Part shown: positions 1 through 64,000 of the stretch, piece after piece
Numbering within the stretch: position 1 is the first letter of the stretch
How the letters are laid out: every line of letters begins with the position of its first letter
NCBI GenBank assembly: GCA_035559535.1
Contig: DATMBG010000026.1
Location: forward strand, 62,001 to 126,000
Direction of reading: 5' to 3'
Length of the DNA stretch: 64,000 nt
Source of the DNA: Candidatus Limnocylindrales bacterium
Lineage (GTDB): Bacteria; Moduliflexota; Moduliflexia; Moduliflexales; JAUQPW01
Program-made: the position numbers and the translations under genes
Notes under the pieces: model-generated
What the model was told of the DNA's origin: nothing
The model's input: only the letters and a program-made list of their open reading frames with translations
Databases searched by the model: none

Positions 1-1
1 C

Positions 2-553
2 CTGGGTATTTTTACCGTTCTCCTTTTGTGCGGAATGGGAATTCCGATACCAGAAGATATTGTTCTGATTACGAGCGGGTATTTAGTCTATACGGGATAT
101 ATTCGTCTTTCTTACACAATTCTGGTCTGTCTGGTTGGAGTTGTTTTGGGGGATTTTGTCATTTATCTGATCGGAAAAAGATGGGGGGAACAAATTATTA
201 GTCATCATCGGTTTTCCAGGGTTCTTACCAAGGAGAGGGTCTATAAAGCCAGGGAATATTTTGCTAAATATGGAACCAAGGCGGTATTTATTGCCAGGCA
301 TTTATCCGGACTTCGATTTCCTATCTACTTTACAGCCGGAATGGTTCGAATGCCGCCTGTAAAATTTGTTTTAGTAGACCTGGCCGCGGCTTTTATTACC
401 GTCCCTTTACTTATCTCTCTCAGCTACTATCTCGGAGACCATATCGACCGGTTCATCCATATTGTTAAACAAACCGAACATGCTTTATTGGCAATTATGA
501 TGATCGTGGTATTGTTATTCATTCTAACCCGGCTCAGGAGTAAAGAAGTTTGA
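2..553 (+). CDS. DedA family membrane protein, 5' end outside window
   Basis: The reading frame is open from base 2, so the gene begins before the window. A TTG at 26 is only an internal leucine codon. The protein carries the DedA hallmark GIPIPEDIVL followed by a glycine-rich hydrophobic stretch, then a basic loop (GKRWGEQII), a second conserved region (FIARHLSGLRFPIYFTAGM) and a C-terminal membrane segment ending in RLRSKEV. DedA proteins are inner-membrane proteins of the SNARE-associated/VTT fold. Some members recycle undecaprenyl phosphate or phosphatidylethanolamine. Undecaprenyl-phosphate flipping would suit a polysaccharide locus, but that is inference. The gene converges on the methyltransferase that ends at 562, with only 8 bases between the stop codons and no visible terminator. 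About 180 residues are present against roughly 200-220 for the family. Confidence 0.88.
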   Translation: MGIFTVLLLCGMGIPIPEDIVLITSGYLVYTGYIRLSYTILVCLVGVVLGDFVIYLIGKRWGEQIISHHRFSRVLTKERVYKAREYFAKYGTKAVFIARHLSGLRFPIYFTAGMVRMPPVKFVLVDLAAAFITVPLLISLSYYLGDHIDRFIHIVKQTEHALLAIMMIVVLLFILTRLRSKEV

Positions 554-561
554 GAAGCCGT

Positions 562-2061
562 CTAGTGAGGTACCTCTCCCAATTCAGCCAGTATATTTTG
601 GAGTTTTTCTTCATAGTCCCGCTTGAGGGCCAAGAGCTGAAGAGTAAATTCATCCCGAAGTCGAGCATATTCCTTTTCAAAACCCTGAGGCGCAAAGCTA
701 TAAGTTCTGAATCGTAAACAGCCGACGGCAGGCTTGCCGTTTTCATATCGTATTCCAGAAGGCGTGACAGGAGTTGGAGTGTACCAAAGAGTTAAGGCAT
801 TCTCAGGATCGGTTGTAGAGGACTCCAAAGAAAAATAATAGAACTTACCCTGTGAATCCACCAGGGGTGGAAATCGGAAAGTATACCAGAAGCCATCTCG
901 AATGAAGCGGGCATCTGCCTTGATCATCACCAGGTCTTCCTTAGCCTCCGGATCAACTTTCAGTCTAAAAGTCAGATCACAGGTATTCAGCCGGTTGTAA
1001 GCGCCGGGCATGATATCTATTCTGCATAAATTGGGCCGTGTCGCTAAAAATGACTGGCCCACGACCCGCGGATAAAGTAAACTCCCCAGGGTTGCTTCGG
1101 ACTTATCCTGAACTACATCCAAAACCTCCCGTTGTTGATTTTCTTTCCTTACCTGAATTAAATCTAAAAGCAATTGGACAAGTTCCCAGTTGCTCCCTTT
1201 GGGTGGAGAATAGGGGAATGAGGGTAGAGAGGTGTGGGAGTGTGGGAGTGTGGGGGTGTGGGAGAATATACCCCCATACTCCCAGGCTTTCCCCGCCATG
1301 GAGGCAAAGTAAGTTTCAACGGATTTAAGGAGCTCTTGGTTATCTTTTTTCTTTGAAATTAACAGATGACTTCGATAGCCCGGTGCCCGATGGTCTGATT
1401 CATAAAAATGTAGATTGTAAAGTTTATTGATCATCAGGTCCAGGGGTTCAGGATCGTGAAGAGAAAGGATAAAGTGCCGAAGTATCATCATGAAAAGCCA
1501 GTTATATAAATATCCACTGGGAAAGAGGATATAATTCAGTTGTTTTTGTTTTAAAATTTCACAAACCTCTTCCAGCCGGGGCAGACCGTTTTGAAGGTGT
1601 TCGGTCAGAGGGACATTTACCCAACCTGTTTCCCGGATAATAAACTCGTAGAGCAGTTTTTCCGCTATCTGGGTACTTTCTTGATAGAAGGGAGCTCCCA
1701 GGAGTACATAATCCCCGGCGACCCGGAGAAGCTCCTCGATAAAGGTACTTCGTTCATTGGGGTGGATGTGCTCTAAAGTATCACAGGTCATTACTATCTG
1801 GAAGGAGCTATCCGGAAAGGGCAGTTGCGTACCGCTGCCTTTTACATATCCAGGCAGGGGACAATCCACAACGTCAAGAACGGTTACCTTTTCTTCTGAA
1901 AGAAAGAGAGGGGCCGGTAAAAGATCCTCACCCCTGAATCGAAAGTATCCACCCACATCTAGAATGGATAACTTTTCCGGACCTCGTTTTAAGATAGAGA
2001 CGATCTCTTGAGCGTCTCGATAACGTTGATATTGATCAAAGGGAAGCTCGCGTAAATCCAT
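562..2061 (-). CDS. SAM-dependent methyltransferase with C-terminal beta-rich domain
   Basis: The class I methyltransferase domain covers about residues 1-240. The SAM-binding glycine motif ILDVGG is at 33-38, an acidic strand (VTVLDVVD) follows, then the QIVMTCDTLEHIHP motif near 88-101. Residues about 262-287 are a Ser/His/Pro-rich low-complexity stretch (for example HTPTLPHSHTSLPS). It is encoded by a G-rich tandem repeat whose relative lies inverted at about 5080-5120, so it is an in-frame repeat insertion. Residues about 335-455 form a predicted beta-sandwich with the motif DSQGKFYYFSLES, also found near the C-terminus of the DUF2142 protein at 6511-8565. The C-terminal 35 residues look coiled coil. 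The ATG overlaps the stop of the upstream GT2 by one base (TAATG), implying translational coupling. Its substrate may be the glycan end carried by the ABC exporter upstream, but this is a guess. Confidence 0.8.
   Translation of the reverse strand: MDLRELPFDQYQRYRDAQEIVSILKRGPEKLSILDVGGYFRFRGEDLLPAPLFLSEEKVTVLDVVDCPLPGYVKGSGTQLPFPDSSFQIVMTCDTLEHIHPNERSTFIEELLRVAGDYVLLGAPFYQESTQIAEKLLYEFIIRETGWVNVPLTEHLQNGLPRLEEVCEILKQKQLNYILFPSGYLYNWLFMMILRHFILSLHDPEPLDLMINKLYNLHFYESDHRAPGYRSHLLISKKKDNQELLKSVETYFASMAGKAWEYGGIFSHTPTLPHSHTSLPSFPYSPPKGSNWELVQLLLDLIQVRKENQQREVLDVVQDKSEATLGSLLYPRVVGQSFLATRPNLCRIDIMPGAYNRLNTCDLTFRLKVDPEAKEDLVMIKADARFIRDGFWYTFRFPPLVDSQGKFYYFSLESSTTDPENALTLWYTPTPVTPSGIRYENGKPAVGCLRFRTYSFAPQGFEKEYARLRDEFTLQLLALKRDYEEKLQNILAELGEVPH
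1229..1286. repeat. G-rich GTGTGGGAGT tandem repeat inside a gene
   Basis: The plus strand shows tandem GTGTGGGAGT-type units followed by a palindromic end (GGGAGAATATACCCCCATAC). The same arrangement in inverted orientation lies between the two ABC transporter genes (about 5077-5126). Here it is translated as residues about 262-287 of the methyltransferase without breaking the frame. Confidence 0.75.
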
Positions 2062-2834
2062 TATTTTACCGGTTCATACCGTTGGGCTAAAACTTCAAAT
2101 TTCTTCACGTTGATCAGCTTATATTTATGGAGGAGATATTCGACAATGAGTTTTAGAATGCCAAATCCATAGATGACGCTGCTGACAAAGCTTGCCGAAG
2201 AGGCTTCCGGGAAGTAGCGGGTAGGAACCGGAATTTCTACAATACGAAATCCGTTGTGGACGGCTTGAAAAATGATCTCTTGATCGAACACGAATTTATC
2301 TGAGTTGAGTTGAAAGGGAAGAGAAGCTAAAAGTTTATGGCTGTAGGCTCGATAACCCGTATGATATTCGGCAAACTTTTTTCCCAAGACCAGGTTTTCC
2401 AGTTTAGTCAGCACTTTATTTCCGATATACTTCCACCAGGGCATTCCCGACTTGAGGGCATTATCTATCAAAAGCCGGGACCCTAGAACCATATCCGCTT
2501 TTCCCTCCTCAATGGGCTTTATCATTTCCGGTATCAATTTAGGATCATATTGATAGTCGGGATGGAGCATGACGATGATATCGGCACCGTCCTTCAAAGC
2601 TTCAATATAACAGGTTTTTTGATTAGCTCCATATCCATAGTTTTTCTTATGGGCAAAGACCTTAAGGTTAAGCTCTTTAGCTAAATTAATTGTACGATCG
2701 GTACTGCCATCATCTACCAAAATAATCGAGCTTACCTTCTCCATGGGAATATCCGAATAGGTATTCCTTAAGGTTTTTTCTGCGTTATAGGCAGGCATAA
2801 CCACTACAACTTTTTTTTCTTTTACTTCAAGCAT
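2061..2834 (-). CDS. Family 2 glycosyltransferase (dolichyl-phosphate-mannose-synthase-like)
   Basis: A GT-A fold enzyme. The N-terminal strand VVVVMPAYNAEKTL is followed by the nucleotide-binding motif ILVDDGSTD and a metal-site equivalent in MLHPDYQYDP. A later HTGYRAY motif resembles polyprenyl-phosphate sugar synthases. I place the start at the ATG at 2834 because AAAGGGGGG lies just upstream. The longer start at 2855 (MGLKGGY) would extend deeper into the previous gene. With the 2834 start the gene overlaps the methyltransferase stop at 2827 by eight bases and runs into the next methyltransferase by one base. The protein is 257 residues with no clear C-terminal membrane segment, so it most likely acts on the cytoplasmic face. 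It may load a sugar onto a polyprenyl carrier for the DUF2142-type transferase nearby, but its substrate cannot be read from sequence. Confidence 0.85.
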   Translation of the reverse strand: MLEVKEKKVVVVMPAYNAEKTLRNTYSDIPMEKVSSIILVDDGSTDRTINLAKELNLKVFAHKKNYGYGANQKTCYIEALKDGADIIVMLHPDYQYDPKLIPEMIKPIEEGKADMVLGSRLLIDNALKSGMPWWKYIGNKVLTKLENLVLGKKFAEYHTGYRAYSHKLLASLPFQLNSDKFVFDQEIIFQAVHNGFRIVEIPVPTRYFPEASSASFVSSVIYGFGILKLIVEYLLHKYKLINVKKFEVLAQRYEPVK

Positions 2835-3729
2835 ATATCCCCCCTTTAGACCCAACTACAAGCATCTGGTCTCCTAAGTTGATATGGAGTGGAATCTTAG
2901 AAAGAATCGAGCTTTCAATGAAAGGTTTATATCGTTCTCCGACCACTTTGTAAGCCCAATGGCTCAGATTAAAGGTTCTTCCGATGCTCATCTGCTTTTT
3001 TACTGTAAATCCGGTCTGCTCCAGCAGTAATTTCAGGGTCTTTCTGGAGAAATAAAATAAATGCTCAGGAATAATACACCACCATCTGCTTTTGAAAATT
3101 CTGGCCATGAGGCTTCCAATATCCGGAGTCAGGATGACGATTTGACCTTCCGGTTTGAGAAGTCGGTGGATTATTTCTAAATTACGTCTTGGGTTAGAGA
3201 AATGTTCAATCACATCCAGCAGGGTGATCACGTCAAAATAATTTTCCCGAACGGGATAATCTTCCAGACTTCCACAAAAGATATTTTTGAAACCCAACCG
3301 GGCTTCGATATACTCCACCGCCCATTTAGAAGGTTCAATTCCGTAGATATCATAACCCATTTCCTTTGCGGCACAAAGGAGAATCCCCGTGGAGCATCCC
3401 ACATCCAAAAGTTTTTTACTGGCTCCATCCTGAGATAAGAGGTCTAAGATCCGTTTTGCATTGCCTACCCGGTTCTTAAATTCCCGCAGGTACTGGTCAT
3501 CTTGACCCAACACATACCAATCTAAAATCTCTGACCTGTCCAGGTTGACTTCCTGGAAAATCAAACCACACCCTTCACACCGGAAAATGTTCTTTTGTAC
3601 TCCGGAACTCCGGGTAATTTTATAGTACCCCGGGGGTCTATGGGGAAAGGTCACAGGCTGTTTTTGCCGCTTTTCAGGATATAAAAGACTTATTTTTTGA
3701 CTACCACAAAGAATACAGGCACTTTGCAT
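2827..3729 (-). CDS. Class I methyltransferase with N-terminal zinc-ribbon motif
   Basis: The N-terminus has paired cysteines (CILC at residues 5-8, CEGCG at 51-55), as in methyltransferases that follow a small zinc-binding module. The SAM-binding motif LLDVGCSTG lies at about 107-115, an acidic motif in YGIEPS near 129-134, and the VITLLDVIEHFSNP motif follows. The C-terminal third (VVGERYKPF, SSILSKIPLHINLGDQMLVVG) is typical of Methyltransf_12/23 enzymes of LPS and capsule loci. It is co-transcribed with the GT2, overlapping it by eight bases, and lies 20 bases downstream of the ABC ATPase gene. In ABC-dependent O-antigen systems a methyltransferase can cap the chain and set its length. 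That role is plausible here but unproven. Confidence 0.85.
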   Translation of the reverse strand: MQSACILCGSQKISLLYPEKRQKQPVTFPHRPPGYYKITRSSGVQKNIFRCEGCGLIFQEVNLDRSEILDWYVLGQDDQYLREFKNRVGNAKRILDLLSQDGASKKLLDVGCSTGILLCAAKEMGYDIYGIEPSKWAVEYIEARLGFKNIFCGSLEDYPVRENYFDVITLLDVIEHFSNPRRNLEIIHRLLKPEGQIVILTPDIGSLMARIFKSRWWCIIPEHLFYFSRKTLKLLLEQTGFTVKKQMSIGRTFNLSHWAYKVVGERYKPFIESSILSKIPLHINLGDQMLVVGSKGGIYA

Positions 3730-3749
3730 GGGAGACCCAGAATTAAGAT

Positions 3750-5045
3750 TCAGGATTCAAGGGATTCTGGCTTTCTAGCCTCTGAATTCTGATCTCTGTA
3801 ATATTCCCATCGAGCCGGAATAGAAATCAATCCGTACCTCTCGGGAGTACCTCCGGGGATAACTTTAAATTTGTGCATTCGGTCCTGGGCGTCGAAGACT
3901 TGTTGACACTCATAATCCCAAACCGATACCAGCAACCAGTAATCACCGGGTAACAGGGGAAGCCGATCAATGATATATTCTACATATCCCCGGTCTTCCA
4001 AATACTCTATCACACGATTATCAAACCTGGTATTAGGTCCGTTGATCTGGATATTATCCTTTTCAGAAATTAATGCAAGTCCAAAAACCGGTTTTTTAAT
4101 TCGCCGATGGGCGACATAGTAGATTCGCGCAATGAACGGATCATGGGTTTTGAACTGACAGGTCTCGTTTCTTTCTTTATCCAGGAAAGTAACCCGGGTA
4201 ATTTCGATTTCTCCCGAACCCCATCTTTTCCCCATCTGGGGCGATGGGTCATCTCTCTGTAGTTCTCCATTGCTGGACGGACCGGTACCTTGTTTTACAT
4301 CCTCTGAGCGGTCAGGTTTTTTAAGGATTTCAACGTAACGGGCAATAACTTCCCGGGTATTTCCCTGGGCTATAAGCTCTCCTTTATGTAAGAGAAGGGC
4401 CCTATCGCAGAAGGTGGAAAGGATATGGAGATCGTGGGATACCAGAATAATGGTTTTCCCCTTATTTTTAAAATCCTGGATTCGCTTAAAACACTCCTGC
4501 TGGAAAGGTAAATCTCCAACGGCCAGGATTTCATCTACCAATAAGATATCCGGATCTACATGGATCGATATGGAAAAAGCCAGGCGCATGTACATGCCGG
4601 AAGAGTAATTTTTTACAGGCTGATCAATAAAACGCTGAAGTCCGGAGAAGGCGATAATATCCTCCAGTTTGTGATGGATCTCTTTCCGTTTAAATCCCAG
4701 AATAGAACCGTTTAAATAAATATTTTCTCGACCTGTAAGTTCTGGATTAAATCCCGCTCCCAGCTCTATCAGCGGAGCTACTTTCCCCTTCACCTCTAAT
4801 TTCCCCTGATCGGGGACCAAAATCCCGGCCAACAATTGTAAAAGAGTACTCTTTCCTGATCCATTCTCACCCAGGATACCCACCGTTTCTCCTCTGTCTA
4901 CTGTAAACGTGATATCCTTGAGGGCCCAAAACTCTTCAGAGATATATCGAGTTCCTTTCAAAAAGTCAATAATTTGTTCTTTGAGCCGGGATACCTTATG
5001 GTGGCGAAGGATAAATTTTTTAGAAACACCCTGTAGAGAGATCAA
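3750..5045 (-). CDS. wzt: Polysaccharide ABC exporter ATPase with Wzt C-terminal domain
   Basis: The nucleotide-binding domain (residues 1-240) contains Walker A GENGSGKS (59-66), signature YSSGM (147-151), Walker B ILLVDE (167-172) and the switch histidine at 204. Residues about 240-275 are a polar linker. Residues 275-415 form a beta-sandwich with features of Wzt C-terminal domains (ARIYYVAHRRIKKPVFGLAL, LPLLPGDYWLLVSVWD). In O8/O9a and related systems this domain recognises the modified non-reducing end of the glycan before export. The start appears to be TTG at 5045, with no strong ribosome-binding site, so a downstream start is possible. It pairs with the permease gene 92 bases upstream, the gap being filled by a repeat. 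Adjacent methyltransferases are candidates for making the cap it reads. Confidence 0.9.
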   Translation of the reverse strand: MISLQGVSKKFILRHHKVSRLKEQIIDFLKGTRYISEEFWALKDITFTVDRGETVGILGENGSGKSTLLQLLAGILVPDQGKLEVKGKVAPLIELGAGFNPELTGRENIYLNGSILGFKRKEIHHKLEDIIAFSGLQRFIDQPVKNYSSGMYMRLAFSISIHVDPDILLVDEILAVGDLPFQQECFKRIQDFKNKGKTIILVSHDLHILSTFCDRALLLHKGELIAQGNTREVIARYVEILKKPDRSEDVKQGTGPSSNGELQRDDPSPQMGKRWGSGEIEITRVTFLDKERNETCQFKTHDPFIARIYYVAHRRIKKPVFGLALISEKDNIQINGPNTRFDNRVIEYLEDRGYVEYIIDRLPLLPGDYWLLVSVWDYECQQVFDAQDRMHKFKVIPGGTPERYGLISIPARWEYYRDQNSEARKPESLES

Positions 5046-5076
5046 TTCTAACTAAAGAATAGAGGCATGGGGTATG

Positions 5077-5126
5077 GTGGTATGGGAGTATATTCTCCCT
5101 CCCACACTTCCACACTCCCATCCTTC
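5077..5126. repeat. Inverted relative of the 1229-1286 repeat
   Basis: The strand reads TATGGGAGTATATTCTCCC followed by CCACACTTCC and CACACTCCCA units. This is the reverse complement arrangement of the element inside the first methyltransferase gene. It occupies most of the 92-base gap between the ABC permease and ATPase genes. Confidence 0.7.
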
Positions 5127-5137
5127 CACGCTTCCCC

Positions 5138-5923
5138 TTAAATACTTTCAGCAATTCTCACTTCGTGCTTGCTAAAAAACCAATAGCCGGACAGTAAAAC
5201 TCCTAAAGACCAGAGAAACAACTGACCGATCAAAACTATATCCGGAGATCTGGCTTCTAATAAGATCTCACGATAAGCAATAACAAAAAGGGTCATGGGG
5301 TTAAATTTGAATAAAAATTTTACCTTATCTGGAACTAAGTTAAAAGGATAAGCAATAGGTGTCAACCAAAACCACATCTGCAAAAAAACTTCGATTAAGT
5401 GTTTAATATCCCGAAAATAAACGCTTAAACTGGATAAAACCAGGGTGATTCCGGTGATGAAGGTTGTTTGAAGCCCAATAATCAGGGGAAGACAAACCAG
5501 GGAGAATCCCCAGGGAATTTTAAATAAACGTAAGGCTACGAATAAAACCAGGAAGGTCAGGAGAAATTGAACCAGGTTAAATAAAACCAGAGATACGGGT
5601 AAGATTTCCCTGGGGAAGTAGATCTTTTTAATCAGGTGCCGATGATCCACCATGACATTAACGGAGGAGGAAAGGGAAAGCGTTAAAAAGGTCCAGGGAA
5701 GGAAGCCGGTCATAAAAAAAAGGGGAAAATTTTCAACCTCAATCCGAATGACATACTTAAAAGCTACGGAGTAGACCAGGAGCAGCAACAAGGGATTTAA
5801 CAGGGACCAAAAAATCCCCAATATCGATCCCTTGTATTTCACCTTTAGGTCGCGGATAATCAGGTTCAAGATAAGTTCCTGATACGTGAATATTTTTCTA
5901 ATCCTGGTTAAAAAACTCTTCAC
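5138..5923 (-). CDS. wzm: ABC-2 type polysaccharide export permease
   Basis: 261 residues with about six hydrophobic segments and the ABC-2 pattern seen in Wzm/TagG/RfbA permeases: an N-terminal amphipathic region (LIIRDLKVKYKGSILGIFW), a central VSLVLFNLVQFLLTFLV pair, the motif YFRDIKHLIEVFLQMWFWLTP before the fifth segment, and FNPMTLFVIAYREIL near the end. It would form the membrane channel with the ATPase encoded downstream and export an undecaprenyl-linked glycan. The start is GTG at 5923. An in-frame stop lies about 15-20 bases upstream, and a good promoter ends only about seven bases before the GTG, so the transcript may be leaderless. Confidence 0.9.
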   Translation of the reverse strand: MKSFLTRIRKIFTYQELILNLIIRDLKVKYKGSILGIFWSLLNPLLLLLVYSVAFKYVIRIEVENFPLFFMTGFLPWTFLTLSLSSSVNVMVDHRHLIKKIYFPREILPVSLVLFNLVQFLLTFLVLFVALRLFKIPWGFSLVCLPLIIGLQTTFITGITLVLSSLSVYFRDIKHLIEVFLQMWFWLTPIAYPFNLVPDKVKFLFKFNPMTLFVIAYREILLEARSPDIVLIGQLFLWSLGVLLSGYWFFSKHEVRIAESI

Positions 5924-5929
5924 AGTCCC

Positions 5930-5958
5930 AGGATAAATTTTTCATTGGAGTTTGTCAA
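5930..5958 (-). promoter_or_regulatory. Predicted sigma-70-like promoter of the ABC exporter genes
   Basis: On the minus strand TTGACA (5958-5953) is followed after exactly 17 bases by TATCCT (5935-5930), which matches four of six -10 positions. Transcription would begin close to the GTG start codon at 5923. No Shine-Dalgarno sequence is visible before that GTG. Confidence 0.5.
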
Positions 5959-6154
5959 TTTCCAATTTCGGAAAGGTATCCGTATCAATTTAGTAGGTTA
6001 AACGTCTCGTTTGACTTTAGGTAGAAAAAGAAACACCCCCTGGAGGGGGTCAGGGGGGGTGTTCAGACAGAAAAGTGATGCCTACTAAGTAGTTACAGTT
6101 ACTTCAGAAAGTACCTGTATCAATTTAGCAGGTGGAGGAAGCAACATCCCCTTT

Positions 6155-6346
6155 CCCCATAGACACCAGAATAAGCTGAAAAGCCCCGTCAGCAACTGTG
6201 TTAAAAGTCAAAGGGCGAACAGTGGGTAGCTCCCGACGCAAGTCGGGGGATTCAATCTTTCAGAATTTTCTTCAAGCTCCGGAGGAGCGGCCTGTTAAAC
6301 AGGTCGCTCCGCTGAAGCTAACCTTCTTATTCTGGTACCTATGGGG
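6155..6346. mobile_element. MITE-like element, copy 1, with terminal inverted repeats
   Basis: The ends are inverted repeats: CCCCATAGACACCAGAATAAG at the left and the complement of CCCCATAGGTACCAGAATAAG at the right. The interior carries GGGCGAACAGTGGGTAGC, the hairpin CCGACGCAAGTCGG, the palindrome CCTGTTAAACAGG and the trailer GCTGAAGCTAACCTT. The same interior modules recur at 9896-10063 and, inverted, at 59952-60151. No coding capacity is present, so any mobility would depend on a transposase elsewhere. Confidence 0.7.
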
Positions 6347-6510
6347 TCAGGGGGTTGGGACAATAAAAAAGATACCCTTATGAGCTTCCCTTCCCACATG
6401 CTAGAAGGACCAGGATGAGGCTGGTTCCTATCCTATAAACTTGGTCTTACGATGGGTAACAGTAAGGACAAATCCGTTGATGAGATACAGGAAGAATTAA
6501 AGAGATGGTT

Positions 6511-8565
6511 TCACCGCTCCCTTACCCCTTGCTCCCCCTTTCCTGAAGCTTCAGGAGAGGGGGATGGGAGGTGAGGTGGGGATGGGCTGGAAACCGGGGT
6601 ATCAGATAAGGGCCGGAAAACTTTGAGCGAAATAACCAGGGAGAGGACACTGAATCCATGGATACTTAATAGGATTAGATAAAATATCCCCCTGTTTAAG
6701 GGAAAAGGTTTATTTTGTATCAAACCCTCCACAAAGGTACCAAGGGAAGATTCATACACGGTCCTGAAGGTAAGATCTCCCTTTTCTTCAACTCCATGAA
6801 TCCATAAACTACCGTTTTTATAACGATCTTCGGAATGGCGCCAGGCAGTAATGGCATTTCCGGGTCTGGATTCAGGGGATTCGAGGGAGAAATAATAAGA
6901 TTTTCCTTGGGAATCTGGAATTACCGGAAACCGAAAACGATGATAGGCATTGTTACGAATCTGCCAGGCGGGAAGGGTTTGTGTGAACAGGTCCGTAGGT
7001 GCATCGGGAGTTTCTTTCAGATGAAAGATTATTGGAAAGGTATTGGTTCTGGCGTAAGTAGCTAAAAATACCTCTATTCCGGTTAAGTTCTTTGCCTCTG
7101 CCCGGAAGGTTTGACCGATTTTTTTATCACCAAAGATCTCACCAACCGTTTGATCAAAGGCTAGTTGATGAGATACGACTTGAAAAGGGAAATCATAAAA
7201 GGTGGGCAAGGTATACCTCCAGAAAGTCAGCATATTAAAGGTAAGAAATCCAAGGAGAAAAACCATCGTGAAAGGACGGTATAACCTCTTCGGAACGAGC
7301 TGATAAAGGCCGAGGACTCCGAGAATTGCAAAGGCAGAGATGGCCGGAAAGAGGTAGCGACCCTGGGTAAAAATGGTAAATCCTCCACTATCCAGAAAAG
7401 TACCGAAAAAAACCAGGAAGCAAGCAAAAATCAAAATAAGCAATCCCTGTAGCTGCCAGGTTTCCATTCGGATCTTTCTCTGAAACACCCGGATCCAGAA
7501 TATCATCAAACCCGTCAGGGACAGTATACAGAGTATCTGTAAACCCAGGTACCAGGGATCTGCCAGGGGGTACTTCATCCATCCGAAGGTATACCAGAAG
7601 CTTTGAAAAAGGTGAAGCAGAACCATTTTTATTTGGGGAACAGGAGGTTGAAATAGAAATTTAGAAAGGAATACCGGGATTGCATAGAGCACCGGAATGA
7701 CTCTTTGAGAGAGAGTCTGGATAGCCTCGGGGAAATACCAGATCCCCAAGGCGTATAGGCCTGCCAGTAAAAGAACGACATTTACGACCTTATAAAGAGT
7801 CAGAACCCAGAATCGGAGGCCTTTATGTCTCAGATGATTCCAACTCACAAGGAGTAAAGCTATCCCGGCAAGGGGAAGGGTCATAAAAACGGTTCGCTTG
7901 GTCATTAAACCCAATAGAATGCCAAAACTTAACAAAATCAGCCTGGGCATAGAGATTCCGTCTCTGATTAAAAGGATCAGCAGGTAAATAACGCCGGTAG
8001 CCAGCAGATTGGCCAGACTATCCGGATTTACCGAGGTAGTTACCAGATCAAATTGGGGGAGCAGGCCGATAAAAGCCAGAACGGCTGCTATTCTTTCGGA
8101 CTCATTTCGAAGTAATTCCCTGGCGATAAGATAGCTGAGAAGTAAGGTAACAAGTCCAAAACCCAGGGAAATCCCTCTGACCAGATAAAATTGGGTTTCT
8201 AAGCTCTTTTCACGGGCCGGGGAGAGAAGAAAAGAAACTAAAACATAGTAAAAAGGGGGAGTAATTCCGATCTGAGTTCGACTGACAAAGAGAAAAGGGA
8301 TTTCTGCAAAAGAACCCGGCAGTGGGTCCGGACGGGGAATTTGAACATGTTCCCAGTAGCGATGGCGGTCCATAGACTTAATAATAGCCTGCTGAACCGA
8401 AAGGTTAGGTTGGATCTTCAGTGAAAAGGTTTTCTGATCCAGGAGGATTTTCAGGTATTCAAAATGGGTCGGCTCATCGGGATTCTGCCAGGGAGGTAGG
8501 ATGACCCCATGAGCTATCCACGTTAAGAGAATCACACTAACCAGAGAAATATAAAGTACTTTCAT
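6511..8565 (-). CDS. DUF2142-type polytopic membrane glycosyltransferase
   Basis: 684 residues. An N-terminal membrane segment (LYISLVSVILLTWIAHG) runs into PPWQNPDEPTHFEY (24-37), the signature of the DUF2142/GT-C-like family, in which the DE acidic pair sits in the first periplasmic loop. About ten further membrane segments follow to residue 470. Residues about 480-610 form a soluble beta-rich domain with DSQGKSYYFSLES, shared with the C-terminus of the methyltransferase at 562-2061. One more membrane segment follows (IFYLILLSIHGFSVLSLVI). The last 30 residues (SPSPPHLPSPSPEASGKG) come from the TCCTGAAGCTTCAGGA repeat. The start overlaps the TPR gene stop (ATGA), so the two are translationally coupled. 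It probably transfers a sugar from a polyprenyl-phosphate donor on the periplasmic side. The acceptor is unknown. Confidence 0.8.
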   Translation of the reverse strand: MKVLYISLVSVILLTWIAHGVILPPWQNPDEPTHFEYLKILLDQKTFSLKIQPNLSVQQAIIKSMDRHRYWEHVQIPRPDPLPGSFAEIPFLFVSRTQIGITPPFYYVLVSFLLSPAREKSLETQFYLVRGISLGFGLVTLLLSYLIARELLRNESERIAAVLAFIGLLPQFDLVTTSVNPDSLANLLATGVIYLLILLIRDGISMPRLILLSFGILLGLMTKRTVFMTLPLAGIALLLVSWNHLRHKGLRFWVLTLYKVVNVVLLLAGLYALGIWYFPEAIQTLSQRVIPVLYAIPVFLSKFLFQPPVPQIKMVLLHLFQSFWYTFGWMKYPLADPWYLGLQILCILSLTGLMIFWIRVFQRKIRMETWQLQGLLILIFACFLVFFGTFLDSGGFTIFTQGRYLFPAISAFAILGVLGLYQLVPKRLYRPFTMVFLLGFLTFNMLTFWRYTLPTFYDFPFQVVSHQLAFDQTVGEIFGDKKIGQTFRAEAKNLTGIEVFLATYARTNTFPIIFHLKETPDAPTDLFTQTLPAWQIRNNAYHRFRFPVIPDSQGKSYYFSLESPESRPGNAITAWRHSEDRYKNGSLWIHGVEEKGDLTFRTVYESSLGTFVEGLIQNKPFPLNRGIFYLILLSIHGFSVLSLVISLKVFRPLSDTPVSSPSPPHLPSPSPEASGKGEQGVRER
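6531..6564. repeat. TCCTGAAGCTTCAGGA palindromic repeat, copy 1
   Basis: A perfect 16-base palindrome at 6541-6556 flanked by pyrimidine-rich then G-rich arms (CCCCCTT before, GAGGGGGAT after). It lies in the 3' end of the DUF2142 gene and encodes part of its Pro/Ser-rich tail. Other copies are inside wzx (28656-28671) and, degenerate, at 62754-62769. Confidence 0.8.
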
Positions 8566-9740
8566 GGATCTCGGCCATCATCTATTAATTTTTCAAGATA
8601 AACTCCGTTCATCCAAATATTTCGATCTTCGCCGGTTTGAGGGGAACCTCCATCATTATCAAACTCAAAAAAAATGCTAAATTTTTCCTTGCTTTCGACG
8701 TTTAATCTATAAATCTTATAATTTTCTTCCAGGTAAAGGGTTTCAATAAGTTTTTCATTATTGTAAACCTTTAATCTTGCAAATACCCCCTCCGCCGGAG
8801 AGCCTCTGGCCGAGATATTTAACAGGTACTTTCCCTTATCAAAAGGGAGGGTTTTGAATTTAACATTCCATAACATAACGATCTGGTTATGGGTCTGGGA
8901 ATCAAATTTTCCTTGTATAGGTAATAAGCTTATTAACGATACAGGATAGATATTTTTTATATTTTTCCCGGCCAGGTCTTCTCTCAGGGGAGGTGGGAGT
9001 ATTTCCCTGGCCTGTGTGTAAAAGTACTCTGCCGCGGTAAGGTCTCCAGAGGTTTTCCAGATTTTTCCAAGCTGAAAATAGACCTCTGCAAAGTCCGACT
9101 TCAAGGTCAGGCTCTTTTCAAAAGCAGCTACTGCCGCCTCCCATTCCCCGGTATAGGTATAGGCCATTCCCAGAAGGTAATACTCGTAGGGATCTTTGGG
9201 TTTAAGGTTCAGAAGTTGTCGGGTAATTCTAATGGTCTCGGGCCAGTTTTCTGTTCGTATAAAAAAGTTTCTAATTTGTTCATTGGCTGCCGGATCCTCA
9301 GGATGGGTTATTAGCCAGGAAGTATAGAAGTGTCCTGCCAGTTCCTGGAGATAAACCTGTTCGTATAGACGGCCTGTTTGCAAGTAATCTTGAGGATCGA
9401 TTCCAAAAAATTGGAAAAGAAAATCCGGACGGTACCAGCCAGCCTTTGCAAAATCTCGGTAGGCCAGCTCTGAACCCTGGGTGAGTTGGAGGAAAAGTCC
9501 TTTCTGATAGTAATATCCAAAAAGAAGGATATCGGTGGCTTTTTCAAGGAAAGAAGATTGAGAGGCATGGCGAAGAAAGGGAGGGGTGTAGAAGGGAGCG
9601 TTGGCTACAAGGACCAGATAAAAAAGTAAGGGGAGAGACCCGAGAATCGGGACGCGGAAGGTGCGGGGGATGGGGGGACACGGGGACGCGGGGATGAGGG
9701 GATTATTCCTTTCTCCCTGCTTTTCCGTATCTCCTTGCAT
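8562..9740 (-). CDS. Membrane-anchored TPR protein with carbohydrate-binding-like C-terminus
   Basis: 392 residues. Residues 1-28 (MQGDTEKQGERNN, then Pro-rich) are encoded by a GGGGACACGGGGACGCGGGG-type repeat and are probably not ancestral. Residues 31-50 are one membrane segment (PILGSLPLLFYLVLVANAPF). TPR-like helices cover about 120-250, including two clear repeats (YEYYLLGMAYTYTGEWEAAV and AEVYFQLGKIWKTSGDLTAA). Residues about 290-385 are beta-rich and end in FEFDNDGGSPQTGEDRNIW, resembling calcium-dependent xylan-binding modules. The ND and DRN residues are typical of those ligand sites. The stop overlaps the DUF2142 start, so the two likely form a functional pair, perhaps with this protein presenting acceptor or holding the glycan at the outer face of the inner membrane (inference). 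Confidence 0.7.
   Translation of the reverse strand: MQGDTEKQGERNNPLIPASPCPPIPRTFRVPILGSLPLLFYLVLVANAPFYTPPFLRHASQSSFLEKATDILLFGYYYQKGLFLQLTQGSELAYRDFAKAGWYRPDFLFQFFGIDPQDYLQTGRLYEQVYLQELAGHFYTSWLITHPEDPAANEQIRNFFIRTENWPETIRITRQLLNLKPKDPYEYYLLGMAYTYTGEWEAAVAAFEKSLTLKSDFAEVYFQLGKIWKTSGDLTAAEYFYTQAREILPPPLREDLAGKNIKNIYPVSLISLLPIQGKFDSQTHNQIVMLWNVKFKTLPFDKGKYLLNISARGSPAEGVFARLKVYNNEKLIETLYLEENYKIYRLNVESKEKFSIFFEFDNDGGSPQTGEDRNIWMNGVYLEKLIDDGRDP
9661..9700. repeat. GGGGACACGGGGACGCGGGG repeat, G-rich orientation
   Basis: Tandem GGGGACRCGGGG units lie inside the 5' end of the TPR gene. The same repeat in the C-rich orientation is at 10072-10140, so the pair brackets about 370 bases of other repeats. 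Confidence 0.75.
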
Positions 9741-10136
9741 TTCTATCTTTCCCTGTCCTCCTTCTCCTGGCTTTCCAAGGATATCTTTTTTATTAACCTG
9801 ACCCCCTTCCCGATGCAGGAAGGGGGAATTTGGGGGTTACCTATGTCCCCCCTCTCCTCTTCCCTCACAGGGAAAGGGAGTCGAAGGGATCCGCGCCAGG
9901 ATAAGCTGAAAAACCCTGTCAGGGGCGAACAGTGGATAGCCCCCGACATAAGTCGGGAGATTCAGAATTTTTTTCAAGCTCCGAAGGAAGCCCCCCTTCC
10001 CCCGCATGGGGGAGGAATTAAGGAGTGGCCTGTTAAACAGGTTGCCCCGCTGGGGCTAACCTTGAAAGCCATCCCCGTATCTCCGTGTCTCCGCGTCCCC
10101 CCGCGTCCCCCCCCCATCCCCGCGTCTCCGTGTCCC
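9741..10136. other. Repeat-only gap of about 400 bases
   Basis: No supported gene. The region holds a palindrome CCCCCTTCCCGATGCAGG (about 9804-9835, with a relative at 60171-60200), MITE copy 2 (9896-10063) and the C-rich member of the GGGGACACGGGG repeat (10072-10140). The last of these runs to the stop codon of the next gene at 10137. Confidence 0.7.
9896..10063. mobile_element. MITE-like element, copy 2, one end lost and internally interrupted
   Basis: Begins CCAGGATAAGCTGAAAAACC and carries the same interior modules as copy 1: GGGCGAACAGTGGATAGC, a hairpin CCGACATAAGTCGG, the palindrome CCTGTTAAACAGG and the GGGGCTAACCTT trailer. A separate G/C palindrome (CTTCCCCCGCATGGGGGAG) interrupts it at about 9987-10024. 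The right terminal inverted repeat (CTTATYCTGG) is missing. Confidence 0.65.
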
Positions 10137-10140
10137 TCAC
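10072..10140. repeat. CGGGGACACGGGG repeat, C-rich orientation
   Basis: Tandem CCCCGYRTCTCCGTGTC units, the complement of the repeat at 9661-9700. It abuts and slightly overlaps the stop codon of the initiating transferase gene. Confidence 0.75.
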
Positions 10141-11567
10141 CTGGCTCCCTTTCCCAATAATACGACCGGAATAGTCTTCAGTAAGATTTTCCAATCCAGC
10201 TTTAAAGACCAATTATCGATATATTGGAGATCGAGCCTCATCCATTCCTCAAAGCTATCAATTTCGTTACGCCCCCGAATTTGCCAGAAGCAGGTCAGAC
10301 CCGGCTTCATGCTGAGTCGTCGCCGCTGCCACCTCTCATATTTTTCTACCTCAGATGGAATGGGAGGCCTTGGACCTACCAGGCTCATATCTCCTTTCAG
10401 GACGTTCCATAACTGGGGTAATTCATCGATACTGGTCTTTCGGAGGAACTTTCCAAGTTTGGTGACCCGCGGATCGTTGGTTATTTTAAAAACAGGGCCT
10501 TGCATTTCGTTGAGATGGAGTAAATCTTCTCGTCGCTGTTCGGCATCTTGAACCATAGAGCGAAACTTAAGAAAGGTAAAACGTCTTCCATTTAGTCCAC
10601 AACGTTCCTGCTTAAAGAGGACAGGACCTGGGGAAGTCAGTTTAATAGCCAAAGCCACGATCAGAAACAAAGGTGAGAGCAGAACCAGGGCTACGAAAGA
10701 GACCACAATATCTATAATCCGTTTGATCACCAGGTGAGAGGTTTTGTAAGGAGTCGTTGTAAAGGTCAGGAGCGGGACCCCATGAATCTCGTTCAGTCGG
10801 GTTTTGGCGATGATCATGTTGAAAAAATCGGCAACCAGATGGGTACGGATGCCGAATTCCTCACAGACTTTTAGAGCTTCTTCGATGCTTGCTAAGTCTT
10901 CTTTGGGCAAGGTGAAGATGACTTCATCGACTACTTCCCGATCTAAAAGGAAAGGAATATCCTTCAGGGTTCCTATAACTTTTTTCCCCTTGATCTCTTT
11001 ACCTATCGAATCCGGATCTTTGCCGATGAATCCCATGACCCGGAATCCCCATTCAGGGTGTTCCATCATCAGAGTGGCCAGATCCTGAGCTTTCTCTCCG
11101 GTCCCTACCAGGAGAACATTTCTAAAATTAAATCCTTTTCTGTAAAAATGGTCGGAGCTTATTTTAAAGAGGATGCGTGCAGAGGTTAGCAGAAGGAAAT
11201 TAAAAATTCCGAATAACAAAACTAAAGGCCGGCTGTAGTAATCGGCTTTAGTGAAAAATATAATCGTACCTAAAATCAGGGTGCCCAGGAAACTGGATTT
11301 AAAAATTTTCCATGCGAGATTCGAAAGTTTTATGGTTAATTGAGAGTGATAGACTCCCTGCCGGAAAAGAACAAACAACCAGAGAGGGATGGCTAAATAG
11401 ACCAACCAGAAATAGGGTTCAAAGGAAGCAATTTCCCCGACCTCGTGATAATAGGTAAAGAGAAAGGAATTCCGAACATGACCGGCAAGGATAAAAGAAA
11501 TTACGATAAGGAGGATATCAACAGCTACCAAAGTCGATCCGATTAAAACAGCTCTTTCTTTTAACAT
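10137..11567 (-). CDS. Undecaprenyl-phosphate sugar phosphotransferase (initiating transferase 1)
   Basis: 476 residues in the layout of the WbaP/WcaJ superfamily. Four N-terminal membrane segments lie within residues 8-140. A Rossmann-like CoA-binding domain ([15 protein letters not shown], 150-164) covers about 148-255. A fifth membrane segment follows the KRIIDIV motif (282-288). The catalytic bacterial sugar transferase domain includes [21 protein letters not shown] (about 318-338, shown in parts) and [20 protein letters not shown] with the catalytic Asp-Glu pair near 381-382. It would move a sugar-1-phosphate from a UDP-sugar to undecaprenyl phosphate, starting each repeat unit. It is one of two such genes here (the other is at 37821-39299). 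A C-rich repeat abuts its 3' end. Confidence 0.93.
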
Positions 11568-11735
11568 AGGGTCGATATGACAAAGAATCCGTTAAATATC
11601 AGATTTCTGTTTTAAACACAGAGAAGAAGGTTTTTTATTCTGACCAGCCGTTTTCGGGTGTATATCCGAGATTTACGTAATAAGGGATGAAATCACAAAA
11701 TAGATAGAATTGTCAAGACAAAAGATAAATTTAAT

Positions 11736-12482
11736 TTATACTTTATTACGTTTTCCCAATTTCTCCCGAAGGAGCATCCAAACAAATAGGCTATTTGTGA
11801 CGAGGTAACGCTTCCACATTCGCTGGGGTTCTTGAACGATACGATAGAACCACTCCAATCCCATCTTTTGCATCCAGTTCGGCGCCCTTTTGGTTTTCCC
11901 GGCCATGATGTCAAAGGCGCCTCCGACTCCCATCGCAAAGCCAACGCCGAGTTGCTTTTGCCAGCGTGCGATAAACTGCTCTTTTTTAGGTGAGGTAATT
12001 GCTACAAAGAGCATGCGGGCTCCGGATTCACGGATCTTACGTACTACTTCTTCTTCATTATCCCAGAAATACCCATGGTGATAGCCTGCGATAATCAGGC
12101 GAGGATAGATCTTTTGTGCCCTTTCAACCGCACGTATAACCACCTCCGATTCAGCTCCCAGAAAAAAGACCGGATCTTCGCGTTCCTCTGCCAGGGCGAG
12201 TAAGCGATAAAACAGATCGATCCCGGCAACCCGTTCAGGCACATCGAGACCTAATAACCAGGCTCCCCATACCACTCCCATTCCATCGATATTGATAATA
12301 TCACAACGCAAAACGGCATTGCGTAGAGCCGGATCCCTTTGGATATTTACCATTTTTGCCACATTTACCACCGCATGCTGGGTAAAAAGTCCGGCGTCCA
12401 GACGCCTGGCAATTTCCTCCACCGTCTCCTTCATGGTCCAGGGGTGCATGGGCACCCCCATCATCTGAATGGGGGGTCGCAT
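11736..12482 (-). CDS. WecG/TagA/CpsF family glycosyltransferase
   Basis: 248 residues, full length for GT26. Conserved features are VVNVAKMVNIQRDP near 38-51, DIINIDGMGVVWGAWLLG (61-78) with the catalytic-type Asp, FFLGAESEVVIRAVERAQ, the GYHHGYF motif, and PKKEQFIARWQ with GVGGAFDIMAGKTKRAP near the C-terminus. Members such as WecG (ManNAcA transferase) and TagA (ManNAc transferase) add the second sugar to an undecaprenyl-linked primer. This fits its place just upstream of an initiating transferase gene and the presence of a WecB-like epimerase in the same block. It follows the alpha/alpha-toroid gene by nine bases. Confidence 0.92.
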   Translation of the reverse strand: MRPPIQMMGVPMHPWTMKETVEEIARRLDAGLFTQHAVVNVAKMVNIQRDPALRNAVLRCDIINIDGMGVVWGAWLLGLDVPERVAGIDLFYRLLALAEEREDPVFFLGAESEVVIRAVERAQKIYPRLIIAGYHHGYFWDNEEEVVRKIRESGARMLFVAITSPKKEQFIARWQKQLGVGFAMGVGGAFDIMAGKTKRAPNWMQKMGLEWFYRIVQEPQRMWKRYLVTNSLFVWMLLREKLGKRNKV

Positions 12483-12491
12483 ACATTAATT

Positions 12492-13685
12492 TTACCTAAG
12501 TTGGGATACCAATGAAGCTAAACTTAAGAACATCCAGGCATTGGACCAACGCATATAAGGAATTCGGTTGGTCCCCCACTTTTTCATTTGATAGTAAAAA
12601 TAACCTTCCTTTGCCTGCATATGCTGAATTGCCCATAAGGCAACCTGCATGGCCAGATCCATATCTCCAAAATGGATAAGGGTCAGGATAGATTGGGCAA
12701 TAGCCGTAGAGTCAATGGGATAAGTTTTGGTTGAGTAATACCTCGGAATACCTTCACTTGTAAAAAACGTCTTACGGTAATACCGATATCCTCTTTGTAA
12801 AGCTTCCTCGTACCCGCTAGCTCCGGTGGAAAGAATAAATTCTTGTAAGCTATCGAGAACATACCCGGTATGGTAGTTATCTATCCAGGTGCGGGTATCT
12901 CCTTTGGCATAAGACCAGGATCCATCCGGTTTTTGATTTCTTACAACATACTTTACCGTCTGTGTCGCTGCTTCTTTCAAATCCGGTTCACCTGTGACGG
13001 AATATACCTGCGCCAGAAGTCGGGCCCCCTTCATCGTTGCATTGTAAACCCGCTGCCTGTCTAAGGGGGAGTAAGAAAAACAGAAAGAGTCATCTTCGTA
13101 AGTTCGATTGAGATCGTATAAAACGAAATCACAGGCACTTCGACAAAGTTGTAAAGGTACCCGGTCAGGGATAGTTTTTACCTCTGCCTGCGCATGCTTA
13201 TATAAAGAAAACAGAGCCTGGGTGATAATACCGGTTACCACAATATTTGGAATAAATGCCGGAACCCTTGCATATCGTGCTTCCCAATCAAAGCTGTATC
13301 CCCAACAAGTACCGCTATATCCCTTGGATTGGAGCCTTTCTAACTCGTTGATACAAAATTGAATCTCTTTTAAATACCATTCTTTTTTTTCAGGAAAGAC
13401 CGAAAGTAAATACCCATAGGCTTGCAGGCATAAACCTAACGTGGTAGGCTCATAACTCTTTTTAATTCCCAGTAAAGGTCTCACATTGATTGGAAACCGC
13501 TTTAAGAGCTGCTGGGTCCCAAGTCTTATCACTTTACGGTTCTTCAAAATGGGCAATCGGAAGATAGGTGAGGTTAAGGCATCGTAGGGATCATAACCCT
13601 TATACCTCTCCTGCAGAATATAGTGTTCTAATTTTAATAAAGCCTCAAGAAGTCTACGTCTCTCGGTCTGCACTTTAAATTTCAC
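12492..13685 (-). CDS. Alpha/alpha-toroid protein of polysaccharide loci, function unknown
   Basis: 397 residues with no signal peptide. The sequence is rich in helical repeats with aromatic and Gly/Trp motifs typical of (alpha/alpha)6 toroids: GYSGTCWGYSFDWEARY, NQKPDGSWSYAKGD, TWIDNYHTGYVLDSLQEF and a late KWGTNRIPYMRWSNAWMF. Similar proteins are often found beside two-domain zinc dehydrogenases in capsule clusters, sometimes mislabelled as delta-aminolevulinate dehydratase. They resemble prenyltransferase/terpene-cyclase or glycoside-hydrolase toroids, but their activity is not established as far as I know. The start is GTG at 13685, with AAAGGGG nine bases upstream, overlapping the previous gene by eleven bases. 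It forms a tight unit with the oxidoreductase and methyltransferase upstream. Confidence 0.7.
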   Translation of the reverse strand: MKFKVQTERRRLLEALLKLEHYILQERYKGYDPYDALTSPIFRLPILKNRKVIRLGTQQLLKRFPINVRPLLGIKKSYEPTTLGLCLQAYGYLLSVFPEKKEWYLKEIQFCINELERLQSKGYSGTCWGYSFDWEARYARVPAFIPNIVVTGIITQALFSLYKHAQAEVKTIPDRVPLQLCRSACDFVLYDLNRTYEDDSFCFSYSPLDRQRVYNATMKGARLLAQVYSVTGEPDLKEAATQTVKYVVRNQKPDGSWSYAKGDTRTWIDNYHTGYVLDSLQEFILSTGASGYEEALQRGYRYYRKTFFTSEGIPRYYSTKTYPIDSTAIAQSILTLIHFGDMDLAMQVALWAIQHMQAKEGYFYYQMKKWGTNRIPYMRWSNAWMFLSLASLVSQLR

Positions 13686-15834
13686 AAGGAATACCCCTTT
13701 GCAAGGATTCTACAATCTTGAACGTGGTTAAGGTGGTAGAGTAAATCGATTCAAATGAAAATTGAGGCACTTGTTCGCCTAAAATAACCTTCACAAAATG
13801 TTCGATCTCCTGTTTGTGACCCTTGGTACCGTCATACTTTACTTTTTTCTTTTTGCCTTTATGATAAAAGAAAACTTCCTTGAAGTTATCCAGGATGGCT
13901 GTTTTACCACTTGAATAGACTTCACAGTACTCCTTTTCTACCGAACGATCTCCGTTAGCTAAATACAAAAGATTTCCAACCGAACCATCAGAGAATTTAA
14001 GACTCACGGTTATATTATCGTGATTTTCTACCTGCGAATTCTGAGAGCCTATGGATTCTGCGTAGACCCGGACCGGCTTGGCTTCAAGGAGAAACATCAT
14101 ACAGTCTATAAAATGACACCCCTCCCCGATGATTCTTCCTCCTTGTGCAGGATCCTGGATCCAGCTTGTTTTAGGAATAAACCCGGCATGAACGCGATAG
14201 GTTATCACAAAGGGTTCTGGAGTATCCTTGAAAAAATCTTTTATTTCTTTGAACGGTTGACTAAATCTTCGGTTAAAACCGACCATGAGATGTGAACCCT
14301 GGAGAGCAGATTGGGTTTCGTACAGATCTTTTATTTCTTTTAATTGAGTTTCAGAGATGGCTAGAGGTTTTTCTACGAAAACATGTTTACCTTTCTTGAG
14401 AGCCTCCATTACATAGTGAGCGTGGGAATCATGTCGGGTAGCTATAAAAATAGTATTGATCTCCGGGTCATTAATGATCTCCTCGGCCTGGGTTGTACAG
14501 TACTCAAATCGAAACTTCTTACCTACCGATCGGGCATTGATCGGTTTTGAGGTTGCAACGCCTTTGAGTCGGACCCCTAACTTTTGCAAGGGGGGTATCA
14601 AATAAGATTGTGCAAAATTTCCTGCACCGATAAAACCTGCCACCAACCGAGGGGGATAAAAATCAGCCTTTGCCTTTTGGAATAATTCGATCTTTTTTAT
14701 GTCCGGCTTCTTAATTTTTTCGCTACCGGGATATTCGATCAGAATCCCCAGGTGCTTCTCTTTAACCTTTCCGGTCAGGATATCATAGGCCTGAAGGGCC
14801 TCTTGAAGGGGAAACTTATGGGTGATTAAGGATTGCACATCGAGCTTTTTTTGGGAGATTAAGTCCAGAACCGCTTCCATATTTCGGTTTTCTGTCCAGC
14901 GCACATAGCCGATGGGATAATCATTTCCTTTTTCCTCGTATTCTGGATCGTATCGACCGGGCCCGGAGGAGCAGGAGATCCTTAATTCCAGTTCTTTTTC
15001 ATAAAAGGGGGAACGGGGAACGTCCATTCCCACTGCGCCCACCACCACCACTTTGGATTTCTTTCTGGCAAATTGCAAGGCCAATTCTAAGGGTTCATTG
15101 GACTTTGTTGCCGCGGTAATAATAACGGCGTCGGTTCCATAACCCTTCGTAAAAGCCTCAACAACTTTTTCGGCATCTGGGGTACCGGGGGTACACGCCT
15201 CACAGCCGAGCTTCTTTGCAAGTTCAAAGTTGTCTTCAGAAATATCCAGACCGATCACCCGGCATCCATTCGCCTTCAAGAGTTGTACCGTTATCAGGCC
15301 TATCAATCCCAGGCCGATGACGGCTACCTGCTCACCGAGTCGTACATCCGCCTGGCGTACGCCTTGTAAAGCAATGGCTCCCAGCGTCGTAAAGGCAGCT
15401 TCTTCAAAGGAAACTTCAGCAGGTATCTTTACAACCAGATTTTTAGGCACGAAAACGAACTCGGCATGGTAGGCATAGCCGGCACAGGCCACCCGGTCCC
15501 CCGGTTTAAAAGCAGTAACCGAGGATTCCATCACCACACCGGCAGAGCTATATCCTAACTCTTTATAATTATCCAGCCGGTTTTGGACTTTCTCGTAGGT
15601 AGCCAGTAATCCTTCCCTTTTTACGTTATCTATCACCTGCCTGACCAGATCGGGACGTGATCTGGCTTTACCGATCAGAGAGGCCTGGGCCGTCTCGACA
15701 GAGGTTCTTTCTGTTCCCGAGCTGATCAATGAAAAAACATTTTGTACCAGAACCCCACCGTCCTTTAACCGGGGGGCCGGAACCTCTTCAATAAACATTT
15801 CTCCGGTTTTTTGATATTGGATTATCTGGAGCAT
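13675..15834 (-). CDS. Two-domain oxidoreductase: zinc alcohol dehydrogenase fused to Gfo/Idh/MocA
   Basis: 719 residues from the preferred ATG at 15834, which is preceded by AAGGGA eight bases upstream. An ATG at 15855 lies further inside the previous gene. Residues 1-370 are a medium-chain dehydrogenase (GYSSAGVV, GDRVACAGYAYHAEF, Rossmann VAVIGLGLIGLITVQLLKANG). Residues about 380-719 are a Gfo/Idh/MocA dehydrogenase (VAGFIGAGNFAQSYLIPPL, HVFVEKPLAI with the usual Lys, and GEGCHFIDCM). This fusion is a recurring gene in polysaccharide clusters, typically beside heparinase-like or toroid proteins. Its reaction is not firmly known, but oxidation or epimerisation of a glycan sugar is likely. 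It overlaps the neighbouring genes on both sides by 11-13 bases, indicating a translationally coupled trio. Confidence 0.88.
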   Translation of the reverse strand: MLQIIQYQKTGEMFIEEVPAPRLKDGGVLVQNVFSLISSGTERTSVETAQASLIGKARSRPDLVRQVIDNVKREGLLATYEKVQNRLDNYKELGYSSAGVVMESSVTAFKPGDRVACAGYAYHAEFVFVPKNLVVKIPAEVSFEEAAFTTLGAIALQGVRQADVRLGEQVAVIGLGLIGLITVQLLKANGCRVIGLDISEDNFELAKKLGCEACTPGTPDAEKVVEAFTKGYGTDAVIITAATKSNEPLELALQFARKKSKVVVVGAVGMDVPRSPFYEKELELRISCSSGPGRYDPEYEEKGNDYPIGYVRWTENRNMEAVLDLISQKKLDVQSLITHKFPLQEALQAYDILTGKVKEKHLGILIEYPGSEKIKKPDIKKIELFQKAKADFYPPRLVAGFIGAGNFAQSYLIPPLQKLGVRLKGVATSKPINARSVGKKFRFEYCTTQAEEIINDPEINTIFIATRHDSHAHYVMEALKKGKHVFVEKPLAISETQLKEIKDLYETQSALQGSHLMVGFNRRFSQPFKEIKDFFKDTPEPFVITYRVHAGFIPKTSWIQDPAQGGRIIGEGCHFIDCMMFLLEAKPVRVYAESIGSQNSQVENHDNITVSLKFSDGSVGNLLYLANGDRSVEKEYCEVYSSGKTAILDNFKEVFFYHKGKKKKVKYDGTKGHKQEIEHFVKVILGEQVPQFSFESIYSTTLTTFKIVESLQRGIPCEI

Positions 15835-16724
15835 GATTTGATCCCTTTGATCCACAAATGCCAGCCATATCGGGAAGCTATTTTCTTTTTCATGTTCGCC
15901 GAAAGAAGACTTCGGAGGATCGGAAAATGCCGTTCATTCAAAAAATGTTTTGAGAAACTTAGATGTTTAAACCCTGAAAACAGTTCTGCCGCTTCGGATT
16001 GGCTGAAGACTGAAGAAAATACATTATCAGGACCATCGGTAGCCTTATGAATAAAATTCTCCATTTTCAGATAAGCCAGGCCGTCTTGCAGGAGATAACA
16101 GCGATGTTTTTCCAATCTTTCCATGTCTTCATGGGTCAATTTCGCCACCAGCCTGGACATGCCCGGGAAGAATAAAAGAAAAATCCCCAGCCGCCGGATG
16201 AATCGAATGGATATCTGATAATTTATGGAATTTCGATGGTACAGCATAACGACCACCAGACCCCCTTCCCGTAAAACCCGATGAATTTCACGGATAATAG
16301 TTCTGATACAGGGTGAATGATGCAGGACCCCATGGGAAAAAACAATATCAAACGATTCATCCGGGAAATCTAACCTTTCCGCATCCATGACCTGCAGGCT
16401 TTCGTAGGGAAGAGAGAATAATTCACATCGCAGCCTCACCCGGGTAACACTTTCTTGGGTCAGATCGATTCCATTATAAATAGCTCCGGCTTCAATAATT
16501 TTCTGGGCCTCAGCACCCTGGCCCATACCTATTTCCAAAACGCGCTTCCCTTTAAAATTGATTTTTTCTATTTCCTCTAAAATATGCGGTTCGTGGTTAT
16601 ATCTGAAACGATCGTAACGGATAAAAAAATCCTTCCACTCGGAAACGGGGACAAAGTTGCTTCCAACGGGATGTTTTTCCCAGAATTGGGCAATCTGCTC
16701 AGAGGTAAACTTTCCGGTATTCAT
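15822..16724 (-). CDS. Class I SAM-dependent methyltransferase
   Basis: 300 residues. The SAM motif VLEIGMGQGAEAQ lies at about 70-82, the acidic motif in YNGIDLTQESV follows, then MDAERLDFPDESFDIVFSHGVLHHSP, a classical Methyltransf_11 block. The N-terminal region (AQFWEKHPVGSNFVP) resembles capsule and LPS methyltransferases with a WxxHP pattern. The C-terminal third contains LRSLLSANMKKKIASRYGWHLWIK, a tail common in this subgroup. It is the first of a coupled trio with the two-domain oxidoreductase and the toroid protein. A 20-base hairpin lies between it and the upstream AsnB gene. The acceptor is unknown. Confidence 0.87.
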   Translation of the reverse strand: MNTGKFTSEQIAQFWEKHPVGSNFVPVSEWKDFFIRYDRFRYNHEPHILEEIEKINFKGKRVLEIGMGQGAEAQKIIEAGAIYNGIDLTQESVTRVRLRCELFSLPYESLQVMDAERLDFPDESFDIVFSHGVLHHSPCIRTIIREIHRVLREGGLVVVMLYHRNSINYQISIRFIRRLGIFLLFFPGMSRLVAKLTHEDMERLEKHRCYLLQDGLAYLKMENFIHKATDGPDNVFSSVFSQSEAAELFSGFKHLSFSKHFLNERHFPILRSLLSANMKKKIASRYGWHLWIKGIKSCSR

Positions 16725-16729
16725 CGATT

Positions 16730-16749
16730 GTCAAACGGGGACGTTTGAC
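16730..16749. repeat. GTCAAACG-GGGA-CGTTTGAC hairpin repeat
   Basis: A perfect 8-base stem with a 4-base loop in the gap between AsnB and the methyltransferase. Relatives are at 5997-6015, 59988-60007, 60513-60533 and 62461-62476. No T-run follows, so it is unlikely to be a strong intrinsic terminator. Confidence 0.7.
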
Positions 16750-16753
16750 CTAC

Positions 16754-18646
16754 CTATTTCCCAAAAAAGATTCGAAACCAAACCTCACAGGTAAGCAAAG
16801 TCCATAAAATATGGGCGTTGTCTTCTAACCCGCTCCGGTCTTTTTCAATCAATTCAGAAACATAGCCGGGATTATAAAGCCCTCGGGCTTTTAAGGACTC
16901 TTCTGAAAGCAACTCTCCCACCATGGTTGAAAGAGGGCCACGAATCCAGGAACGGAGAGGCGAGCCGAAGGGTGCCTTGGGACGATACACAATATGTCTG
17001 GGTAAATACTTTTCGGCCACTTTTTTCAGTAAATATTTTTGTGTATACCCCCGAATCCTGTATTTCGGTGGAAGAGAAAACATAAACTCTACGATCCGGT
17101 GGTCTGTTAAGGGGGGACGACTTTCTATACCGGCTGCCATGGTTGCTTTATCGGAATAGGTTAAATTGTGCTCAGGTAAAAAGACTTTGGTATCATTCAG
17201 ACACATCTTTGTAAGGTAGGAAATCCCTTTAAGATTAAAAACCTCTTTTTGGGATTGATAAAAGTAAGTCTCTTCATAGCGAGGGCCGTTTAGAAAAAGT
17301 TTCTGATATTCTCCTCGAGAAAGGGATAAATCCGAAGTGAGGTACCGTTCCATTTGTGGGAGCGAGGCGAAGGAGAAAAAACGTTTAGACCAGCGGAGTG
17401 TTTTTAATCCCCGGGTCGAGGTTGCCACTGGGATATGATCAAAGATTTTTTCAATCCAGGTTCTCAGAATGCCGGGTACTAGGCTTTGATAGACGTCTGC
17501 CTGTAAACAGGCCAGTTGCTTTCGATAGCCTCCAAAAATTTCATCTCCTCCCATTCCGTTGAGCAACACCACAATTCCCAGATCCCGTGCAGCTTTTGAG
17601 ATAAGATAGGTATTGATAGCCGCCGGATCTGCCAGAGGTTCGTCTAAATGCCAGACTAATTTGGGAAGTAATTCTGCAAGGTCCGGCTTTATTTCAAATT
17701 CATGGTACCGAAAATCCAGTTGTTCTGCAACCTGTCGGGCATAAATATGATCCTCAACGATTTTCTCGAATTTCTGATCGGCTTCTGAAAACTTTATGGT
17801 AAAGGAGTGAATATCCTGGCGGGTATTCTGTCTCATTCCTGCGCCGATAAGAGAAGAATCTAATCCACCGCTTAAAAAGACGCCGACCGGAACATCTGCT
17901 ATCATCTGGAGACGGACGGCATCTTGAAGAAGCCCATCTAACCGTTCCCATACCTTCCGTTCGGAAACATCCTCATCTTCCAGGGCTTTGATCTCCCAGT
18001 AGGGGGTAATGGTTAATCGGTCATCTTTGAAAACAAGATAGTGGGCGGGTGGGAGTTTGAGGATGTTTTCAAATCCCGTATAGGGGGAAATTTGAAACCG
18101 TGTAGGAGTATGAAGGGCATAATAATCCGGCCTTTTTTCCACCAGAGAGGAAGCCAGGATAGCTTTGATCTCGGAGGCAAAAATGAAGGTTTTATCTTTA
18201 TGGTAATAGTAAAATGGCTTAATCCCCATTCGATCCCGGGCGGCAAATAATTTTCGTGAACGGGTATCATAGATGGCAAAGGCAAACATCCCGTTGAATT
18301 TTTCCAGGCATTTTTCTCCCCAGGCTTCATAGGCTTTCAGAATGACCTCGGTATCACTCTGGGACTTGAACCTGTATCCTTTGTTTAGCAACTCTTTTCT
18401 AATTTCCCGGTAGTTGTAAACCTCCCCGTTGTAGGTAATCCACAGATTACCGGAGTCATTGGACATGGGTTGATGGCCCAGCGGCGAGAGATCCAGAATA
18501 CTTAATCGCCGATGTCCTATTCCGGTTCTGAGATCATCCCACCATTGGATACCTTCATCATCGGGCCCCCGATGTTGCTGGATATAAACCATGCGGCGCA
18601 GGGCCTCGTAATTTCCTCCGTGAATGATACCTGCTATGCCACACAT
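16754..18646 (-). CDS. AsnB-type glutamine-dependent amidotransferase 1
   Basis: 630 residues from the ATG at 18646, chosen because it exposes the catalytic Cys of MCGIAGII after Met removal. An in-frame start 22 codons upstream would bury it. The N-terminal Ntn glutaminase has RGPDDEG and YNGEVYN. The C-terminal ATP-pyrophosphatase domain has the PP-loop FLSGGLDSS followed by GMGGDEIFGGY and a late SDKATMAAGIESRPPL. The family makes asparagine, but members in O-antigen loci (for example WbpS or Francisella WbtH) are assigned amide formation on uronic acids. It overlaps the Wzy-GT4 stop by 13 bases. Three paralogues lie at 24506, 40622 and 49562. Confidence 0.92.
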   Translation of the reverse strand: MCGIAGIIHGGNYEALRRMVYIQQHRGPDDEGIQWWDDLRTGIGHRRLSILDLSPLGHQPMSNDSGNLWITYNGEVYNYREIRKELLNKGYRFKSQSDTEVILKAYEAWGEKCLEKFNGMFAFAIYDTRSRKLFAARDRMGIKPFYYYHKDKTFIFASEIKAILASSLVEKRPDYYALHTPTRFQISPYTGFENILKLPPAHYLVFKDDRLTITPYWEIKALEDEDVSERKVWERLDGLLQDAVRLQMIADVPVGVFLSGGLDSSLIGAGMRQNTRQDIHSFTIKFSEADQKFEKIVEDHIYARQVAEQLDFRYHEFEIKPDLAELLPKLVWHLDEPLADPAAINTYLISKAARDLGIVVLLNGMGGDEIFGGYRKQLACLQADVYQSLVPGILRTWIEKIFDHIPVATSTRGLKTLRWSKRFFSFASLPQMERYLTSDLSLSRGEYQKLFLNGPRYEETYFYQSQKEVFNLKGISYLTKMCLNDTKVFLPEHNLTYSDKATMAAGIESRPPLTDHRIVEFMFSLPPKYRIRGYTQKYLLKKVAEKYLPRHIVYRPKAPFGSPLRSWIRGPLSTMVGELLSEESLKARGLYNPGYVSELIEKDRSGLEDNAHILWTLLTCEVWFRIFFGK

Positions 18647-21126
18647 ACGGGATCTAAGACGGTTTTGAAGATCTGGATTGCCTTTTCCAGAATACGCCGG
18701 GGGGTGTAACACGCCTCGTATCTTTTTCTTCCGGCCTTTCCCATTTGGGTGAGAAGTTTCGGGTTCTTCAGGAGAAACAAAATAGCTTCTGCAAGTTTTT
18801 CCGGATTTTGCTTTTCTACCAGAATCCCCGTAACCCCATCGATGACCGTTTCATCAATAACCCCCACGTTTTTTGTGGAAATAACTGGACAGCCTGCGGC
18901 CATGGCCTCAAGAATTACTAAAGGCTGTCCTTCGTACCAACTGGGGAACACAAATAAATCTGTGTCGTTAAGCAGGCGGAATTTGTCCTCCGCTGCTGTT
19001 ATTTGACCTAAGTATACCACGGCTCCCTTTAAAGCCTTTACAGACTCATCAAATTTACGTTGAATGGTTTCACACCTCAGGGAGGTAAAGGGATCATCTA
19101 CAAACTTTCCAGCTACTTGTAAGATAAATTCTCCCGGCGCTTTTTCATTTACCATTTTAATGGCCTCAAGTAAATCGAATATTCCCCTCGATTCGTATAA
19201 GTTTCCCAAGTAAGTCAGGACTTTTTGCTGTTTATGATCGTGTTTCTGAAAATTTTGACTATCCTGAAAGACAACAAAGTTAGGAAGTACAAAGATTCTA
19301 TCAGGAGGTAGCCATCCCTCGAAAATCCATCGTAATTTATCTCCCAGGACGATGGCCCCATCGCAGGCCCTTAGGGTCACATCAATGAATTTTTTAATAT
19401 ATCCGGGAGATTGATCGTAGAAGTTACGGAAATAACTTCCATGGAGATGGATTACTAGCCGGGTTTTAAACATTTTTCCCAGGAGTATAAAAAGCCCATC
19501 TCGTAAGTAAGCGAGGGTATTTTGGGCTATAGGAATATAAATAATCTCCGGTTTATATTTTATACAAAAATAAGCTTCCTGGACTAGGGAACTAAAGGCG
19601 GTAAAGAGATTTTTAAAATCCAATTTTCCCAGGTTATTAAGGTCATTTCTTTTATCCGATGTTTCCACGTGGAGAACTTCAAGTGCCGGACAGGTCGCCA
19701 GGGTTTCTAAAAAATCTTTAAAATAAATATTGGAGCCATGATAAGGTGGTGGGGTTGACCCGATTAATAAAATTTTCATCTTTTTAGAACCTTCAGCCCC
19801 CGAGTCTATGCCGACACTTTGATCACCGATTTGCATTTTTTCCCGTTTCTTAAGCGATTTTAATTTGTATACCATTCCCGCAAAAAACCACATAAAAAAT
19901 CCATAATAGGGATTCTCTAATACAACGTTGAAAAAAGCAAATACGGTCATGGCTAAAAGGGACATGCCGGCTACTATTATGAACGGATCCTTTTCTTTCA
20001 AACTTATCCTGAGGGCCTGTCCAAAAAAGAGGACTATAAAAAATAGACCCAGGAAGCCCGTTTTGTACAAAACTGCAATAAAGCTATTATGGAATCCAAT
20101 AACCGCTGCCGTCAACAGGTTCCCCGGTTTATCTGCTAACTCCAGTGGAGTGAGGGAAAACCCTTTACCCCACAATAAGTCGCCGGAATTTGTAGAAATG
20201 TCTGATAAAACCTTTTGCCAATAGGCCAGCCTTCCGGCGGCATTGGGATCATCCTTTGGGGTAAAAACAGAATACAGTCGATTATATATGGCCGACACAC
20301 CCGTCAATCCGGTCTTGCCAAAATAACCAGCAGAAAGGATAAGCATTATGCTCCCCAAGCCCCCCAGGACTATGATCCTGGGAAGTCCTTTCAAAAAACG
20401 TACAGGTCTTGTTAAGACAAACATTACAGGCGTAACGGCAAAGGCTATTATAGCAGATCGATGAAAATAAAAGAGTAGTACCCAACAGAGACAGAGGATT
20501 AGCCAGATAAGGGGTCTGATCGGAGTTCGTCTTCGGCTTAAAATTTCTGAGAGAGCCCAGGAGAAAACAAAAAAGTAAACTCCAAAATTCCCAAGCCCAA
20601 GGTAGTAAATACCCGGGGTAGAAGTTATAGACCCAAAATGGATGCCGGATATACTGGTCGGTAGGTTTATAAGGGTAAGAATCCAACTGAATAGAACGGA
20701 CAATTTGGCCACCTGGATAATCTTTTTAACATCCTTGCTCGACTTTAGAAAGTCACAGGTGACAAAGGCCAGGAGGATATAGAAAAACATCGTAGAATAT
20801 CTCAAAGCAAAAGCATCTGGCTTTCTCACGAGATTTAGAATTCCCAGGGCCAGAATTCCGGAAACAACCGTAACCGAGAAAGGATAGACTAAAAACTTTT
20901 CTCCCCTGAGGGCCTGGGAAACCTTATAAAGGAACCATATGAAAATAAGAAGCTCGGTTGGAAGAAGAGGAATACTTCCGGGAACCAGGACATATTTAGC
21001 GAAAGTCGAACTCAACACACTGAGCAAAATAAAATAAAGCAAGAAAGAAACCCGGAAAATGGTACTCAAAGCAGTAAATAAGAGGACATAAAGTCCAGAG
21101 CTGATCGAAGATGATTTACCGATCAT
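18634..21126 (-). CDS. Fusion of Wzy/O-antigen-ligase-like membrane protein with GT4 glycosyltransferase
   Basis: 830 residues in one uninterrupted frame. Residues 1-425 have about eleven membrane segments and an O-antigen ligase/polymerase signature: WLILCLCWVLLFYFHRSAI, the large periplasmic loop around 275-345, and GFHNSFIAVLYKTGFLG (344-360). Residues about 426-449 are a polar linker. From Met450 (KILLIGSTPPPYHGSN) comes a complete cytoplasmic GT4 enzyme with VLTYLGNLYESRGIFDLLEA and the E-x7-E block YEGQPLVILEAMAAGCPVIS. An internal ATG at 19779 lacks a good ribosome-binding site, so a true fusion is favoured. Topology would require the last membrane segment to leave the GT4 domain in the cytoplasm. 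It overlaps the next and previous genes by 13 and 4 bases. No comparable fusion is familiar to me. Confidence 0.85.
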   Translation of the reverse strand: MIGKSSSISSGLYVLLFTALSTIFRVSFLLYFILLSVLSSTFAKYVLVPGSIPLLPTELLIFIWFLYKVSQALRGEKFLVYPFSVTVVSGILALGILNLVRKPDAFALRYSTMFFYILLAFVTCDFLKSSKDVKKIIQVAKLSVLFSWILTLINLPTSISGIHFGSITSTPGIYYLGLGNFGVYFFVFSWALSEILSRRRTPIRPLIWLILCLCWVLLFYFHRSAIIAFAVTPVMFVLTRPVRFLKGLPRIIVLGGLGSIMLILSAGYFGKTGLTGVSAIYNRLYSVFTPKDDPNAAGRLAYWQKVLSDISTNSGDLLWGKGFSLTPLELADKPGNLLTAAVIGFHNSFIAVLYKTGFLGLFFIVLFFGQALRISLKEKDPFIIVAGMSLLAMTVFAFFNVVLENPYYGFFMWFFAGMVYKLKSLKKREKMQIGDQSVGIDSGAEGSKKMKILLIGSTPPPYHGSNIYFKDFLETLATCPALEVLHVETSDKRNDLNNLGKLDFKNLFTAFSSLVQEAYFCIKYKPEIIYIPIAQNTLAYLRDGLFILLGKMFKTRLVIHLHGSYFRNFYDQSPGYIKKFIDVTLRACDGAIVLGDKLRWIFEGWLPPDRIFVLPNFVVFQDSQNFQKHDHKQQKVLTYLGNLYESRGIFDLLEAIKMVNEKAPGEFILQVAGKFVDDPFTSLRCETIQRKFDESVKALKGAVVYLGQITAAEDKFRLLNDTDLFVFPSWYEGQPLVILEAMAAGCPVISTKNVGVIDETVIDGVTGILVEKQNPEKLAEAILFLLKNPKLLTQMGKAGRKRYEACYTPRRILEKAIQIFKTVLDPVCVA

Positions 21127-22199
21127 AGGGATATTCCCAAGACTTTACGGAAAAACAAAAGTTTTTCCCTTTCTTTAAGGCCCACATCCAGGTGGGTTAT
21201 CTCCTGGCGGGGGACCCTTTGACCTTTCCAGGTATTTACGAATTGCTCTATAGCAGAGACCTGTTCTCTGGCCCCTTGAGGGGTATTGGGTAGACGGAGC
21301 AGATAAGGTACAGGTTGTGGAAAGTCCGTATCCTGATAGCCGATGATGGCCGGAATTCCATAAGCCAGGTATTCCCGGACCTTGAGGGGAGAGGCTTCAT
21401 CCATCTTTTTTCGATACAGGGCTAAAGTTCCTATGGCTATATCGGATTGAGCCAGGATTTTCTCATACCGGGTACGGTTTAACAGACCATGTGCCGATAG
21501 ATTGGGAAGCGATTTCCCCCGTAAATCAGGATCGGAGGCTTCCACACCGATTAAATCAAAATGCCAGGAGGTGAAGTGACCGGCCAGCCAGAAGATTTGG
21601 TCAATCCCATGCCAGGAGTGTCCGGGAGAACCTAAAAAAACAAGCCTGGGATTGGGATTTTTGGGAACAGGAAGCGGAGAATAGCGGGAAAGATCGATCC
21701 CGTTTGCGACTACCACCATGGGCTTTCGGTAGGGGCTCAGTCTCTCCGCAATTTCATGGGAAACACAAACCAAACCACAGGCTTTTCTTAAGATCCGGTC
21801 TCGGGTTAAAAGATGATAGAGATATCTAAACCTGGAATAGCGGGTACGGGCCTCTGCAAGATCATCGGTATTCATCTCCAGAAAAGTGGGAACAGAGGCC
21901 ATGAGCCGTTCCAGGGAAGGATAATAGGTGCTAAAGCGCAGATACGTCAGGTCGGGTTTCCAGGCAAGGATATGCTGGACGATCTCATGGGCCTTAAGAA
22001 ACCGGCTGAGAAGGGTACCCCTGGAAACCACTTCCATGGAAAGCCGGTTTAAGTCTTCCCAGATTTGGGAGCCCGGTGAGAGGGCAAAGAGTTTCACTTC
22101 ATTTCCCTCCCGGATCCAAACCTCTATCTGGTCCAGGATTTTCTTCAGAATGCCGCTTTCCCGGCTTAAATCCCAATGGATGAGATAAGCAATTTTCAT
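21123..22199 (-). CDS. GT4 family glycosyltransferase
   Basis: 358 residues, GT-B fold. The N-terminal domain starts KIAYLIHWDLSRESGILKKI. The middle has ACGLVCVSHEIAERLSPYRKP and VVANGIDLSRYSP, the usual donor-site neighbourhood. The C-terminal domain has RLVFLGSPGHSWHGIDQI and the EASPLKVREYLAYGIPAIIG block, which holds the E-x7-E-like acidic pair. Overlapping ATGA junctions join it to both neighbours, so the genes at 18634, 21123 and 22196 are likely translated as one coupled series. Donor and linkage cannot be predicted from sequence. The repeat-unit assembly site at the cytoplasmic membrane is the expected location. Confidence 0.88.
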   Translation of the reverse strand: MKIAYLIHWDLSRESGILKKILDQIEVWIREGNEVKLFALSPGSQIWEDLNRLSMEVVSRGTLLSRFLKAHEIVQHILAWKPDLTYLRFSTYYPSLERLMASVPTFLEMNTDDLAEARTRYSRFRYLYHLLTRDRILRKACGLVCVSHEIAERLSPYRKPMVVVANGIDLSRYSPLPVPKNPNPRLVFLGSPGHSWHGIDQIFWLAGHFTSWHFDLIGVEASDPDLRGKSLPNLSAHGLLNRTRYEKILAQSDIAIGTLALYRKKMDEASPLKVREYLAYGIPAIIGYQDTDFPQPVPYLLRLPNTPQGAREQVSAIEQFVNTWKGQRVPRQEITHLDVGLKEREKLLFFRKVLGISL

Positions 22200-23383
22200 C
22201 GGCGGGTTTCTCCTAAAAGCTGTTGATATAACTCAACCACTTTACCCATCTCTGTATCGGCGTTGAGCTGCCTGGCCACCTCCCGTGCAGCCTGTTGCAT
22301 AGCCATTAATTGGTTTATGTTCAGTTGATTCAACATATGGGCTACATCGGAAGGATTAAAGGTCGGCGCCACACAACCAAAGCCATATTGACGAACCAGT
22401 TCGGCCATGGAGGGTGACGGTCCAATACATACTGCCAGACCTGCTACGATAAAGTCAAAAAATTTATTAGGAAGGGCTGCGCTATTATTGAAATTACCGG
22501 GCTCAAGGAGATAGAAACCCATATCATACTCCGAGATTCGTTCCACAACTTCTCCAGGGGCCACCGGATTATGGAAAAAGACCCGACCTGGAGCCACCTC
22601 ATCGGCCAGCTTTTTGAGATATTGCAAATAAGAGGGATCATTATCCATAAGCATAAAATGCAGACTATACCGTCGATCACACCAAGCTAATGTTTCTATC
22701 ATCCTCTCCAACCGTCGATCTCGTATCGAAGAACCATGGTGGATTAATCGAATGTCATCGGGATTTAATTTCTTAGGTGCCACATCTACATACTCCGGCG
22801 CGTTGAGTACCACCAGGGGATTTAAATTAAATTCTTGCCGGTATCTCTTTGCAAGAAGCGGAGCTACGGTCGTCGAAGCGTCTATCCAGTGGGCATATCT
22901 GTGCAGAATATAACGGATAGCCGGTGAATAAAGCAATCGCCAGTATCGGCGATCTTCAAACTCAAGGGGTCCATACTCATGGGCATCAAACACCAGTCTG
23001 GCCTGATGTCTTCTGGCTGCCTCAGCAGCTACCGGCAGGGCTTCCCAATCATTGGCATGAAAGGCATCACCTGGACTTGCCATGGCATGTTCAAGCGCCT
23101 GCCTGTGATGTAGTCTTCTCCAGTACCAATAATCATAGAAAGAGGGTCGCAATCTTCCCAATAGCATCAGTAAAATCAGTTCACTAAACTTCTGGGTCAG
23201 GGTGAGGGGTTTTCTAACCACAGATATCCACTTAATGCCTTGTTTATCCTTCCAGTCCGGATGAGGCGGGCCGTAGCCGATAACGGTTAAGTCGTACACC
23301 CGGGAAAGATATTTAATCTGCCTCAGCACCCGTCCATCCCGGTAGATAGGCGAAAAAGAGATAATACAGACGGATTTTTTCAT
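22196..23383 (-). CDS. GT4 family glycosyltransferase
   Basis: 395 residues. The N-terminus KKSVCIISFSPIYRDGRVLRQIK resembles GT4 enzymes that begin with a P/R-D-x-R-V-x-R motif. GDAFHANDWEALPVAAEAAR and LVFDAHEYGPLEFEDR follow. The C-terminal domain has DIRLIHHGSSIRDRRLERMI and NFNNSAALPNKFFDFIVAGL, where the usual acidic E-x7-E is replaced by an N/D-containing version. That replacement is common in this subgroup. The gene lies 14 bases downstream of the epimerase gene. Substrates are unknown. Confidence 0.86.
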   Translation of the reverse strand: MKKSVCIISFSPIYRDGRVLRQIKYLSRVYDLTVIGYGPPHPDWKDKQGIKWISVVRKPLTLTQKFSELILLMLLGRLRPSFYDYWYWRRLHHRQALEHAMASPGDAFHANDWEALPVAAEAARRHQARLVFDAHEYGPLEFEDRRYWRLLYSPAIRYILHRYAHWIDASTTVAPLLAKRYRQEFNLNPLVVLNAPEYVDVAPKKLNPDDIRLIHHGSSIRDRRLERMIETLAWCDRRYSLHFMLMDNDPSYLQYLKKLADEVAPGRVFFHNPVAPGEVVERISEYDMGFYLLEPGNFNNSAALPNKFFDFIVAGLAVCIGPSPSMAELVRQYGFGCVAPTFNPSDVAHMLNQLNINQLMAMQQAAREVARQLNADTEMGKVVELYQQLLGETRR

Positions 23384-23397
23384 CTTTTACAAAGCAT

Positions 23398-24495
23398 TCA
23401 GGAGGCCTTTAACAGTTCCGAAATGATTAATCCGGCAGCCTTTCCATCGCCATAAAGCCCCACAGGATAAGGTAATTCCCTTGGGGAGGTTAGTACCGTC
23501 TTGATACTTTCAGCTATCAGTTGGGCACTCACAGGAGGAACCAGTTGATTCCAGCCTAAATTTACCAATTCCACCCATTCGGTTTCCTCTCGTAAGGTTA
23601 TGCAGGGAACCCGATAGAAGAAGGCTTCCTTTTGGACCCCTCCCGAGTCTGTAACAATTACCCGGGCCTGTTTCTCCAGCAGAACCATATCCAGATATCC
23701 CACCGGTTCCATAAATCGGACAAAACGGGATACTTCTCCCAACAGATCTTCTTGTTGGAGCACGGTACGGGTACGGGGGTGAAGAGGTAAAATGAAGGGG
23801 ATATCCCTGGCCACAGAAACCAACCCCTCAAAAATAGTCCGTAATCGGGCAGGATTATCGGTATTTTCCGCCCGATGGATGGTGCACAGGATATATCCCT
23901 TCGATTCCAGACCCAGTTGTTCCAGAATGCGGCTTTCCTTCTCGGCTTTAGCTCCGTAATAGAGGGCTGCATCGTACATGACGTCTCCGACCAGACGGAT
24001 TTTATTTTCAGAAATTCCTTCCCGGTGTAGATTGTTCACCGCAGTCTGGGTTGGAGCGAAAAGCAAATCAGAAGCATGATCGGTCAGAACCCGATTGATT
24101 TCCTCCGGCATCCGCCGATTGAACGAACGTAGACCTGCCTCTACATGGGCTACCGGAATATGGAGTTTGACAGCGGCCAGGGCTCCGGCCAGTGTAGAGT
24201 TGGTATCGCCATAAACCAATACCCATTGAGGTTTTTCCTTGAGCAAAACCTGCTCAATCTCTTCCAGCATTCGTCCAGTTTGGAATCCATGGGTTCCCGA
24301 ACCTATTCCGAGGTGATAATCCGGTTGAGGAATTTCCAGTTCCTCAAAAAATATCCTGGACAGATTATCATCATAATGCTGGTCTGTATGAACCAATATC
24401 TCCTTTATTCCCTGGGTGGTACCTGTGATTCGAGAGATGGTTGCTGCTTTAATAAACTGAGGTCGCGCCCCAACGATGGTTATAATCCGTAGCAC
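23398..24495 (-). CDS. wecB: UDP-N-acetylglucosamine 2-epimerase (non-hydrolysing type)
   Basis: 365 residues from a GTG at 24495, selected because AAGGAGGG lies five bases upstream and the family begins at RIITIVGARPQFIK. ATG codons at 24525 and 24534 would overlap the preceding gene. Catalytic positions known from E. coli WecB are present: Asp in YGDTNSTLAG, Glu in HVEAGLRSFNRRMPEE, and His in TIHRAENTD. GGVQKEAFF and LREETEWVE complete the UDP site. It interconverts UDP-GlcNAc and UDP-ManNAc. Beside the 2,3-diacetamido-uronate genes it could instead act like WbpI on UDP-GlcNAc(3NAc)A. The sequence does not separate these. Confidence 0.9.
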   Translation of the reverse strand: MLRIITIVGARPQFIKAATISRITGTTQGIKEILVHTDQHYDDNLSRIFFEELEIPQPDYHLGIGSGTHGFQTGRMLEEIEQVLLKEKPQWVLVYGDTNSTLAGALAAVKLHIPVAHVEAGLRSFNRRMPEEINRVLTDHASDLLFAPTQTAVNNLHREGISENKIRLVGDVMYDAALYYGAKAEKESRILEQLGLESKGYILCTIHRAENTDNPARLRTIFEGLVSVARDIPFILPLHPRTRTVLQQEDLLGEVSRFVRFMEPVGYLDMVLLEKQARVIVTDSGGVQKEAFFYRVPCITLREETEWVELVNLGWNQLVPPVSAQLIAESIKTVLTSPRELPYPVGLYGDGKAAGLIISELLKAS

Positions 24496-24505
24496 TTTAC
24501 CCTCC

Positions 24506-26479
24506 TTACTTGAAATTAACCCCATATTGCTCAACCCATCGGATCAGGTTAATCCAGCGCCATACCCGAAAATCGAAATGCTTATTTCCCTGGAGAATGG
24601 CCTGCCATTCCCTTTTTATTTCCTTCAAGTTCAACACCGGGATCTGTAAAGCCGTTTCACTTTGCAGGACTTTTTCTATCCAGGATTGCAGGCCGATTAG
24701 CCAGTCCTGCTCGGGTGTAGCAAAGCCGATTTTATCCCGACGATCCAAAACCGTATCCGGGACCAGACCCCGCATAGCCCGTCGAAATATAGATTTGCTG
24801 GTACCATCTGGAGCGATGATATATTCTTCGGGTAGAGAAAGAATAAAGTTTACCAAGGTTTGTGTCAGGAAAGGCACCCGACTCTCGATGGAAAAGGCCA
24901 TGGAGTTACGATCTTCATAACGGAGCAGCATAGGAAGGCTTGTTTCTGTAACCGTCTGATAAAGGTGTTCTCGTAAGACTTCTCGCCGGTAACTTTGTTG
25001 AAGAGGTCTGAGGATCACACCTCGTTCACCGAGCCAGGTGGCATTCAACCAGGGAGGAGCCAGATCCTTTCCGATCAATCGTCTGGCTAAAATCTGGAAA
25101 CGGGCAGGGATCAGTACTCCTGCGGTGTTAAGAAGAAGATCCAGATGGCTGGATCCGGGCAATTTTGAAGCATGGCGTAAGAACCGACCTGCCTTGATCC
25201 ATTGTCCCTGGTTTAATAGAGAAGCCAGTCGGGAGGCCAGATAAGGTCGGTATCCCCCCAGGAGTTCATCGGCTCCCTGTCCATCCAGCATAACCTTGAT
25301 GCCGGCTTCATGGGCGAGCCGGAATACCCGGTACTGGGCATAAATACTGGTACTACCAAACGGTTCATCCTGGATAGAGATGAGATGTTCCAGATCTGTG
25401 GTGAGTTCCTGGGGTCCCGGTTGGATCTTATGGACTACCGCTCCGGAGGCTTTACCTATCAGGTCTACCCAGGGTTCCTCATTGATAGTTGGATGGTCGG
25501 CTATATGGCTGAAAGTATGAAGTTCAAGCTCTTTACCCTGGATATGCCGCATCGCCATGACAATGGAAGAAGAGTCGATACCACCGGAAAGGGCCGCTCC
25601 TACCGGGACATCACTTCGCAAATGGAGTCGAACGTTCTCCAAAAAGAGTTCTCGCAATTGCCGGGAGGCTTCTTCAAATGAAAGTTCAAGCCGTGAATTC
25701 GGATCTATCTGCCAGTAACGTAGGGGCTTAACCCCCTGGGGACGGTCCAAAGGAATTTCGAGATAATGGGCTGCGGGGAGTTGGTAGATCTGGGCAAAAA
25801 GAGTTTCCCGACCATGATCAGTAAGGCCAAAACGCAAATAATCATAGAGTCGCTGCGGGTTAACCTGACGGTCCACTTCAGGAAGTTCAAGAAGGGCTTT
25901 GATTTCAGAGGCAAAGGCAAAGCCCTCCTGCAGAAAAGTATAGTACAGGGGCTTAATACCGAAAAAATCACGGGCTAAAAATACCTTTTGTTCCCGGGTA
26001 TCCAGGATGGCCCATGCAAACATGCCGGTCAATCGAGTGAGGGCCTGAAGTCCCCAGTGACAGTAGGCCGTGAGCAATACCTCCGTATCGGAATGGGTAT
26101 AAAACCGATATCCGGCAGTTTCCAGCTCCCGACGTAATTCCAGATAATTATATATCTCCCCATTAAAGACAATCCAAAACCGACCATCTGGACTCCCCAT
26201 GGGTTGATGACCCCCAGGGGAAAGATCCAGAATGGCCAGACGTCGGAAACCTAGCACCCCGTTGAACGGGTGATCAAAGAATTCCTCAATACCGGGTAGA
26301 CTGAGTCGTGGATCGGTATCTCTACCCCCACAGGGTATTCTTCTCCCGGATGGCACATGGACCAGTAAATAACCCTCATCATCCGGTCCACGATGGCGCA
26401 GGCAGGCTGTGACCCGTTGAGCCATTTCCAGATCTACCGATTTGTTACCTGTATACCAGATACCAAAGATCCCGCACAT
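24506..26479 (-). CDS. AsnB-type glutamine-dependent amidotransferase 2
   Basis: 657 residues starting MCGIFGIWYTG, so the nucleophilic Cys is directly exposed. The glutaminase domain includes RHRGPDDEGY, followed by an unusual insertion of about 35 residues (VHVPSGRRIPCGGRDTDPRL) before the usual LGFRRLAILDLSPGGHQPM block, and YNGEIYNYLELRRE. The synthetase domain has the PP-loop ALSGGIDSSSIV and DGQGADELLGGYRPY. The second half ends in DFRVWRWINLIRWVEQYG. It is placed between a GT4 gene and the epimerase, where amidating a uronic-acid intermediate is more plausible than free asparagine synthesis (inference). No gene overlap occurs at its 5' end. The short gap upstream holds one copy of the GGGGCGC repeat. 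Confidence 0.92.
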   Translation of the reverse strand: MCGIFGIWYTGNKSVDLEMAQRVTACLRHRGPDDEGYLLVHVPSGRRIPCGGRDTDPRLSLPGIEEFFDHPFNGVLGFRRLAILDLSPGGHQPMGSPDGRFWIVFNGEIYNYLELRRELETAGYRFYTHSDTEVLLTAYCHWGLQALTRLTGMFAWAILDTREQKVFLARDFFGIKPLYYTFLQEGFAFASEIKALLELPEVDRQVNPQRLYDYLRFGLTDHGRETLFAQIYQLPAAHYLEIPLDRPQGVKPLRYWQIDPNSRLELSFEEASRQLRELFLENVRLHLRSDVPVGAALSGGIDSSSIVMAMRHIQGKELELHTFSHIADHPTINEEPWVDLIGKASGAVVHKIQPGPQELTTDLEHLISIQDEPFGSTSIYAQYRVFRLAHEAGIKVMLDGQGADELLGGYRPYLASRLASLLNQGQWIKAGRFLRHASKLPGSSHLDLLLNTAGVLIPARFQILARRLIGKDLAPPWLNATWLGERGVILRPLQQSYRREVLREHLYQTVTETSLPMLLRYEDRNSMAFSIESRVPFLTQTLVNFILSLPEEYIIAPDGTSKSIFRRAMRGLVPDTVLDRRDKIGFATPEQDWLIGLQSWIEKVLQSETALQIPVLNLKEIKREWQAILQGNKHFDFRVWRWINLIRWVEQYGVNFK

Positions 26480-26510
26480 GATTGAACTCCTTCTAAAAAC
26501 CGTCTATCCG

Positions 26511-26539
26511 GTAGGGGCGCAATACCTTGTGCCCGTACT
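26511..26539. repeat. GGGGCGC...GCCCGTAC palindromic repeat, divergent copy
   Basis: GTAGGGGCGCAATACC followed by TTGTGCCCGTACT. It shares ends with the copies at 30102, 30271 and 31918 but has a different central palindrome. It lies in the gap between a GT4 gene and AsnB 2. Confidence 0.65.
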
Positions 26540-26574
26540 AGTTTCCTTATTTTGCAAATTTTGTAAACTTTAAT

Positions 26575-27825
26575 TTAAAGTTTTACCCATACCTCCTCAT
26601 AGACTCGGGATATATTTCGCAGAAAGGCCTCTTCACCAAATCGATCTTTCACACTCTGGCGTATCAGGTGGGGATCATATTTAACTTTTCCTAAAATAAA
26701 CCTTTCCATGGCATCGGCAAGGGCTTCTGGATTGGCCACTTCCACCAGTATCCCTGTATTGGGCGTTACCGTATATTCAGGACCTCCACAGCGGGTTGAA
26801 ATGACCGGTTTACCGCAGGCCATTGCCTCGCACAGCGCAATACAAAAAGATTCATGGAGACTGGGCATCACAAAAACATCACATTGCTGAATCCAGTTCC
26901 TGACTTCCAGGGGGGTCAGTAAACCCAAGAAACGACATCGATCCGATAGCCCTGAGGCCCGGGCCATCTGTTCCAGCCTGGGCCGTTCCGGGCCATCTCC
27001 GCCGATGATCAATTCAAAGGACTGTACTCCCCGCTGCACAAGGAGTTTTGCAGCCTCCAGCAGATAAACAAGTCCCTTGACTTCTGTCAGTAACGCGATA
27101 GACAGAAAGCGCGTTAAGGATCCAGCAGGTTGTCCGGCTTTATCGCCTGAGACTACAAAGAATTCCGTCTTGACAACTTCGCCTATAACACTGACCGGAA
27201 TGGGATTCTGGACGGCCTGGATTTGTCGTAACAGAGCAGGACTTACTGCAATAACATGGTTAACTTGTTGGAATGTTGTTTTCACCAAATACCGTTGATA
27301 GTGGGTTTGCAGGTGCACGGAAAACGGGCCGGAATGTTCAGTCAGCACCACGGGAACACCGTATCGTTTCCCTAAATTGGCAGCGGCCCATCCCCCAGGC
27401 AAGACCACGTGGGCATGGATAATATCCGGTTTGCCCCATGTGGCGAGTATTGCCTCAAAACCCCGTTTGGCTGCCCGACCATAACTATCAAAATACCAGG
27501 CATAAATAATATCTTCAACATCCCTATAAATTTCAGGATGGTGTCTGGTCACCCGATGATAGATCTCATACACCTGGGCCAGGACCCGGGGCTTATAGAT
27601 CAATCCTCGCTCACGGTAAACGGTTAATCCTGCACGCTGCTCTATGTGCGATTTTGGTCCTGCACGCCCTTTTAAAACTTCCCGCCATCCGGCCGGTTTC
27701 GGCACCAAGACCGTTACATCGTATTTCCTGGATAAAATTACAGCCTGGTCCTGAATAAAGATACCGCTAACCGGAGAAGTATCAGTGGGATACCAGGAGG
27801 CCAGAATGAGAACTTTTCGCTTCAT
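26575..27825 (-). CDS. GT4 family glycosyltransferase
   Basis: 416 residues, full-length GT-B. The N-terminus KVLILASWYPTDTSPVSGIF carries the WYP-x(n)-SG-x-F motif of exopolysaccharide GT4 enzymes. Central features are IIHAHVVLPGGWAAANLG and VVLTEHSGPFS. The C-terminal donor domain has FLSIALLTEVKGLVYLLEAA, IIGGDGPERPRLEQMA and HESFCIALCEAMACGKPVIS (E-x7-E). It sits one base from the wzx stop. The probable role is addition of one sugar of the repeat unit of block A. Specificity is not predictable. Confidence 0.9.
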   Translation of the reverse strand: MKRKVLILASWYPTDTSPVSGIFIQDQAVILSRKYDVTVLVPKPAGWREVLKGRAGPKSHIEQRAGLTVYRERGLIYKPRVLAQVYEIYHRVTRHHPEIYRDVEDIIYAWYFDSYGRAAKRGFEAILATWGKPDIIHAHVVLPGGWAAANLGKRYGVPVVLTEHSGPFSVHLQTHYQRYLVKTTFQQVNHVIAVSPALLRQIQAVQNPIPVSVIGEVVKTEFFVVSGDKAGQPAGSLTRFLSIALLTEVKGLVYLLEAAKLLVQRGVQSFELIIGGDGPERPRLEQMARASGLSDRCRFLGLLTPLEVRNWIQQCDVFVMPSLHESFCIALCEAMACGKPVISTRCGGPEYTVTPNTGILVEVANPEALADAMERFILGKVKYDPHLIRQSVKDRFGEEAFLRNISRVYEEVWVKL

Positions 27826-27826
27826 C

Positions 27827-29341
27827 TCAACCTTCCTTTTGAGGGGATGTACGCTTGACTAGCTTCTGCAATAATAAAATAACCCCTCCTATATCTTCTG
27901 AAGTCAGTAACAGGACCTGCCGGACAGGTACTTTCGATTTTCGGGTGAAGATTTCCAGGGTCAAAAGAGCACTTATAGAGTAAGAGAAAGTACTGGCTAT
28001 TGCAGCCCCGAAGATATCGAAGCGTGGAATTAACCATAAATCGAAGATAACCGTTACAACCAGTCCCACCGAAGAAACGGCCAAATTAAGCTGGGGTTTT
28101 CCGATTCCGGCGATGTATGAGGCAAGAACATTTACCACACTAAAGGCGACAATCCCAGGTAACAACCCCAGAAGCGGAGTTATACTTTGTCGAAAAGCTT
28201 CACCGTATACCCATGGCAATATCTGATCGGCAAGTAAAGCCAAGAATAGAGCCGATATAAAGCTTAGCCAGAAACTGACACGGGTGATTTGAGTTGTACG
28301 GGTCACATTCTCCGAGACGATATCCTGCAAAGCAGCGACTCTAGGCAGCAGGACGGTAGCCGCTGCATTAGAGATTAACCAGATGAGCTGGGCCAGGCTG
28401 ACGGCAAGCGTATAAAGTCCAACCCCTTTTACACCGACGAAGAAGCTGACAATGAAAACATCCAGACGATAGTTAAGGAACTGGATTAGGTTAGCCAGGT
28501 AACAGGGAAAGGCATATCTCAGAATCTCTCCGAAGCCACTGGTATCCCGTGTCGATAAGTAGAATAAAGACCTCCACGGAGAGGAAGGTGAGGGGCTTTC
28601 CGGGGTAGGTTTGTTGGATCTGACCTCTCCGACTCCCTCACCCCCTTTCCCCCTCTCCTGAAGCTTCAGGAGAGGGGGGGAGGAGGGGTATAATACTCTC
28701 AAGAAGATGAGATTGGTTAAAATTATTACGGCTACATTGATCCATATAAATATGGGTGGCGAAGGTTGGTGTTTTAGTAAGATCAGAATTCCAATTCCGG
28801 CCAGTAGCAAAACGGGTTGCAGTACCCGACTCAAGAGATCAGCCTTGTTAGCCAGGGTAATTTGTTGAAGACCGATCAATATGGCACGCCAGTAGCCGGA
28901 TAACAGACTAAAAACAAGAGAAATAACGATGGCCGTGATGATCCCGTTTCCCGTCTGAGGAGGTAAGAACAGAGTAGAATAACCGGTATATGGAAGAGTA
29001 TATAGCAACATGACCGCTAGAAGACCTTGCAGCAGAGCGGTCAATATCAACTTCAAAAACAGTAAATCGAGAGCCGCCTTCCCTCGTGCCACCACGTAGG
29101 TTATACCCGATGGGATTGAAAAACCCAGTATCATACTTAATAACGTCGTGGTTACCAATACCAGATCATAGCTACCCTTGCCGGCCGGACCCAGTGTTCG
29201 AGCAATCAAAATACTGCTTACGAGTCCTAATGGGATCGAAATAACACTGGTTCCCAGGGTATGAAGGCTACTGAACCACAACGAGGTTTTGGTAGTAGAC
29301 CAGATGGTGGAATTTTCCAACGAACCCTCTTTGCTATTCAT
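27827..29341 (-). CDS. wzx: Wzx-type polysaccharide flippase with repeat-derived insertion
   Basis: 504 residues with about 12-14 membrane segments of the MATE/MOP fold. Examples are LGLVSSILIARTLGPAGKG at the first helix, VKGVGLYTLAVSLAQLIWLI mid-protein, and LLGLLPGIVAFSVVNVLASYIAGIG late. It would flip undecaprenyl-linked repeat units to the periplasm. Residues about 219-256 (PPLLKLQERGKGG, then SNKPTPESPSPSSPW) are unlike the family. They are encoded by a C/G-rich repeat containing the perfect palindrome TCCTGAAGCTTCAGGA, inserted in frame in the loop between the sixth and seventh helices, where an extra soluble segment could be tolerated. It lies one base upstream of the GT4 gene. It is one of two flippases in the window. 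Confidence 0.88.
   Translation of the reverse strand: MNSKEGSLENSTIWSTTKTSLWFSSLHTLGTSVISIPLGLVSSILIARTLGPAGKGSYDLVLVTTTLLSMILGFSIPSGITYVVARGKAALDLLFLKLILTALLQGLLAVMLLYTLPYTGYSTLFLPPQTGNGIITAIVISLVFSLLSGYWRAILIGLQQITLANKADLLSRVLQPVLLLAGIGILILLKHQPSPPIFIWINVAVIILTNLIFLRVLYPSSPPLLKLQERGKGGEGVGEVRSNKPTPESPSPSSPWRSLFYLSTRDTSGFGEILRYAFPCYLANLIQFLNYRLDVFIVSFFVGVKGVGLYTLAVSLAQLIWLISNAAATVLLPRVAALQDIVSENVTRTTQITRVSFWLSFISALFLALLADQILPWVYGEAFRQSITPLLGLLPGIVAFSVVNVLASYIAGIGKPQLNLAVSSVGLVVTVIFDLWLIPRFDIFGAAIASTFSYSISALLTLEIFTRKSKVPVRQVLLLTSEDIGGVILLLQKLVKRTSPQKEG
28656..28671. repeat. TCCTGAAGCTTCAGGA palindromic repeat, copy 2, inside wzx
   Basis: A perfect 16-base palindrome with CCCCTC before it and GAGGGG after it, as at 6541-6556. 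Additional C-rich sequence (about 28585-28655) belongs to the same insertion. It leaves the wzx frame open. Confidence 0.85.
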
Positions 29342-29427
29342 GGCTTATGTAAATTTTGTTACGAAGGTTGGGTGTTACGAACCCTCTCATGGACCCGGGG
29401 TCATCTGGAATCCCAAATTTTTCTATT

Positions 29428-29988
29428 TCATCCCAGGATATCTTGGACGGCCAATCCCACATCGGGGAAGGCCTGAGGAAAAAGGTTTTGATCACACTGA
29501 AATCGTTTAATTTCCAGGTATCCTTGAGGTGATGGCTTCTGGTAGACTTCGATACAATCTGCGGTCAGGTCTACCAGCCAGACCTCCGGAATCCCAGACT
29601 TTGCGTACAAAGGTATCTTTACTTCTCGGTCGTAGGTTAAAGGAGTGTCGGCTACTTCCACAACAGGCAGGACATCCTGGGGTTGGGGATGGGCTTGAGC
29701 ATAGAAATCGCTACGTGGTCGAAGCAAGGCCAGATCTGGCTGCAGTTCTGAGTGTTCACTTAAATAAATGGGATTCTGAACACTTACTATAGCACGTTCT
29801 CCTACCCATTGAGAGAAGAGTCGGGTCAAACGATTTACACAAGCGGCATGTTGACTGCCGATCGGAGGCACTTCTACAATCTCTCCTTTGATGAGTTCCA
29901 CCCGATCATCCTCCGAGAGGATTCCGGCCTTTGCCATTTGATGGTATTCTTCTACCGTAAAAAGACGCTTTGAAACTTGCGTGGACAT
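29428..29988 (-). CDS. Uma2 family putative restriction-endonuclease-like protein
   Basis: 186 residues, intact. The N-terminal helix FTVEEYHQMAKAGILSEDDR is followed by VELIKGEIVEVPPIG. The PD-(D/E)xK core appears as ELQPDLALLRPR, then VVEVADTPLTYDREVKIPLYAKSGIPEVWLVD (given as a region near 110-145), with the candidate catalytic Asp, Glu and Lys. Uma2 (DUF820) proteins are abundant in Cyanobacteria, Chloroflexi and Planctomycetes-like genomes, often in many copies. Their biological role is unsettled. It has no evident link to polysaccharide synthesis and, with the broken Uma2 locus next door, marks a small accessory island between wzx and the aminotransferase gene. Confidence 0.88.
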   Translation of the reverse strand: MSTQVSKRLFTVEEYHQMAKAGILSEDDRVELIKGEIVEVPPIGSQHAACVNRLTRLFSQWVGERAIVSVQNPIYLSEHSELQPDLALLRPRSDFYAQAHPQPQDVLPVVEVADTPLTYDREVKIPLYAKSGIPEVWLVDLTADCIEVYQKPSPQGYLEIKRFQCDQNLFPQAFPDVGLAVQDILG

Positions 29989-30101
29989 GACCAGCCTCGT
30001 TATAAGGAGGTTACAAATCTTTAGGTTCTACCCCCAGAGCTTGCAGTTGGGCTACCAGACTTTCTGCGCGTTGTCGTTCCTGCTCACGTTGTGCTACAAC
30101 T

Positions 30102-30130
30102 GGAGGGGCGCACGGCCGTGCGCCCGTACT
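30102..30130. repeat. GCGCACGGCCGTGCGC palindromic repeat, copy A
   Basis: A 16-base perfect palindrome flanked by GGAGGG on the left and CCGTACT on the right, 29 bases in all. It is inserted in the Uma2 pseudogene, inverted relative to copy B at 30271-30299. Confidence 0.85.
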
Positions 30131-30270
30131 AGGTAGCGAAAGGTTCACCATCGGGTTGATATAATCGCAGCTCCCCCTCCTCCAATTCAAACTATACTCC
30201 CAGAAGGGGGCTGACCCATCCCACCATTTGTTCAATTTCCTCCAATTCCTCACCAAATCTGGCCAACTGC

Positions 30271-30299
30271 GTACGGGCGCACGGCCGTGCGCCCCTCCA
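30271..30299. repeat. GCGCACGGCCGTGCGC palindromic repeat, copy B
   Basis: Same element as copy A in the opposite orientation (GTACGG left, CCCTCCA right). Its insertion causes the first frame break of the Uma2 pseudogene. Confidence 0.85.
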
Positions 30300-30713
30300 A
30301 ATCCGGATCGTACGCATAATACTCTTCTACGTAACGTTCATAAAAGCGGAACTTGCGTGTCATCTCGGCCAGGGTATTACTGGGTGACAGAATTTCAAAC
30401 ACAACCTGGGGCGGGATTCCCCCCTCCTGCCATTGTAAATACGAACCCCGGTCCCCCTTGGGTCGTCCAAAGACCACCATTATGTCCGGAACCGTACGAA
30501 TATCAGGTCGACCTTCCACAGGATACCACAACAAGTTGCCGGCTCCAAACACATCTTCCCGCTCGCGAAAGAGCGCCTCCAGTCCCTTCTCAATGGTTAC
30601 AATCCAACGGAATTGCTTGGTATTATCGGCTATGGGTCGTCCATCACTTTCTGGATAGATTATCGGTCTGGTTAGTAAAGATACGGCCATAGGAGTTTGA
30701 TCCCTCTTAAAGG

Positions 30714-31847
30714 TTAATCAGTAAAAGCTTCCAGGATGTATTCCTGGTCCTCGGTGCTTAAATACGGATGCATCGGCAGGCTAAAGATGGAATTAGCTAT
30801 CTTTTCGCTCACCGGAAAATCACCCTGTTTATAACTTAGACTACGAAAGGCTTCCTGTAAATGGAGAGGTTTAGGGTAATAAATGGCCGTTGGAATTCCT
30901 TTCAGTTTAAGTTTTTTCATCAGGTTGTCCCGATTATCGCTCAGTACAGAATATTGGGCCCACACGCTGGTTCGATCCGGTTCTATCCAGGGGGTTATGA
31001 CCCTTCCTTGCAGTCCTTCAGAGTATTTCCGGGCAACTTCATGGCGAAGAGCAATTTCCTCTTCGAAGATTTCCAACTTAGCCAGTAGAATTGCTGCTTG
31101 CAGAGTATCCAACCTTCCGTTGATTCCAATCCGAATATTATCATACTTATCGAGTCCCTTCCCGTGCACTCTGATGGATCGAAGTTTCTCGGCGAGGGTA
31201 TCATCATTACAGAACAGAGCCCCCCCATCTCCATAGCATCCCAAGGGTTTTGCAGGAAAAAATGAAGTAGCTCCGATATCTCCCAGGTTTCCGGCTTTCC
31301 GCCCTTTGTACTCTGCGCCAAAAGACTGGGCTGCGTCTTCCAGGACAAATAACCCATAGACTTCTGCAACCTTTCGGATAGCTTCATAATCGGCGGGTTG
31401 ACCAAAGAGATCCACCGGGATAATTCCCCTGGGTCGAAGCGACCCATTTCTTTGAATAAAGGTATGGAGGGTTTCTTGTAATTTTTGGGCATCCAGATTA
31501 AATGTTTTAGGGTCTATATCCACAAAAACGGGCGTAGCGCCCAGGAGTGAAATAACTTCTGCCGTAGCGATAAAGGTAAAAGGTGTCGTAAAAATGGCAT
31601 CTCCGGGTCCTACGTTATAGGCCATGAGTGCCATCAGGAGGGCATCGGTACCACTTGCACAGGTGATACAGTATTTACTACCCACCAGGTGGGCGAGTCG
31701 CTCTTCCAATTCTTGTACCTCGGGTCCCAGGATATAAATACCATGGTCAAGAACCCTCTTTATGCGTTTTTCCAGGATATCACGGATACGATTTTGTTGA
31801 GCTTTCAGATCGATAAATTCGATTTTATGTTTTCCGGTGGCAATCAT
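30714..31847 (-). CDS. wbpE: DegT/DnrJ/EryC1 PLP-dependent sugar aminotransferase (WbpE-like)
   Basis: 377 residues from the ATG at 31847, chosen because GAGGAG lies six bases upstream. The ATG at 31859 is less well placed. Class-typical motifs are YCITCASGTDALLMALMA, FTTPFTFIATAEVI, FVDIDPKTFNLD and LEDAAQSFGAEYKGRKAG. The PLP-binding lysine lies in SFFPAKPLGCYGDGGALF, followed by RIGINGRLDTLQAAIL. It most resembles WbpE/WlbC, which aminates UDP-3-keto-GlcNAcA to UDP-GlcNAc(3NH2)A. It stands directly downstream of the fused dehydrogenase-acetyltransferase, so three steps of the WbpB-E-D pathway are contiguous. Only one such aminotransferase is present, though the window has two dehydrogenase/acetyltransferase sets. 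Confidence 0.9.
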   Translation of the reverse strand: MIATGKHKIEFIDLKAQQNRIRDILEKRIKRVLDHGIYILGPEVQELEERLAHLVGSKYCITCASGTDALLMALMAYNVGPGDAIFTTPFTFIATAEVISLLGATPVFVDIDPKTFNLDAQKLQETLHTFIQRNGSLRPRGIIPVDLFGQPADYEAIRKVAEVYGLFVLEDAAQSFGAEYKGRKAGNLGDIGATSFFPAKPLGCYGDGGALFCNDDTLAEKLRSIRVHGKGLDKYDNIRIGINGRLDTLQAAILLAKLEIFEEEIALRHEVARKYSEGLQGRVITPWIEPDRTSVWAQYSVLSDNRDNLMKKLKLKGIPTAIYYPKPLHLQEAFRSLSYKQGDFPVSEKIANSIFSLPMHPYLSTEDQEYILEAFTD

Positions 31848-31917
31848 TTTTCTCCTCAAGCAAGTCCCTGGTTTTGGTTTAAGAATACCCCACTTTTTAC
31901 CGGGAGATCACTTCCTT

Positions 31918-31946
31918 GTACGGGCGCACGGCCGTGCGCCCCTCTA
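31918..31946. repeat. GCGCACGGCCGTGCGC palindromic repeat, copy C
   Basis: Same orientation as copy B (GTACGG left, CCCTCTA right). It lies between the aminotransferase and the fused dehydrogenase-acetyltransferase. Its right edge coincides with the TAG stop of the latter (31944-31946), suggesting insertion at or near that stop. Confidence 0.85.
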
Positions 31947-33545
31947 ATGGATACAGCTAACCGAATCATTTATCTTTTTGTAAACCCGTTTACATCGGGA
32001 GCATTGAGCCTTGTCATTGACAAACTTCAACTTAGTTCCGCATCGGCACATCCATCCGACGATACGTCCGGGGTTACCAACCACCAGTGCATAGTCTGGA
32101 ACATCCTTTGTAACTATAGCTCCGGCTCCGATAAAGGCAAAACGACCGATGGTAGTTCCACAAAGGATGGTTGCATTGGCGCCTATGGAGGCTCCGTATT
32201 TCACGAGGGTAGGTTGATAGTATTCACGCCCTCGCTGGGGAAATTCACATCGGGGATTCAGAACATTTGTGAAGACCATGGAAGGTCCGCAGAAGACATA
32301 ATCTTCCAGCTCGACCCCTTCATAGACCGATACATTATTTTGAATTTTCACAAAATTACCGATACGAACATTATTACCGATATTGACATTCTGTCCCAGG
32401 GTACAATTTTTACCGATTACGGCCCCTTTTTGGACATGGCTAAAGTGCCAGATTTTCGTTCCCTCTCCGATCTGACAACCTTCGTCTATTACTGCGGTTT
32501 CATGAACAAAGAACTTCTGATTGGGGGGTGTTTGGAGATTTACCCGGATATTTTCATTCCGGGTTTCCCTATTTTCTAATCGGGCCTGTGCCTGTTCCAA
32601 AATTTCCAGGACTTTGATACCGTTCTTTCCATCGGTAAGCGGTTGAGTTCCTGTGGTCACACACTGCATAAAGTGTTCGAGTTCGAGTTGGAGGGGTTCT
32701 TCATCTGAATATTCGATAACCTGGTAATCAGCATCTCGCTTTTGGGGTTCTCCCTGCACCCAATCGATCCCTTTGGGATAGAGTATCAACCGATCTTGTT
32801 TTTTCGAATCCTCGAACACGATCATATTTTTATCTCCGATGACGACCAGGCGATGTTCCTTGAAGGGGTGAAGCCAGGATACATGGATATGTGCATGGAT
32901 ATTTCTGGGGTAACGGAGGATGGTCAGCGTAACATCATGGATGCCGGGTTGTAAAAATATTCCTCCCTTAGCATCGATTTCCACGGGATCTTCTTCGATG
33001 AGGTATTGCAGGACTGAGATATCATGGGGTGCGAAGGACCAGAGGATATTTTCCTCTTTTCGCACGGTACCCAGATTCAGGCGATTACTGTAGATATATT
33101 GAAGTTTTCCCAGGGTACCGTCCTGGATCAACTGTTTAATTTTTCGGATGGCCGGATGATAGAGGAGCAGGTGGCCGACCATTAAAATCTTTTTTCTCTG
33201 TATAGCCAGATGATCCAGGTCCCTGGCCTGATAGGAGAAGAGGGCAAGGGGTTTTTCGACCAACACATTTTTATCGGCCTCCAGGCATCGTCTGGCGAGG
33301 GCATAGTGGGTTTCTGCCGGGGTCGCCACAACCACCCCCTGGACTTCTGGGTCGTTGAGGATTTCTTCGAGGTCGGTGACACCTTTTATTTTCTGGGAGA
33401 TCTCCCTTATTTTCTCCAGGTTTTTTTTATCCACATCACAGACATACTTGAGTTTCTCGCCAAAAATTCGATGAGCCGTTCTGACATGATTCATTCCCCA
33501 ACGACCGCATCCGACTATGGCTAACTTCATGGTGTTAGTATTCAT
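31944..33545 (-). CDS. Fused sugar-nucleotide 3-dehydrogenase and N-acetyltransferase (WbpB-WbpD type)
   Basis: 533 residues. Residues about 1-330 are a Gfo/Idh/MocA dehydrogenase: [49 protein letters not shown] with the conserved Lys, and [19 protein letters not shown], as in WlbA/WbpB. After a linker ([16 protein letters not shown]), residues about 350-515 are a left-handed beta-helix with hexapeptide turns ([52 protein letters not shown]). A C-terminal Cys-rich tail (CRCGTK ... CSRCKR) probably binds zinc, as in WbpD-like enzymes. The pair would oxidise UDP-GlcNAcA at C3 and acetylate the 3-amine made by the aminotransferase. Separate versions of both domains occur at 36319-37799. The start may be 33545 or 33530. 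Neither has a strong ribosome-binding site. Confidence 0.9.
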
Positions 33546-33550
33546 CCACT

Positions 33551-33619
33551 GGTAAAGCAGGCGAGACGTCTGCGCCCCTACACCCGACCGGGTAAAGCAG
33601 GCGAGACGTCTGCGCCCCT
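33551..33619. repeat. Tandem pair of GGCGAGACGTCTGCGCC repeats
   Basis: Two identical 29-base units beginning GGTAAAGCAGG and ending GCGCCCCT occupy 33551-33579 and 33591-33619, 40 bases apart start to start. The reverse complement begins AGGGGCGCA like the GGGGCGC family, so this is probably a sub-family with a different core (AGACGTCT). They fill the gap between the third Wzz gene and the fused enzyme gene. Confidence 0.8.
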
Positions 33620-33658
33620 GGAGAGAAGGAACCTCACGTAGAAAGGAAAATTCCTCTT

Positions 33659-34921
33659 CTAGACGGGATTTGATTGTCGTTCTGACTTTACCGCCGGAGT
33701 TACATATTCCAGGAGAAAAACCAGGATAACCAGACTTGCAAAAAACCCTATTGCACCTGCCAGGAGCAAATTTACTTTGCTATTTGAATTAACAGGACCT
33801 TTAGATACCACAACCGGATTTGCCATTTCCAGCTGTGACTTCCTGGTATTGACAAGGGTCTGGATTTGATCCCACTTTTCTTTGAGGGATTTAGAGTTTT
33901 CCTCCAAAGAATTGTAATGCCTGGTTATGTTCCATAGTTCAAGTTCTTCTTTGATCAATTCCTTTTGTAACTCCGCTATCTGCTTATCATTATCTTCTAA
34001 ATCCTTAACCAGGGCAAGCTTTCTAACCTTCAAACTCTCCAAATCTGCAAGGGTTTCAACCAGCTTCGGTTCCATGATAGCATGTAAAGGATTTATTTGT
34101 TCATCTTTTATTTGGAGGCTTAATAGGGTTGAGGCAGGTAAACCCGAAGTCTCTTTAACCGAATCTTGCAGTATTGGATCATTGGATAAGGATCTGGAAA
34201 GCCACAGAGTTTTCTTTTCTTCCCCTAATTTCTTGGTGAGGGTAGCTATTATAGCACTCTTTTCTTCTATGGTTCGGTTGGTTTCAAGAAGTCCCAGTTC
34301 GGTATTCTTCCGCTTTTGCATGAGGATCTCTTTTTTTAGCCTGGTAACCTCGACCATAGATTGGGCAGTTAATAATTCTTGCTCCACCTGAGCCAACTGA
34401 CGATTTATTTCTTCCATTTCATCCTTGATGGAATCCCTGTTCTTCATCGCTGTGGCAATTTCTTTTTCATTAGCTTCTTGATTCAGCTCTACAGCCGAAA
34501 TCGCTACGGCATGGGCTATATTACCGACTTTTTCAGGATCTGTGTGGTCCACTATAATATCTATGCGATTCATTTTTGGAATAGGTTCAACGGATATTAT
34601 CCGGGTCAAATTTTCCAGGCCTATTTGGTAGGGGGGCTTATCTAATTGAAGCCTTTCCAGGACCCTGGCCATTACCGCTTGACTCTTGATGGCCTCAGCA
34701 TAGCTTTTATCTGGATTGGAGATGAACAATGAGATTGTAGCCCGATACACCTTAGGGGTCACCAGATTTAGAATGACCGCGATTATCACGAAAAGAATAG
34801 TTCCTCCCAGGATAAAGCTTTTCCACTTCCATAGTACTTTTAAATACTCCATCAAATCCCTTTCGTCTTTATCTTCTGACCTCGCTCTTCCTACTATAGA
34901 TTTTTCACTTACCTCGGCCAT
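33659..34921 (-). CDS. Wzz/GumC-type chain-length determinant protein (paralogue 1)
   Basis: 420 residues. The first membrane segment is near residues 36-54 ([19 protein letters not shown]), followed by the Wzz fold strand [17 protein letters not shown] long helical, coiled-coil-rich periplasmic region (about 130-350, rich in E/K/L heptads) follows. The second membrane segment near 387-408 ([20 protein letters not shown]) is preceded by the proline-containing stretch [15 protein letters not shown]. No tyrosine-kinase domain or Walker motifs follow. Its N-terminus ([10 protein letters not shown] ... [11 protein letters not shown]) is nearly the same as that of the paralogue at 57381-58688, and the one at 35058-36302 is more distant. 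It would set glycan chain length with a Wzy polymerase. A candidate promoter lies upstream at 35012-35044. Confidence 0.88.
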
Positions 34922-35011
34922 AATCCTGTTTTCTTAGAATTTTTGGTTGAATATTATAGAGTCAAAACTTATCCCATTTTGGGATTTTTCGATCGAAAAC
35001 AGAACCAGAAT

Positions 35012-35044
35012 AGTATAGCTAACAAGAATATAGAGCTTTGTCAA
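35012..35044 (-). promoter_or_regulatory. Possible promoter before Wzz paralogue 1
   Basis: Minus-strand TTGACA (35044-35039) and TATACT (35017-35012) are separated by 21 bases, longer than the usual 17. The same TTGACA-21-TATAGC arrangement precedes the paralogue at 57381-58688 (58796-58764). TTGACAAAGCTC is repeated at 60334-60323. The wide spacing makes the assignment tentative. Confidence 0.3.
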
Positions 35045-35057
35045 GAGTTTTATTCTA

Positions 35058-36302
35058 CTAGTGGCCTTTCTGATGAGATTTAATTGATTCTTTAGTTTTA
35101 GAACGTGAGATATGCTCCAGAGGAAAAGTAAGGATAATCAGAATCAGAAATCCTATTCCTACAATCCATACATTTCTTAGAATAGAATCCGATTTGAGAG
35201 GGTTTTTAGGTAGACTGGCTGAATTTACCACCTTTAAAATCTGATCCCTCTTAACAGCAACAACCTTGAGGGCGTCTTCCAGGTATTGCTGGGCACGTCG
35301 GCGAATTTCTTCAGCTTGCTGGAGAGCTTTCATTGCGTCTTTTAGCTTTACTTCATTTTGGATCAATTCTTTCTGTAAATTGGTTAATTGTTTCTCATTA
35401 ATTTCTATATCTCTGACCAGGGATAATTTTCTGGTCTTTAACCCTTCCAAATTAGAGATAGCCTCCACCAATTTAGGTTCCAAGTCCTTATATAAAGGAT
35501 TTATCTGCTCGTCTTTTATCTGAATTTCTGGAAAATCAGACGGTGAAAAAGTCAGAAATTCCTTTGTATTATCTTGTATTACGAAGTCTCTAGATAAAGA
35601 ACGGGAAAGTACAAGAATTTTCTTTTCCTGATTAAGTTTTTGGCTGAATACTTCTAAGTTGGTGTTTTGCTCTTCCAGCTTCCGATCTATCTCCAGGAAT
35701 TCTAACCTGATCCTTTTCTGTTCTTCCAGGAGCACTTCCTTTTTAAGTTTACTGACTTCAAGAATCTCCTGAGCGGTTAATAACTCCTCATTTGCTTTAG
35801 CTACCCTGGTCTCCCAATAATTCAGATCGGATTGGTGTCTTTCCAGATAAGTACCTATTTCGGCCTCGGTGAGTTCCTTATTTAATTCAACTACCGAAGC
35901 TGCTATAGCGTTTGCTATATCTCGGGCTTTTTCAGGATCCGTGTATTTAACCCTGATAGTGATAAGAGGAGTTCCCGGTAGGGGCTCAACAGATATCATT
36001 CCAATCAAAGTTTCCGGATTCAATAGGTGAGGAGGTTTATCCAATCCGAGTCTTTCTATAACCCTGGTAGCCACTGCTTGATCCTTAATCAGGCTCACCT
36101 TCGGGTCTTTGATTATCTCCTCAGAGTTTTTATTCAGATCTGTAGATAGTGAGACGGTAGCCTGATAAATTTTAGGTACTCTCAAATTCATGGTAAAGCT
36201 TACAACCATTGTGATAATTAAACAAAGAAAGGTTCCAGTTATAATTAAGCTTTTCCATTTCCAGGGTATTTTTAGAAGATCTCTGAAGTTAATCCTCAGC
36301 AT
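35058..36302 (-). CDS. Wzz/GumC-type chain-length determinant protein (paralogue 2)
   Basis: 414 residues. The first membrane segment is ITGTFLCLIITMVVSFTMNL (about 20-39), followed by VPKIYQATVSLSTDLNKN. The periplasmic part has long coiled coil, including an alanine/arginine-rich helix near 330-350 (ALQQAEEIRRRAQQYLEDAL). The second membrane segment is WIVGIGFLILIILTFPLEHI near 380-399, preceded by SLPKNPLKSDSI. No kinase domain is attached. Central motifs such as EEQ-x-T-x-LEVFSQKLNQEKKIL and LSRSLS are shared with the other two Wzz proteins, confirming common ancestry. The gene follows the acetyltransferase gene in transcription, 16 bases away, and probably serves block B. Confidence 0.87.
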   Translation of the reverse strand: MLRINFRDLLKIPWKWKSLIITGTFLCLIITMVVSFTMNLRVPKIYQATVSLSTDLNKNSEEIIKDPKVSLIKDQAVATRVIERLGLDKPPHLLNPETLIGMISVEPLPGTPLITIRVKYTDPEKARDIANAIAASVVELNKELTEAEIGTYLERHQSDLNYWETRVAKANEELLTAQEILEVSKLKKEVLLEEQKRIRLEFLEIDRKLEEQNTNLEVFSQKLNQEKKILVLSRSLSRDFVIQDNTKEFLTFSPSDFPEIQIKDEQINPLYKDLEPKLVEAISNLEGLKTRKLSLVRDIEINEKQLTNLQKELIQNEVKLKDAMKALQQAEEIRRRAQQYLEDALKVVAVKRDQILKVVNSASLPKNPLKSDSILRNVWIVGIGFLILIILTFPLEHISRSKTKESIKSHQKGH

Positions 36303-36318
36303 GATAAATTGATAAGCT

Positions 36319-36792
36319 TTACAAACTACGGATAATCCGTGCAGGGATACCTGCCACTATTACATTTGGGGGGACATCTTTGGTCACAACGCTACCTGCT
36401 CCCACTATGGCATTCTCACCTATAGTAATTCCGCACAAAATCGTTGAGCTTGTTCCAATGGAAGCACCTCTTTTTACCAGTGTAGGAATTACTTTCCAGT
36501 CTTTTTCGGTCTGAAGTTGGCCTTCAGGATTGGTAGAGCGTGGATATTTATCATTAATAAAAGAAACGTTATGCCCTATAAAGACATCATCCTCGATGAT
36601 GACACCTTCACAGATGAAGGTATGGCTGGAGACTTTGACATTCCGACCGATCTTTGCATTCTTTTGAATTTCCACAAAAGCTCCTATTTTTGAGTTGTCT
36701 CCGATTTCGCACCCGTAGAGGTTTACAAAAGCAAAGATTTTGACATTCTTTCCCAACTTTACATCTGGGGCTATGCGTTGATAGAGTTCCAT
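36319..36792 (-). CDS. wbpD: Left-handed beta-helix N-acetyltransferase (WbpD-like)
   Basis: 157 residues made almost entirely of hexapeptide repeats: IAPDVKLGKNVKIFAFVNLY, IGDNSKIGAFVEIQKNAKIG, a flat turn with HTFICEGVIIEDDVFIGHNV, then RGASIGTSSTILCGITIGEN and VGAGSVVTKDVPPNVIVAGI. It matches the UDP-2-acetamido-3-amino-2,3-dideoxy-glucuronate N-acetyltransferase group, with the usual catalytic Asn in the turn before the flattened loop (SFINDKYPR). It lacks the Cys-rich tail of the fused version at 31944-33545. The start codon overlaps the dehydrogenase stop by one base (TAATG), so the two are coupled. Confidence 0.9.
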   Translation of the reverse strand: MELYQRIAPDVKLGKNVKIFAFVNLYGCEIGDNSKIGAFVEIQKNAKIGRNVKVSSHTFICEGVIIEDDVFIGHNVSFINDKYPRSTNPEGQLQTEKDWKVIPTLVKRGASIGTSSTILCGITIGENAIVGAGSVVTKDVPPNVIVAGIPARIIRSL

Positions 36793-37799
36793 TAATTCTG
36801 TTTAAGCTCCACCATTCTCCCTTCTGAGCGCAGAGAGCGTTCGGCTGCTTCCAGAATGTTAACAACATTCAACCCTGCCCGCCCATCGGTAGTGGGGCGC
36901 TTTCCGGTTAAAACACATTCTACAAATTCTTGGGTTATAAAGCTTAGGGCTTCGGTTTGTTCAATTTTGGGGGCATACATGTCCCCGACTCGATATTGGA
37001 TCAGGGTATTGTACACGGCCTCTTCTCCTTTGATTTCCACACCCTTATCGTATACTTTCACCTTCTCACTGGGTTCTACATCATCATAGACGACCATGTG
37101 TTTGGTTCCGGCTAACAGAATTCTTCTTATCTTTACGGGGGATAGCCAGCTCACATGAAAGTGCGCTATAAGTTTATCGTTAAAGTGAACCGTCAAATAG
37201 GCCATGTCTTCCAGATCATTGAAATGATTCACGCCGACAGCCGAAACCGACACAGGCCGTTTATCAATGAGATAATCCATGATGGATATATCGTGGGGAG
37301 CCAGATCCCAGATCACATTGGTATCATGCTGGAATAATCCCAGATTCACCCGTACGGAGTCGAAATAGAGTATTTCCCCGACGTCTCCTCGATCTATGAT
37401 TTCTTTTATTTTCCTTATGGCACTGGTATAAACAAAGGTATGATCTACCATGAGGGTTAATCCTTTACTTTCAGCACGATCCAAAAGCTCGTAAGCCTCC
37501 GTACTTTTGGTTGTCATGGGCTTTTCCATGAAAAGATGTTTTCCAGCTTTAAGAACTTTCATACCTAGAGGATAATGGGTTGAGACCGGTGTCGCAATGG
37601 CAATAGCATCTATATCCTTTCGTTTCAAAAGGTCTTCAAAGACCGGTGTAACTTCAACGTTAGGAAATTTTTGTTTGATCCTTTGGAGATGTCTGGTTTG
37701 AATATCACAGCATACTACTCCCTGGATGTTCTCCACGGCCAAAAAATTTCGAACAAGATTTGGTCCCCAATAACCAAGCCCAACGACGCCTATTTTCAT
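36792..37799 (-). CDS. wbpB: Gfo/Idh/MocA sugar-nucleotide dehydrogenase (WbpB-like)
   Basis: 335 residues. The Rossmann start KIGVVGLGYWGPNLVRNFL is followed by IAIATPVSTHYPLGMKVLKA, the catalytic-site motif HLFMEKPMTTK and VIWDLAPHDISIMDYLID, all typical of WlbA/WbpB dehydrogenases that oxidise C3 of UDP-GlcNAcA with NAD. It pairs with the acetyltransferase encoded next. Together they are the unfused equivalents of the protein at 31944-33545. No aminotransferase is adjacent, so the single one at 30714-31847 must serve both sets, or these enzymes act in another pathway. Confidence 0.9.
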   Translation of the reverse strand: MKIGVVGLGYWGPNLVRNFLAVENIQGVVCCDIQTRHLQRIKQKFPNVEVTPVFEDLLKRKDIDAIAIATPVSTHYPLGMKVLKAGKHLFMEKPMTTKSTEAYELLDRAESKGLTLMVDHTFVYTSAIRKIKEIIDRGDVGEILYFDSVRVNLGLFQHDTNVIWDLAPHDISIMDYLIDKRPVSVSAVGVNHFNDLEDMAYLTVHFNDKLIAHFHVSWLSPVKIRRILLAGTKHMVVYDDVEPSEKVKVYDKGVEIKGEEAVYNTLIQYRVGDMYAPKIEQTEALSFITQEFVECVLTGKRPTTDGRAGLNVVNILEAAERSLRSEGRMVELKQN

Positions 37800-37820
37800 C
37801 TTTATCTCCTCGAAAATGGT

Positions 37821-39299
37821 TTATTTTCCCCCTCTCCCAAAGATCATGACCGGGATTGTCTTAAGGATAAGTTGTAAATCTAAAAGCCACCAAGCATTAT
37901 GGATATAAAAAAGGTCAAGAATCACCATGTCCTCGAATCCTACACGACTTCGCCCGCTCACCTGCCAGACTCCTGTACAGCCGGGGGTGACGCTAAGACG
38001 TTTTTTATGCCAGTCCTCATAACGCTCCCATTCATAGGGAAGACAGGGACGAGGGCCCACTAGGCTCATGTCACCCTTAAGAACGTTAATAAGCTGGGGC
38101 AGTTCATCGAGACTTGTTTTGCGAATGAATCTTCCAACACGGGTAATCCTGGACTCATCGATAATTTTTGTCAATTTCTGATGAGGATTATAGTTTTTCT
38201 TTTCACGGATGAAGATCTCATATCTTTGCTTTCGAGTCTCATCCTTATCACTCCCCAAGTACATAGAGCGGAACTTATAAAACTGGAATGGCTTCCCATT
38301 TTTTCCAATCCGGGTCTGCTTAAATAAGATAGGGCCCCGTGAATCAATCTTAATGGCGATAGCAATTATAACTAAAACAGGCGCCAAAAGTAGTAAAGCC
38401 AAACTTGTAAAAAATAAATCGAATACCCGCTTGGAAATCCGCTGTAAGGTATTCGGCGTAGAGTTACTGACGGCAACCACGGGCACATTTCCGTAGCGTT
38501 CTATAGGGATAAGAGTTGGAATAATCTCGTAGAGAGGAGAGGCAATCTTGATCAAGGCACGGGTTTTTAAACATACTCCGATAACCTCCAGGAGACGGAT
38601 GTGGGAGACATTGTCTAAACACACCAGGATCTCATTGATACGGTGTTCGTCAACGATATAGGGGGTATCGGAAACTTTCCCAAGTACTTTAAGACCTTTG
38701 AAGATGGTCGAACCAACAGGTTTCTTATCATCAAGAAAGCCGATTACCTGTAAGCCATAAGGGTTATTGGAACGAAGATTGGCTGCAACCGATTTTCCCG
38801 TCCTCCCAGCTCCGATGATCAAAAGTGATCGATGATAAAGGTGGTTCTTCGTAAGAAACAAAAATAGATTTCGAAAAAGAAAAACTCTAAAAAAAAGCAA
38901 TAATCCAAAACTTATGAGGGCAAAATAGAGAATTATGAGTCGACTATCCACAATAAGGCGATCTACAATGTGGAAGATTCCCTCCATTCGAGACTCTGTG
39001 AAGAAGGACAGTAGAGCAAAACCCACTGCAGCCTGGAAGAGCGCCCGGCTAATCCCGATTACCTGATCTGAAACAGTAAGAAATACATTTATTCTATAAA
39101 GACAGTGATGTTGGAAAATTAAAATAATCCCTAAAGCATACACCAAGAAGAATAAAACCTCAGGGGTTATGAAAGGAAAATAGAGCGGAAATATATCCAT
39201 TTTTGGACTGTGAAACTTTAGCGCTACAGTAAACGCTATGTTGATCAATATCCAGTCCAGCAGTGCAAGAATATATTTATAAGGTGGATATCGTTTCAT
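37821..39299 (-). CDS. Undecaprenyl-phosphate sugar phosphotransferase (initiating transferase 2)
   Basis: 492 residues. Membrane helices within the first 135 residues, a nucleotide-binding-like domain with [19 protein letters not shown] (about 160-178) and [10 protein letters not shown], then the fifth membrane segment after [22 protein letters not shown] (about 280-301, given as a region). The catalytic domain has [40 protein letters not shown] with the Asp-Glu pair, and [17 protein letters not shown], which resembles WcaJ/WbaP enzymes. It would prime undecaprenyl phosphate for block B. It differs clearly from the paralogue at 10137-11567 and carries extra residues between the [10 protein letters not shown] region and the [10 protein letters not shown] motif. 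Confidence 0.92.
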
Positions 39300-39405
39300 A
39301 AACCTAAGAATTCCTTCCTAGAGCAGGGATCTCCGTTAAACTGAAGCTTTGATTAGCCCGAGAATATAGGAAACCAAATGGGAGCATAGAAAATAAAAGA
39401 AATTT

Positions 39406-40578
39406 TTATTGACAGATTAAGGAGTTAATTAGCTTGATATATCTTGCCCTCATAATCTCCCACTTGTAAGCTTGATATCTATTAAAGGCGTTTTCCGTAA
39501 ACTTACGAACTTCTGAGGGGTAGCGATAAACAAAAACTATTTTTTCAGCCAACTGGTCAGCGTCATCAGAATCAAAATAAATTACGCAATCCTCGGGGAA
39601 GTAATATAAATAGGTTTTTAATTTCGTTGCGATTACCGGAATTTTAAGATAAATCATTTCCGTTAATTTAAGGGAATAGTATAAATCGGAATAAATATCC
39701 TTTTTGGGCGGCAGAATGCAAACCGATGCGGTAGAGAGTCTTTCCATCATTTCCTTAAATCTCAGTCTTCCCTGATATCGAACATTATGAATAGCTAACT
39801 TGTTTGCCAGGTTTAATATATTCTCCAGGTCTGGACCGTCCCCATATAAATGGAATTCTATTTTAGAATAAATCTCTGGATATTTCCTCTTAATTATTTC
39901 TAAAGCTTTTACAATCAATGAAAGATTTAAATTAAAATTTATAGTCCCATTGTAAACAATATTAAATTTATCTGTTTTTTCTCTCTGAATTAGAGGTAAC
40001 TCGGAGGGATCCACTCCATTCATGACAACGGTAATATTTTTTTTTATCTTGACTCTGTTTTCTAATATCCCTCGGGCAAGATCATGAAAAACTATCACTT
40101 CATCCGCAAATCCAAAAGATGCCTTCTCTTGAAAATACAAGATCTTCATGATAAAAGAGTTCTGAGTGGAGGGTTTGTGCTGACACATGAATTCGGGAAA
40201 TAGTTCATGGAAATCTAAGATGATTTTTGAGCCTAGAATTTTAGGGATCCAGCAAGTAAATACCAAAAAATCTGGTAGAGTATGCACATGGAATAATCTT
40301 ATCCGATGTCGAAGGCAAAGATAAGAAACAATCAAAAAACTAAAAACCTCAAAAAGAAAATACTCCCAGAGTCTTCTCATAAAGGAAGATCTTTTCTTCC
40401 TTAAGGGAACCCGATAAATATTAATATTCCCATTATGTTCTAAAATTTTTTTGGAATCCCCCTTAATACAGACAATAAAAACTTTAAATTCATGGGCTAA
40501 CAGCGTATTGGTGTATCTTCGAATTCTGGAGTCTTTTGGAAATTCATCAAAGAATACATGACAAAGTTTCTTCTCCAT
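39406..40578 (-). CDS. GT4 family glycosyltransferase
   Basis: 390 residues of A/T-richer coding sequence than its neighbours, suggesting a different origin. The N-terminus CHVFFDEFPKDSRIRRYTNT has the D-x-R-I-R-R motif of this GT4 subgroup. LFHVHTLPDFLVFTCWIPKI, IILDFHELFPEFMCQHKPST and VVMNGVDPSELP follow. The donor domain has FNIVYNGTINFNLNLSLIVK, LYGDGPDLENILNLA and SDLYYSLKLTEMIYLKIPVI, in which only the second acid of E-x7-E is clear. The role is sugar addition in the block B repeat unit, with unknown specificity. 106 bases without recognisable features separate it from the initiating transferase. Confidence 0.87.
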   Translation of the reverse strand: MEKKLCHVFFDEFPKDSRIRRYTNTLLAHEFKVFIVCIKGDSKKILEHNGNINIYRVPLRKKRSSFMRRLWEYFLFEVFSFLIVSYLCLRHRIRLFHVHTLPDFLVFTCWIPKILGSKIILDFHELFPEFMCQHKPSTQNSFIMKILYFQEKASFGFADEVIVFHDLARGILENRVKIKKNITVVMNGVDPSELPLIQREKTDKFNIVYNGTINFNLNLSLIVKALEIIKRKYPEIYSKIEFHLYGDGPDLENILNLANKLAIHNVRYQGRLRFKEMMERLSTASVCILPPKKDIYSDLYYSLKLTEMIYLKIPVIATKLKTYLYYFPEDCVIYFDSDDADQLAEKIVFVYRYPSEVRKFTENAFNRYQAYKWEIMRARYIKLINSLICQ

Positions 40579-40621
40579 GATAAAATCAACCTTATCTTTT
40601 CCCTTTTTTGAAATAAAATTC

Positions 40622-42550
40622 TTATGACAGGTTATTCGACTTTTTTACAGGAACCATTTCCTCGAAATCTAAAATTCGATTTTCGAAAAACACCTTATGC
40701 CATAATTCGAAAGACAAAAGGGCAAAAATCTGACGTTGGTAATTTTGTTTACGACTTTGATGTAGGTCAATAAGTCGATTAATATATGCCATATTAAAGT
40801 AGTTCCTGCAAGTTGAATCCTTACTATTAAATATTTTTTTTGCAGTTATGGCTAGATTATTTTGTAACCATAAATCCATAGGCGTTGCAAATCCTTGTTT
40901 TTTTCGGAGGATGATTTCCTGGGGAAGCCATTTTTTAACGGCCATTTTATGAAGGTATTTATGAACTTTTCCCTTTAACTTTAAGGTGGAGGGCAGAGAT
41001 TCTAGAAACTTAACCAGCTCTATATCTAAAAAAGGAACACGCATCTCTAAAGAATTTGCCATAGACATTTTGTCCCCCAACAAAAGCAAGTTATCGGCTA
41101 AAGACATGCGGGTATCGATATATAAAATCTTCGCAAGAGAATCTTTAAGATGAAAAGTTTGTTGGTACCAGCGTTCGACTAATCCCAGATCTACATTGAT
41201 TACTCTCTTCTTGATCTCTTCGTTGAATAATCGGGCTTTTTGAGTAGGGGTAAAGATGGTATAAATCGCTAAGAACCTTTCTAATTCATTTTCAAACTGA
41301 CAGGCAAACGCTGCACGCTTCAGGCGTTCATTGCGTGGGAGTACTTGAACCAGGGTTAGGAGGGGAAGTAAACGTAAGAATCGGGCATATTTACTCAGGT
41401 AGTATTCTCCAAAATACCTTGCATACCCTGCTAATAGTTCATCGGCACCTTGACCAGCCAATGCCACCTTTAAATGGGTTGCTGCAAGTTTAGAAACATA
41501 ATATAAAGCTGTGGTTGACGTCACAGCGAAAGGCTCCTCCAGGTAATAAAAGGAGCGAGGAAAAAAATTTAAATATTCCTTTTGTGATAAACAGATCTCA
41601 TAGTGTTCAGAATTGATCAATTCTGCTGTACGTCGGGCTTTATGCAGTTCATTGTAATCCCCTTTACCTTCAAATCCAATGGTAAAAGTCTTTATTCTGC
41701 CAGAAGCCTCTTTTTGCATGAGATACCCTACCACAGCCGAATCAATACCACCACTTAATAGCAAACCCACAGGTACATCGCTTATCATCTGACGTCTGAT
41801 TGCATTTTCGAGCAATCTTTGGTATTCCAGAATTGCCTCTGCTTCAGAGATCTTCGGGTGGGGAATAGGTATATAATCCCAATAAGATTTCAGTTCCAGG
41901 TTCCCTCGAAAATCTAGTTTCAAATAGTGTCCAGGACTCAATTTTTTGATATTTTTGAAAAGCGTCTGGGGGGAAGGATTATATCGAAAGGTAAGAAAGC
42001 TATGGAGGGCTTCATAATCCAGTTCTTTTTCTATGGAAGGGTCCTGAAAAATAGCTTTTATTTCAGATCCGAACAGCAGTTTTCCGTTGTTTATGGTGTA
42101 ATAAACTGGTTTTACCCCAAAGTGGTCTCTGGCCAATATGAGAACATGTTTTTGTTGGTCGTAAATTGCAAAGGCAAAGATTCCATTCAAGCGTGCAAAA
42201 GCGGTTTCACCATATTCTTTATATAGGTAGATGATAGCCTCGGTATCTGATTTTGTCTGGAATATATGGCCTCTCTGCTCTAATTCTTTCCTCAATTCAC
42301 GGAAATTATAGATTTCTCCGTTGAACACTATCCAAATTCTACCTTCTTGATCGGACATGGGTTGTTTACCTGTTGCCAGGTCAATGATACTCAGTCGTCT
42401 GTGGCCAAGCCCCACCTTTTGGGTTTCATCGATAAAGAAGCCTTCATCATCAGGCCCCCTATGGGTCATGCAATCACACATCCGGGTCAGCAATTCCCGA
42501 TTAAGGGTCTGAGCCCAATTAAAGATGAATACCCCTGCAATACCACACAT
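40622..42550 (-). CDS. AsnB-type glutamine-dependent amidotransferase 3
   Basis: 642 residues starting MCGIAGVFIF with the exposed Cys nucleophile. The glutaminase domain contains MTHRGPDDEGF, LGHRRLSIIDLATGKQPM and VFNGEIYNFRELRKELEQRG. The synthetase domain has LLLSGGIDSAVVGYL, AGQGADELLAGYARYF and LLLGDKMSMANSLEMRVPFL. All catalytic hallmarks look intact. It is located between two GT4 genes, nine bases from the upstream GT4. The same reasoning as for the other three copies favours a uronamide-forming role in repeat-unit synthesis, though a housekeeping asparagine synthase cannot be excluded for any single copy. Confidence 0.92.
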   Translation of the reverse strand: MCGIAGVFIFNWAQTLNRELLTRMCDCMTHRGPDDEGFFIDETQKVGLGHRRLSIIDLATGKQPMSDQEGRIWIVFNGEIYNFRELRKELEQRGHIFQTKSDTEAIIYLYKEYGETAFARLNGIFAFAIYDQQKHVLILARDHFGVKPVYYTINNGKLLFGSEIKAIFQDPSIEKELDYEALHSFLTFRYNPSPQTLFKNIKKLSPGHYLKLDFRGNLELKSYWDYIPIPHPKISEAEAILEYQRLLENAIRRQMISDVPVGLLLSGGIDSAVVGYLMQKEASGRIKTFTIGFEGKGDYNELHKARRTAELINSEHYEICLSQKEYLNFFPRSFYYLEEPFAVTSTTALYYVSKLAATHLKVALAGQGADELLAGYARYFGEYYLSKYARFLRLLPLLTLVQVLPRNERLKRAAFACQFENELERFLAIYTIFTPTQKARLFNEEIKKRVINVDLGLVERWYQQTFHLKDSLAKILYIDTRMSLADNLLLLGDKMSMANSLEMRVPFLDIELVKFLESLPSTLKLKGKVHKYLHKMAVKKWLPQEIILRKKQGFATPMDLWLQNNLAITAKKIFNSKDSTCRNYFNMAYINRLIDLHQSRKQNYQRQIFALLSFELWHKVFFENRILDFEEMVPVKKSNNLS

Positions 42551-42558
42551 AGTTGAGG

Positions 42559-43533
42559 TTACCCTGTTCTTTTGAGAATTATTTTATAAATTTCAATAAT
42601 TTTATCTGCTACCGCTTCTAAACTTAATGCCAGAACTTTATTACGACCATTTCTTAAACGGGTGTTAGTCTGTAAAACTTTCTGAAGAGCCGAGGAGATA
42701 TGAACAGGATCATGTTTAACAAGGTAACAATTTTCTACGCCTTCCAAACGCTCACGGATGTCTCCCACATCTACTGCAACAATCGGAAGATTGCAGGCTA
42801 AGGCTTCTTTCACAATGTTAGGTGACCCTTCATGGGCAGAGGTTAAAAGCAGGCAATTCACAGCATTTAGATAGTCTGCAACCATAGAAGGGGGTTTTCC
42901 TTCTACTGTGATTAGTTCAACCGAAGAGATTGACTGTCTGAGCAAATCTACAGCGGCTTTCGCCAACGGATAACGTTTTACCGGGTCAGACTTCCTACCT
43001 GCAAAAAGTATATAGAACTTCTCTTCAGGGAGATTTAATTCCAGGCGGTCTACTTCCTTTGGCCGGAATATCTCCAGATCTATCCCATTGGGTATCACGG
43101 ATTTTTTTTTGGTTATTAAGCAGTTTGCAAGTTCATGGGATTTAGCAATACTATAGGAGGATAAAATAGACAGTAAATTGCTCAAAAAACGATGGCTTAG
43201 AATCGTTCTCAGGGTATATCTTCCTGAATCATCACAATTGCCTAAAACATCATTCCCCATATAGGAAACAACAAGAGGAAGGGTTGTGGCGAGCCTTGCT
43301 GTCCAGCCTGCATACATGTAGTGGGCGTGTACAATATCATACTCCTTCGATCTGAGCTTTTCTCTGACCTGGTAGATACCCCCAAGGTATTTTTTGAGAC
43401 CACGTCCCTTCAAAACGCAAACGTCCGCCTGTATGCCCTTTTTTCTAAGGGAATCAACCTGGAAGCCAATAAAGGATCCCGTATGGGGATTTTCTGGACT
43501 GGGATATACACCGGTCACATGTAAGACTTTCAT
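42559..43533 (-). CDS. GT4 family glycosyltransferase
   Basis: 324 residues, shorter than usual (about 370). The N-terminus KVLHVTGVYPSPENPHTGSF has the YP-x(n)-HTG-x-F motif. DIVHAHYMYAGWTARLATTL, PLVVSYMGNDVLG and KKKSVIPNGIDLEIFRPKEV follow. The donor domain contains FYILFAGRKSDPVKRYPLAK and HEGSPNIVKEALACNLPIVA with a full E-x7-E. Both GT-B domains are therefore present despite the short length. The gene is separated from the FG-GAP gene upstream by about 300 bases and precedes AsnB 3 by eight bases. Confidence 0.88.
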   Translation of the reverse strand: MKVLHVTGVYPSPENPHTGSFIGFQVDSLRKKGIQADVCVLKGRGLKKYLGGIYQVREKLRSKEYDIVHAHYMYAGWTARLATTLPLVVSYMGNDVLGNCDDSGRYTLRTILSHRFLSNLLSILSSYSIAKSHELANCLITKKKSVIPNGIDLEIFRPKEVDRLELNLPEEKFYILFAGRKSDPVKRYPLAKAAVDLLRQSISSVELITVEGKPPSMVADYLNAVNCLLLTSAHEGSPNIVKEALACNLPIVAVDVGDIRERLEGVENCYLVKHDPVHISSALQKVLQTNTRLRNGRNKVLALSLEAVADKIIEIYKIILKRTG

Positions 43534-43829
43534 TCTGCGTTTAGACGATAACTCAAGGAGTTCCCTCGCCTACCTTTCCAGGTTTTGCATCAATGGTAGT
43601 AAAATCTACGCTGGTGCGAGGTTAAGGTTTCTCCTTCAACTTTGTCCACTGTCGCAAGGGGAAGAAACGTTAAAATCAGGTTCTTTCCCTTCTAGGGTGG
43701 AAAAGAGCAGGTGGAAACCTCTCCGGTAGGAATTTCCTCTCTTAATATCCTTCTACCAGAGCCCGGAGTAAGAGAAAACCTTTGAATTTATGGCATTGGT
43801 TTTAATATGTATAACCGGCTCTTTGACTC
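43534..43829. other. About 300 bases without a recognisable feature
   Basis: The gap between the FG-GAP gene and the GT4 gene contains no supported gene, tRNA or known repeat from the families seen elsewhere in this window. No strong hairpin followed by a T-run is visible on the minus strand. It may hold a promoter for the GT4-AsnB group, but no good -35/-10 pair was found. Confidence 0.4.
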
Positions 43830-46800
43830 TTATGGAGTTTGATCCACTACATAAAGGTAACCATCACTAACGCTGACAATGACTTCTACCTGTGCATCTC
43901 CATCTACATCGGCCAGGATCAAGTCCTGGATCGGATAAACAAAATTATAGGTCCACACAATCTGACCATCCCTGGCCCGAATGGCATATAACCAGCCGTC
44001 TCCACTCCCTACCAGGACTTCAACCTGGCCATCTCCATTTATATCTGTACTGACCGCATTGCTCAAGGCAGACGGTTTCTGGGTTTCAGGGGAAACGATT
44101 TTACCCTGGCTTAGGAATAAATCCTGCAAGACTTTTCCGTCTTTCCCCCGTAAGATCCGTAATCGCCCACTGGCATTGGGGATAGCTATATCCATTATCT
44201 GATCGCCGTCTGCGTCCAGAAAGGTCGGCAGGATGTCGGTCGTCTCATAGCCGTCATCGGCTAAAGGGAGTGACCACAGCAGGCGGCCATCCTGCGCAAA
44301 AACTCCTACTTGATAACCTCCTGCTGCAGAGATAATCTCCGGTTCAGGATCTTCATTTAAATTAACAGTAAAGAAACGAGCATCTTCATGACTGGGGTAA
44401 TGCCGAAAGAGGGTTCCATCTATTCCGCTCATGGCATAGCCCCAGATTCCTATTATGTCATCATAACCATCATTATTCAAGTCGTTAATTGCCAATACAT
44501 TTGGGAAGTAGGCAGAAAAAGCCCGTGTCCATAGAATCTTGCCGTTATCCCCATCTAAGGCTATATATCCCAGAGGGCTTAACCCAAAAATATCTAATCG
44601 TCCTTTTCCATTAAAATTTCCGTATCCCAGTACCTTTAAATGTATCGGGGTTTCCCATACCTGGGCTGTATCTGATCGAATCAATTTCTCTTGGGGTCCT
44701 AGTTGGGTAAAATACTGTAAATTTAAATTATCAGTTAAATAAAGCGGATAAAGAAGGTTATTAGATACGGATGTGGGATCTACAGTTTCTCGCCAGGTAT
44801 GAGAGGGAAACTTTACTTGAGCGGTCTGATCCGTACTGCTCCAAAAAATCAAGCGAGTAGCTCTGGCTTGTCTCTCCGGTATAGCCCAAACCGGTGCTGC
44901 CCAATTTCCAACCTGGAACTCACTCTGCTGAAGGCCTGTCTCCCAATTCCAGAAGGTAACCTTACCATTTTGGTATGAAACTCCCAGGAAGATTCCAGAA
45001 TTTGTTTCGGTTATATATAAACCGGATATGGGTACATCAACAGGCAATGTTTTTACTAACCGGGGAGTCTCGTTATTCTTATCCTGATAGATCCAGAGTT
45101 TTCCTTGATGATATAACCCAATCAAGGGGATAGTTCCCTCTTCCAGCCTTAGGATTCCCAGCAATGTGCCCTCCAAGGACCAACGCTTCTCCCATTTCGA
45201 ATTCGTCGACTTCAGCAACTGTAAAGCTCTGACCGGTTTATTAAGAACCGTTAGTAACTCAATCTGTCCATCTCCATCAAAATCAGCTCCGGCCACGGCC
45301 CAACATCTTATTAAATCCTTAATGAGATGACCATTTTGTCCATCATAAATATATACATGTTGTACCATATCTCTTAACGAAACATTAAAAACCACATCTG
45401 GGAACCCATCTCCATTCCAATCGTGGGAAGCATCTACAATTTTTTGGGTATTTTCATAATACCACGTCGTATCATTTGAGATAGTCCAAAGGGGAGTTAA
45501 CTGATTCTTTGTGTATTTCAGCACAGAGAGATTACCTCCATTAATAACCCGTCCACTCCAGGAATGGGCAATAATTTCTAAAGAACCATCGTTATCCATA
45601 TCTTGAAGAACTAATTCGGTTAATTCTCCGTAAATTCCAGGTTGTGAATATTCTGCCAGTATTTTACCCGTTGATCCATCCAGAACCTTAACGATGGGTG
45701 GGTCAAATACAACGACTTCGTTATGACCATCTCCATCTAAATCCCCGGCTTCTGTAGCATGGTGATTCCAACCCGGATGAGGGGTTTGCCAGACCGGATG
45801 ACATATACCGCCCTCTCCAAAGCCTTTGGCAAAGCTCCACATATAGGTGACCCAATTGGTTCCATTAAAGGCTGTGGAAACCCAATCTGTAATCCCATCT
45901 CCAGAAACATCTTTGAAGGTATTCCAAACGGCATCATAACCATGAAGCCACCCGTTTTCAAAGTGACACAAAGTTTGGCCAGTCAGTCCATCCAGTACTA
46001 TAAAGGTGAACCGGGGTGTTGCGGTCACCAGAATTTCTTTCCGGTTGTCTCCGTTTACGTCAATTACACGGACCAGGGATACCTCTGGTTGGAGATAAGG
46101 AGAAACCCATAGATCCCGTCCATCCTTTATGGATACTGCACGTATTCGTCCGGCTTCAGAAAAAATAAACTCCGGAAATCCATCGGCATCAAGGTCGGTC
46201 ATTTCTGAACTTCGCAACCGGCCTCCCGTAGAGACTCGCCAGCGAACCATGGGTTTTGTAATATCAGAAGATCCTGGTTGAAAACTTGTCTTCTGTAGGT
46301 CTCGTCCTATAACCGGCCAATCCAAGACCGATGGGGTTATATACTTAATTCGAACTCGTGTAACCAATGGAGAAGGAGCTTCAGTGTTGGTCCTTGTCAT
46401 TTTAATTTGATATTGTAAATATCGCTTCTGACCGAGTTCGGTAGGCACATAGGTACTTACTTCTTGCCAGCGTGTCCAACTGGTATCCGGAGTAGGTGTA
46501 GGACCTGTACGAACATACAGGGCAAAGGTGGATCGGTCATAACCTTCATGGAAGGGAGTCGCTATTCCCGGTTCGAATTGGATGGCATCTAACATAAAAC
46601 GCATAATGATCGGTGCATTGAAGATGAATTGTGGACGTACGGTTGCTACTTCAGAAGGTATAGATGAAAAAGAGATCGTACCTGTGTAGCGCTGCCATTC
46701 TGTTGATGTTGTAGTCTGAGTGAAAGCAACAATTTTCCCAATTTCTTGCCCCAGTTTATCATAAGCGATTACACTACCGGTTAAAGTACCTGATGGCCCA

Positions 46801-47453
46801 TCGGGGGTTCTAAAATCGACACTTAACGCATACGTGAGAAAGGGGTTAACGGCAATGGGTATGCTGGTACGTAAACCAACCTCCACAGGAGCAATAGAAG
46901 GTTGAATACTGTTCTGGCCCAAGTAAGCCCAATGCCCAGCGCTGGCCTGGAAGGGTAGATCACTCACCAAAGTATGAGTTATAAAACCATTTTCGGAACC
47001 GGTTGCCTCCCAGTATTCCAAACTCCCCTGAGGTCCCCACTCAAAACTGGCATTGGGGAGTAGATTGTGGGTTCCAGGAATACTCACTAATCCCTGGGTT
47101 CCGGTAATTTCAACCCGCCCAAAGCCGGCCGGTTTACCTGCATCAAAAATCCGACTGGTTAATACACCCGTTATAGCTCCTTCAGCAAGTTGGAGATGTC
47201 CGGCTGCGGTTGTGATGATATTCTGACTGGATTCAAATTGTTTAGCTCCTGTCCCAATACCTCCCGACCAATCGCTCTGAAGGAATTCCCCAGACAGGTA
47301 AATAGAGGAATTAACCCATCTGTTAAATAGCAAAAATAAAATCCCTCCCAACATTACTACCGGTAACAATCCAATATATAAGAATTTTTTTGAAACTCTA
47401 CGATGGGGGATGGAAGATACCCTTGAAGGCCCCGGATCTATAGCTTCTCTCAT
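43830..47453 (-). CDS. Large membrane-anchored FG-GAP/VCBS repeat protein
   Basis: 1207 residues. The basic N-terminus has no signal-peptidase site. One membrane segment at about 24-46 (FLYIGLLPVVMLGGILFLLF) would anchor the protein with the rest outside. Residues about 120-300 resemble a carbohydrate-binding module (LLPNASFEWGPQGSLEYWEA). From about 415 to the end there are at least eleven calcium-loop motifs of the D-x-D/N-x-D/N-G type, for example DLDADGFPE, DVNGDNRKE, DLDGDGHNE, DWNGDGFPD, DFDGDGQIE, DLNNDGYDD and DVDGDAQVE. These alternate with PQQ-like strands (DGLTGQTLCHF, DGDNGKILW, RARDGQIVWTY), forming integrin-like beta-propellers. Its place between Wzy and GT4 genes suggests binding or display of the glycan, but no enzyme activity is indicated. 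The ATG at 47453 is preceded by a 58-base gap. Confidence 0.85.
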   Translation of the reverse strand: MREAIDPGPSRVSSIPHRRVSKKFLYIGLLPVVMLGGILFLLFNRWVNSSIYLSGEFLQSDWSGGIGTGAKQFESSQNIITTAAGHLQLAEGAITGVLTSRIFDAGKPAGFGRVEITGTQGLVSIPGTHNLLPNASFEWGPQGSLEYWEATGSENGFITHTLVSDLPFQASAGHWAYLGQNSIQPSIAPVEVGLRTSIPIAVNPFLTYALSVDFRTPDGPSGTLTGSVIAYDKLGQEIGKIVAFTQTTTSTEWQRYTGTISFSSIPSEVATVRPQFIFNAPIIMRFMLDAIQFEPGIATPFHEGYDRSTFALYVRTGPTPTPDTSWTRWQEVSTYVPTELGQKRYLQYQIKMTRTNTEAPSPLVTRVRIKYITPSVLDWPVIGRDLQKTSFQPGSSDITKPMVRWRVSTGGRLRSSEMTDLDADGFPEFIFSEAGRIRAVSIKDGRDLWVSPYLQPEVSLVRVIDVNGDNRKEILVTATPRFTFIVLDGLTGQTLCHFENGWLHGYDAVWNTFKDVSGDGITDWVSTAFNGTNWVTYMWSFAKGFGEGGICHPVWQTPHPGWNHHATEAGDLDGDGHNEVVVFDPPIVKVLDGSTGKILAEYSQPGIYGELTELVLQDMDNDGSLEIIAHSWSGRVINGGNLSVLKYTKNQLTPLWTISNDTTWYYENTQKIVDASHDWNGDGFPDVVFNVSLRDMVQHVYIYDGQNGHLIKDLIRCWAVAGADFDGDGQIELLTVLNKPVRALQLLKSTNSKWEKRWSLEGTLLGILRLEEGTIPLIGLYHQGKLWIYQDKNNETPRLVKTLPVDVPISGLYITETNSGIFLGVSYQNGKVTFWNWETGLQQSEFQVGNWAAPVWAIPERQARATRLIFWSSTDQTAQVKFPSHTWRETVDPTSVSNNLLYPLYLTDNLNLQYFTQLGPQEKLIRSDTAQVWETPIHLKVLGYGNFNGKGRLDIFGLSPLGYIALDGDNGKILWTRAFSAYFPNVLAINDLNNDGYDDIIGIWGYAMSGIDGTLFRHYPSHEDARFFTVNLNEDPEPEIISAAGGYQVGVFAQDGRLLWSLPLADDGYETTDILPTFLDADGDQIMDIAIPNASGRLRILRGKDGKVLQDLFLSQGKIVSPETQKPSALSNAVSTDINGDGQVEVLVGSGDGWLYAIRARDGQIVWTYNFVYPIQDLILADVDGDAQVEVIVSVSDGYLYVVDQTP

Positions 47454-47511
47454 TGTCGTTATTTTAGCAGATATAGCCTGAGATCATCTCTCAGGGATTT
47501 ATTGATCAAAA

Positions 47512-49086
47512 TTAGACTGTTCCATACTGCCCATCTATATTGTTCTCTATTACTTTAATCCGGCTTCGTATAGAAACCATAGGCTTTAAACTTGCATAGG
47601 GTAATCCTACAAACAGGATCGTAACCAACATAAATTGAGCTACTTCCATATAAGTATCAAAAAGAGATGCTACAAATATCAGCAGGGCGCACACCTGCCC
47701 TGCAACAATAATAGAATCTTTCCTGCTATCCCCGGTTTTCAAACCCTCAGCACTTAGCACCATAGAAAGATAGAGGGAAGCCACAAGCCACCATCCCATG
47801 ATTCCGAGTTCTGCAATAATCGCCAGATGGGAAGAGAAGGGATTTGTCAAAGCAGCGCTCCGCCATTGTGCCTGGACAGCCCACTCCTCGTCATATAAAT
47901 CTACATAATATTCCTTTGCCAGTTTACTCGTGAAAGGTTCAACGAGGTTGAATAATCGACTCCCCTGTTCCTTGTACATGGTATCAGAAGCTCGACTGTT
48001 TGAAGCCTTTGAGGAAATGGTTCCCGGACCGGCCCCAATGAGCCATGGATAATCTCTTGAGAGTATGCGTTGTGCAAAAACTAACTTATGGTTAGGATCT
48101 GTATATGTTGCAAGGTAATCCTGAAGGGTTCTGTTTTCATCCCCGACTAGATATTTTATATAAAGATTTCCAACATACGGAGTAATAAAAGCTATAAAGA
48201 GGCTTCCAAATACCAGGGAACCTGAAAAGAGGATCTTTGTTTTTATGGGTAGTTTTTTTGAAGCGATAATTCTTATGATAATATACAAAAATCCTGCAAT
48301 AATCAAAGAAATCAAGAGATGTTTAGTTTCACTTTCGAATAGGAGATAAGCACATCCAATTGATGGAATTAATACCCCTTCTCTCCAGGAAGTTATATTT
48401 GAAATCCTTCGACTTCGATCGAATAAAATGACCGTGAGGGCAACAATCATGATCAATGCTATTTCGTTAGTAGATCTCAAAGATCCGAAGTTTGAGTCGC
48501 CAGGAAACCAGTCCTTACGAAAGATCTGACCGACAAGAACAGGAATGAGCTGAAGGAGGGAGAACCTTATAAAAGCATGTGATAAAAGTTCTACTTCTCT
48601 CCAGGATATTCTCTCCATACTTATTCCTACCATAACTATAAAGGGTGATAAAAAAGTGATGAAAAATAAAACTAAGGAGAGTAAATTTAACTCCCTGACC
48701 TGACTAACTCCCCAGTCGATGAGGACCCAACAAAGTAAAAGCAACAAAAAAAATTTTATAGATTTAGACAATCTGGAGTTATGCCGGGAAAGCAAAACCC
48801 TGGGAATGTATAAGAACGGAATGATATAGGCTAAATACTCAAAAGGTGTAAATACTACCAGGATAATAGAAAGTAACCTGCTGATAGGAGAACCTGATAT
48901 AAATGAGGTGACTATAAATAAGAGAATCGGGATCAGGAAGATGATTTCTGGAACCCAGGCAAAGTGCTTGTTGAGACCGATGAGAATTAATAATAAAGAG
49001 GACAACAGTAAGAAATTTTTACCCGTACCTACAACCGGAATAGGTCCCATGGCTGCCCAAAGTGGATTCTTATAAAACCTCACCAT
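47512..49086 (-). CDS. Wzy/O-antigen-ligase family membrane protein
   Basis: 524 residues with about twelve membrane segments. The large loop near residues 340-420 carries IGAGPGTISSKASNSRAS and NPFSSHLAIIAELGIMGWWL, the arrangement expected of the O-antigen ligase/polymerase superfamily (Wzy_C-like), where a conserved His follows the long periplasmic loop. It would polymerise repeat units or ligate glycan. Sequence alone does not tell which. It is one of two such domains in the window, the other being the N-terminal half of the fusion at 18634-21126. Its 5' end overlaps by 17 bases a C-terminal gene remnant at 49070-49195. Confidence 0.85.
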   Translation of the reverse strand: MVRFYKNPLWAAMGPIPVVGTGKNFLLLSSLLLILIGLNKHFAWVPEIIFLIPILLFIVTSFISGSPISRLLSIILVVFTPFEYLAYIIPFLYIPRVLLSRHNSRLSKSIKFFLLLLLCWVLIDWGVSQVRELNLLSLVLFFITFLSPFIVMVGISMERISWREVELLSHAFIRFSLLQLIPVLVGQIFRKDWFPGDSNFGSLRSTNEIALIMIVALTVILFDRSRRISNITSWREGVLIPSIGCAYLLFESETKHLLISLIIAGFLYIIIRIIASKKLPIKTKILFSGSLVFGSLFIAFITPYVGNLYIKYLVGDENRTLQDYLATYTDPNHKLVFAQRILSRDYPWLIGAGPGTISSKASNSRASDTMYKEQGSRLFNLVEPFTSKLAKEYYVDLYDEEWAVQAQWRSAALTNPFSSHLAIIAELGIMGWWLVASLYLSMVLSAEGLKTGDSRKDSIIVAGQVCALLIFVASLFDTYMEVAQFMLVTILFVGLPYASLKPMVSIRSRIKVIENNIDGQYGTV

Positions 49087-49195
49087 AGAAGGTAAACCCT
49101 CTTAAAGCAAAGGCCTTTGTTCCCGACGGTCTATAAAGCTCAATTTTTAAATTTTTTACTCTGCCTATAGGTTTTGTAACAAAGATACTTCTACC
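49070..49195 (-). pseudogene. C-terminal gene remnant joined to truncated SGNH gene
   Basis: In the frame shifted from the SGNH gene, an open stretch encodes SIFVTKPIGRVKNLKIELY then RPSGTKAFALRGFTFYGEVL before TAA at 49072-49070. It resembles the last beta-strands of a discoidin- or carbohydrate-binding-like domain (FALRGFTFYGE). It has no start codon of its own in a sensible place. It looks like the 3' end of a lost gene, left after a deletion that also removed the 3' part of the SGNH gene. Confidence 0.45.
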
Positions 49196-49571
49196 CTGAT
49201 CTAGTAAAAAAGGTTTCGTAATCTCGCACCCCATATCCGAAAGTAAATGAATCCCCCAACATCATCACACGCAGAATATCGTTTTTTTCCTTGATATCTT
49301 TCCAGCTTCTAAAACCGAATTTATTCGTATAGGTGGCTACCCAATGATTATTTTTATCGGTCACTTCAATGTCTTTGGAGTAAAAGTTGTAATTCAATGC
49401 ATAGCCTGCCTGGGGATGGTAACGATATAAAAATTTAGGGCCGCTGGTACCTACTAACTCGGGTTTATCAAAGAGCGTTAAATAGACTTCGATACAAAAC
49501 AAAGTGAGAGATAATGCAATAAAAAACAGACCCAGGTTAAGGAAAAGGTTCTTGGCTTTTTTCAGGCCCAT
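49191..49571 (-). pseudogene. Truncated SGNH/GDSL-hydrolase-like membrane protein
   Basis: The ATG at 49571 (GGGAG just upstream) is preferred to 49607. It overlaps the AsnB 4 stop by ten bases. The N-terminus is a membrane anchor (KNLFLNLGLFFIALSLTLFC) followed by a typical YRYHPQAGYALNYNF segment and the catalytic block I motif MLGDSFTFGYGVRDYETF, in which Ser of GDS is the nucleophile. The product then ends at about 126 residues, whereas intact relatives continue for another 200 or more with the Gly, Asn and Asp-x-x-His blocks. No remaining blocks are visible downstream; another gene's 3' end follows. Intact relatives are often glycan O-acetyltransferase- or esterase-like proteins of polysaccharide loci. 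Confidence 0.75.
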
Positions 49572-51463
49572 TTCTCCCGCCACATTTCGAATACCAACAG
49601 GAGCCATATTCTATTTACATCGATACTATGCCCTCTTTTAAATTCATAAACAGTTCGTTGAACCAGTTTTGGATTCAGAATTCCCGCATTGCGGATGCGT
49701 ATTGGATCCAGGTAGTAATCCAAAAGGTCCAAGAGATCCCCTAGCAGCCATTCTCTGAGAGGAATACCAAAACCCTGTTTAGGCCGATCCACCAATTCAC
49801 GGGGGACATATTTATAGAGAATTCTACGCAGAAGGTGCTTACTGCCTAAATGACCCCGGCGTAAATTCAAAGGGAGACGAAAAGCAAATTCTACCAACCG
49901 ATGGTCTAACAAAGGCTCCCGTCCTTCCAGGCTTACGGCCATACTGGCCCTATCTACTTTAGTAAGAATATCGGCAGGCAGGTAATAATGAAGATCCCAC
50001 AACATCATTTGTTCTTCATAAGAACCGGTATAAACGTCCAACAAGTGTCTTTGGGGAGAATAACCTCCTATCAGGTCATCAATCTCAGGTACTATCCAAT
50101 GGGATGAGGCTAAATCGAAAAATTGAGCAGGATCCAGGGTAGGAAGTATATATTTCAGCTTAATCAGGCGGTCGATCATTTTATAACCTTTGCCCGCCGG
50201 TAAAATCCGACCTAATAAAATCAGAACATCCCTTGGTATAACCTTCAACGGGGTTCCTACCATATTCCATAGCCAGCCGGGAATCCGTTGCAAGGTGGCA
50301 ACTTTTCTGGGTATGAAATCATAACTGGTATACCCTCCGAACAGTTCATCTCCTCCATCCGCCGATAGGGCGACTTTTACCTGCTCCCGGGCCACCTTAG
50401 ATACCAGCCATGTGGGAATTCCAGACGAATCTCCAAAAGGTTCATCATACAGGGTAGCCCACCGGGGGAGAATATCCTTGGCTTGATCCACAGAAAGTAA
50501 ATATTCGGTATGGTGGGTTCCCAGGTGCTCTGCTACACGCCGTGCCCATGGGGATTCATCGAATTGATTTTCTTTAAAGCCGATGGTAAAGGTATGAATA
50601 GACTGGCCGGAGTGGCGCTGCAAAATGGCTGTAACCGTGGACGAGTCAATTCCTCCCGAAAGGAAAACCCCTACGGGCACGTCTGAAACCAGGCGGTAGC
50701 GAAAGGCATCGATCAGAAGGGATTCCAACTGATTTTCCAGTTCTTTCTCAGGACCCCGAAGGGGATTATCCAGAGCATCCAGTACAGACCAGTATGGCTG
50801 AACGATAGGTTCCCCGGTTTTTCTCAATATCAGCCAGTGGCCCGGCGGGAGTTTACGAACCTGCCGGTAAATACTTCTTGGATCGCTGATGTATCCATAT
50901 TGGAAGAATTCACCAAGAGCCTGTCGGTCTATATCTGGCTGCCAGTGGCGAAAAGCACGTAAAGCTTTCAGCTCGGAACCAAACCAAAAATTCCGCCCAT
51001 CCCAGCCATAGTACAGGGGTTTGACCCCCAGGCGATCCCGAAATAGGTATAACTTTTGATTTTTCCCATCCCAAAAGGCAATGGCAAACATACCGATGAA
51101 GCGCTCAACGGCTTTTTCTCTCCATTCACAAAACGCGGCCAATACTACCTCTGAGTCACCACTCCCACAAAAGGTATACCCCTTAGCTTCCAGATCTTTA
51201 CGTATTTCACGAAAGTTGTAAACCTCTCCATTGAAAACCATAGCGATCTGACCATCCTGACTTACCATGGGTTGGTGACCGCGTTCTGATAAATCTAGAA
51301 TAGATAAACGGGTATGCCCTAATCCAACACCCTGGGAATTTCTCCAAAGTCCTTTGTCATCAGGCCCGCGATGATGAAGGCTAGTAACTGCCCGGGGAAG
51401 GTCCTCCCAGAATTTGTCTTCTGATTGTCCTTCCCTGGCCCAATAACCTGTGATGCCGCACAT
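49562..51463 (-). CDS. AsnB-type glutamine-dependent amidotransferase 4
   Basis: 633 residues from the ATG at 51463, chosen because GGAG lies seven bases upstream and the Cys of MCGITGYW is then residue 2. An upstream in-frame start (51511) would add sixteen residues and hide it. The glutaminase domain has LHHRGPDDKGLW and VFNGEVYNFREIRKDLEAKG. The synthetase domain has VFLSGGIDSSTVTAI, ALSADGGDELFGGYTSYDF and LTKVDRASMAVSLEGREPLL. It belongs to the PEP-CTERM/XrtA-type or capsule AsnB subgroup by general look (DGGDELFGGY). It is followed by the SGNH fragment and preceded by a methyltransferase gene ten bases away. Confidence 0.92.
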   Translation of the reverse strand: MCGITGYWAREGQSEDKFWEDLPRAVTSLHHRGPDDKGLWRNSQGVGLGHTRLSILDLSERGHQPMVSQDGQIAMVFNGEVYNFREIRKDLEAKGYTFCGSGDSEVVLAAFCEWREKAVERFIGMFAIAFWDGKNQKLYLFRDRLGVKPLYYGWDGRNFWFGSELKALRAFRHWQPDIDRQALGEFFQYGYISDPRSIYRQVRKLPPGHWLILRKTGEPIVQPYWSVLDALDNPLRGPEKELENQLESLLIDAFRYRLVSDVPVGVFLSGGIDSSTVTAILQRHSGQSIHTFTIGFKENQFDESPWARRVAEHLGTHHTEYLLSVDQAKDILPRWATLYDEPFGDSSGIPTWLVSKVAREQVKVALSADGGDELFGGYTSYDFIPRKVATLQRIPGWLWNMVGTPLKVIPRDVLILLGRILPAGKGYKMIDRLIKLKYILPTLDPAQFFDLASSHWIVPEIDDLIGGYSPQRHLLDVYTGSYEEQMMLWDLHYYLPADILTKVDRASMAVSLEGREPLLDHRLVEFAFRLPLNLRRGHLGSKHLLRRILYKYVPRELVDRPKQGFGIPLREWLLGDLLDLLDYYLDPIRIRNAGILNPKLVQRTVYEFKRGHSIDVNRIWLLLVFEMWREKWA

Positions 51464-51473
51464 AAAAATACTC

Positions 51474-52466
51474 CTAATTACGTTGAAAACGTAAGACCGG
51501 CCCTTTACCATCGATTCCCCGGCTATAAAGGGTGAAGCCTGATTTAGTTGCTATCTCTATGTAAGCTTCATCGGGTAAGCAATTCTCATAGCGGGTAGCA
51601 AGAGAATCATAAGTGTCCAGCAATGCCCATTCGTAAAGCTGAACCTCGCTAAGTTCCGGGTAAATTTCTTCATAATCACAAACAAAGATAATCTTTTGTA
51701 GTTTTCTCCCGACAACCGGTACTTTTCTTGCCAATCTGCGCAACCCTAAAGCTATAGGGGTATAAATACGGATAAAATCATAAGTGGTTCTGGGTGATAA
51801 CCGCGAAACCCACATCCTCCACCAGGCACGCGGTGTCAGCCATCGCCACCAACGATAAGGATAATTCCAGATGATCACCATCCCCCCAGGCTTTGCCTTT
51901 GATAAAATACCCATAAAGGCTCTTAAAGGATCTGGGGTGTGCTGAAGCACACCGATGGCATAGATAAGATCTGCAATCCCGTCACGAAGTGGAAGATGAA
52001 AGAGGTCCCCTTGAATAACATGTACATTCGACTTTTTTCCATGTAATTCATAACAGGCATCCACAGCGGAAGATAGATCGACGGCAAGAATTTCCTGGGC
52101 GTAGTCTGAGATCAGCTCTATAAAAGGTCCCGCACCACACCCGGCATCTAAGACTACTTTCCCCTTCGTAACTTCCGGTCCTTCCCCAATAATTCGATTC
52201 CAACGCCCCCTGAAAATTTCTGTACGGTTCAGGCTATCTTGCTGGGTCGTTGCAAACCGATTCCATTGCAATCCAAAAGAATCCGCATAATTCGTATCAG
52301 GAACAAAACGTGGCACACCCTTTAATACGGGGAAACAGCGCTTACAACCCCTGCAGGTTAGGGTTCCTTTTACCAACTCTTCACCCTCCCTACAGGTATT
52401 ACCGCTTAAATCAAGGGACCTGTTACAATCTGAACAAACTAAGAACTCCAATAACTGCAGCTTCAT
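51474..52466 (-). CDS. Methyltransferase with Trm112-like zinc ribbon
   Basis: 330 residues. The N-terminal 60 residues form a zinc ribbon of the Trm112p type: FLVCSDCNRSL, then GTLTCRGCKRCFPVLKGVPRF. The class I fold follows, with VVLDAGCGAGPFIELISD near 105-122, ILAVDLSSAV, and DLIYAIGVLQHTPDPLRAFM. Between this and the C-terminus is a helical region (PYRWWRWLTPRAWWRMWV) common in methyltransferases of LPS and capsule clusters. It sits between a GT4 gene and AsnB 4. The methyl acceptor, sugar hydroxyl or other, is not known. Confidence 0.87.
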   Translation of the reverse strand: MKLQLLEFLVCSDCNRSLDLSGNTCREGEELVKGTLTCRGCKRCFPVLKGVPRFVPDTNYADSFGLQWNRFATTQQDSLNRTEIFRGRWNRIIGEGPEVTKGKVVLDAGCGAGPFIELISDYAQEILAVDLSSAVDACYELHGKKSNVHVIQGDLFHLPLRDGIADLIYAIGVLQHTPDPLRAFMGILSKAKPGGMVIIWNYPYRWWRWLTPRAWWRMWVSRLSPRTTYDFIRIYTPIALGLRRLARKVPVVGRKLQKIIFVCDYEEIYPELSEVQLYEWALLDTYDSLATRYENCLPDEAYIEIATKSGFTLYSRGIDGKGPVLRFQRN

Positions 52467-52501
52467 TTTCTTCCATCCTTCTGGGATTATCCTATGGTCG
52501 T

Positions 52502-53617
52502 TTAACCTGATAAAATCTGATCGTATAGGTGATGATAACGTTCAATCATAATCGTCTTATCGTAATACTCTCTAACGATACTTTGGGCCCGTTGAGCGTA
52601 TTGCCGGGCCTTTTCTGGATTTTTCAATGCCTTTTTGATGGCGAAGGCTAAAGCTTCTGGATTTTTGGCAGGAACAAGGTAACCGCAAAGACCATGGGAA
52701 CCTCCAAGCAAAGCTCTGGCATCTCCAACATCTGTCGCCACTATTATCCGTCCTGCTGCCATTCCTTCAAGTAAAGCATTAGACATTCCTTCTCCATAAG
52801 AGGAGGAGGCAAGAATATCCATATCAGCCAGAACTGACCAGATATCCTCCACCGGCCCATACCATTTCACACATTCGGAGATTCCAAGGTTTTTTGCCAG
52901 GATCATAAGTTCTGTGCGGTAATCTACCGGTCCATCTCCATATAGGTGAAGTATCACTTTCTCTCCATGATCCAAGAGAATGCGCAGAGCCTGAAACATG
53001 GTAGGATGGTCTTTCATGGGATCGAAACGTGCCAGCATTCCTATATGCCAGGGGGGCTCATGAGCCAAAGGTGGGGGGAACTTATAATCCTCGGGTATAT
53101 CAATTCCATTAGGAATTACAAGTAATTTATTTTTTGGATAGCCAATACCAACGTGGTAAAGCCGACCTCGTTCGGAGTTGCAAACTATCGCTCGAGCCAT
53201 CCAACGACCTAGCAGGCCATCCGTATGTAGATATAACTTGCTACGAAGAGTTGGATAACCCGCGTTAGAGGCACGGACACCCATAACTACAGGCCGCCAG
53301 GTTATTAGCCCGGCTATGACCGCAAAGGTATTGGCCGGTGGCATCCAACCTTGAATAAGATCTATATTGTTTGTTTTGATATATTTTGCTAACCGAGGAA
53401 TGACCGAAAAATCCCATTTACTTTTTCGGTTCAGACTAATAAGATGGACTTTTCCCCATGTCCTCAGTTTCTCCCAGAACGAACCCCCGGGATAAAGAGT
53501 CACCACATGAGGCTCAACATCCCTGGCTACGAGACCCTTTACCAACAGGGCGAGCTGGCGCTCTGCTCCACCGGTTCTTAAGGCATGAATGTGAAAAAGA
53601 ATTCTTTTCCCTACCAT
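52502..53617 (-). CDS. GT4 family glycosyltransferase
   Basis: 371 residues. The N-terminus KRILFHIHALRTGGAERQLA is the classic GT4 acceptor motif (TGGAER). IDLIQGWMPPANTFAVIAGL, RAIVCNSERGRLYHVG and VIPNGIDIPEDY follow. The donor domain has HIGMLARFDPMKDHPTMFQA, LHLYGDGPVDYRTELMILA and SSYGEGMSNALLEGMAAGRI (E-x7-E). It resembles PEP-CTERM/exopolysaccharide GT4 transferases. 35 bases separate it from the Trm112-like methyltransferase gene. Substrate unknown. Confidence 0.9.
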   Translation of the reverse strand: MVGKRILFHIHALRTGGAERQLALLVKGLVARDVEPHVVTLYPGGSFWEKLRTWGKVHLISLNRKSKWDFSVIPRLAKYIKTNNIDLIQGWMPPANTFAVIAGLITWRPVVMGVRASNAGYPTLRSKLYLHTDGLLGRWMARAIVCNSERGRLYHVGIGYPKNKLLVIPNGIDIPEDYKFPPPLAHEPPWHIGMLARFDPMKDHPTMFQALRILLDHGEKVILHLYGDGPVDYRTELMILAKNLGISECVKWYGPVEDIWSVLADMDILASSSYGEGMSNALLEGMAAGRIIVATDVGDARALLGGSHGLCGYLVPAKNPEALAFAIKKALKNPEKARQYAQRAQSIVREYYDKTIMIERYHHLYDQILSG

Positions 53618-53647
53618 ATTTATTTATGTTAGTTGTTTATTTGAGGC

Positions 53648-54223
53648 CTATCGATTTGCTAAATTAAATAATTTTAAGGCTTCCTCATCTACTAATTTTT
53701 GTCCAATGTATAGCAAATGAGGAAATTTTTTTTCTTTTAATTTATACTTTACCCGATGTAGAAGCCTGAATAATTTGGGATAACGAGAGAATAAAGTTGG
53801 ACGACAAACAATTTCAGTAAATCCAGCTACTTGCATCACCTGGCTTAGGGAATCTGCAGAAAAGGAACGCATATGTTGCACGGTATGGAATACACAACCA
53901 CAGTTGGGGCATATAACCTGGTGTTCAGCAAGATTCTCTTCATTAGGAGTTGTAACCGCAATGTAGCCCCCGCGTTTCGTGATAAGTAGTATTTCATGTA
54001 AAATGCTCTGCAATGCTTTGTCATCCAGGTGTTCAATCGTTTCAATTAAAAGAACAACATCTGCAGTAAAATCATCTATGGGAACTGCTTCGAAGGTGCT
54101 TAAACGTGCGCCCATAAAGTGGGGATTCCCGCTTAATCTCTCGTTCAATCTATTTTTTTGAAGTACAGACCATGTAAGGTGACAAAAGTTGGGTTGCAGG
54201 TAATTCTGATACCACATTTTCAA
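53648..54223 (-). pseudogene. N-terminally truncated methyltransferase
   Basis: 191 residues. The recognisable part begins at about residue 22 with NRLNERLSGNPHFMGARLST, then VVLLIETIEHLDDKALQSIL and RGGYIAVTTPNEENLAEHQV. A CPNCGCVFHTVQH segment and a typical methyltransferase C-terminus follow. The glycine-rich SAM-binding motif I and the first two strands are missing, so catalytic activity is unlikely. The first 21 residues overlap the 3' end of the methyltransferase gene at 54150-54953 by 74 bases in another frame and match nothing. A deletion that fused the 3' half of one methyltransferase gene to the end of its neighbour is the simplest explanation. Confidence 0.65.
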
Positions 54224-54953
54224 ATAACCAAATTCCTTTTGAGAACCAGATCAGGGTTCTTAATAGCACTCTTTTAAGTTGAAAGGAGATATTTCTAGAA
54301 AGACCATTTAAATTGACCACGCTAAAATCTGTTGAAATAAAATACCGACAGGAAATTACAGACAGCCCACTTTTCTCATGGGCTTTAGCTAGTTCAGTAC
54401 ACGAAAGCAGAACGTGAATATCATAAATTGGCTTATTTAACCATTTTTGAATAAACCCAACACTTCCTATCATATTAGGTATCAGCGTGATCATAATCCC
54501 TCCGGATTTAAGGAATCGAGCAAAAGCGGCTAAGACCCTTTCCGTAGGTGTGAAGTGTTCTGCAACCCCAAAAGAAATAACTACATCAAAAACTTCTATC
54601 ATTTCCTTTGGCGGATTAAAAAAATCAGCACATATAATCGTTCCTTTTACTTTCTCTCTATCCAGTATCCTCTCTGTCAAACAACATCCCTTTTCTGAGT
54701 AATCAATACCAAAAATTTGAAAACCAAACTCCTTAGCGAAATAAGGTAACCATACCGAGGCTGCACATCCTATCTCTAAAAGGCTACTTTCAGAAGTTCT
54801 AAGTCCCGAAAAGATTTGAGTAAAAAATTCATGAAATCGTCTGGGAATAGGATTTTTTAGAAGTCCTCGCTCAAAATCTATAGCAGGAGGCAATTCTAGA
54901 ACTTCCCATCCTGAGTCCCAGTATTCTTTGCTAACTCTATCGATCCTTTCCAT
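54150..54953 (-). CDS. Class I SAM-dependent methyltransferase
   Basis: 267 residues from the ATG at 54953 (MERIDRVSKEYWDSGW, a typical beginning of this subgroup). An upstream TTG at 55004 would overlap the previous gene. Motif I is LLEIGCAASVWLPYFAKEFG, the acidic strand FGIDYSEKGC, and the later FDVVISFGVAEHFTPTERVL block. KSGGIMITLIPNMIG follows, which is usual for this family. The motif I sequence lacks the more common GCG-x-G spacing (GCAASVW) but is found in capsule-locus relatives. It belongs to a run of four methyltransferase genes at 51474-55935 that is split by one GT4 gene. Confidence 0.82.
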   Translation of the reverse strand: MERIDRVSKEYWDSGWEVLELPPAIDFERGLLKNPIPRRFHEFFTQIFSGLRTSESSLLEIGCAASVWLPYFAKEFGFQIFGIDYSEKGCCLTERILDREKVKGTIICADFFNPPKEMIEVFDVVISFGVAEHFTPTERVLAAFARFLKSGGIMITLIPNMIGSVGFIQKWLNKPIYDIHVLLSCTELAKAHEKSGLSVISCRYFISTDFSVVNLNGLSRNISFQLKRVLLRTLIWFSKGIWLFENVVSELPATQLLSPYMVCTSKK

Positions 54954-54975
54954 AAAGTTCAGAACGATTAATCCT

Positions 54976-55935
54976 TCATTTTTTTCTTGCAGTGTAAGTA
55001 ACAATGCCGTAGGTTTTTGTCCATATCTGATAGCATTCCAATAGAGGTACTAAGGCACGGTCCAATATATCTATAGGATGAGTTAAGGCATAACGAAATA
55101 TCGAAAAAATATTTTTTTCCAGTTTATTCCTGTTCAAATACTGAGAGAAGCTAGGTGGCATATCTTCCCAAGTAAAATCCCGACGCTTCACCAATCGCGT
55201 TATTAAATAATAAAGCCATCCCCTGGGAGCCATCCCGTATATATTATTCCTATAATCTTCGGCTATAAGCTCCATCCCAACTATCTCCATATAACGTTGA
55301 ATTGTATCCCTTGTAAAAAAGTATAAATGACGAGGGACATCTTCACCGAAAAGCCTTCTAGATGATAAGCTTTTAAAATTTGTAACCAAAAAAACAAAAA
55401 TCCCATCCGATTTTAAGACCTCACTCGCTTTTCTAAAATAGGCCATAGGATTGTGTACATGTTCTAAAACAGCCCATGCCGTTACGGCATCATACCGCGC
55501 ACATTTCCCCTCGAGTTGATCAAAGGGTATTCGATATACCGGAAAATCGTGAATAGGTTGAGAATTAGCAGAGATTTCAACTCCTTCAACTTCCCATCCC
55601 TGGGTGGCCATGTACCTTGCAAAGTCACCGTTTGCACACCCTATATCCAAAAGACGTGGACGATCTTTTCCCTTTTTAACATCCAGCAAATATTTGCTTT
55701 CTTCCTGATATCTTTTCTTATGAAAAGCTAAATCTGTGGTAAAATACTCATAAAACTCGGCTGGGTAATAACGGTTTATTTCCTCAAAGCTTGGTCTTGG
55801 ATTTACAAATCCAAGACCGCACCCTTTGCACTCTACCACGTTAAATCTTTCATTGGGGAAAAAATGCCTGTCCGGCATACTATAAACAAATTTCAATTTA
55901 GCTGATCCGCATAAGTTGCAATCGACAGTCTCCAT
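54976..55935 (-). CDS. Methyltransferase with N-terminal zinc-ribbon motif
   Basis: 319 residues. Paired cysteines at the N-terminus (CNLCGSAKLKF, then VVECKGCGLGFVNPRPSFEE) form the zinc-ribbon module seen before many C-methyltransferase-like and Methyltransf_23 proteins. RYYPAEFYEYF follows, then the SAM motif RLLDIGCANGDFARYMATQG near 95-114, VEGVEISANSQ and YDAVTAWAVLEHVHNPMAYF. It shares overall architecture with the protein at 2827-3729. It lies 84 bases downstream of the MurJ-like gene in transcription. The zinc module plus location suggest a sugar or glycan substrate. Confidence 0.87.
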   Translation of the reverse strand: METVDCNLCGSAKLKFVYSMPDRHFFPNERFNVVECKGCGLGFVNPRPSFEEINRYYPAEFYEYFTTDLAFHKKRYQEESKYLLDVKKGKDRPRLLDIGCANGDFARYMATQGWEVEGVEISANSQPIHDFPVYRIPFDQLEGKCARYDAVTAWAVLEHVHNPMAYFRKASEVLKSDGIFVFLVTNFKSLSSRRLFGEDVPRHLYFFTRDTIQRYMEIVGMELIAEDYRNNIYGMAPRGWLYYLITRLVKRRDFTWEDMPPSFSQYLNRNKLEKNIFSIFRYALTHPIDILDRALVPLLECYQIWTKTYGIVTYTARKK

Positions 55936-56019
55936 AATCCTTTCACTTATAATACTTCACGATAAAACAAACAGATACTAATTTACGCCTGACTATTAGA
56001 AGATGAAAAAACATCCTCT

Positions 56020-57369
56020 TTACTTTAACAACCTTGTAGCGAAACCCATACAAAGAATCGTTGAAACTAAATAGACTGTTGAGGTGGATAGGGCAATTCC
56101 ATAGACTCCCCAGATCTGCATAAACCACCAGTTGAGGATCACATTCAAAACCATGTTAACACCTGTTACAAAGGTAAGGATTTGGTTTTTTCCCATTGCC
56201 GAGATGAGCCTGACGGCCAGAATACCTATAAGATAACTGGGAGCCTGAAGTAAATAAGCTCGCTGAATTCCGGCCACCAAATGTGCCGCCTGGGCATCGA
56301 ATGCCCCACGCTGAAAGATAAGACGTACTAAAGGTTCTGAAATCAGAATAAGGACTGTTACAAGAGGAACACTGGTGAGTAATAAGAGTTGGGTGTATCG
56401 CTTTAAAGTATGTCGGCAACCTTCCCAATCTTGTCGGGCAACCATTTCCGAGAAATAAGGTAGAATAGCCGTAGCTAGGGCAGTGGCCGTTATATTGGTT
56501 AAAAGAGAGGGAATTTTATTACCGAAATTAAGTCCGGCAATAGAACCCGCATCCAGACCAGAGGCCATTGCCTGATCGACCAGCGCAGTACTACCCATCA
56601 TAAGAGTTCCTCCCATTAATGCCCCCGTTTGGAGGAATACCCGCCGCAGATCTGAGTTGATCGGTTCCCAGTTCAGCCTGAGACTATAACCTCTTCGTGC
56701 TAAAGCAAACTGTAAGACACTAAGCTCTATGCCTGCTCCTATAACCGTGGCCCAGACTAAAACTCTCACCCCCCAGCTCGAACCTGATAAAAGTAAAAGA
56801 AAGATGGTCACGAGGGGTGTAAAGACAGGAACCAGGCTGCTAAACCCAAAACGCTTTCCCGCCTGAAGTACTCCATGACATAAAGTACTTAGACCTCTCA
56901 AGAAAAAATAGGGGATAAGCCCCCAAATCAGGGAGAGGGTCAAGGCCTGCTTTTCCGGTGAAAAACCGTAAGCTATTATCCTTAACATCTGTGGGAGTAC
57001 CCCTATAAAGAGGATAATCACCCCAACTATCCCAATCAAAAGAAATGTAACCGTATTTGCCAAAAAGCGTTGAGCATAAAGTGGAATACCTCGATTTTCA
57101 ATCTGAGCAAATACAGGAATAAAGGAGGATTGGAAAGCATTTAGTAAAAGATCTAGAAAAAAACTTACAACGGTAAAGGCAAAAATAAAGGCATCTAGAT
57201 CTGTCGTTATACCAAATACACTGGCCAGGATGGTCTCTTTAAAAAAACTTATTACCTTAACCAGTGACGTAATCAGGCCAATGGTTAGAGCTGCACCGAC
57301 GATCTCTCGATTGACCGTACCGGTTGTAAATTGTCGCCAGCGTGTCAAAAGAACCCGGGATATCGTCAC
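56020..57369 (-). CDS. MurJ/MviN-like lipid-linked oligosaccharide flippase
   Basis: 449 residues with about thirteen membrane segments. The N-terminal region has GLITSLVKVISFFKETILAS and VFGITTDLDAFIFAFTVVSF, the MurJ/MviN pattern (R/K-E-x-x-x-A-x-x-F-G then D-A-F). FQSSFIPVFAQIENRG and TGALMGGTLMMGSTALVDQA also fit. It is shorter than lipid II flippases (about 510 residues), ending after the twelfth or thirteenth helix. In exopolysaccharide loci such MurJ-like proteins replace Wzx. It probably flips the block B repeat unit. It lies eleven bases downstream of the Wzz 3 gene. Confidence 0.87.
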   Translation of the reverse strand: MTISRVLLTRWRQFTTGTVNREIVGAALTIGLITSLVKVISFFKETILASVFGITTDLDAFIFAFTVVSFFLDLLLNAFQSSFIPVFAQIENRGIPLYAQRFLANTVTFLLIGIVGVIILFIGVLPQMLRIIAYGFSPEKQALTLSLIWGLIPYFFLRGLSTLCHGVLQAGKRFGFSSLVPVFTPLVTIFLLLLSGSSWGVRVLVWATVIGAGIELSVLQFALARRGYSLRLNWEPINSDLRRVFLQTGALMGGTLMMGSTALVDQAMASGLDAGSIAGLNFGNKIPSLLTNITATALATAILPYFSEMVARQDWEGCRHTLKRYTQLLLLTSVPLVTVLILISEPLVRLIFQRGAFDAQAAHLVAGIQRAYLLQAPSYLIGILAVRLISAMGKNQILTFVTGVNMVLNVILNWWFMQIWGVYGIALSTSTVYLVSTILCMGFATRLLK

Positions 57370-57380
57370 AAAAATACCCC

Positions 57381-58688
57381 TTACGGTAAAGAGGAATCTA
57401 AGGTAGTCTGAATAGACGGTTTAACTCTATAGCGGGAGATATACTCCAGAAGAAAAGCAAGTATTACCAAACCCAAGAGTGCAACGGCTCCTGCAGTAAG
57501 TACATTCATTTTCCTGTTGGGTTTAATAGGATTTTCAGGTATAACCGCCGAGTCTACGACCTTTAATTCCTGGGTTTTGGAGGCAACCTGGATTCGAGCT
57601 TCTTCAAACCTTTGTTTTAACGACTTATAAACTTCCTTAGCTAACTCATACGTCCTGGTTAGATTCTCTAATTTTATCTCCCTTTGGGCTAAGTCCTTCT
57701 GTAAATCGGTCAGCCGCTTTCCATTGGCTTCCAGATCTCTGGCCAGAACTGCTTTCCTGACCTTCAAACCTTCCAGGCCGGAAAGGGCTTCCACCAGCTT
57801 GGGCTCCAGTTCCTGGTATAGAGGATTTACCTGTTCATCTTTTGCCTGAATCCCCAACAAATCCAGGGGCGGTAGCTTCGAAACTTCCTGGACTACGTCC
57901 TTCATTATCGAATCGTTGGATATGGATCGGGAAAGCACCAGAATCTTCTTTTCATTTCCCAGCTTCTTACCCAATACGTCCACGACTGTATTTTGTTCCT
58001 CAATTATCTGATTGATTTCCAGAAGTTCCAGCTCGAGCCTTTCCTTCCCTTTCAGAAGGATTTCAACTTCTTTTCTTAATTTATCGATTTCTGAAGTTTC
58101 TTTAAAAGCCAGTAGCTCCTGCTCGGCTTTGGCCAGCGCCTCACTTGCCTCATCCAGTTGAGTTTTGAGAAAATCCCTGGACTTAACCGTTTCATCTTCA
58201 TTGAGAGCTTTATTCAGTTCCACAGCCGAAACCGCTACCATATTGGCTATGTCTCGGGCCTTTTCAGGGTTTGTATACTCTACGTTAATACGAATCAGAT
58301 TGGTACCTCTAAGGGGTACTACCGATATCATTCCATCCATCAGACTTTCAAGAGTTAAATTATAAGGGGGTTTATCTAAACTAAATTTCTCAAGAATTTC
58401 TTTAGCAACCGTTTGACTTTTGATGATCCCTACATACGTTTCGATAGGAGGAAGCCGGACTCCCACATTGCCCCCGATCTTCGGATCTGTGATAAGAAGA
58501 AGGGCTGTTGCTCGATACACTTTGGGCATCAGAAGACTTATTATCGCTGCTAAGATCATACAAAGCAGGGTTCCCCCTATAATCAAATACTTCCACTTCC
58601 AGAGTACCTTCAAATAATCCATTAAACTCGTTTCATCTGCCTCTTCTACGTCTGTTTTTACAATGAATTTTTCACTTACTTCGGCCAT
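57381..58688 (-). CDS. Wzz/GumC-type chain-length determinant protein (paralogue 3)
   Basis: 435 residues. The N-terminus (MAEVSEKFIV ... [12 protein letters not shown]) is close to that of paralogue 1. The first membrane segment is YLIIGGTLLCMILAAIISLL near 34-53, followed by MPKVYRATALLLITDPKIGG and VRLPPIETYVGIIKSQTVAK, a Wzz signature. The periplasmic coiled-coil region spans about 150-385. The second membrane segment VLTAGAVALLGLVILAFLLE near 401-420 is preceded by the proline motif VIPENPIKPNRK, which is best preserved in this copy. No kinase domain. It lies eleven bases upstream of the flippase gene and is the promoter-proximal gene of block B, with a candidate promoter at 58764-58796. 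Confidence 0.9.
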   Translation of the reverse strand: MAEVSEKFIVKTDVEEADETSLMDYLKVLWKWKYLIIGGTLLCMILAAIISLLMPKVYRATALLLITDPKIGGNVGVRLPPIETYVGIIKSQTVAKEILEKFSLDKPPYNLTLESLMDGMISVVPLRGTNLIRINVEYTNPEKARDIANMVAVSAVELNKALNEDETVKSRDFLKTQLDEASEALAKAEQELLAFKETSEIDKLRKEVEILLKGKERLELELLEINQIIEEQNTVVDVLGKKLGNEKKILVLSRSISNDSIMKDVVQEVSKLPPLDLLGIQAKDEQVNPLYQELEPKLVEALSGLEGLKVRKAVLARDLEANGKRLTDLQKDLAQREIKLENLTRTYELAKEVYKSLKQRFEEARIQVASKTQELKVVDSAVIPENPIKPNRKMNVLTAGAVALLGLVILAFLLEYISRYRVKPSIQTTLDSSLP

Positions 58689-58763
58689 AGTTTTTCCCTG
58701 TAGTTTTTTTGCTTAAAAAGATAGGATTATCCCTTCATAAAGATTTCCTTCTCTACCAGGTGT

Positions 58764-58796
58764 GCTATAATTAACAAAAAACGGAAATCCTGTCAA
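58764..58796 (-). promoter_or_regulatory. Possible promoter before Wzz paralogue 3
   Basis: Minus-strand TTGACA (58796-58791) and TATAGC (58769-58764) are 21 bases apart, the same arrangement as upstream of Wzz paralogue 1. An untranslated leader of about 70 bases would follow. The unusual spacing keeps confidence low. Confidence 0.3.
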
Positions 58797-58809
58797 GGGT
58801 TTTGTTGGC

Positions 58810-59907
<1,098 letters not shown>

Positions 59908-59951
59908 CTATTTCAGGAGCAGTTTTTTTCTCACCTGACCCCCCCCACGCG

Positions 59952-60151
59952 CCAGGATAAGTAGATTAACCGTCCCAGGATAAGTAGATTAACCGTCCCC
60001 GGTTGACAATTAGGTTAGCCCCAGCGGGACGACCTGTTTAACAGGCTGCTGCTCCGAAACTTGAAAAAACTTCTGGATGACTGAAACCCCGACGCAAGTC
60101 GGGGGGCTACCCACGGTTCGCCCTGGATGGAGCTTTTTATCCTTATCCTGG
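59952..60151. mobile_element. MITE-like element, copy 3, inverted
   Basis: Starts CCAGGATAAG and ends CTTATCCTGG, so it has 10-base terminal inverted repeats. The interior matches copies 1 and 2 in reverse: GGTTAGCCCCAGCGGG, CCTGTTTAACAGG, CCCCGACGCAAGTCGGGG, CTACCCACGGTTCGCC. Relative to the rest of the element the GCAA loop of the hairpin is reversed compared with copy 1. Its left part is extended by a 23-base tandem duplication (59952-59974 and 59975-59997, CCAGGATAAGTAGATTAACC). Confidence 0.7.
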
Positions 60152-60300
60152 CCCCTATGCTCCCCTAACCCCCTTCCCGACGTGGGAAGGAGGAACTTGG
60201 GGATAGCCTGGGTCCTCCTTACATAACAATTCCATGGAGTTCCTTCGAACCTTCAGGTAATATTCTCACAGTAAACAGGTAATATTCTCCCGGTAAAGTA

Positions 60301-60334
60301 GATATAGGTTAATAAATATAGGGAGCTTTGTCAA
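60301..60334 (-). promoter_or_regulatory. Possible minus-strand promoter upstream of fcl
   Basis: TTGACA (60334-60329) continues as TTGACAAAGCTC, identical to the sequence before Wzz paralogue 1, and TATATC (60306-60301) follows after 22 bases. The fcl start is about 400 bases downstream, past a MITE copy, so the link to fcl is uncertain. Confidence 0.25.
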
Positions 60335-60597
60335 AGGTTTTCTAATAATTTAATAGGTGGAAGAAGAACCCCCCCCCCATCCCCCCTCACTAACCATTAC
60401 CCACATTTTTTCATTTCAGGGGATTAATAACTGGTTTAGCTATCTTGCTGGTTGAGTAGCGAAATGCATTGAATCTCCTTCGTGAGGGAAAGATCCCTCT
60501 TTTTGCAAGGTGGGTCAACCGGGACGGTTGACCTACTAACTACTAACCGTTTTGAACCCATCCTCCCAAATCGAAAAATGTGGGTAAAGATAAGCCG

Positions 60598-60622
60598 TCC
60601 ACGGGGAGGGAGAAGAGGGAGG
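60598..60622. repeat. G-rich 25-base repeat left of the ligase gene
   Basis: TCCACGGGGAGGGAGAAGAG followed by GGAGG. The exact reverse complement lies at 62673-62697. The similarity extends imperfectly for about 17 further bases on one side. The pair brackets the acyl-CoA ligase gene. Confidence 0.8.
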
Positions 60623-60658
60623 GGGCCAGGGGTGAGGGTTACTTAAAAATTAGAATAT

Positions 60659-60685
60659 TTGACAAATAAACTATGTCGATATAAT
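60659..60685 (+). promoter_or_regulatory. Predicted sigma-70-like promoter for the ligase gene
   Basis: TTGACA (60659-60664) and TATAAT (60680-60685) are both consensus, with a 15-base spacer that is two bases short of the optimum. Transcription would start near 60692, giving a leader of about 125 bases before the ATG at 60817. Confidence 0.5.
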
Positions 60686-60816
60686 ATGATAAAGTTTGAA
60701 TACGGCTTTTTGTTCAGGATCAAAAAATCTACCCTTTTCCTTCAAAGCGTCGTCTTGCATTCGGGTCGAGTTGGGGTTAATTAAAAGAATATTTTTATTT
60801 CATCGAGGTTGTCACC

Positions 60817-62385
60817 ATGAATTCAATTTCCCCTGAGGGTAATACAAAATTTTCTAAAGCTCACAGGGAGCGTTCCAGCCTGTTAGAGTTGCTCGAATCT
60901 GCTCCCGGTGAGAAGGTTGCTGTCGTTTTACCTGAGACCGGAATTCGAATTACCTACGATTCACTGCGGGCTCAGGTTATGTCTATAGCCCATACCTTTG
61001 CAAAGGCCGGAATTTATCCGGGTGATCGTATAGCCCTTGCTTTACCCAACGGACTCCCGGCCATTGTATGTTTTCTTGCAGCCTCCTTTGTCGGTACCGC
61101 CGCTCCCTTAAATCCCGGTTACCGTTATGAAGAATTCTGCTTCTACCTGGAGGATACGGCAGCCCGGGTTCTGGTCATTCCTCCTGAGGGTGGAGACGAA
61201 GCCCGACGCGCTGCAGGTGAGCGAATTCCTGTTTTGACCGTAGAAATCGATTCCGATGGTCTGGTCCGGCTTTCTACTCCGGAGCGTGGGCACCCTGCCC
61301 GTCATAGTCCCAGATTGGAACCCTATCCCGAAGATATAGCCCTTGTCCTACATACCAGCGGAAGCACGGGACGACCCAAACGGGTGCCTCTCCGACATTT
61401 CAATCTGGCCGTTTCTGCCCGGAATATCGTGAATACCTATAAGCTAAATCCTGACGATGTGTCCCTCTGCGTAATGCCACTCTTCCACGTTCACGGACTG
61501 GTTGCTTCGGTTCTGTCAACCTTACTTTCCGGTGGTACGGTGGTTGTCCCGGCCCGGTTTAATCCTCTTTCGTTCTGGCGCATCGTTCGAGATCATAGGG
61601 TTACCTGGTATTCTGCAGTTCCTACGATCCATCAACTTCTCTTAGCCCGCACCGGAAAAGGGTCCGAAAAACCCGCCGGTACAGAATCTTTGCGATTTAT
61701 TCGATCTTGCAGTGCTCCCCTTTCACCCGAACTGATGCAAAGGATGGAGGAAATCTTCGAGGTTCCCGTACTTGAAGCCTACGGTATGACGGAAGCTGCC
61801 CATCAGATGGCTTCAAATCCACTTCCTCCGGGTATCCGTAAACCGGGTACCGTAGGACGGGGAACCGGCGTTCAAATCGGTATTATGGATTCTACCGGAC
61901 AACTCCTGGAACCGGGTCAACCCGGAGAAGTGGTTATTCAGGGAGCTAACGTCATTCAGGGATACGAGAACAATCCGGAGGCCAATATAAGTTCTTTTGT
62001 AAACCGATGGTTTCGCACCGGAGATCAAGGGGTTCTCGATGGAGACGGTTATTTACGGCTTATTGGAAGGATTAAAGAATTAATTAACCGGGGAGGAGAG
62101 AAAATCTCTCCCCGTGAGATTGACGAGGTTTTGCTGACGCATCCGGCTGTGACAGAAGCCGTATGCTTTGGGGTTCCCCACCCAACGTGGGGTGAGGAAG
62201 TCGCAGCCGCCGTAGTTTTGCAACAGCAGGTAAGTGAATCGGATCTCCTGAGGTATTGCCAGGATCGCCTGGCCGACTTCAAGTGCCCTAAGAAGATATA
62301 CCTTGTAGATTCGATCCCGCGGACCGCAACTGGAAAGATCCAACGCCGTGCGGTTGCCGAAGCTTTTTCAGGAAATCAAAAATAA
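60817..62385 (+). CDS. AMP-forming acyl-CoA ligase resembling oxalyl-CoA synthetase
   Basis: 522 residues of the ANL superfamily. The adenylation P-loop LHTSGSTGRPKRVPL lies near 178-192. MPLFHVHGLVASVLSTLLSG, WYSAVPTIHQLLL and LRFIRSCSAPLSP follow. The A5 motif is EAYGMTEAAHQMASNPLPPG, the hinge region WFRTGDQGVLDGDGYLRLIG, then GRIKELINRGGEKISPREID and the catalytic lysine in PRTATGKIQRR near the end. The HVHGL, YSAVPTIHQ and MTEAAHQMASNPLP blocks resemble plant AAE3 and yeast Pcs60 oxalyl-CoA synthetases more than fatty-acid ligases. Substrate is therefore perhaps oxalate, but this needs a test. GAGG lies ten bases before the ATG. It is not part of the polysaccharide locus. Confidence 0.88.
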   Translation: MNSISPEGNTKFSKAHRERSSLLELLESAPGEKVAVVLPETGIRITYDSLRAQVMSIAHTFAKAGIYPGDRIALALPNGLPAIVCFLAASFVGTAAPLNPGYRYEEFCFYLEDTAARVLVIPPEGGDEARRAAGERIPVLTVEIDSDGLVRLSTPERGHPARHSPRLEPYPEDIALVLHTSGSTGRPKRVPLRHFNLAVSARNIVNTYKLNPDDVSLCVMPLFHVHGLVASVLSTLLSGGTVVVPARFNPLSFWRIVRDHRVTWYSAVPTIHQLLLARTGKGSEKPAGTESLRFIRSCSAPLSPELMQRMEEIFEVPVLEAYGMTEAAHQMASNPLPPGIRKPGTVGRGTGVQIGIMDSTGQLLEPGQPGEVVIQGANVIQGYENNPEANISSFVNRWFRTGDQGVLDGDGYLRLIGRIKELINRGGEKISPREIDEVLLTHPAVTEAVCFGVPHPTWGEEVAAAVVLQQQVSESDLLRYCQDRLADFKCPKKIYLVDSIPRTATGKIQRRAVAEAFSGNQK

Positions 62386-62408
62386 CTTTACCTCTATGCT
62401 GTAAAGTT
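62384..62408 (+). terminator. Hairpin at the end of the ligase gene, possible weak terminator
   Basis: An 8-base stem AACTTTAC/GTAAAGTT with a 9-base loop begins at the ligase stop codon. The stem is A/T-rich and only AATCTTG follows rather than a T-run, so termination would be weak at best. A second, longer version lies 226 bases downstream. Confidence 0.3.
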
Positions 62409-62672
62409 AATCTTGATAAATCCTTAAAAGCTCCATCAGGAGCTGACTGTTTGGACCCCCAAACGTCTCGTTTGACTCCTCCAGCAGCAATGTGGGTTGG
62501 ATCTGTTCCGAATCGGTCGCTCCTGGTGGAGCTTCCTCTCATAAGGCTGGGAATCTGTTTTGCTACAAATAGATCCCTCCTAACGGGGTTTTTAAGGTAT
62601 ATTAAAACTAACTTTACAAGGTAGTATACTTTGTAAAGTTAATTCTGGGTGATTCTCCCTCACCCTCGGCTC

Positions 62673-62697
62673 CCTCCCTCTTCTCCCTCCCCGTGGA
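62673..62697. repeat. C-rich 25-base repeat right of the ligase gene
   Basis: CCTCCCTCTTCTCCCTCCCC followed by GTGGA, the exact reverse complement of 60598-60622. Confidence 0.8.
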
Positions 62698-62753
62698 CGG
62701 GGAGGGAAGGGGTGGGGGCGGAAAGGGGAGTGGGAAGATCTCCGGGCCGCCTC

Positions 62754-62769
62754 TCCCGAAGCCTCAGGA
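62754..62769. repeat. TCCTGAAGCTTCAGGA family, degenerate copy 3
   Basis: TCCCGAAGCCTCAGGA, two mismatches from the perfect palindrome at 6541 and 28656, again with CTC before and GAAGGGGG after it. Confidence 0.6.
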
Positions 62770-62818
62770 GAAGGGGGTTGGGGGGGATGAGGGCAGAACA
62801 GTTAAAAGTACTAAGTAA

Positions 62819-63796
62819 ATGAAATTTGTCATTGCCGGTGCAGGCGCCATTGGCGCATATATGGGAGCCCGTATGGCCCGGGTGGGTCTGGACGTTACGT
62901 TATTTGCCCGGGGGGCTCACGTTCGTGCCATGCAGGAGCATGGAGTCCGGGTTAAAAGCCCAGAGGGGGACTTTGAAGTGAGGCCTGGAGTAACAGATAA
63001 TCTGGAAACCCTGGGTCCGGTTGATGTGATTATCCTCGGGGTCAAAGCCCACAGTCTGCCGGAACTGGCACCCAGATTGCATCCCCTGCTGGGTCCGGAT
63101 ACAGTCGTAGTCAGTACCCAAAATGGCATTCCCTGGTGGTATTTTCAGCATCACGGCGGTGAGTTTGAGGGACTTCGGTTGGAGCGGGTGGACCCGGGTG
63201 GTGTCATCTCTTCTGCCATTGAACCCCACCGGGTGGTCGGTTCCATCGTTTATTTTTCAACCGAGATCATCCAACCCGGGGTAATCCGACATATCGAAGG
63301 TAACCGTATCTCCCTGGGTGAACCCGACGGTACACGCTCCGATAGATGTCGTAAGATCGCAGAAGCATTGATCCAGGCAGGCTTTCGATGCCCTGTTACA
63401 ACCCATATTCGCCACGAAATTTGGGTTAAACTCCTAGGTAACGTGGCGTTTAATCCCATCAGTGCCCTGACCGGTGCCACACTGGTCCAAATGGTTCGTG
63501 ATCCGGAGGTTTCGGCTCTGGTCCGCCACATCATGAGGGAAGCAGAAGCTGTGGCCACCAGACTTGGACTCGAATTGCCCATTTCCATCGAGCAGAGAAT
63601 GGCAGGGGCTGAAAAAGTTGGGGAGCACAAAACCTCCATGCTCCAGGACCTGGAAGCCGGACGACCCCTGGAGCTGGAAGCTATTGTCGGAGCGGTAGTT
63701 GAATTGGGAGAACGTCTGGGACTTCCCATGACCCATACCCGTACTGTCTATGCCTGTACAAAACTCCTGGCCCACTGTAAAAGCCGACGGATTTAA
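62819..63796 (+). CDS. Ketopantoate reductase family protein
   Basis: 325 residues. The NADP-binding Rossmann motif IAGAGAIGAYMGARMARVG is at the N-terminus. VDVIILGVKAHSLPELAPRL carries the conserved Lys, and VVSTQNGIPWWYF the conserved Asn. The C-terminal domain has HEIWVKLLGNVAFNPISALT with the catalytic Lys and Asn, and HKTSMLQDLEAGRPLELEAI, both hallmark ApbA/PanE C-terminal motifs. The family reduces ketopantoate to pantoate for CoA synthesis, but many paralogues act on other 2-oxoacids. The neighbouring acyl-CoA ligase makes a different 2-oxoacid plausible. The predicted start (62819) has no clear Shine-Dalgarno sequence. Confidence 0.88.
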   Translation: MKFVIAGAGAIGAYMGARMARVGLDVTLFARGAHVRAMQEHGVRVKSPEGDFEVRPGVTDNLETLGPVDVIILGVKAHSLPELAPRLHPLLGPDTVVVSTQNGIPWWYFQHHGGEFEGLRLERVDPGGVISSAIEPHRVVGSIVYFSTEIIQPGVIRHIEGNRISLGEPDGTRSDRCRKIAEALIQAGFRCPVTTHIRHEIWVKLLGNVAFNPISALTGATLVQMVRDPEVSALVRHIMREAEAVATRLGLELPISIEQRMAGAEKVGEHKTSMLQDLEAGRPLELEAIVGAVVELGERLGLPMTHTRTVYACTKLLAHCKSRRI

Positions 63797-63872
63797 ACCT
63801 GCCTTTAATTTTAAAAACCAGCCCGCTTCCTCTCAAAAGTCCTTCAACCTGGGATAAAAGAACCATAGATTA

Positions 63873-63901
63873 TTGACAAACCTTTATAAAAAGGATAAGT
63901 T
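63873..63901 (+). promoter_or_regulatory. Predicted promoter reading out of the window
   Basis: TTGACA (63873-63878) followed after exactly 17 bases by TAAGTT (63896-63901). No gene starts before the window ends, so its target lies beyond base 64000. The last 200 bases otherwise show nothing recognisable. Confidence 0.35.
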
Positions 63902-64000
63902 AACCTCTTTAAAATTACTTTTGTGGAAATAAGCCCGGGAACCCTGTTAAAGGGTCCTTCATATCGTAGAACCTTAGATTAAAAAATTCTGAAAAGTTAA

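Follow-up and report, generated by a model that had tools for sequence, protein, structure and literature searches.

The window, a stretch of 64,000 nucleotides from a MAG of an uncultured bacterium (genome G000), contains a wzx-like flippase gene with a C/G-rich palindrome inside its coding region. This raised the questions of how a repeat came to lie in frame in a membrane transporter, and what selection has kept of it since. From the analysis of the sequence and its comparison with the genome of a sister species (G001), the best explanation, to which we give a probability of about 0.88, was a MITE-like, RPE-like selfish palindrome that was inserted before the two species split and that Wzx tolerates, in frame, in one of its inter-helix loops.

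A lengthened loop between TM6 and TM7 of the flippase

27827..29341, minus strand: wzx-like flippase gene, MOP/MATE-type, 504 aa (from ORF, translation, Pfam and the G001 orthologue)
28556..28693, minus strand: lengthened part of the TM6-TM7 loop, about residues 217-262 (from alignment and hydropathy)
28641..28686, no strand assigned: central palindrome P1 with 23-nt arms and the core TCCTGAAGCTTCAGGA at 28656-28671 (from pattern and palindrome search)

The product of 27827-29341 matched the Pfam families Polysacc_synt and MurJ, and the Polysacc_synt/MurJ-type domain scored above the curated cut-off, which assigned it to the Wzx/MOP flippases. No solved structure was found for it by sequence search at E <= 1. 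As the original prediction had proposed, a palindromic repeat was located in the gene, at 28641-28686, and the frame was open through the whole 504-aa ORF. The loop length was compared with that of 26 distant homologues of about 25-32% identity. Between the flanking anchors of the alignment, the TM6-TM7 segment was 57 residues in the window protein and 79 in that of G001, versus a median of 16 in the homologues (range 10-22, plus one of 44), which agreed with the proposed inter-helix placement. The insert had been assigned to residues 219-256 and was indeed found there, but the whole lengthened loop was wider, about residues 211-267. The loop is presumably cytoplasmic, as judged from the general topology of the MOP family. 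An example of the peptide encoded by the insert is SNKPTPESPSPSSPWR.

The same insert in the sister species

28675..28676, minus strand: approximate point where 66 nt of G001 (22 codons, including the left arm of the element described below) are absent in the window, the exact base being ambiguous within a C run

A clear wzx orthologue was found with the protein in 1 of 58 other genomes searched, namely in G001, which belongs to the same genus, and the two genes were 90-91% identical in DNA and 85% in protein. The insert of G001 was located at the same site and in frame and was 66 nt longer, with a total of 147 nt, or 49 codons, in one open frame. No other internal length difference of at least 5 residues was detected between the two Wzx proteins. 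Since the shortfall of the window copy equals 22 codons, the reading frame survives, and the additional 66 nt in G001 explain the anatomy of the element. A peptide shared by close relatives but specified by unrelated DNA had been set as the refuting case; this was examined, and the segment of G001 was encoded by homologous repeat DNA. An empty wzx site was not found, and no genome among those searched was close enough to provide one; that an insertion took place is deduced from the distant homologues.

Selection and RNA folding in the loop

Outside the loop (456 codons), the comparison of G000 with G001 gave a dN of 0.041, a dS of 0.233 and a dN/dS of 0.18, while the values in the loop were 0.19, 0.255 and 0.75, and the two kinds of change differed between the loop and the rest of the gene (Fisher p = 0.004). 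The dS of the loop was close to that of the gene, which indicated that, by its synonymous changes, the insert dates back to the species split. In both genomes only the used frame of the loop was open and the other two held stops. The loop is under relaxed constraint and nearly free to change except for its frame.

The hairpin of the window insert was strong (-38.9 kcal/mol, z -4.3), but that of the G001 insert had decayed (z -0.7), which speaks against the conservation of a function at the RNA level. Among the Rfam families, only microRNA models matched over the insert, far below their cut-offs, as is expected by chance for a strong hairpin.

These results bear on whether the insert is adaptive, either through its mRNA hairpin or through its Pro/Ser/Gly-rich peptide, which might have been recruited, for example, for translational pausing between the flippase halves or for binding a partner in the export machine. 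Such a role would be compatible with the strong hairpin in the window and with the retention of the insert since before the species split. It is at odds with the decayed hairpin of G001, with the high dN/dS of the loop compared with the rest of the gene and with the 22-residue length difference between the species, and we consider it quite improbable. A large insertion in a transporter and a weakly constrained loop could also point to a wzx gene that was killed or is being killed, that is, an early pseudogene. However, the ORF was intact in both species and the low dN/dS over the 456 codons outside the loop indicated purifying selection after the insertion, which makes this reading highly unlikely.

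The insert belongs to a family of dispersed palindromic elements

28595..28637, minus strand: right arm of the full-length element, GGGAGTCGGAGAGGTCAGATCCAACAAACCTACCCCGGAAAGC (profile from 10 other copies)
6529..6575, no strand assigned: another P1 copy, in the 3'-terminal part of the gene 6511-8565 (G001 lacks 47 nt at this site)
62653..62801, no strand assigned: intergenic composite with a degenerate P1 core at 62754-62769 (core search)

The core TCCTGAAGCTTCAGGA was present in the window exactly at 28656-28671 and at 6541-6556, and with 2 mismatches at 62754-62769, giving 3 matches versus 0.04 expected. The second exact match confirmed a further copy at the end of the 6511-8565 gene, although the name DUF2142 proposed for this gene had no Pfam support at E <= 0.001. 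In G000 (5.6 Mb), 24 copies of the 16-nt core were counted, including 9 exact and 15 one-mismatch copies, while the reversed control pattern gave 0 matches genome-wide; G001 contained 28 copies. BLAST with the wzx insert led to dozens of related places, and within the GTDB collection the exact 26-mer CCCTCTCCTGAAGCTTCAGGAGAGGG was confined to the sister MAG JZ-2.bins.100.201901 (G001), in a scan that may leave out the window's own records.

The element had been described as a palindrome, which holds for its centre, but P1 is part of a larger element of roughly 145-151 nt, composed of a left arm, the central palindrome and a right arm. To the right of the palindrome, the wzx insert of both species had AGTCGGAGAGGTCAG.TCCAACAAACCT.CCCC.GAAA, and to the left, that of G001 had TTTTTCAGGGATGGGTTTTTCTCTAACTTAGCCCCC. 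These flanks corresponded to the two arms of the repeat seen in other copies (L192-L221), which run from CTTTTAGGGGTAGGTTTTTTCTAACCTAACCCCC to GGGAAGGGGAGTCGGAGGGGTTAGGCCCAAAAAACCTGCCCTTGTAAG and are mostly 145-151 nt long. In the window gene, only the right arm (28595-28637) was present. Arm profiles were built without any wzx copy and controlled by 1000 dinucleotide shuffles. The right-arm profile scored 36.3 bits on the wzx insert of G000 and 35.2 on that of G001 (shuffle maximum 10.7), and the left-arm profile scored 26.5 bits, in the wzx of G001 only (shuffle maximum 12.1). In this way, the proposed insertion of a dispersed repeat was supported by the genome copies, by the independent arm profiles and by the fuller copy of G001 at the same site. 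The loop might still be merely long and of low complexity in the genus, and its resemblance to the repeat an effect of composition, since it is C/G-rich and the one homologue with 44 residues has a Pro/Ala-rich loop of its own. But the scores were far above those of shuffles with the same dinucleotide make-up, and the exact 16-mer core had a 24-copy family with a zero control; these tests largely refuted the compositional reading, which is left with very little probability.

Several traits of a MITE were observed. The element is short, its ends CTTTTAGGGGTAGGTTTTTT / AAAAAACCTGCCCTTGTAAG are inverted repeats, and it has no transposase gene of its own; on account of these ends it looks like a MITE. 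No target duplication was clear, and the flanks were themselves C/G-rich nested repeats. Canonical 145-nt copies were observed in L196, L198 and L200 (about 1500-1650), and the L200 copy had a cloverleaf-like fold (z -5.5), in which a closing stem enclosed three hairpins. The central palindrome was also found without arms, and in some copies its middle was swapped for another palindrome. The repeats of the G000 genome are nested mosaics. A second palindrome, TGTAGGGGCGGGAGGCCTCCCGCCCCTACA, was observed to replace the palindrome centre in L092 (about 2000-2130) and at the ends of the G000 contigs C3, C13, C21, C25 and C43, and several contigs of G000 broke at this palindrome-within-palindrome. 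A misassembly of the MAG at such a repeat, which the contig ends inside these repeats might suggest, is hardly credible as the source of the element in wzx, because a separate contig of a different species had it at the same site and in the same frame, with 90-91% identical flanks and gene-typical synonymous divergence.

Other copies in and near genes

The gene context of the copies was judged genome-wide from stretches of 3-4 kb around each and from their ORFs. In G000, 19 of the 24 cores were outside long ORFs, 3 were inside and 2 were at C-termini. In G001, 27 of 28 were outside long ORFs and only the wzx copy was inside. Among the 30 loci holding arms, no match was inside a long ORF and 1 overlapped a gene end. 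Six of the 24 core sites of G000 were common to G001. Depending on the frame, the core was read as SPEASG (three genes) or LLKLQE (two genes), and the third frame has a TGA.

Besides wzx, the internal in-frame copies of G000 were found in genes for a PA14-YfhO-like membrane protein and a CheA-like hybrid kinase. The former (L155:2648-6262, on G000:C18) contained the in-frame palindrome EEPPHLLSPSPEASGEGELGGEGQE with the core at G000:C18:3029, and its counterpart in G001 was without the insert and 14 codons shorter (net 42 nt, in frame). In the kinase (Hpt, HATPase, CheW and receiver domains; L105:1307-4000 on G000:C25, core at C25:85324), the CheW domain was split in frame by roughly 60-70 residues, which appear to derive from two kinds of repeat; no match to this gene was found in G001. 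The two C-terminal copies belonged to the 6511-8565 product and to thiamine-phosphate synthase. The P1 copy altered and lengthened the C-terminus of the former, and the C-terminus of the latter (L078:1971-2678, on G000:C35) was rewritten by a block of several repeats of roughly 365 nt, which was absent in G001. Thus 3 of the 4 genic sites other than wzx, namely the YfhO-like and the two C-terminal ones, were empty in G001. Presence/absence polymorphism at orthologous sites, here three filled in G000 and empty in G001, is a further trait of MITEs, although the repeat may have been lost from these sites in G001 instead of being gained in G000.

It had also been proposed that repeat-derived peptides entered at least four proteins of the locus. 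This was sustained for two of them, Wzx and the C-terminus of the 6511-8565 product, but the C-rich segments of 562-2061 and of the N-terminus of 8562-9740 were rejected as copies of the element, as they are runs of the CCCACACT and CCGCGTCCCC types.

Additionally, other features were recorded. In the methyltransferase-like gene 562-2061, repeats of the CCCACACTC type (SHTPTLPHSHTSLPSFPYSPP) formed an in-frame run at about 1200-1260, and a G001 contig started at the same place. Other dispersed repeats of about 100-250 nt, present at dozens of places in G001, were located at 6109-6357 of the window and at L078:1635-2020. The stretch 29428-30300, with an ORF at 29428-29988, was missing from the G001 contig, whose matches to the two flanks were only about 37 nt apart.

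Discussion

Our results point to the following history of the wzx insert. A non-autonomous palindromic repeat, about 147 nt long, would have entered wzx between the sixth and seventh helices in the common ancestor with G001, probably by transposition. The gene would have stayed open because the length of the element was a multiple of three and the used frame had no stop. The loop of the product would thereby have grown by about 49 residues, many of them Pro, Ser, Gly or charged, and it seems to tolerate them. Thereafter selection would have kept the frame but hardly the sequence, and in the lineage of the window a deletion of 66 nt, also divisible by three, would have removed the left-arm side, the G001 form being probably the ancestral one. 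The element in Wzx would then be a passenger with no evident benefit, which survives because the site is permissive. The insert-bearing Wzx protein is probably made and working.

Most descriptions of in-frame coding palindromes concern Rickettsia, with a few other bacteria also represented. A large proportion of the Rickettsia palindromic elements (RPEs) lie inside genes, and the peptide they carry is conserved. They are palindromic elements of about 150 bp that occur in frame in unrelated protein genes, at sites considered compatible with the fold (PMC10969869, citing Ogata et al. 2000, 2002), and in a review of in-frame fusion by intragenic MITEs they represent the extreme case (PMC10969869). 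The element studied here resembles them in behaviour, as a palindromic repeat that is dispersed in the genome and is in frame inside genes of known, unrelated function (3 of 24 copies internal). However, it belongs to another bacterial lineage, most of its cores (19/24 in G000, 27/28 in G001) are outside long ORFs, and it has no single preferred frame with a conserved peptide, since SPEASG or LLKLQE is encoded according to the frame. QMITE1 and QMITE2 of Coxiella burnetii are small non-autonomous elements with terminal inverted repeats and several dozen copies, which are mostly intergenic or at the 3' ends of genes, with some in-frame C-terminal extensions and few copies in the middle of ORFs (PMC5896051). 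The distribution found here is similar, mostly intergenic or at 3' ends with few copies mid-ORF, but neither a clear target-site duplication nor a related insertion sequence was identified for our element. The short C/G-rich intergenic palindromes forming mosaics are also reminiscent of REP/BIME sequences. Differently from REP/BIME-RAYT, no Y1_Tnp protein was found in G000: a search for the RAYT transposase (Y1_Tnp, PF01797) gave 0 matches in this 96%-complete genome, while 5 of 14 control genomes were positive, and a REP/RAYT system was rejected on this test.

The wzx insertion is therefore a known phenomenon in a new lineage, well documented and not categorically new. It places a coding palindrome in the 5.6-Mb genome of an uncultured bacterium whose sister species has a fuller insert. 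The insert can be dated relative to the species split, and it separates the part kept by selection, the frame, from the parts that were not kept, the peptide and the hairpin. It also cautions that, in such genomes, a segment of a protein can turn out to be repeat DNA. A broader proposal, possible but doubtful at present, is that the nested palindromes of this genus form a mosaic, coding-competent family which repeatedly adds linker peptides to the inter-helix loops and linkers of unrelated proteins, and does so in a large genome and in a group other than Rickettsiales. If this is true, the family would offer a natural system for studying how proteins are lengthened by selfish DNA.

What the first reader, a model, noticed from the sequence alone, without database searches (positions are those of the whole stretch)
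30011..30690. Uma2 gene broken by two inverted copies of one palindrome
Two 29-base elements with core GCGCACGGCCGTGCGC, in opposite orientation and 140 bases apart, interrupt one Uma2 gene, each changing the reading frame. Removing them nearly restores the ancestral protein. This shows the repeat inserts into genes. A further TAG stop lies between them. A third copy touches the stop codon of the gene at 31944.
Basis: seen in the sequence. Interest (0 to 1): 0.55.

Follow-up and report, generated by a model that had tools for sequence, protein, structure and literature searches.

The report
Mobile DNA hairpins in dead gene
A broken bacterial gene carries two copies of a tiny hairpin-forming repeat, about 28 letters long, that belongs to a known kind of miniature mobile DNA and here seems to swap itself in for a few letters of its target.

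Summary
Two inverted copies of a palindrome (30102-30129, 30271-30298) lie in one minus-strand Uma2 gene, one at each frame change, with a TAG between them. A third copy supplies two bases of a neighbour's stop codon; a diverged fourth lies at 26511.

The unit is GTAS-GGG-(palindrome)-CCC-STAC, 28-29 nt, in over 100 dispersed copies. Feet and GGG/CCC base are conserved; the inner arms vary but stay paired. This fits published 'double-foot' GTAG REPs linked to TnpA-REP (RAYT) subclass 2.4. No RAYT was detected in this genome. The sister species has one with the subclass motifs and this kind of repeat inside its reading frame, as published for that subclass.

Insertion is supported. 'Removal restores the protein' is only partly right: gene bases are missing at both elements. 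'Broken by' is unproven, since the sister's copy is also dead, by other lesions. The spacer is gene sequence, so these are two insertions, not one doublet.

Most useful result: of 18 sister sites aligned, 8 have both flanks placed and a positive gap; there the sister has 5-13 nt (once 30) instead of the element. No target duplication was found.

The parts
30102..30129 (+). Element 1, 28 nt, foot GGAG instead of GTAG, other end GTAC; arms CGCACGG/CCGTGCG
   Evidence: folds as a single-stranded DNA hairpin at -10.6 kcal/mol, z -2.3
30271..30298 (-). Element 2, exact inverted copy of element 1
31918..31945 (-). Element 3, same arms, foot AGAG; supplies A and G of the TAG stop codon of the gene 31944-33545; the sister protein ends five residues later
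26511..26538 (+). Element 4, diverged arms, intact feet GTAG/GTAC
   Evidence: (-8.6 kcal/mol, z -4.3)
30301..30690 (-). N-terminal part of the broken Uma2 gene, frame -2
   Evidence: PF05685 E 3.7e-12 (on 30250-30690)
30130..30270 (-). Middle part of Uma2 between the elements, frame -3: the gene's own sequence, same orientation
30192..30194 (-). In-frame TAG between the elements
30011..30101 (-). C-terminal part of Uma2, frame -1

Best explanation
The elements are double-foot GTAG REPs: miniature, non-coding, hairpin-forming mobile DNA of the kind associated with TnpA-REP (RAYT) subclass 2.4. Shown: conserved feet and GGG/CCC stem base, inner arms that vary by compensatory change, dispersal in over 100 copies, absence from the sister genome at the sites that could be compared, and a short stretch of sister bases where the element stands. 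Inferred: the repeat moves as a single-stranded hairpin recognised at its foot by a subclass-2.4 TnpA-REP that is now lost from this genome, undetected in it, or supplied from outside; it is exchanged for a short stretch of target and often re-inserts close by, so nearby copies share arms. Two such insertions in opposite orientation, plus a point-mutation stop, lie in a Uma2 gene that was dispensable in this genus.
For: Copy number with feet fixed: 51 GTAG..GTAC (backwards control 0 and 1) and 52 GTAG..CTAC (control 0 and 0). Arms: 362 of 385 inner pairs Watson-Crick in 55 28-mers, shuffled halves mean 259, largest 282. Nearby copies share arms: 16 of 37 pairs within 2 kb identical, shuffled mean 1.28, largest 7 (107 elements). 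No element in the sister sites compared; 8 of 18 sites with both flanks placed and a positive gap of 5, 6, 7, 7, 9, 10, 13 and 30 nt; direct repeats of 3 nt or more at 1 of 58 elements, shuffled mean 1.03. The sister's transposase (NF047646, E 4e-19) has NHVH, WQ and YIANNP and carries three partial repeat units and one full palindrome in frame between HuH and Y, which are published traits of subclass 2.4 (PMC6006769).
Against: No Y1 transposase by PF01797 or NF047646 in the own genome; it is about 96% complete, and PF01797 also missed the sister's gene, so a RAYT split by repeats could be missed. The sister's RAYT scores 68.9 bits, below the curated cut-off of 80, and its internal arms (GGGTTT/AAACCC) are not the GGCC type of the own genome. 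Elements 1-3 have altered feet. Ten of 18 sister sites were not usable for the footprint, and direction of change at sister sites is inferred.
Confidence: 0.72

Rival explanations
1. Copies arise without a dedicated transposase, by replication template switching at hairpins: a stalled strand copies a nearby element, often inverted, and loses a few target bases.
For: No transposase detected in the own genome; identical arms cluster locally; the pairs within 300 bp whose orientation is known on both sides are inverted in 4 of 4 cases, two with identical and two with different arms (one search list); target bases are missing.
Against: Does not explain conserved feet in unrelated genomes (17 of 115), dispersal across contigs, or the same kind of repeat inside a RAYT gene.
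Confidence: 0.18
2. The elements are remnants or MITEs of a DDE-type insertion sequence.
For: Short, palindromic, dispersed.
Against: No target duplication (1 of 58, shuffled mean 1.03). No parent element with such ends was looked for systematically.
Confidence: 0.04
3. The repeats are kept for an RNA or DNA function (terminator, mRNA stabiliser) and not as mobile DNA.
For: Paired arms with compensatory change; stable hairpins.
Against: Not shared with a congener at the sites compared; present inside coding sequence out of frame.
Confidence: 0.04
4. Assembly or sequencing artefact.
For: Assembly in 58 contigs, reads not available here; three contigs begin at or within 7 bases of an element.
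Against: Copies sit in many different contexts; same-ended palindromes occur in other genomes, backwards control 0.
Confidence: 0.02

Closest known systems
Double-foot REPs of TnpA-REP subclass 2.4 (Quentin et al. 2018, PMC6006769; section 23 and passages seen, figures and supplement not seen)
   Same: GT[AG]G foot and C[TC]AC at the other end, three G-C pairs at the stem base, REPs inserted in frame within the tnpA-REP gene between HuH and Y motifs; the sister's gene has the subclass motifs.
   Different: No such gene detected in the genome that holds the window; about half of the copies have GTAC at the second end; the three elements at issue have an altered foot.
GTAG-tagged REPs (Di Nocera et al. 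2013, PMC3733652; parts 1-3 and sections 15-17 read, figures not seen)
   Same: 20-40 bp tagged palindromes, also within genes, close opposite pairs, tags that supply TAG stop codons.
   Different: Family consensus sequences are in a figure that could not be seen, so assignment to one of the 24 families was not possible.
REPINs (Bertels and Rainey 2011, PMC3116915; passages seen)
   Same: Inverted pairs of REPs; RAYT-linked.
   Different: Here the sequence between the pair is the host gene, so the pair did not enter as one unit.
Small dispersed repeats of cyanobacteria (Elhai et al. 2008; not held; recalled, seen only as a citation)
   Same: Recalled: 21-27 nt, compensatory changes, recently mobile.
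   Different: Not compared letter by letter.

Membership tests
Double-foot REP, TnpA-REP subclass 2.4 | GT[AG]G at one end and C[TC]AC at the other | tested here: inconclusive
   52 copies GTAG..CTAC, but 51 GTAG..GTAC; elements 1-3 have GGAG or AGAG
Double-foot REP, TnpA-REP subclass 2.4 | Three G-C pairs at the stem base (published for the canonical long REPs of the subclass) | tested here: met
   GGG/CCC in 55 of 55 28-mers; note that the search pattern required it
Double-foot REP, TnpA-REP subclass 2.4 | Stem kept by compensatory change | tested here: met
   362 of 385 inner pairs, shuffled mean 259
Double-foot REP, TnpA-REP subclass 2.4 | Subclass-2.4 transposase gene in the same genome | tested here: not met
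   none detected in G000 by PF01797 or NF047646; one in the sister G001
Double-foot REP, TnpA-REP subclass 2.4 | REP inserted in frame within tnpA-REP between HuH and Y | tested here: met
   in the sister only: L283 6157-6810
REPIN | Two inverted REPs and their spacer move as one unit | tested here: not met
   spacer aligns to Uma2 homologues, 15 of 15
DDE-type MITE | Target site duplication | tested here: not met
   1 of 58 flank pairs, shuffled mean 1.03

The most novel reading that the evidence does not exclude
REP hairpins spread by replacement: a single-stranded hairpin with GTAG/CTAC feet is swapped for a short stretch of target, roughly 5-15 nt, with no duplication, often near the donor copy and inverted. 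Only the feet and stem base are fixed, so each lineage evolves its own arms. This would be a natural-genome footprint of REP insertion, whose mechanism is stated to be unresolved (PMC8266576, introduction read).
Probability: 0.25. Interest if true: 0.65.

Novelty: new member of a known kind. Interest (0 to 1): 0.42.

Why it matters
How REPs spread is an acknowledged open question (PMC8266576, introduction). Two congeneric genomes, about 91% identical where aligned here, give filled and empty versions of the same sites, so the footprint of insertion can be read: no duplication, and a short stretch of sister bases absent. The sister's transposase with the repeat inside its frame gives a pair that can be tested in vitro. 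The same feet occur in 17 of 115 genomes; in the rich genomes whose matches were listed the arms differ, which suggests that the feet are what is recognised.

Tried and rejected
REPIN doublet: rejected, because the spacer is Uma2 sequence. DDE transposition: no duplication. Insertion into pre-existing palindromes: undecided. Mean flank stem score 1.64 against 1.32 shuffled (largest 2.21) is within range, but 5 of 58 elements have a stem of 5 or more against 0.85 expected, equal to the largest of 2000 shuffles. Retro-element: RVT_1 absent in G000 and G001. RAYT relatives: none in viral contigs, 4 plasmid records and 1 phage record, all under 60% identity, no solved structure by sequence. 24 Y1 transposase loci of other genomes: no exact-ended element in any; for several of them my script read the wrong strand, so those printed proteins were not used. 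Literature: (repeat letters) found 551 papers and the 20 listed are unrelated; led to the REP papers cited. I met no replacement footprint in the passages read, which does not show that none is in print.

Results against the reading: collinearity is lower at elements (17 of 38) than at control positions (123 of 147), but controls are not matched for gene content, so no claim is made that elements lie at breakpoints. Of 18 sites aligned, 8 are used; 3 gave negative gaps near the allowed limit (L018, L020, L006:2675; the last two have another repeat copy in the flank), and 7 have a flank too weak to use (L171:1501, L162, L176, L171:1644, L008, L010, L012). One of the 8 has 30 nt. Only the Uma2 losses are polarised by outside homologues, and the one at element 1 is uncertain because linkers vary. 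The odds of the novel reading were set at 0.25 rather than 0.3 after this recount.

Full report
WHAT IS THERE. The core palindrome occurs three times in the window and five times in the 5.6 Mb assembly. Elements 1 and 2 are perfect inverted copies 141 nt apart inside a minus-strand Uma2 (PF05685) gene. Element 3 overlaps the TAG stop of the next gene; the sister protein ends five residues later. Element 4, with diverged arms, lies at 26511-26538.

THE GENE. All 15 homologues tested align to three pieces in three frames. Nine resume at 30260 and have 8 residues (24 nt) where the window has the 28-nt element plus 12 nt; counted the same way the other six give a loss of 12 or 15 nt. At element 1 the five homologues with the shortest linkers (L056, L059, L061, L062, L065) give a loss of 6 nt; the others have longer linkers, so this figure is a minimum. 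Net gains of 16 and 22 nt both shift the frame. A TAG lies between the elements. The spacer is Uma2 sequence in the right orientation, which excludes entry as one doublet.

THE SISTER GENOME. G001 is of the same genus and about 91% identical where it aligns here. Its copy of the locus is a 3,483-base contig, by length and identity probably JAUQPW010000180.1. It keeps the N-terminal part with two TAG codons that the window copy lacks, and lacks window 29423-30300; a search of G001 with that region found only the two edges. Over 129 codons pN/pS is 0.23, so the gene was under selection for part of this history. Both copies are dead by different lesions, so whether the elements killed the gene or landed in a dying one cannot be told.

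THE FAMILY. There are 91 copies within 3 mismatches of one arm type. With feet fixed and centres free there are 51 GTAG..GTAC copies and 52 GTAG..CTAC copies. In the 55 28-mers among 60 elements in hand, 362 of 385 inner pairs are Watson-Crick, against 259 on average and 282 at most with halves shuffled, and there are 14 different perfect centres. Nearby copies share arms: 5 of 12 pairs within 300 bp and 16 of 37 within 2 kb are identical, against 0.41 and 1.28 shuffled. Elements 1-3, with the same arms and altered feet, are one such local group.

MOBILITY AND FOOTPRINT. Of 60 own elements, 38 have a matching flank and 17 both flanks collinear in the 1.88 Mb of G001 fetched. No element is seen in the 14 sister sites printed, and none exact-ended is listed in the loci of the other three. 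With element 3 added, 18 sites were aligned: 8 have both flanks placed and a positive gap, with 5, 6, 7, 7, 9, 10, 13 and 30 nt in G001 in place of the element; none has a gap of zero; 10 are not usable. Direct repeats are no commoner than chance. One of the 8 lies in a Fe-S protein gene and keeps the frame, adding seven residues.

THE ENZYME. No Y1 transposase (PF01797), RAYT (NF047646) or reverse transcriptase was detected in the own genome. PF01797 also missed the sister's RAYT, so absence rests mainly on NF047646. In G001 that model matches in two halves. Between them, in one open frame of 217 residues, lie three partial repeat units and one full palindrome, between the NHVH and YIANNP motifs (68.9 bits, cut-off 80). 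The published subclass 2.4 of TnpA-REP has NH[IFV]H, WQ and YIxNNP, double-foot REPs, and REP insertions between HuH and Y that keep the frame (PMC6006769). The RAYT's internal arms are of the type common in G001, not the GGCC type of the own genome.

MECHANISM. Shown: dispersal, conserved feet, compensated arms, local sharing of arms, and a short stretch of sister bases where the element stands. Inferred: single-strand hairpin transfer by a subclass-2.4 enzyme that is missing, undetected or external. The main rival is template switching during replication. How REPs spread is stated to be unresolved (PMC8266576, introduction).

VERDICT. A new member of a known kind, with an informative footprint. 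As a finding about one broken gene it is ordinary; as a set of filled and empty REP sites it is useful.

Noticed in passing
L283:6157-6810 (sister genome G001, minus strand): RAYT gene with three partial and one full GTAGGGG repeat unit inside its open frame, between HuH and tyrosine motifs.
   Followed up: partly
L157:1501-1528 (own genome): An element inserted in frame near the start of a Fe-S protein gene (CCG and Fer4 domains), which stays open and is seven residues longer there than in the sister.
   Followed up: partly
L160:1501-1528 and 1624-1651 (own genome): A second gene with an inverted pair of elements with identical arms, 123 nt start to start; the sister's copy is also decayed upstream. 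Its family was not tested.
   Followed up: partly
L171:1501-1528 (own genome); sister locus L288:337-951: An element sits at the 3' end of a gene whose sister copy is Cas4 (PF01930), altering its end; another element lies 143 nt downstream.
   Followed up: partly
L007, L008, L012, L014, L019 around position 1501 (own genome): Five elements share long similar flanks on both sides, so here the small palindrome rides in a larger repeat.
   Followed up: no
window 29428-29988: A second Uma2 gene next to the broken one, intact (PF05685 E 2.3e-34).
   Followed up: no
window 6213-6325, 9923-10063, 60012-60105: A different, longer repeat family (arms up to 79 nt, 82-88% alike).
   Followed up: no
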